Source of the DNA: Actinomycetes bacterium
Lineage (GTDB): Bacteria; Actinomycetota; Actinomycetes; Mycobacteriales; Mycobacteriaceae
NCBI GenBank assembly: GCA_022600695.1
Contig: JAHZJY010000385.1
Location: forward strand, 1-12,736
Direction of reading: 5' to 3'
Length of the DNA stretch: 12,736 nt
Position numbers and translations under genes: made by a program. The notes under the pieces were generated by a model. That model worked only from the letters and a program-made list of their open reading frames with translations. It searched no databases and was not told where the DNA came from. Positions 1 through 12,736 of the stretch are shown piece by piece. Positions within the stretch are counted from its first letter, which is position 1, and every line of letters begins with the position of its first letter.

Positions 1-47
1 GCCGCGAGCTACATCGTTAACAGCAGCCACATTGGTAACATCCGCCT

Positions 48-857
48 ATGCATAGCCCGCCGGGGAATTCCAACCTCCGCCGACCACACCCGGTTTCCCG
101 ACGTGATGCACTCCGCTACGCCACCGCCGCGTCGGCGATCGCCGGGCTGGGCGCGGTGTCCGCGAGTATCGGCTCCCCCACGGCGGCGGCGGCCGCTCCC
201 ATGCTGATCGATTTCGCGATGCGCCAGATTCCTGCGGAGGATATCCGCGCCGCCGGCTACGCCGGGGTGATCAACTACGTCTCACTCTCGCGCCCCGGTT
301 CGTCTTTCGGCGCCAAACCCATCACCCGGCCTTACGCCGACTCGCTGACCGCCGCGGGGTTGGTCATCGTCAGCAACTACCAGTACGGCAAGCCGGGCGG
401 GACGGCACCATCGGACTACACCCGCGGGTTCGCCGGCGGCGTCGCCGACGCCCGCACCGGATGGAAGTTGCATACCGCGGCGGGTGGCGCGCAGAATGCG
501 CCGATTTTCTTCAGCGTCGACGAGGACATCGACCGCAACACCTGGAACACCGTCGCACTGCAGTGGTTTCGCGGTATCAACTCCGTACTCGGAGTGCAGC
601 GCACCGGGGTCTACGGAGGCATCGATGTGTGCCAATGGGCCGCCGCGGACGGCGTTATCGGGAGCTCGCGCACGCCCGGCCGCCGGTGGTCCTGGCAGAC
701 CAAGGCCTGGTCGGGCAATCAGATCGACCCCGCCGCAGTTCTCTACCAGCGCATCGTGGCGACCGCATCGAATCCGGGCCCACTGGTCGGCGGGACCGAA
801 GTCGACGTCAACGACGTCCTGGCCCAGGATTGCGGCCAGTGGAACTTCCATCCGTGA
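48..857 (+). CDS. Tat-exported DUF1906 (Rv2525c-like) glycoside-hydrolase-like protein
   Basis: The 269-residue protein starts with an n-region that contains the twin-arginine motif SRRDALRYA (about residues 18-26), then an Ala-rich hydrophobic stretch and an AAAAA-type cleavage region near residue 50. It should be exported by the Tat system. The mature part, about residues 51-265, resembles the DUF1906 / Rv2525c-like domain, a TIM-barrel fold related to GH25-type hydrolases. Seen motifs are IDFAMRQIPAEDI, AGYAGVINYVSLSRPG, the acidic FFSVDEDID (likely active-site strand) and a C-terminal EVDVNDVLAQDCGQW. In M. tuberculosis Rv2525c is a known Tat substrate of the cell envelope; the exact substrate is not settled. 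A TAACAT hexamer at 36-41 lies 6 nt before the ATG, so the mRNA may be leaderless, but no good -35 is seen. The gene is complete. Family call is by recognition; enzymatic activity is inference. Confidence 0.85.
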   Translation: MHSPPGNSNLRRPHPVSRRDALRYATAASAIAGLGAVSASIGSPTAAAAAPMLIDFAMRQIPAEDIRAAGYAGVINYVSLSRPGSSFGAKPITRPYADSLTAAGLVIVSNYQYGKPGGTAPSDYTRGFAGGVADARTGWKLHTAAGGAQNAPIFFSVDEDIDRNTWNTVALQWFRGINSVLGVQRTGVYGGIDVCQWAAADGVIGSSRTPGRRWSWQTKAWSGNQIDPAAVLYQRIVATASNPGPLVGGTEVDVNDVLAQDCGQWNFHP

Positions 858-901
858 CGGTTGAATCAGCTGGGGCGGGCGCAGTCGGGTCAGCGCTGTT
901 G

Positions 902-935
902 TTGACAAGCCGGGCGGCGGCAATACATTGACCTC
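902..935 (+). promoter_or_regulatory. Leaderless sigma-70-type promoter of the CIA30 lipoprotein gene
   Basis: A perfect TTGACA (902-907) is followed after 16 nt by TACATT (924-929). Only 6 nt separate the -10 hexamer from the ATG at 936, so transcription would begin at or within a base of the start codon. There is no Shine-Dalgarno sequence in the gap, which fits a leaderless mRNA, a common arrangement in mycobacteria. This promoter lies outside the part of the gene that is duplicated at 3641, so the second copy has no promoter of its own. Confidence 0.6.
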
Positions 936-1631
936 ATGCGTACTTGGCGGCCCCCCACGGTCAGAGGTCAACGCTTGCGGCGAGGGCGACTCAGTATCTG
1001 GTTCGCCTGCTTGGCGGTGCTGATCGTCTCGTGCGGAAGCACCGGAAGCACCGCGAACGCCGACGAGACGACGGCCGCACCGGAGCCTCAAAGCTCGCCC
1101 GCACAGGCAGCCGGGCCCGCGGGGACCGACGTCGTTCTCCTCGACCTCGACGATCCCGGCGCGGTGGCCGGCTGGACAACGGTCAACGACCCCGTGATGG
1201 GCGGACGGTCCACCTCGGCCGTCTCGTTCGGCGACGGCGGCCTGGTGTTCTCGGGGATCCTTTCGCTGGAGAACAACGGCGGGTTCGCCTCGGCCCGCAG
1301 CCCGCAGGACCCCGATATCGGGCGAAAAGCGACCGGCGCGACATCCCTGCGGGTGCGTGCCCTGGGCGACGGTAAGACCTACGTGCTCAGAGTGGGCACC
1401 GCAGGGCAGCCGTGGTCCTATATCCAGCGTTTCCCCACCGAGGCCGATGTCCGGCGGACCTACGACCTGCCCGTTGCGGGCTTCCAGGCGGTCGGCATGC
1501 GCCTCGATCCCGCACCCGGCGCGCCGCAGACTCTGGACCCCTCGGTCATCAGCCAGGTCTCGGTCTACATTCTGGACAAACAGCAGGGCCCCTTCACGCT
1601 GACGATCGACGCGATCGCGGCCACGGTCTGA
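936..1631 (+). CDS. CIA30-domain (NDUFAF1-like) lipoprotein
   Basis: The 231-residue protein has a basic n-region (RGQRLRRGR), a hydrophobic stretch and a lipobox IVSC with the lipidated cysteine at residue 33, so it should be a membrane-anchored lipoprotein. A Pro/Ala/Glu-rich linker leads to a domain from about residue 65 to the end. That domain carries the signature of the CIA30 family, a jelly-roll domain named for mitochondrial complex I intermediate-associated protein 30: a Trp followed by NDPVMGGRSTS, then FSGILSLENNGGFAS and a closing PFTLTID strand. The role of bacterial CIA30 lipoproteins is not established and I do not assign one. The gene converges on rpmE2 with a 45-nt gap and no clear terminator. 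The start is fixed by the leaderless promoter at 902-929. From residue 29 onward the gene was the source, or a sister, of the truncated copy at 3641-4025. Confidence 0.75.
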   Translation: MRTWRPPTVRGQRLRRGRLSIWFACLAVLIVSCGSTGSTANADETTAAPEPQSSPAQAAGPAGTDVVLLDLDDPGAVAGWTTVNDPVMGGRSTSAVSFGDGGLVFSGILSLENNGGFASARSPQDPDIGRKATGATSLRVRALGDGKTYVLRVGTAGQPWSYIQRFPTEADVRRTYDLPVAGFQAVGMRLDPAPGAPQTLDPSVISQVSVYILDKQQGPFTLTIDAIAATV

Positions 1632-1920
1632 GCGGAACTCCAGCAGCAAGCCCGCGGAGGTCGGCAACCGGGATGCTCACCGCTGCCCATAGCGGCGGCG
1701 GAACTTCTCCACCTGCCCGGCTGAGTCCAGCACGCGGTGAGTTCCCGTCCAGAAAGGATGGGAGTCCGCCGTCACGTCCACCACGATCAATGGATAGTTC
1801 CGAATCCCGTCCGGGGTTTCCCAGTCGACGGTGCGTGAACTGGTTAATGTCGACCGGCTCAGGAACGCTCTACCCGTGCCGGCGTCCTGGAAGACGACGG
1901 GATGGTAGTCGGGGTGGATG
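1019..1920. repeat. Direct segmental repeat, copy A (complete)
   Basis: This block covers codon 29 of the CIA30 gene through to the 5' end of rpmE2. It matches 3641-4168 in direct orientation. Over 1021-1313 I count about 21 mismatches in roughly 293 nt. The block 1535-1595 (61 nt) is identical to 3929-3989, and 1668-1736 (69 nt) is identical to 4056-4124. Copy A keeps all internal sequence; copy B lacks 228 nt (between two GGACCCC repeats at 1307-1313 and 1535-1541) and about 139 nt inside rpmE2 (between 1762 and 1901, joined at a GGG). Counts were made by eye. Confidence 0.85.
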
Positions 1921-1931
1921 CCTGGTTTCAT
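1677..1931 (-). CDS. rpmE2: Zinc-independent ribosomal protein L31 type B (bL31B)
   Basis: The 84-residue product begins [16 protein letters not shown], the hallmark of type B L31, and contains no cysteine, so it lacks the zinc-binding Cys motif of the ordinary L31 (RpmE). Further family features are the [13 protein letters not shown] stretch and the [20 protein letters not shown]-terminal part. It would replace zinc-bearing L31 in the large subunit when zinc is scarce and so release zinc for enzymes. Its ATG overlaps the stop of mrf by 4 nt (ATGA at 1928-1931), which implies one transcript with mrf and translational coupling. Control would therefore come from the Zur-box-like site upstream of mrf. 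A decayed second copy lies at 4065-4168. Confidence 0.95.
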
Positions 1932-3130
1932 TGTTCCTCTTCTCCGCGGGGTCGCGGTCGCGCGGTGAACTCATCGCGGACGTCAGGCAACTCCTGACAA
2001 GGATCGGCGTGCCAGTCCCCGAACGGGTCCGGGTATCGCGACCAGTCGCCGGGCCGCGCCAGTTCGTCATCAGTGAGTAGCGCACCCCGCAGGGCGCTGT
2101 CGATCTCGGTCGGGTGCGCACCGCAGACCAGCACCGTCATCGATATATGCCGGTCGCCGAACCGTTCGTCCCAACCCACCGCCGCCAGTGCCCGTCGCTC
2201 GGGGTCACTGTGGGCCAACTCCTCGGGTCCCATTGCGGCCAGCCATTTTCCGGCGTACTCGACAAGGACCCCACCGCCGGCTGATTCGATCGACATCACG
2301 TCGTCGAGCCGGTTCGCCACGAAGGCCCGGCCCCGGGTCCGGATCACCCCGTCCACCAGCATGTCGACGGCGGCGTGCAATCGCTGAGGATGGAACGGCC
2401 GCCGTGCGGTGAACTCCATGAGCGCGACTTCACCGGCCGGGTCCAACGGCGGTTGTCCGGCCAGCAGTGGGCCGTGCGGGTCGCGTCGCCTGCCGCGGCG
2501 GGTATGGGGGTCGAGGTGAACCAGCGCCTGCTCGACCCGGTCCACCCCGACGGTGATTCGCGCCAGCGGCGCCAGCCGACGCAGAATCGACAGCGTGGTC
2601 GCATCGGGCGGGCACACCACCAGGAGGTCGGCGAACTCTGCCTGGCACACGACCACCTGGGCGACGGTCCGGCCATCGTCGAGTTCATCGGATCCGATCG
2701 CGCGGCCCAGCCACGTGTGGGAGTCCACCGTTGTGACAACTGCCTCGATACACACGTCACGCCCGGCCGGGCCGTCGATATAACCGGGTCCCACGTGAAC
2801 CCCGACCTCGTTGATCGCCGAACAGACAGGTTCGGGCTCCAACCACGGTGCCAGCTGCACGACGATGCGGGTCACGTCGTCCCGTCGATGCAGTCGGCGT
2901 AGCAGCACCAGCAGGTCATTGCGGGTTGTGCAGCCGGGGCAGCCATTGGTCAGCTCCAGTGGCAGTTCGGTCGTCGACAACGTCCCGTCCCGCATGATGC
3001 TGACCCAGCGTCGCACCACCTGCCCGTCGTACTGGTGCCCGACGACCAGGGTGCCCGGGGTATTCAACAGGGTGCCCGCCAGTCGGTCACTGTCACCCTG
3101 GCCTCCAACGAGGACTACTGGTGTACGCAT
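1928..3130 (-). CDS. mrf: Mrf-type CobW/COG0523-like protein (ribosome hibernation recruitment factor)
   Basis: The 400-residue protein is close in sequence to Rv0106 of M. tuberculosis as I remember it, with shared blocks [38 protein letters not shown] and [13 protein letters not shown]. The RRPFHPQRL block is typical of the C-terminal half of COG0523 (CobW) proteins. The homologue in M. smegmatis, Mrf, recruits the hibernation factor MPY to zinc-depleted ribosomes. Two hallmarks of metallochaperone GTPases are altered: the N-terminal P-loop position reads [12 protein letters not shown] without GKT/S, and the usual CxCC reads GCPGC (Cys64, Cys67). A GTPase activity is thus doubtful. The SD-like AGAAGGCG lies just upstream of the ATG (complement of about 3133-3141), directly next to a Zur-like palindrome. 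It heads a two-gene unit with rpmE2 and is divergent from rpmB2. Confidence 0.9.
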
Positions 3131-3143
3131 TTTCGCCTTCTAT

Positions 3144-3158
3144 TGAAAATCGCTTTCA
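3144..3158 (-). promoter_or_regulatory. Zur-box-like operator of mrf-rpmE2
   Basis: The sequence TGAAAATCGCTTTCA is an inverted repeat (TGAAA / TTTCA, 5-nt centre) and resembles the mycobacterial Zur consensus of the TGAAAATGATTTTCA type. It sits directly upstream of the mrf ribosome binding site. A TANNNT hexamer that can be read on both strands (3172-3177; TACGTT on plus, TAACGT on minus) could provide a -10 element, which would place the box just downstream of the mrf transcription start. The box is convincing by sequence and context; the promoter element is a guess. Confidence 0.7.
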
Positions 3159-3198
3159 TCTAGACGTCGGATACGTTACCGTCCTTTGAGGTACTTGT

Positions 3199-3219
3199 CG
3201 ACAATGATTGTCATTTTCA
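3199..3219 (+). promoter_or_regulatory. Zur-box-like operator of rpmB2-rpmG2
   Basis: Two overlapping matches to the TGAAAATGATTTTCA type are present. GACAATGATTGTC (3200-3212) is a perfect palindrome around a single G, and the minus-strand reading of 3205-3219 is TGAAAATGACAATCA. The site lies immediately upstream of the Shine-Dalgarno GAGGGAGG (3225-3232 region) of rpmB2. Binding of zinc-loaded Zur here would silence the zinc-free L28/L33 pair. Together with the box at 3144-3158 it makes the 105-nt gap a two-headed Zur-controlled region. Confidence 0.75.
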
Positions 3220-3235
3220 TTATGAGGGAGGCCTC

Positions 3236-3472
3236 GTGGCCGCACGCTGCCAAGTGACCGGGCGCTCACCGAGTTTCGGTAATTCGGTGTCGCACTCGCA
3301 TCGGCGCACCCGCCGGCGCTGGAACCCCAATATCCAGCGCAAGACCTACTTCCTGCCGTCACAGGGGCGCAACATCACGCTGCGGGTCAGCGCCAAGGGC
3401 ATCAAAGTGATCGACCGCGACGGAATCGAAGCCGTCGTTGCCCGACTGCGCGCCGCGGGTCAGAAGATCTGA
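3236..3472 (+). CDS. rpmB2: Zinc-independent ribosomal protein L28
   Basis: The 78-residue product reads [20 protein letters not shown] and continues with [16 protein letters not shown], the standard bL28 layout. It keeps only one cysteine (Cys5), so the four-Cys zinc knot of the zinc-bearing paralogue is broken; this is the C-minus form. It would be incorporated into the large subunit under zinc starvation. The start is a GTG at 3236 with GAGGGAGG a few bases upstream, and the reading begins at the canonical MA residues of L28. Its TGA overlaps the ATG of rpmG2 by one base (TGATG at 3470-3474), so the two are translationally coupled. The Zur-like site at 3199-3219 is the likely control element. 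Confidence 0.95.
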
Positions 3473-3636
3473 TGGCCAGCACCGATATCCGGCCAGTGGT
3501 GAAGCTTCGCTCCACCGCCGGAACCGGCTACACCTACGTCACCCGCAAGAACCGGCGCAACGATCCCGACCGGTTGGTGCTCAGGAAGTACGACCCGATC
3601 GTCCGCCGGCATGTCGACTTTCGAGAGGAACGCTGA
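3472..3636 (+). CDS. rpmG2: Zinc-independent ribosomal protein L33
   Basis: This 54-residue protein reads [20 protein letters not shown], continues [20 protein letters not shown] and ends [10 protein letters not shown]. This is the bL33 family without any cysteine, i.e. the zinc-free paralogue. It closely resembles the zinc-free L33 of M. tuberculosis, including the same last residues, so the gene is complete to its natural C-terminus. It overlaps rpmB2 by one base. In related mycobacteria the next genes in this operon are rpsN2 and rpsR2. Here they are missing: 1 nt after the stop an ATG follows, and after that ATG the sequence becomes a duplicate of the CIA30 lipoprotein gene. Confidence 0.95.
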
Positions 3637-3637
3637 G

Positions 3638-3742
3638 ATGGCTGACCGTCTCGTGCGGAAGCACCGGAGGCACCGCGAACGGTTACGAGACGACGGCCGC
3701 ACCGGAGCCTCAAAGCTCGCCCGCACAGGCAGCCGGGCCTGA
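3638..3742 (+). CDS. Candidate arginine-rich micro-ORF at the rpsN2 start position
   Basis: An ORF of 34 codons starts at the ATG 1 nt after the rpmG2 stop and has a well-placed AGAGGAA ribosome binding site (3624-3630, 7-nt spacing). In relatives this would be the start of rpsN2 (S14), whose protein begins with Met-Ala. Here only the ATG, and perhaps GCT, remain. The rest reads the duplicated CIA30 segment in a different frame and gives a very basic peptide (10 Arg, 2 Lys, 4 acidic residues; RLVRKHRRHRERLR near the start). It is probably translated whenever rpmG2 is, but nothing shows that the peptide has a function or is stable. Translation is inferred from the start signals only. Confidence 0.3.
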   Translation: MADRLVRKHRRHRERLRDDGRTGASKLARTGSRA

Positions 3743-4025
3743 GGGGACCGACGTCGTTCTGCTCGACCTCGACGATGCCGGCGAGGTGGCCGGCTGGACA
3801 ACGGTCACCGACCCCGTCATGGGCGGCCTGTCCACCTCGGCCGTCTCATTCCGCGACGGCGGCCTGGTGTTCTCGGGCAGCATCTCGCTGGAGAACAACG
3901 GCGGGTTCACCTCGGCCCGCAGCCCGCAGGACCCCTCGGTCATCAGCCAGGTCTCGGTCTACATTCTGGACAAACAGCAGGGCCCCTTCGACATCGCCAT
4001 CAGCGGGATTGATGCCGCCGTCTGA
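3641..4025 (+). pseudogene. Truncated, internally deleted copy of the CIA30 lipoprotein gene
   Basis: The frame that matches the gene at 936-1631 runs through WLTVSCGSTGG, then AAPEPQSSPAQAAGPEGTDV, the motif TDPVMGGLSTS, and ends GPFDIAISGIDAAV at the TGA 4023-4025. It lacks the first 28 codons: start codon, basic region and most of the signal peptide; the lipobox Cys is still there but is preceded by RWLTV. Upstream the frame runs open into the rpmG2 region without a plausible start. Internally 76 codons are gone, an in-frame deletion between two GGACCCC repeats that removes the central strands of the CIA30 domain. Substitutions are mild and the frame is still open, so decay may be recent. 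Expression as a functional lipoprotein is unlikely. An alternative is a cytoplasmic protein started from an upstream codon in this frame, which I consider improbable. Confidence 0.8.
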
Positions 4026-4064
4026 GTGGATCTCGCAGCCGCTCAGTTTCGGCGGCCGGGATGC

Positions 4065-4168
4065 TCACCGCTGCCCATAGCGGCGGCGGAACTTCTCCAC
4101 CTGCCCGGCTGAGTCCAGCACGCGCTGGGTTTCCGTCCCGACAGGATGGGATGGTAATCGGGTTGATG
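4065..4168 (-). pseudogene. Fragment of an rpmE2 duplicate
   Basis: On the minus strand the 3' end encodes [19 protein letters not shown] and the stop, identical at the DNA level to rpmE2 over 69 nt (4056-4124 against 1668-1736). Further upstream a piece that reads HQPDYHP in another frame corresponds to the L31B N-terminal HPDYHP. The roughly 139 nt between them are missing, joined at a GGG, which also shifts the frame, and the start codon region is replaced. It cannot make L31. Confidence 0.85.
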
Positions 4169-4294
4169 AACAACGCCCCGCCCGCATTGACCCCAAGGTC
4201 GAACAACTCGACTGCTGATGGAGGCCGCAAGTGCGGTGACGCGCCAGCCTCGGTGCTAGGTTTGGCCGGCGGCGTCGAAGGAAGGTCACCCACG

Positions 4295-4957
4295 ATGAAG
4301 AGCTTGACGACGGCGGCGACTGCCAGCCTGCTCGCGGCGGTAATAGGCCTGGCGGTCGTGGGTTGTTCGACCGCGACCGAGACCCGGACCGCCGAGGAGA
4401 CGTCTGCCGCGGCCGCCGCGGACGCCGGCGAGCAGACGACGCTTAATCAGTACATCGAGGACAACGAGATCTCGGAGTTCCCGATCGAGCCGGGAGAAGC
4501 GGGGACTCCCAAGATCGACTTCCCGATCCCGGCGGACTGGCGGGTGGCCGGCGACGAGAAGCCCGAATGGGCCTACGGTGCGATCATCTACGACAAGGCG
4601 CAGGATCCGGACAATCCGCCCTTCATCTACGCGATCGGAGTGAAGCTGACTGGCGACGCCGACCCGGCAAAGATCCTTGAGTACGCCCCCGGTCAGCTCA
4701 ACAACTATCCGGAGTTCAAGGCGGTGAGCAGTCCGAAGAAGGACAGCCTGGGCGGATTCGATGCCATCAACTACGTCGGGACCTACGTGCAGGAGGGCGA
4801 GACTCGCGCCGTCGGCCAGCAGACCATCGTCATCCCCGGCACGGACGAGTTGTTTGTCCTGCAACTCAACGCCGAGGCTCCGCAGGGGCAGGAGGACGTG
4901 GTGATCGACGCGTTCAACGTCATCTCCGAGCAGACCAAGATCACCGCCCCGGCCTGA
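4295..4957 (+). CDS. LpqN/LpqT-family lipoprotein
   Basis: The 220-residue protein has a signal peptide MKSLTTAATASLLAAVIGL ending in a VVGC lipobox (Cys24), followed by a Thr/Ala/Glu-rich linker. The mature domain, about residues 48-218, shows features I associate with the mycobacterial LpqN/LpqT (Lpp-LpqN) family: YIEDNEISEFPIEPGEAG, FPIPADW, EWAYGAIIYDKA, DGFDA-like GGFDAINYVGTY and a C-terminal VVIDAFNVI. The fold is PsbP/Mog1-like; in M. tuberculosis LpqN has been linked to envelope biology and host interaction, but a precise role is not fixed. The start ATG at 4295 has a GAAGGAAGG ribosome binding site at 4277-4285. A longer open frame upstream has no lipoprotein features. A TAGGTT at 4257-4262 could be a -10 element (weak). 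It is followed after 32 nt by the next gene and may be cotranscribed with it. Confidence 0.8.
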   Translation: MKSLTTAATASLLAAVIGLAVVGCSTATETRTAEETSAAAAADAGEQTTLNQYIEDNEISEFPIEPGEAGTPKIDFPIPADWRVAGDEKPEWAYGAIIYDKAQDPDNPPFIYAIGVKLTGDADPAKILEYAPGQLNNYPEFKAVSSPKKDSLGGFDAINYVGTYVQEGETRAVGQQTIVIPGTDELFVLQLNAEAPQGQEDVVIDAFNVISEQTKITAPA

Positions 4958-4989
4958 CCGGCCGTGACCACCGACCCACGGAGCACCTC

Positions 4990-5313
4990 ATGACATTGCG
5001 AGTCAGCGCCTTACACCTCGTTCTCGCCGGGGCAGCAGCGGCGGCGTTCCTCTCGGTGCCGGTGCTCACCGCAGCGCCGGCGTATGCGGCCTGCCCGGCC
5101 GGCACCGCGGCCGATAACCGAACCGGGATCTGCTGGGACGTCTCATCGACGGGGGGGCGGCCGATCACCGGGACCGGCGGAGTGTGCCTGCCGGGCCGTA
5201 TCGGTCTGTGCATGGCGGGGTTGCAGAATTCGGCGCTGCCCGGCGCCGCCCTGAAGCCCATGCCCGCGGCGGGGCCGGCACCGAGAGTCGGGCCGCAGGG
5301 GTCGTGGCCGTGA
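4990..5313 (+). CDS. Small secreted four-cysteine protein, unknown function
   Basis: The 107-residue product has a Sec signal peptide with a hydrophobic core (LVLAGAAAAAFLSVPVL) and a likely cleavage after AYA (33/34). The mature chain of about 74 residues contains four cysteines (35, 48, 66, 74), which could form two disulfides outside the cytoplasm, and is rich in Gly, Pro and Ala toward the end. I do not recognise a family. The start ATG has GGAG at 4980-4983, a 6-nt spacing. It lies 32 nt after the LpqN-type gene and may share its transcript. The gene faces the end of the znu operon, which stops at 5463. The 149-nt gap between them shows no convincing terminator or gene. Confidence 0.6.
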   Translation: MTLRVSALHLVLAGAAAAAFLSVPVLTAAPAYAACPAGTAADNRTGICWDVSSTGGRPITGTGGVCLPGRIGLCMAGLQNSALPGAALKPMPAAGPAPRVGPQGSWP

Positions 5314-5462
5314 TGACCCCGTCCAGCAGCATGAGGAAAGATCAGGTCCAGGCACGTCACCGGGGGGTCGGTTCAGCAGCGGCGCCAGGTGGCAATGGCT
5401 ATCACGAACGCACGCGCGATGGCGCTATTGCCGTTCGCGGCTCCTGATCGGAGGTCTGTCAG

Positions 5463-6194
5463 TCAGAACTCGTACGGATTCTCCGGCGCCTCGACGGGTG
5501 TCACCGCGGATGCCGTCAGAATCGGGACCGACAACCCGGCGACGTCGGAAGGCTGGGGCTCCACTGTGCCCTCCACCCGCACCCAGGTTTCCTCGGCGTA
5601 GCCGGCGGCTTGCTCTGCTGCCGGGCCACGAAGGTGCACGCGGGTCAGGTGGGCGTCGGCTGCGCAGCAGATCATGACGACCCGTCCCAGGTCGATCCCG
5701 CCGCGGTCCTTCAGGGTGAAGCCGGTGACGGTGATCAACCGGCCCTCCAGAGTCTTGGCCGAGTCCCGATTCGCCCGGATCACCACTTCCGGCAGCGGCA
5801 GTTCCGGTGCGTGACCGGCGGGTAGCGGTGGAAAGGGGCGGGACAACACCGTGCGTGAGGCGTCACCGGCGGTGGGCTCGGACGCCCGCGCACCCAGCGC
5901 CGGCGGCACCACGAAGCCCAGCAGCAGGACGGGCAGCGCCAGCAACCAGACCACTGCCGACCGGTGCCCGTGATCGACATCGTCGTGCTGATCCGCGTCA
6001 TCGCCGCGGCGCCGGTGATTCCGGAAATCCCGAACCATCGCGAACGCCGCGAGCGCGATGAGCAGAATCGCCGTCACCACCAACCATGGCATCAGGGACG
6101 GCTTGACGTACCGGGTGTAGGTTCCGGTCACAACGATGATCGCCGTACAGACGCCGATCAACAGCAGCATGACGTTCTGGGCTTCCCGGCTCAA
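5463..6194 (-). CDS. TIGR03943/DUF1980 membrane protein, partner of the COG0701 permease
   Basis: The 243-residue protein has two N-terminal membrane segments (about residues 8-28 and 34-53), a hydrophilic linker rich in His and Asp ([14 protein letters not shown], about 65-78) and a third segment (about 80-100). An external domain of about 130 residues follows and contains VMICCAADA, a Cys-Cys pair typical of the YcgQ-like / DUF1980 group (COG3689). In other bacteria this protein is encoded next to a COG0701 permease, as here. Its start overlaps the permease stop by 4 nt (ATGA), so the two are coupled. Substrate is unknown; the position after znuACB and the His-rich linker suggest a link to zinc or another metal, which is inference. 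It is the last gene of the five-gene minus-strand operon. Confidence 0.8.
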
Positions 6195-7192
6195 CGGGCA
6201 CCCCCCAGGAACAGCAGCCCAACCACCGTCGCGACCACCGTCGCGACAACGAACGTCGTCGGGGCGAAACGCATGGCGAACGCGCGGCCGAACATGCCCA
6301 CCTGCATCGCAAACAATTTGACGTCCACGGCCGGCCCCACGACCAGGAACACCAATCGCGGCAACAACGGCAGCATGGTCAGGCTCGCCGCCACGAACGC
6401 GTCCGCCTCCGAGCAGAGCGCCAGCACGAACGCCAGAATCGCCATGGTGAGGATGCCGAGTAACAGTTGGCCGGCCAGATGCTCGTAGACCGCCGACGGC
6501 ACCAGCACGTTCAGGGCCGCCGCGGTCGCCGCGCCGAGCACCAGATACGAGGCGGCCTGCAGGAAGTCGTGCCGTGCGGCCTCAGTGAACATGGTCCACT
6601 TCGAACCGCCGCCGTGATGTGCTCGCGGCAGCAGCCGGGTGATCCACTCGGAACGACCCCAGCGTGACCACACGGCACCCATGACGACCGCGGTGAGCAG
6701 GGACGCCGTGAACCGAGCACCGACCATGGCGGGTTCGCCGGGAAAGGCCACCGCCGTCGATACCAGGACCACCGGATTGATGGCCGGCGCCGCGAGCATG
6801 AAAGTCAGGGCAGCAGCACCGCGACGGTCGTTCGACTCAGCGTCGCCGAACAACCTGCGGGCCACCGGAACCGCTCCACACTCGCAGCCCGGTAAGGCGG
6901 CGCCCCCCACCCCGGCGGTCAGGATCGCCGCACCCGTTCGCCGGGGCAGCCAGCGAGCCAAACGGTCCGGGGAGACATACGCCGCGATCAACCCGCTGAT
7001 CACCACACCGAGAGCCAAGAAGGGCAGCGCTTGGACGAAGACCCCGCAGAACACCGTGGCGGCGGTCGCCAAGTCCGGCCGCCCCACCACGAAACCCCGA
7101 ATTGCGCCGCCGAACAAGGCCATGACGACCAGGGCCGCGACGAGGACCTCCATCGACCCGCCGAATCGCCGACGCACGGCCCCGGCTACCAC
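6191..7192 (-). CDS. DUF318/COG0701 permease (YraQ/ArsP_2-like)
   Basis: The 333-residue protein has about eight hydrophobic segments. It shows family signatures: PGCECGAVPVARRL around residues 101-114 with Cys103 and Cys105, LAAPAINPVVLVSTAVAF after it, and CSEADAFVAAS in the second half. These half-repeat motifs place it with the DUF318 permeases. Proteins of this group have been linked to arsenical or metal transport, but substrate and direction are unknown for this branch. The start chosen is a GTG 18 nt after the znuB stop, preceded by a GGGGCG-like sequence; an internal ATG at codon 14 (MEVL, base 7153) is an alternative. It sits between znuB and the TIGR03943 partner, so it is likely expressed with the zinc importer. 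Confidence 0.8.
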   Translation of the reverse strand: MVAGAVRRRFGGSMEVLVAALVVMALFGGAIRGFVVGRPDLATAATVFCGVFVQALPFLALGVVISGLIAAYVSPDRLARWLPRRTGAAILTAGVGGAALPGCECGAVPVARRLFGDAESNDRRGAAALTFMLAAPAINPVVLVSTAVAFPGEPAMVGARFTASLLTAVVMGAVWSRWGRSEWITRLLPRAHHGGGSKWTMFTEAARHDFLQAASYLVLGAATAAALNVLVPSAVYEHLAGQLLLGILTMAILAFVLALCSEADAFVAASLTMLPLLPRLVFLVVGPAVDVKLFAMQVGMFGRAFAMRFAPTTFVVATVVATVVGLLFLGGAR

Positions 7193-7210
7193 TAACGCCC
7201 CATCAGCGCG

Positions 7211-8128
7211 TCACCGGTGGCTGTGGTCACCGAAACTTCGTTGATTCTCGGTGATCGCAGCCGACATCCGTTGTGCGGCCGCGGATCGTGGCCGGACGTG
7301 CCGTTCAACCAGCCAGGCAATCAACCACACACTGCACGCGATCGTGACGATGACGAAGCTGGGCGGCAAGTTGAACATCGCTGACAGGACGACACCGAGC
7401 CACACCGACACCAAGCTGATCGCGGTGGAGATGATCATCGCCGTGGGCGGTTTCGGCGTAAGCATGATCGCTGTCGCGGCAGGGGTGACGACAAGCGCGA
7501 AAAGTAGCAGCGTTCCGACTGCCTGTACCGCCATGGTCACGGCCAACCCGAGCAGCGCCATGAAGATCATCGACAACCAACGCACCGGCAGCCCCTTGGC
7601 CTCCGCGACTTCGGCGTTGACCGAGCTGTACAGCAGGGGCCGATAGATCAAGGCGATGCTCACCGCCAGCAACACCAGCAACACGGCGAACGTCACGAGT
7701 TGTTCGTGGGAGATGGCCAGCAGATTACCGAACAGGACATTTGTCATCGTGCTCGACGATTTCGTCGCCAATGAGTTGAAGAACAGTCCGAACCCGGTTG
7801 CCAGGGCGAGGACGGTGCCGGTGGCCACCTCACGGTCGGATCGGCGGGTACCGAGCACCCCGATGACCAACGCTCCGCCGACGCAGAACACGCCGAGACC
7901 CAATGCGGTGGGGACCCCGAGAAGCACCGCGCCGGTGGCGCCGGGCAGACCGATGTGGGCCAGTGCGTGGGCAGCGAACGCGGTATTGCGGACGACGACG
8001 AAGTAGCCGATCAAGCCCGCAGCGAGGGCGACGATCGTGCCGCCAGCCAAAGCGTTCTTCATGAACGGCGACGTGAGGATCGGCCACCAATTGTCCTGGT
8101 AGCCGATGGCCAGCACGGCGGTCGTCAT
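7211..8128 (-). CDS. znuB: Zinc ABC transporter permease ZnuB
   Basis: The 305-residue integral membrane protein belongs to the ZnuB/MntB/TroC permease family (COG1108). Seen are about eight to nine hydrophobic helices and family-typical stretches FVVVRNTAFAAHALAHIGLP, with the conserved Ala/His region after the second helix, and AEAKGLPVRW, followed by LLFALVVTPAATA in the translocation part. It forms the membrane channel of the uptake system with ZnuC bound on the cytoplasmic side and ZnuA delivering metal from outside. Its ATG overlaps the znuC TAA by one base (TAATG, 8126-8130). The C-terminal tail ends in a short GDHSHR. Zinc rather than manganese is assigned from context, i.e. zinc-type regulators and zinc-free ribosomal proteins nearby. 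Confidence 0.9.
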   Translation of the reverse strand: MTTAVLAIGYQDNWWPILTSPFMKNALAGGTIVALAAGLIGYFVVVRNTAFAAHALAHIGLPGATGAVLLGVPTALGLGVFCVGGALVIGVLGTRRSDREVATGTVLALATGFGLFFNSLATKSSSTMTNVLFGNLLAISHEQLVTFAVLLVLLAVSIALIYRPLLYSSVNAEVAEAKGLPVRWLSMIFMALLGLAVTMAVQAVGTLLLFALVVTPAATAIMLTPKPPTAMIISTAISLVSVWLGVVLSAMFNLPPSFVIVTIACSVWLIAWLVERHVRPRSAAAQRMSAAITENQRSFGDHSHR

Positions 8129-8913
8129 TACGTGCTCCTCATGTATAACTCGCCCTGCGGTGTGCGGACGACTTGGATCGGGGTGCCATACAGATGGGTG
8201 AGCAGTCTTTCCTCGACCACGCCGTCCAGGGTGTCGAAGTGGGCGTGGCCGTCCAGCAGGTAAATTGCGCTGCTCAGCACGCTCAACAGTGGGTTCAAAT
8301 CGTGCGCGACGACCAGGATCGTCACACCGAGTTGCTGGTTGATCCGCCTGAGCAGTTCAACGATCTCGCGCTGATTCCGCAGATCCAACGCCGCCAGCGG
8401 CTCGTCGAGGATGAGAATCTTCGGATATGCGGCCAGCGCCTCGGCGATCGCCACCCGCTGACGCTGCCCGCCGGAAAGCTCGGAGAGCCGTCGTCGGGCC
8501 AATGACCCTGCATCCACCGAGTCCAGCACCTCGGCGACCCGCCGGCGTTCCTCGCCGGTGGGGCGTCCGAAGGCCCACCGAGTTCCGTTGAGGCCCAGCA
8601 TGACGGCATCGCAAACACGGATTGCATCCCCGGAGGATGACGCATAGTTCTGCGGCACATAGCCGATGGACTCGTTGACCTCGCCGGGCGGCTTCCCCAG
8701 CACCCGCACCCGACCGGACGCGGTGGGCATCGATCCGAGGACCACATTCAGCAGGCTGGTCTTACCTGAGCCGTTCGATCCGATAACCGCCACAATCCCA
8801 CCGGCAGGAACCTCAAAGGTGCCCTCCGACCAGATCAGATTCCCCCCGCGCACCACGCTGACGTCGTCGAAACTCAGCGCGGGAGCGGTGGAGTCGGGCT
8901 CACCCAGCGACAC
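8128..8913 (-). CDS. znuC: Zinc ABC transporter ATPase ZnuC
   Basis: The 261-residue protein has every core element of an ABC ATPase: Walker A GSNGSGKTS (about residues 45-53), a Q-loop YVPQNY (about 85-90), the signature LSGGQRQR (146-153), Walker B ILILDEP (166-172) with the D-loop LAALD, and the switch His in VVAHDLNP. It would hydrolyse ATP to power uptake through ZnuB. The GTG start at 8913 lies inside the 3' end of znuA (14-nt overlap), typical of a translationally coupled operon. The first 13 residues are hydrophilic and variable; no better downstream start is seen. Substrate assignment rests on the neighbours. Confidence 0.92.
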   Translation of the reverse strand: MSLGEPDSTAPALSFDDVSVVRGGNLIWSEGTFEVPAGGIVAVIGSNGSGKTSLLNVVLGSMPTASGRVRVLGKPPGEVNESIGYVPQNYASSSGDAIRVCDAVMLGLNGTRWAFGRPTGEERRRVAEVLDSVDAGSLARRRLSELSGGQRQRVAIAEALAAYPKILILDEPLAALDLRNQREIVELLRRINQQLGVTILVVAHDLNPLLSVLSSAIYLLDGHAHFDTLDGVVEERLLTHLYGTPIQVVRTPQGELYMRST

Positions 8914-9838
8914 CGAGCGCCTTCGCCAGAGCGTTCAACTGGTCGACCTGCCAGGTCTCGAACGAAGTGGTTCCCGGCGGCACCGTCTCGGTGACCTCGA
9001 CCACCGGCACGTTCGCAGCCGCGGCAGCCGAACGGATCTGCTCAGGTACCGATCCTTCAGTCTGCGTGTTGTAGATCAGAACATCGATTTGGCGATCGGC
9101 CAAGGCGCTCCGGAAAGCTTCCAGATCCGCCGGCGAGGGATCGGAGTCGTTCGCCGACGCCGTCTGATAGCCCGCCGGCGTCTTATCCACCAGGCCGACA
9201 GCCTCCGCGGTGTAATCGAAGACGCTCTCGGTCGCCGCATAGGTCTTGCCCGCCGCGCCCGCCTTGATATCGCCGAGCAACGCGTCATAGGGCTCAAGGC
9301 TGGTACTGAAAGCGGCCCGTCGGTCGGCGAAATAGCTCTGCGCTTCCGGCGCCAGTTTCTCCAGTTCGGCAGTGACGGCGTCCGCGACCGCGACCACCGC
9401 AGACGGGCGGTACCAGAGGTGCGGATTGGACCCCGCGGGGGTCTCGGTCACCACGCCGGCATCCACAACCGGTGCCTTCGGAGCGGATGTTGCGGCGAAC
9501 TTCGACGCCCACGGGTCGTACCCCGCTCCGTTGACGACGACGAGTTGGGCCTTCGCGAAGGTCGCGGCATCCGCCGGTGAGGGTTCGAATTCGTGCGGCT
9601 CGACCGCGGAACTGGCCAGCACCGTCTTCACCTCGGCGCAATCACCGCCCAACTCCTGGACGATATCGCCCCATTGATCCACGCTCACCACGACATTGAC
9701 TGGCGCGGTCGGACATTCTCCCGCCGGCGCGCCGGTGTCCCGTCCGTCGCGCGAGGAGCATGCGGACAATCCGAGAGGGGCGACGAGTGCGATGGCCGCC
9801 GCCGCAGCGCCGATCATTCGAGGTCGATGAGCATTCAC
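8900..9838 (-). CDS. znuA: Zinc ABC transporter substrate-binding lipoprotein ZnuA
   Basis: The 312-residue protein carries a signal peptide with lipobox LSAC (Cys27) and belongs to the cluster A-I metal-binding proteins (ZnuA/TroA family). Candidate ligands are His82 in EPHEFEPSP and His140 in NPHLWYRP. The third ligand position, usually a His before an aromatic Gly-Tyr motif, reads ATESVFDY with Glu204. There is no His-rich loop between the first two ligand sites, unlike enterobacterial ZnuA; that segment is short. The GTG start at 9838 sits 8 nt downstream of a TACTAT -10 hexamer, so the transcript may be leaderless. It is the first gene of the operon znuA-znuC-znuB-permease-TIGR03943 and is divergent from the SmtB-type regulator. 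Zinc as substrate is strongly suggested by context but not shown by the site itself. Confidence 0.88.
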   Translation of the reverse strand: MNAHRPRMIGAAAAAIALVAPLGLSACSSRDGRDTGAPAGECPTAPVNVVVSVDQWGDIVQELGGDCAEVKTVLASSAVEPHEFEPSPADAATFAKAQLVVVNGAGYDPWASKFAATSAPKAPVVDAGVVTETPAGSNPHLWYRPSAVVAVADAVTAELEKLAPEAQSYFADRRAAFSTSLEPYDALLGDIKAGAAGKTYAATESVFDYTAEAVGLVDKTPAGYQTASANDSDPSPADLEAFRSALADRQIDVLIYNTQTEGSVPEQIRSAAAAANVPVVEVTETVPPGTTSFETWQVDQLNALAKALGVAG

Positions 9839-9846
9839 AATTGGTA

Positions 9847-9865
9847 ATAGTAACCGTTTTCAATA
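9847..9865 (-). promoter_or_regulatory. znuA promoter with Zur-like element
   Basis: On the minus strand TATTGAAAACGGTTACTAT runs across this site. Its first nine bases (TATTGAAAA) are the same as in the mrf operator, and the core TGAAAACGGTTACTA keeps the left half of the Zur-type palindrome but only part of the right half. The last six bases, TACTAT (9847-9852), fit a -10 element 8 nt before the GTG start of znuA. A repressor here would cover the -10. The match is weaker than the two boxes at 3144 and 3199. Confidence 0.5.
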
Positions 9866-9940
9866 GCGGTTCGCATCGGCGGGTGCGAACCCGACCCGGG
9901 TGCCCGATCGGTGCTGGCCTCGCCCTCCCGGAGGCGCGTC

Positions 9941-9976
9941 TTGACGCGTCATATAGTTATATGCGATTATGAACAT
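9941..9976 (+). promoter_or_regulatory. Leaderless promoter of the ArsR/SmtB regulator
   Basis: TTGACG (9941-9946) and GATTAT (9965-9970) are 18 nt apart. The GTG start at 9977 follows the -10 after 6 nt, the same spacing as in the promoter at 902-935. A second possible -10, TATAGT at 9952-9957, lies within the spacer. The candidate operator 9950-9963 occupies the spacer, where a bound repressor would block RNA polymerase. Confidence 0.5.
9950..9963. promoter_or_regulatory. Candidate operator of the ArsR/SmtB regulator
   Basis: CATATA-GT-TATATG is a perfect 6-2-6 inverted repeat. ArsR/SmtB repressors bind AT-rich imperfect inverted repeats with a 2-nt centre, often at their own promoter. It lies between the -35 and -10 of the regulator gene, so autoregulation is the simplest reading. 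Binding is inferred. Confidence 0.5.
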
Positions 9977-10279
9977 GTGACATCAGCATCGGCCGGAGAA
10001 ACCGAAATCCGGGTTGCAGCGGCTGAGCTGCTTCGGGCGCTTGGGCATCCCCTCCGGATGGGGATCGTTCAAACGCTTGCAGACCAGCCCCTGTGCGTCC
10101 ACGAACTTGTGGACGTCCTGCGGGTGGACCAGCCGCTGGTGTCACAACATCTCCGAGTCCTTCGTTCAGCGCGGGTTCTTCGCACCGAGCGACGCGGCAA
10201 GGAGGTTCTCTATTCGCTTGCCGACCGGCATGTTGCCCACATCGCCGCAGACGCAATTACCCACGTACAGGAGCACTGA
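9977..10279 (+). CDS. ArsR/SmtB-family zinc-sensing repressor
   Basis: From the GTG at 9977 the protein has 100 residues, the usual size of the family. A winged-helix domain is clear: ALGHPLRMGIVQTL (helix 1-2), PLCVHELVDVL (helix 3, with Cys40), DQPLVSQHLRVLRSARVL (recognition helix, 51-68) and the wing RTERRGKEVLYSL. The last helix contains D83-x-H85-x10-H96-x2-E99, exactly the alpha-5 site by which SmtB, ZiaR and CzrA sense zinc. Zinc binding should release it from DNA. A longer reading from a GTG at 9911 would begin inside the promoter and adds no conserved residues; the leaderless promoter supports 9977. It is followed by the His-rich gene after one base and is divergent from znuA. The M. 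tuberculosis relative Rv2358 (SmtB) is encoded with zur; here the partner is different. Confidence 0.88.
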   Translation: MTSASAGETEIRVAAAELLRALGHPLRMGIVQTLADQPLCVHELVDVLRVDQPLVSQHLRVLRSARVLRTERRGKEVLYSLADRHVAHIAADAITHVQEH

Positions 10280-10280
10280 G

Positions 10281-10577
10281 ATGACGCACGCAGTTCACAC
10301 CGATCACCCGCACGCCCACACAGCAACCTGTGGACACGCCGCGGTGCAGCACGGCGACCACGTGGACTACCTCCACGACGGACACGCCCACCACCAGCAC
10401 GCTGATCACTACGACGAATGTGATGTCTCCGATCTGCATGCCACCGCCGAAGATCACTCCCTTCACCAGCACGGGCCGGACTGCGGCCACGAGGCGGTAC
10501 AGCACGGCGACCACGTCGACTACCTCCATGACGGCCACCGCCACGCGGCACACGCGGATCATTACGACGAACACTGA
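10281..10577 (+). CDS. Histidine-rich two-repeat protein, candidate zinc buffer
   Basis: This 98-residue protein has 27 His, 15 Asp and 3 Cys (17, 47, 68). It consists of two 30-residue repeats, residues 17-46 and 68-97, identical at 26 of 30 positions; each begins CGH, contains QHGDHVDYLHDGH and ends HADHYDE. A His-rich leader and a linker (DLHATAEDHSLHQHG) surround them. There is no signal peptide or membrane segment, so it should be cytoplasmic. Similar HGDHVDYLHDGH-type proteins occur in other bacteria near metal transport genes, sometimes annotated vaguely as zinc transport proteins. The ATG follows the regulator stop by one base and has GGAG at 10269-10272, so the two form an operon. 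If the regulator is released by zinc, this protein is made in zinc excess and could store or buffer it. That function is inference. Confidence 0.85.
   Translation: MTHAVHTDHPHAHTATCGHAAVQHGDHVDYLHDGHAHHQHADHYDECDVSDLHATAEDHSLHQHGPDCGHEAVQHGDHVDYLHDGHRHAAHADHYDEH
10329..10571 (+). repeat. Internal tandem duplication in the His-rich gene
   Basis: Bases 10329-10418 and 10482-10571 encode the two 30-residue repeats, with a period of 153 nt. The DNA is well conserved too (for example GTGGACTACCTCCA against GTCGACTACCTCCA), so the duplication is either recent or held by strong selection. Confidence 0.85.
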
Positions 10578-10595
10578 TCCCGGCGCCGGGGCCAC

Positions 10596-10635
10596 GCCAT
10601 CCCCTGTGATGCCAACCGGTATCCCAGGGGATGGC
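10596..10635. terminator. Stem-loop after the His-rich gene, likely terminator
   Basis: GCCATCCCCTG (10596-10606) and CAGGGGATGGC (10625-10635) pair perfectly over 11 bp with an 18-nt loop. It starts 18 nt after the His-rich gene stop. There is no run of T behind it, which is usual for mycobacterial terminators. From here to 10847, about 210 nt, I see no gene; TATCAT at 10797-10802 may be a -10 element for htpG. Confidence 0.6.
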
Positions 10636-10847
10636 CAAGGCGCGTCGGCGAGACTATCGGTCGCACGCGGACAACCTTGGTGATCGACAGCCATGTCGGC
10701 GCTGAGTCGGCGCGGACCTGGTCTCTGCCGATTCGGGTTTCCTGCGGTTTTCCCAAGTGACCTCTGCCGCGAAAAGGGCTCCGTTCGGCTGCTGCGTATC
10801 ATCTGCCCGGCGGCCGTTTCGAGGGCCGTCTTGGGGAAGGGAACCAC

Positions 10848-12736
10848 ATGAACGCACATGTTGAACAGCGGGAGTTCCAGGCCGAAGCGCGCCAACTGCT
10901 GGATCTGATGATCCACTCCGTGTACTCGAACAAGGACTCGTTTCTGCGGGAGTTGATCTCCAACGCATCCGACGCCCTGGACAAACTGCGCATCGAGGCA
11001 TTCCGGAACAAGGACCTCGACGTCGATACCTCCGACCTGCACATCGAGATCGAGGTGGACAAGGACGCTCGCACGCTGACTGTTCGGGACAACGGCATCG
11101 GCATGGCCCGCGATGAAGTCGTCGATCTCATCGGCACGCTGGCCAAGTCCGGCACCGCGCAACTCCGCGAGCAGTTGCGTGCTGCCCAGAACGCCGATGA
11201 GTCACAGGAGTTGATCGGCCAGTTCGGTATCGGGTTCTACTCGACGTTCATGGCGGCCGACACGGTCGTCCTGCTCACCCGTAAGGCCGGCGAGGGCGCC
11301 GCCACGCGCTGGGAGTCCAGCGGTGAGGGCACCTACACCATCGAATCGGTCGATCACGCCCCGCAGGGCACGGCGGTCACCCTGCATCTCAAACCCGAAG
11401 ACGCCGAGGACGAACTGCACGACTACACCTCGGAGTCGAAGATCAGGAACCTGGTCAAGAAGTACTCCGACTTCATCGCCTGGCCCATCCGGATGGACGT
11501 CGAGCGGCGCACACCCCCCGAGGAAGACGGTGGCGACGAGGTCGTGACCATCGAAACCGAGACCCTCAACTCCATGAAGGCGCTCTGGGCCAGGCCCCGG
11601 GACGAGGTCTCCGACGAGGAGTACACCGAGTTCTACAAGCACATCGCCCATGCCTGGGACGACCCCCTGGAAATCATCCCGATGAAGGCCGAGGGCACCT
11701 TCGAATACCAGGCGCTGCTTTTCATCCCCTCACATGCCCCGTTCGACCTGTTCAACCGCGACGCCTTCGGGATCGAGCTCTATGTCAAACGCGTCTTCAT
11801 CATGGGCGACTGCGATCAGCTCATGCCCGAGTACCTGCGCTTCGTCAAAGGCGTCGTCGACGCACAGGACATGTCGCTCAACGTTTCCCGCGAAATTCTC
11901 CAGCAGGACCGCCAGGTCAAGGCGATCCGCCGCCGGCTGACCAAAAAAGTCCTTTCCACGATCAAGGATCTTCAGTCCGAGCGCCCGGAGGACTACCGCA
12001 CGTTCTGGACTCAGTTCGGGCGGGTACTCAAAGAGGGCCTGCTGTCAGATTTCGACAACCAGGACACCCTGCTTCAGGTCTCGTCGTTCGCCTCGACTCT
12101 GAGCGAGGAGGAGCCCACCACCCTCGCCGAATACGTCGAGCGGATGAAGGACGGCCAGACGCAGATCTACTACGCGACCGGCGAATCCCGTCAGCAACTC
12201 CTCAAATCGCCGCACCTGGAGGCATTCAAGGCCAAGGGCTACGAAGTGCTGCTGCTCACCGACCCGGTCGATGAGGTCTGGGTCGGGACGGTCACCGAAT
12301 TCGGCGGCAAGCCACTTCAATCGGTGGCCAGGGGCGAAGCCGACCTCGGATCCGAGGAGGACACCAACACCGCCGAGCGCGAGGAACAGCAGAAGGAGTT
12401 CGCTGACCTGCTGACCTGGTTGCAACAGGCGCTCGCCGACCACGTCAAGCAGGTCCGGCTATCCACCCGGTTAACCGAGTCGCCGGCCTGCCTGATCACC
12501 GACACCTTCGGCATCACGCCTGCGCTCGCGCGCATCTACCAGGCCTCCGGACAGGAAGTGCCGGCCGGCAAGCGCACACTCGAGATCAATCCGGACCATC
12601 CGCTCGTCACCGGCTTACGCCAAGCCCATCAGGACCGTGGCGAAGACTCCTCCCTGGCCGAAACGGCCGAACTGCTCTATGGAACAGCGCTTCTCGCCGA
12701 AGGCGGGACGCCGGAGGATCCGGCGGCGTTCGCCGC
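10848..12736 (+). CDS. htpG: Molecular chaperone HtpG (Hsp90), 3' end outside the window
   Basis: The frame is open from the ATG at 10848 to the window edge (629 codons); the family is about 640-650 residues in mycobacteria, so only a short C-terminal piece is missing. The N-terminal ATPase domain shows all GHKL motifs: ELISNASDALDKLR (residues 35-48, catalytic Glu and Mg-binding Asn), DNGIGM (81-86), GTLAKSGT (96-103) and GQFGIGFYS (124-132). The middle domain has LNVSREILQQDRQVK with the Arg that contacts ATP, and the C-terminal dimerisation part follows a charged stretch (about 505-520). It helps fold client proteins in the cytoplasm using ATP. GGGGAAGGGAA precedes the ATG. I see no clear CIRCE or HAIR heat-shock operator in the 210-nt leader. 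It appears separate from the zinc genes, which end at the stem-loop. Confidence 0.97.
   Translation, partial: MNAHVEQREFQAEARQLLDLMIHSVYSNKDSFLRELISNASDALDKLRIEAFRNKDLDVDTSDLHIEIEVDKDARTLTVRDNGIGMARDEVVDLIGTLAKSGTAQLREQLRAAQNADESQELIGQFGIGFYSTFMAADTVVLLTRKAGEGAATRWESSGEGTYTIESVDHAPQGTAVTLHLKPEDAEDELHDYTSESKIRNLVKKYSDFIAWPIRMDVERRTPPEEDGGDEVVTIETETLNSMKALWARPRDEVSDEEYTEFYKHIAHAWDDPLEIIPMKAEGTFEYQALLFIPSHAPFDLFNRDAFGIELYVKRVFIMGDCDQLMPEYLRFVKGVVDAQDMSLNVSREILQQDRQVKAIRRRLTKKVLSTIKDLQSERPEDYRTFWTQFGRVLKEGLLSDFDNQDTLLQVSSFASTLSEEEPTTLAEYVERMKDGQTQIYYATGESRQQLLKSPHLEAFKAKGYEVLLLTDPVDEVWVGTVTEFGGKPLQSVARGEADLGSEEDTNTAEREEQQKEFADLLTWLQQALADHVKQVRLSTRLTESPACLITDTFGITPALARIYQASGQEVPAGKRTLEINPDHPLVTGLRQAHQDRGEDSSLAETAELLYGTALLAEGGTPEDPAAFA

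Follow-up and report, generated by a model that had tools for sequence, protein, structure and literature searches.

The small-subunit half of a zinc-free ribosomal-protein operon is lost, as judged at the level of sequence, from the window, which is the whole 12,736-nt stretch of DNA analyzed here and comprises all of contig C74 of the source genome G000 (2.82 Mb, 401 contigs, 85.8% complete). In all likelihood, the window carries a Zur-type mycobacterial zinc-free operon (rpmB2-rpmG2-rpsN2-rpsR2, beside mrf and rpmE2) whose small-subunit half has been destroyed, with the apparent start of rpsN2 and the 3' end of rpsR2 remaining as scars. A survey covering 148 genomes sampled from the larger genus further showed that rpsN2-rpsR2 have been lost many separate times, with rpmB2 and rpmG2 being kept.

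The window begins, from left to right, with an Rv2525c-like gene and an intact gene for a CIA30-domain lipoprotein (936..1631, + strand; PF08547, E 4e-28; repeat family D1), in which a lipobox-like LIVSC was read from the sequence and which is the parent of a duplicated segment described below. These are followed by rpmE2 (1677..1931, − strand; NCBIfam type B L31, 116.9 bits; PF01197), encoding a zinc-free L31 with no cysteine, and mrf (1928..3130, − strand; NF047431, 529.9 bits vs. a cut-off of 375), encoding a GTPase that recruits a ribosome hibernation factor. On the + strand, rpmB2 (3236..3472; TIGR00009, zinc-free L28) and rpmG2 (3472..3636; TIGR01023, zinc-free L33 with no cysteine) are adjacent and overlapping, and both lack CXXC (3236-3636). 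Candidate Zur boxes are present upstream of rpmB2-rpmG2, in the divergent promoter region between mrf and rpmB2, where two Zur-box-like sites (3141-3164 and 3193-3216) each carry three mismatches to the published consensus of 24 positions (PMC4298942), the score being a sequence match only. Elsewhere in the window, one equally good site was found (9845-9868), beside znuA. The order after rpmG2 is an insert, an rpsR2 remnant, two permease genes, znuB, znuC, and znuA on the − strand, and an arsR-type regulator gene; ZnuA is a Pfam match, and the znuB and znuC labels (7211-8913) were read from the sequence. Beside the arsR-type regulator, two 91-nt repeats that are 80% alike (10328-10571) encode a histidine-rich stretch, possibly of a metal-binding protein.

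The nearest row to the window on a tree of Mrf, L28, and L33 was G081 (SH-aLRT 100), in which rpsN2-rpsR2 are intact at this place. Window positions 1670-3642 are colinear with G081 at 84%, and positions 5335-9864, including the gene for a TIGR03943 permease subunit (5463..6194, − strand; 170 bits), align with G081:C105:47859-52425 at 80%, both flanks lying on one G081 contig. Between the flanks, G081 has 448 nt holding rpsN2 together with the 5' portion of rpsR2, and the window has 1692 nt instead. The first-pass annotation had proposed that rpsN2-rpsR2 normally follow rpmG2, as is indeed the case in 63 of 88 loci including that of G081, and that a duplicate of the neighboring block had overwritten them here. 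This description fits rpsN2, which is absent downstream of rpmG2, so that the window lacks the four-gene arrangement, but the last 37 codons of rpsR2 survive at 5335-5445. That close relatives might never have had the two genes here is contradicted by G081, and no strain was seen to combine the duplication with intact genes, since a CIA30 match stood beside an rpmG2 match only in G000 among 61 genomes. The left edge of the locus has been rearranged too: window 936-1670 holds the CIA30 gene and Rv2525c-like gene, whereas G081 has a CobW-like GTPase gene (assigned by likeness) after rpmE2.

The rpsR2 remnant (5335..5445, + strand; alignment with G081) has no start and a changed ancestral stop. 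An in-frame TGA lies just upstream, the 5' part is absent, a PF01084 match at 5332-5430 (34.8 bits) contains one TGA, and 7 of the 37 residues differ from those of G081. With homology but no complete reading frame, the remnant is a predicted pseudogene. Its dN/dS against G081 was 0.26 (37 codons), compared with 0.03-0.13 for intact rpsR2 in nine control pairs of relatives (ten were chosen, and G124 was skipped for want of a locus). However, L33 ranged over 0.07-0.28 in the same nine pairs, and the neighboring TIGR03943 gene of the window gave 0.35 in the comparison with G081. The rate by itself is therefore no proof of decay, for which the truncation is the stronger evidence. Between the window and G081, dN/dS was 0.05 for L28, 0.05 for L33, 0.09 for L31, and 0.18 for Mrf; L28 and L33 of the window are thus under constraint.

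The rpmG2 stop TGA (3634-3636) is followed by a G and an ATG (3638-3640), and position 3641 begins a direct 295-nt copy of 1019-1313 with 21 mismatches (93%, offset 2622), a match that rules out chance similarity. A repeat search and an alignment both confirmed this base-sharp junction, which had already been reported after an ATG one base past the rpmG2 stop. The ATGGC fused to the copy (3638..3642, + strand) is apparently a leftover of the rpsN2 start, to judge from the alignment with G081, which reads GTGGCCAAGAAATCC here. The degraded CIA30 copy (3641..4034, + strand; repeat families D1 and D3; alignment) is missing the start codon and signal peptide of its parent and carries a 228-nt in-frame deletion at a shared GGACCCC, after which it continues as a copy of 1535-1640 (84%) and then of 1661-1763 (93%). 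The degraded rpmE2 copy (4049..4168, − strand; repeat family D2; alignment) consists of a 3' part and a 5' scrap with the middle deleted; PF01197 positions 39-65 match 4074-4154, and the scrap, read by eye, is a short part of the rpmE2 start (~1900-1921) at ~4147-4168. A duplicate of 1019-1920 had been described, and a copy containing CIA30 and the rpmE2 end is real, but it is interrupted by two internal deletions, the second inside rpmE2, and ends near 4168.

Divergence between the two copies is patchy: 16 of the 45 mismatches in 502 compared nucleotides fall within one 40-nt stretch, a density reached in none of 2000 shuffles, and long identical stretches adjoin the dense patch. A strongly diverged patch (1595-1660 vs. 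3989-4048) was noted between identical stretches of the copies. In comparison with the CIA30 genes of G027 and G028, the ancestral-looking residue is sometimes in the copy and sometimes in the parent (by eye), and local sequence exchange between the copies is possible. The internal deletions, the patchy divergence, and the mixed ancestral residues indicate that the duplication is neither recent nor clean. The CIA30 copy still has an open frame and a dN/dS of about 0.6-0.7, and it has therefore not been simply neutral throughout.

The rest of the insert (4169-5334) is non-duplicate and consists of an lpqN-like gene, a gene for a small exported protein, and spacers. The lpqN-like lipoprotein gene (4289..4957, + strand) matches PF10738 (E 3.1e-43) and scores 243 bits against NF052551, under the cut-off of 250. 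The small exported-protein gene (4990..5313, + strand) has no family match in Pfam or NCBIfam; it pairs with lpqN in relatives, adjoining it in 7/7 mapped lpqN loci (L073-L078 and the genome's own C271; loci L079-L083 are omitted from this count). The lpqN paralogue at C271 of G000 is 72% identical at the nucleotide level, and descent of the pair in the window from the C271 pair as a recent copy was rejected as too distant (72% nucleotide and 56-58% amino acid identity). A search of the insert for traces of a second mrf, rpmB2, or rpmG2 gave nothing (E 1e-4), and region 3100-5500 contained neither promoter-like nor terminator-like sites, against 0.3 and 1.4, respectively, in shuffled sequences.

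A two-step route, duplication followed by a deletion accompanied by arrival of the lpqN segment, likely accounts for this structure. Illegitimate joining at ~2 nt of homology (by eye) would bring the sequence from 1019 onward to the start of rpsN2, the outcome expected of a tandem duplication of unit 1019-3640 (2622 nt). Subsequent deletion, together with the arrival of the lpqN segment, would then eliminate the remainder of the second unit along with rpsN2 and the greater part of rpsR2. The earlier suggestion that a duplication across the locus replaced the genes is right in that the source of the copy lies on the opposite side of the locus; however, only ~530 of the 1692 inserted nucleotides are duplicate, so a second event (the lpqN segment and a deletion into rpsR2) is required.

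A search of G000 for cysteine-free rpsN and rpsR, proposed in the first-pass annotation, found a single S14 gene, zinc-binding (CNRC...CRIC), and a single intact S18 gene, also zinc-binding (CVFC); no full-length zinc-free S14 or S18 was found among the matches listed for this 85.8% complete assembly. A primary (zinc-binding) L33 gene was likewise not found in G000 but was present in 33/33 other genomes tested, and in view of the incomplete assembly the absences in G000 are provisional. A 63-nt stretch at C151, 84% like rpmB2, suggests that primary L28 is present. Since the only S14 and intact S18 found are zinc-binding, zinc starvation would likely lead to the replacement of only L28, L33, and L31 by zinc-free forms, with S14 and S18 staying zinc-binding; the large-subunit-only remodeling anticipated for this strain, should the two genes not be elsewhere, is what these findings most directly predict.

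Among the 148 genomes, 88 contained a zinc-free L33 gene and none was found in the other 60 (E 1e-10); a 49% match (G096) was excluded as zinc-free, a 72% partial match (G094) was included, and one of two L33 loci in G023 was used. Absence from four in ten sampled species is more than the accessible parts of the literature would suggest. With thresholds of at least 130 bits for zinc-free S14 and at least 76 bits for zinc-free S18, the matches listed reach the primary-type range and cover full-length zinc-free genes, perhaps not short fragments. Among these matches, 65 of the 88 genomes had full-length zinc-free S14 and S18 genome-wide, and 23 were without at least one (14 without both, 6 without S14 only, and 3 without S18 only); G000 apart, these 23 are 96-100% complete. 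At the operon itself, 63 of 88 loci were intact, and rpsN2 and/or rpsR2 were missing, broken, or moved in 25. The two departing loci beyond the 23 genome-wide losses belong to G122, in which the operon is split (L119, L120) into rpmG2-rpsR2 and zinc-free L28 with rpsN2, ~540 kb apart, and to G094 (73% complete), in which rpsR2 is internally deleted and an S18 scored as zinc-free lies on another contig.

The departing loci took diverse forms. G020 (L102) has an in-frame rpsN2-rpsR2 fusion of 96 codons, ~28 from S14 and then most of S18, and in G064 a 31-codon frame joins the rpsN2 start to the rpsR2 tail. G082, G100, and G170 have lost rpsN2 with rpsR2 present, and G121 has a frameshift. In G013 (L100), a new 100-codon frame with no Pfam match exactly replaces rpsN2, starting with ATGGCC and with an intact rpsR2 behind it. 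A WhiB-family gene starts at the rpsN2 position in G126 (L111), G131 (L113), G146 (L116), and G162 (L117), assigned by a Pfam match for the G131 protein and by likeness for the other three; the presence of such a regulator gene in the downstream part of a Zur-type operon seems worth study. A WhiB-like gene was also observed after rpsR2 remnants in G064 (L104) and G105 (L109). Nothing was recognized in place of rpsN2-rpsR2 in G007, G012, G015, G129, and G132. Beside 21 of the 25 departing operons there was an Mrf match of at least 374 residues; G097 had a fragment, G035 and G122 had none, and in G094 the stretch was too short.

A tree of Mrf, L28, and L33 was built by a quick method for 80 of the 88 loci, with SH-aLRT support only and with the root not inferred; G035, G097, G122, G023, G079, G102, G161, and G094 were left out for a missing or short Mrf match, and G090, which has no L33 locus, lies outside it. 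The intact and non-intact states require at least 13 changes on this tree, 10 of which are forced by strongly supported branches, and the minimum is 12 for rpsN2 alone and 10 for rpsR2 alone. Matches to S14 and S18 lay beside the operon in 12/12 loci from Rhodococcus, Prescottella, Nocardia, Saccharopolyspora, and Pseudonocardia, so the changes are most simply losses. G131 and G146 have one common junction; most simply, their ancestor was already without both genes. Between these two genomes, dN/dS since the loss was 0.16 for L28 and 0.22 for L33 (few changes each) and 0.14 for Mrf, and between G162 and G131 it was 0.07, 0.02, and 0.12, respectively.

Several other explanations were weighed, three of which bear on G000. 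An assembly artefact, in which unrelated pieces were joined into the contig and the true genome has both genes intact, could be entertained for a single contig of an incomplete draft in 401 pieces with repeats of ~300 and ~100 nt at the junction. It is nonetheless highly improbable: the flanks are colinear with one G081 contig and about equally identical to it (84% and 80%), which means that proper neighbors meet across the insert, and a chimera was rejected on this ground; moreover, the repeats are 93% alike rather than identical, and the rpsR2 remnant has seven amino acid changes of its own and a changed stop. Persistence of rpsN2 and rpsR2 in an unassembled part of G000 is unlikely, if less so. 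The 14% of the genome missing from the assembly and the failure to find primary L33, a sign that the assembly may miss genes, speak for it, as does G122, whose rpsN2 in a second operon demonstrates that splitting can occur. On the other hand, a full-length copy at another site was found for just two of the 25 departing loci, rpsN2 in G122 and, by score, rpsR2 in G094, and 23/88 genomes are without a full-length copy of at least one gene among the matches listed. Retention of rpmG2 and rpmB2 as housekeeping genes after loss of the zinc-binding copies, which the missing primary L33 of G000 would fit, has a slightly smaller chance still. Primary-type L33 was found by score in G081 and in 22/22 other small-subunit-loss genomes tested, where rpmG2 is therefore not kept as the sole L33, and the C151 stretch points to a primary L28 in G000. 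The idea that rpmG2 was kept because primary L33 was lost was rejected on the 33/33 genomes above.

The remaining alternative concerns the whole genus and has a little under an even chance of being right. It holds that rpsN2 and rpsR2, being promoter-distal, were hit by random deletions eroding the operon end, with nothing specific to the small subunit; loss of a gene close to the promoter would be apt to shut down the entire operon. Position alone predicts that the reverse pattern should be rare, and among the matches listed zinc-free S18 without zinc-free L33 occurred in 1/60 genomes (G090) and zinc-free S14 without it in 0/60. The end-of-operon position may explain part of the asymmetry between L33 without S18 and the reverse. 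However, an ATG or GTG persists at the rpsN2 start position in 16 of the 21 loci where rpsN2 is not whole, which is a gene-precise pattern. In addition, 7 of the 21 (G013, G020, G082, G100, G121, G122, and G170) keep the last gene, rpsR2, essentially whole, and it is the inner rpsN2 that is lost, broken, or moved (by in-frame fusion in G020), and no such loss was seen in the 12 related-genus loci. On balance, we lean slightly toward the reading that zinc-dependent remodeling is modular, with many lineages having independently become large-subunit-only, keeping zinc-free L28 and L33 (mostly with Mrf) and discarding zinc-free S14 and S18. If this modular reading is true, the 30S subunits of those lineages are zinc-binding, and both zinc sparing and hibernation through Mrf must function with such subunits. 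Weak selection on zinc-free S14 and S18, their cost, or their operon position are candidate causes of the loss. The four-gene operon has hitherto been treated as a conserved unit, and natural losses of its small-subunit half separate the two halves, providing comparative material on whether zinc-free S14 and S18 or the large-subunit proteins are behind hibernation, altered growth, and zinc sparing.

No report of recurrent rpsN2-rpsR2 loss was found among the titles and abstract openings listed by searches of open-licence literature. The altRP operon of M. smegmatis and M. tuberculosis (S14-2, S18-2, L28-2, and L33-2) has the same gene order as the window up to rpmG2, and the Zur-box-like sites and divergent mrf are shared features; the window differs in that rpsN2 and most of rpsR2 are replaced by a CIA30-rpmE2 fragment and the lpqN pair. 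According to the accessible text of PMC13418864, mrf lies in the operon region of M. smegmatis, and remodeling and Mrf/Mpy hibernation are described there. The consulted portion of PMC5912738 names M. leprae as the sole mycobacterium without the operon; in the M. smegmatis study reported there, the four-gene operon was deleted whole. The present survey departs from this published picture, as far as the accessible text gives it, in which nearly all mycobacteria have a four-gene operon. The same portion describes M. avium strains with an operon truncated to two genes, and the table in PMC4298942, in the part consulted, gives M. avium L33 as MAV_4876, no rpsN2 counterpart, and MAV_0076 (84.6%) as rpsR2, far away by number. 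The truncated M. avium operon resembles the window in that two of the four genes remain, but it is a separate case, and remnants, junctions, and recurrence do not feature in the accessible part of its description. M. leprae, in which all zinc-free ribosomal paralogues are absent according to the accessible text of PMC5912738, is like the window in that the loss occurred in a genome far smaller than those of its relatives (2.82 Mb assembled for the window's genome vs. 6.5 Mb for G081). Unlike M. leprae as portrayed there, the window has lost the small-subunit half alone, and its L28 and L33 are still constrained.
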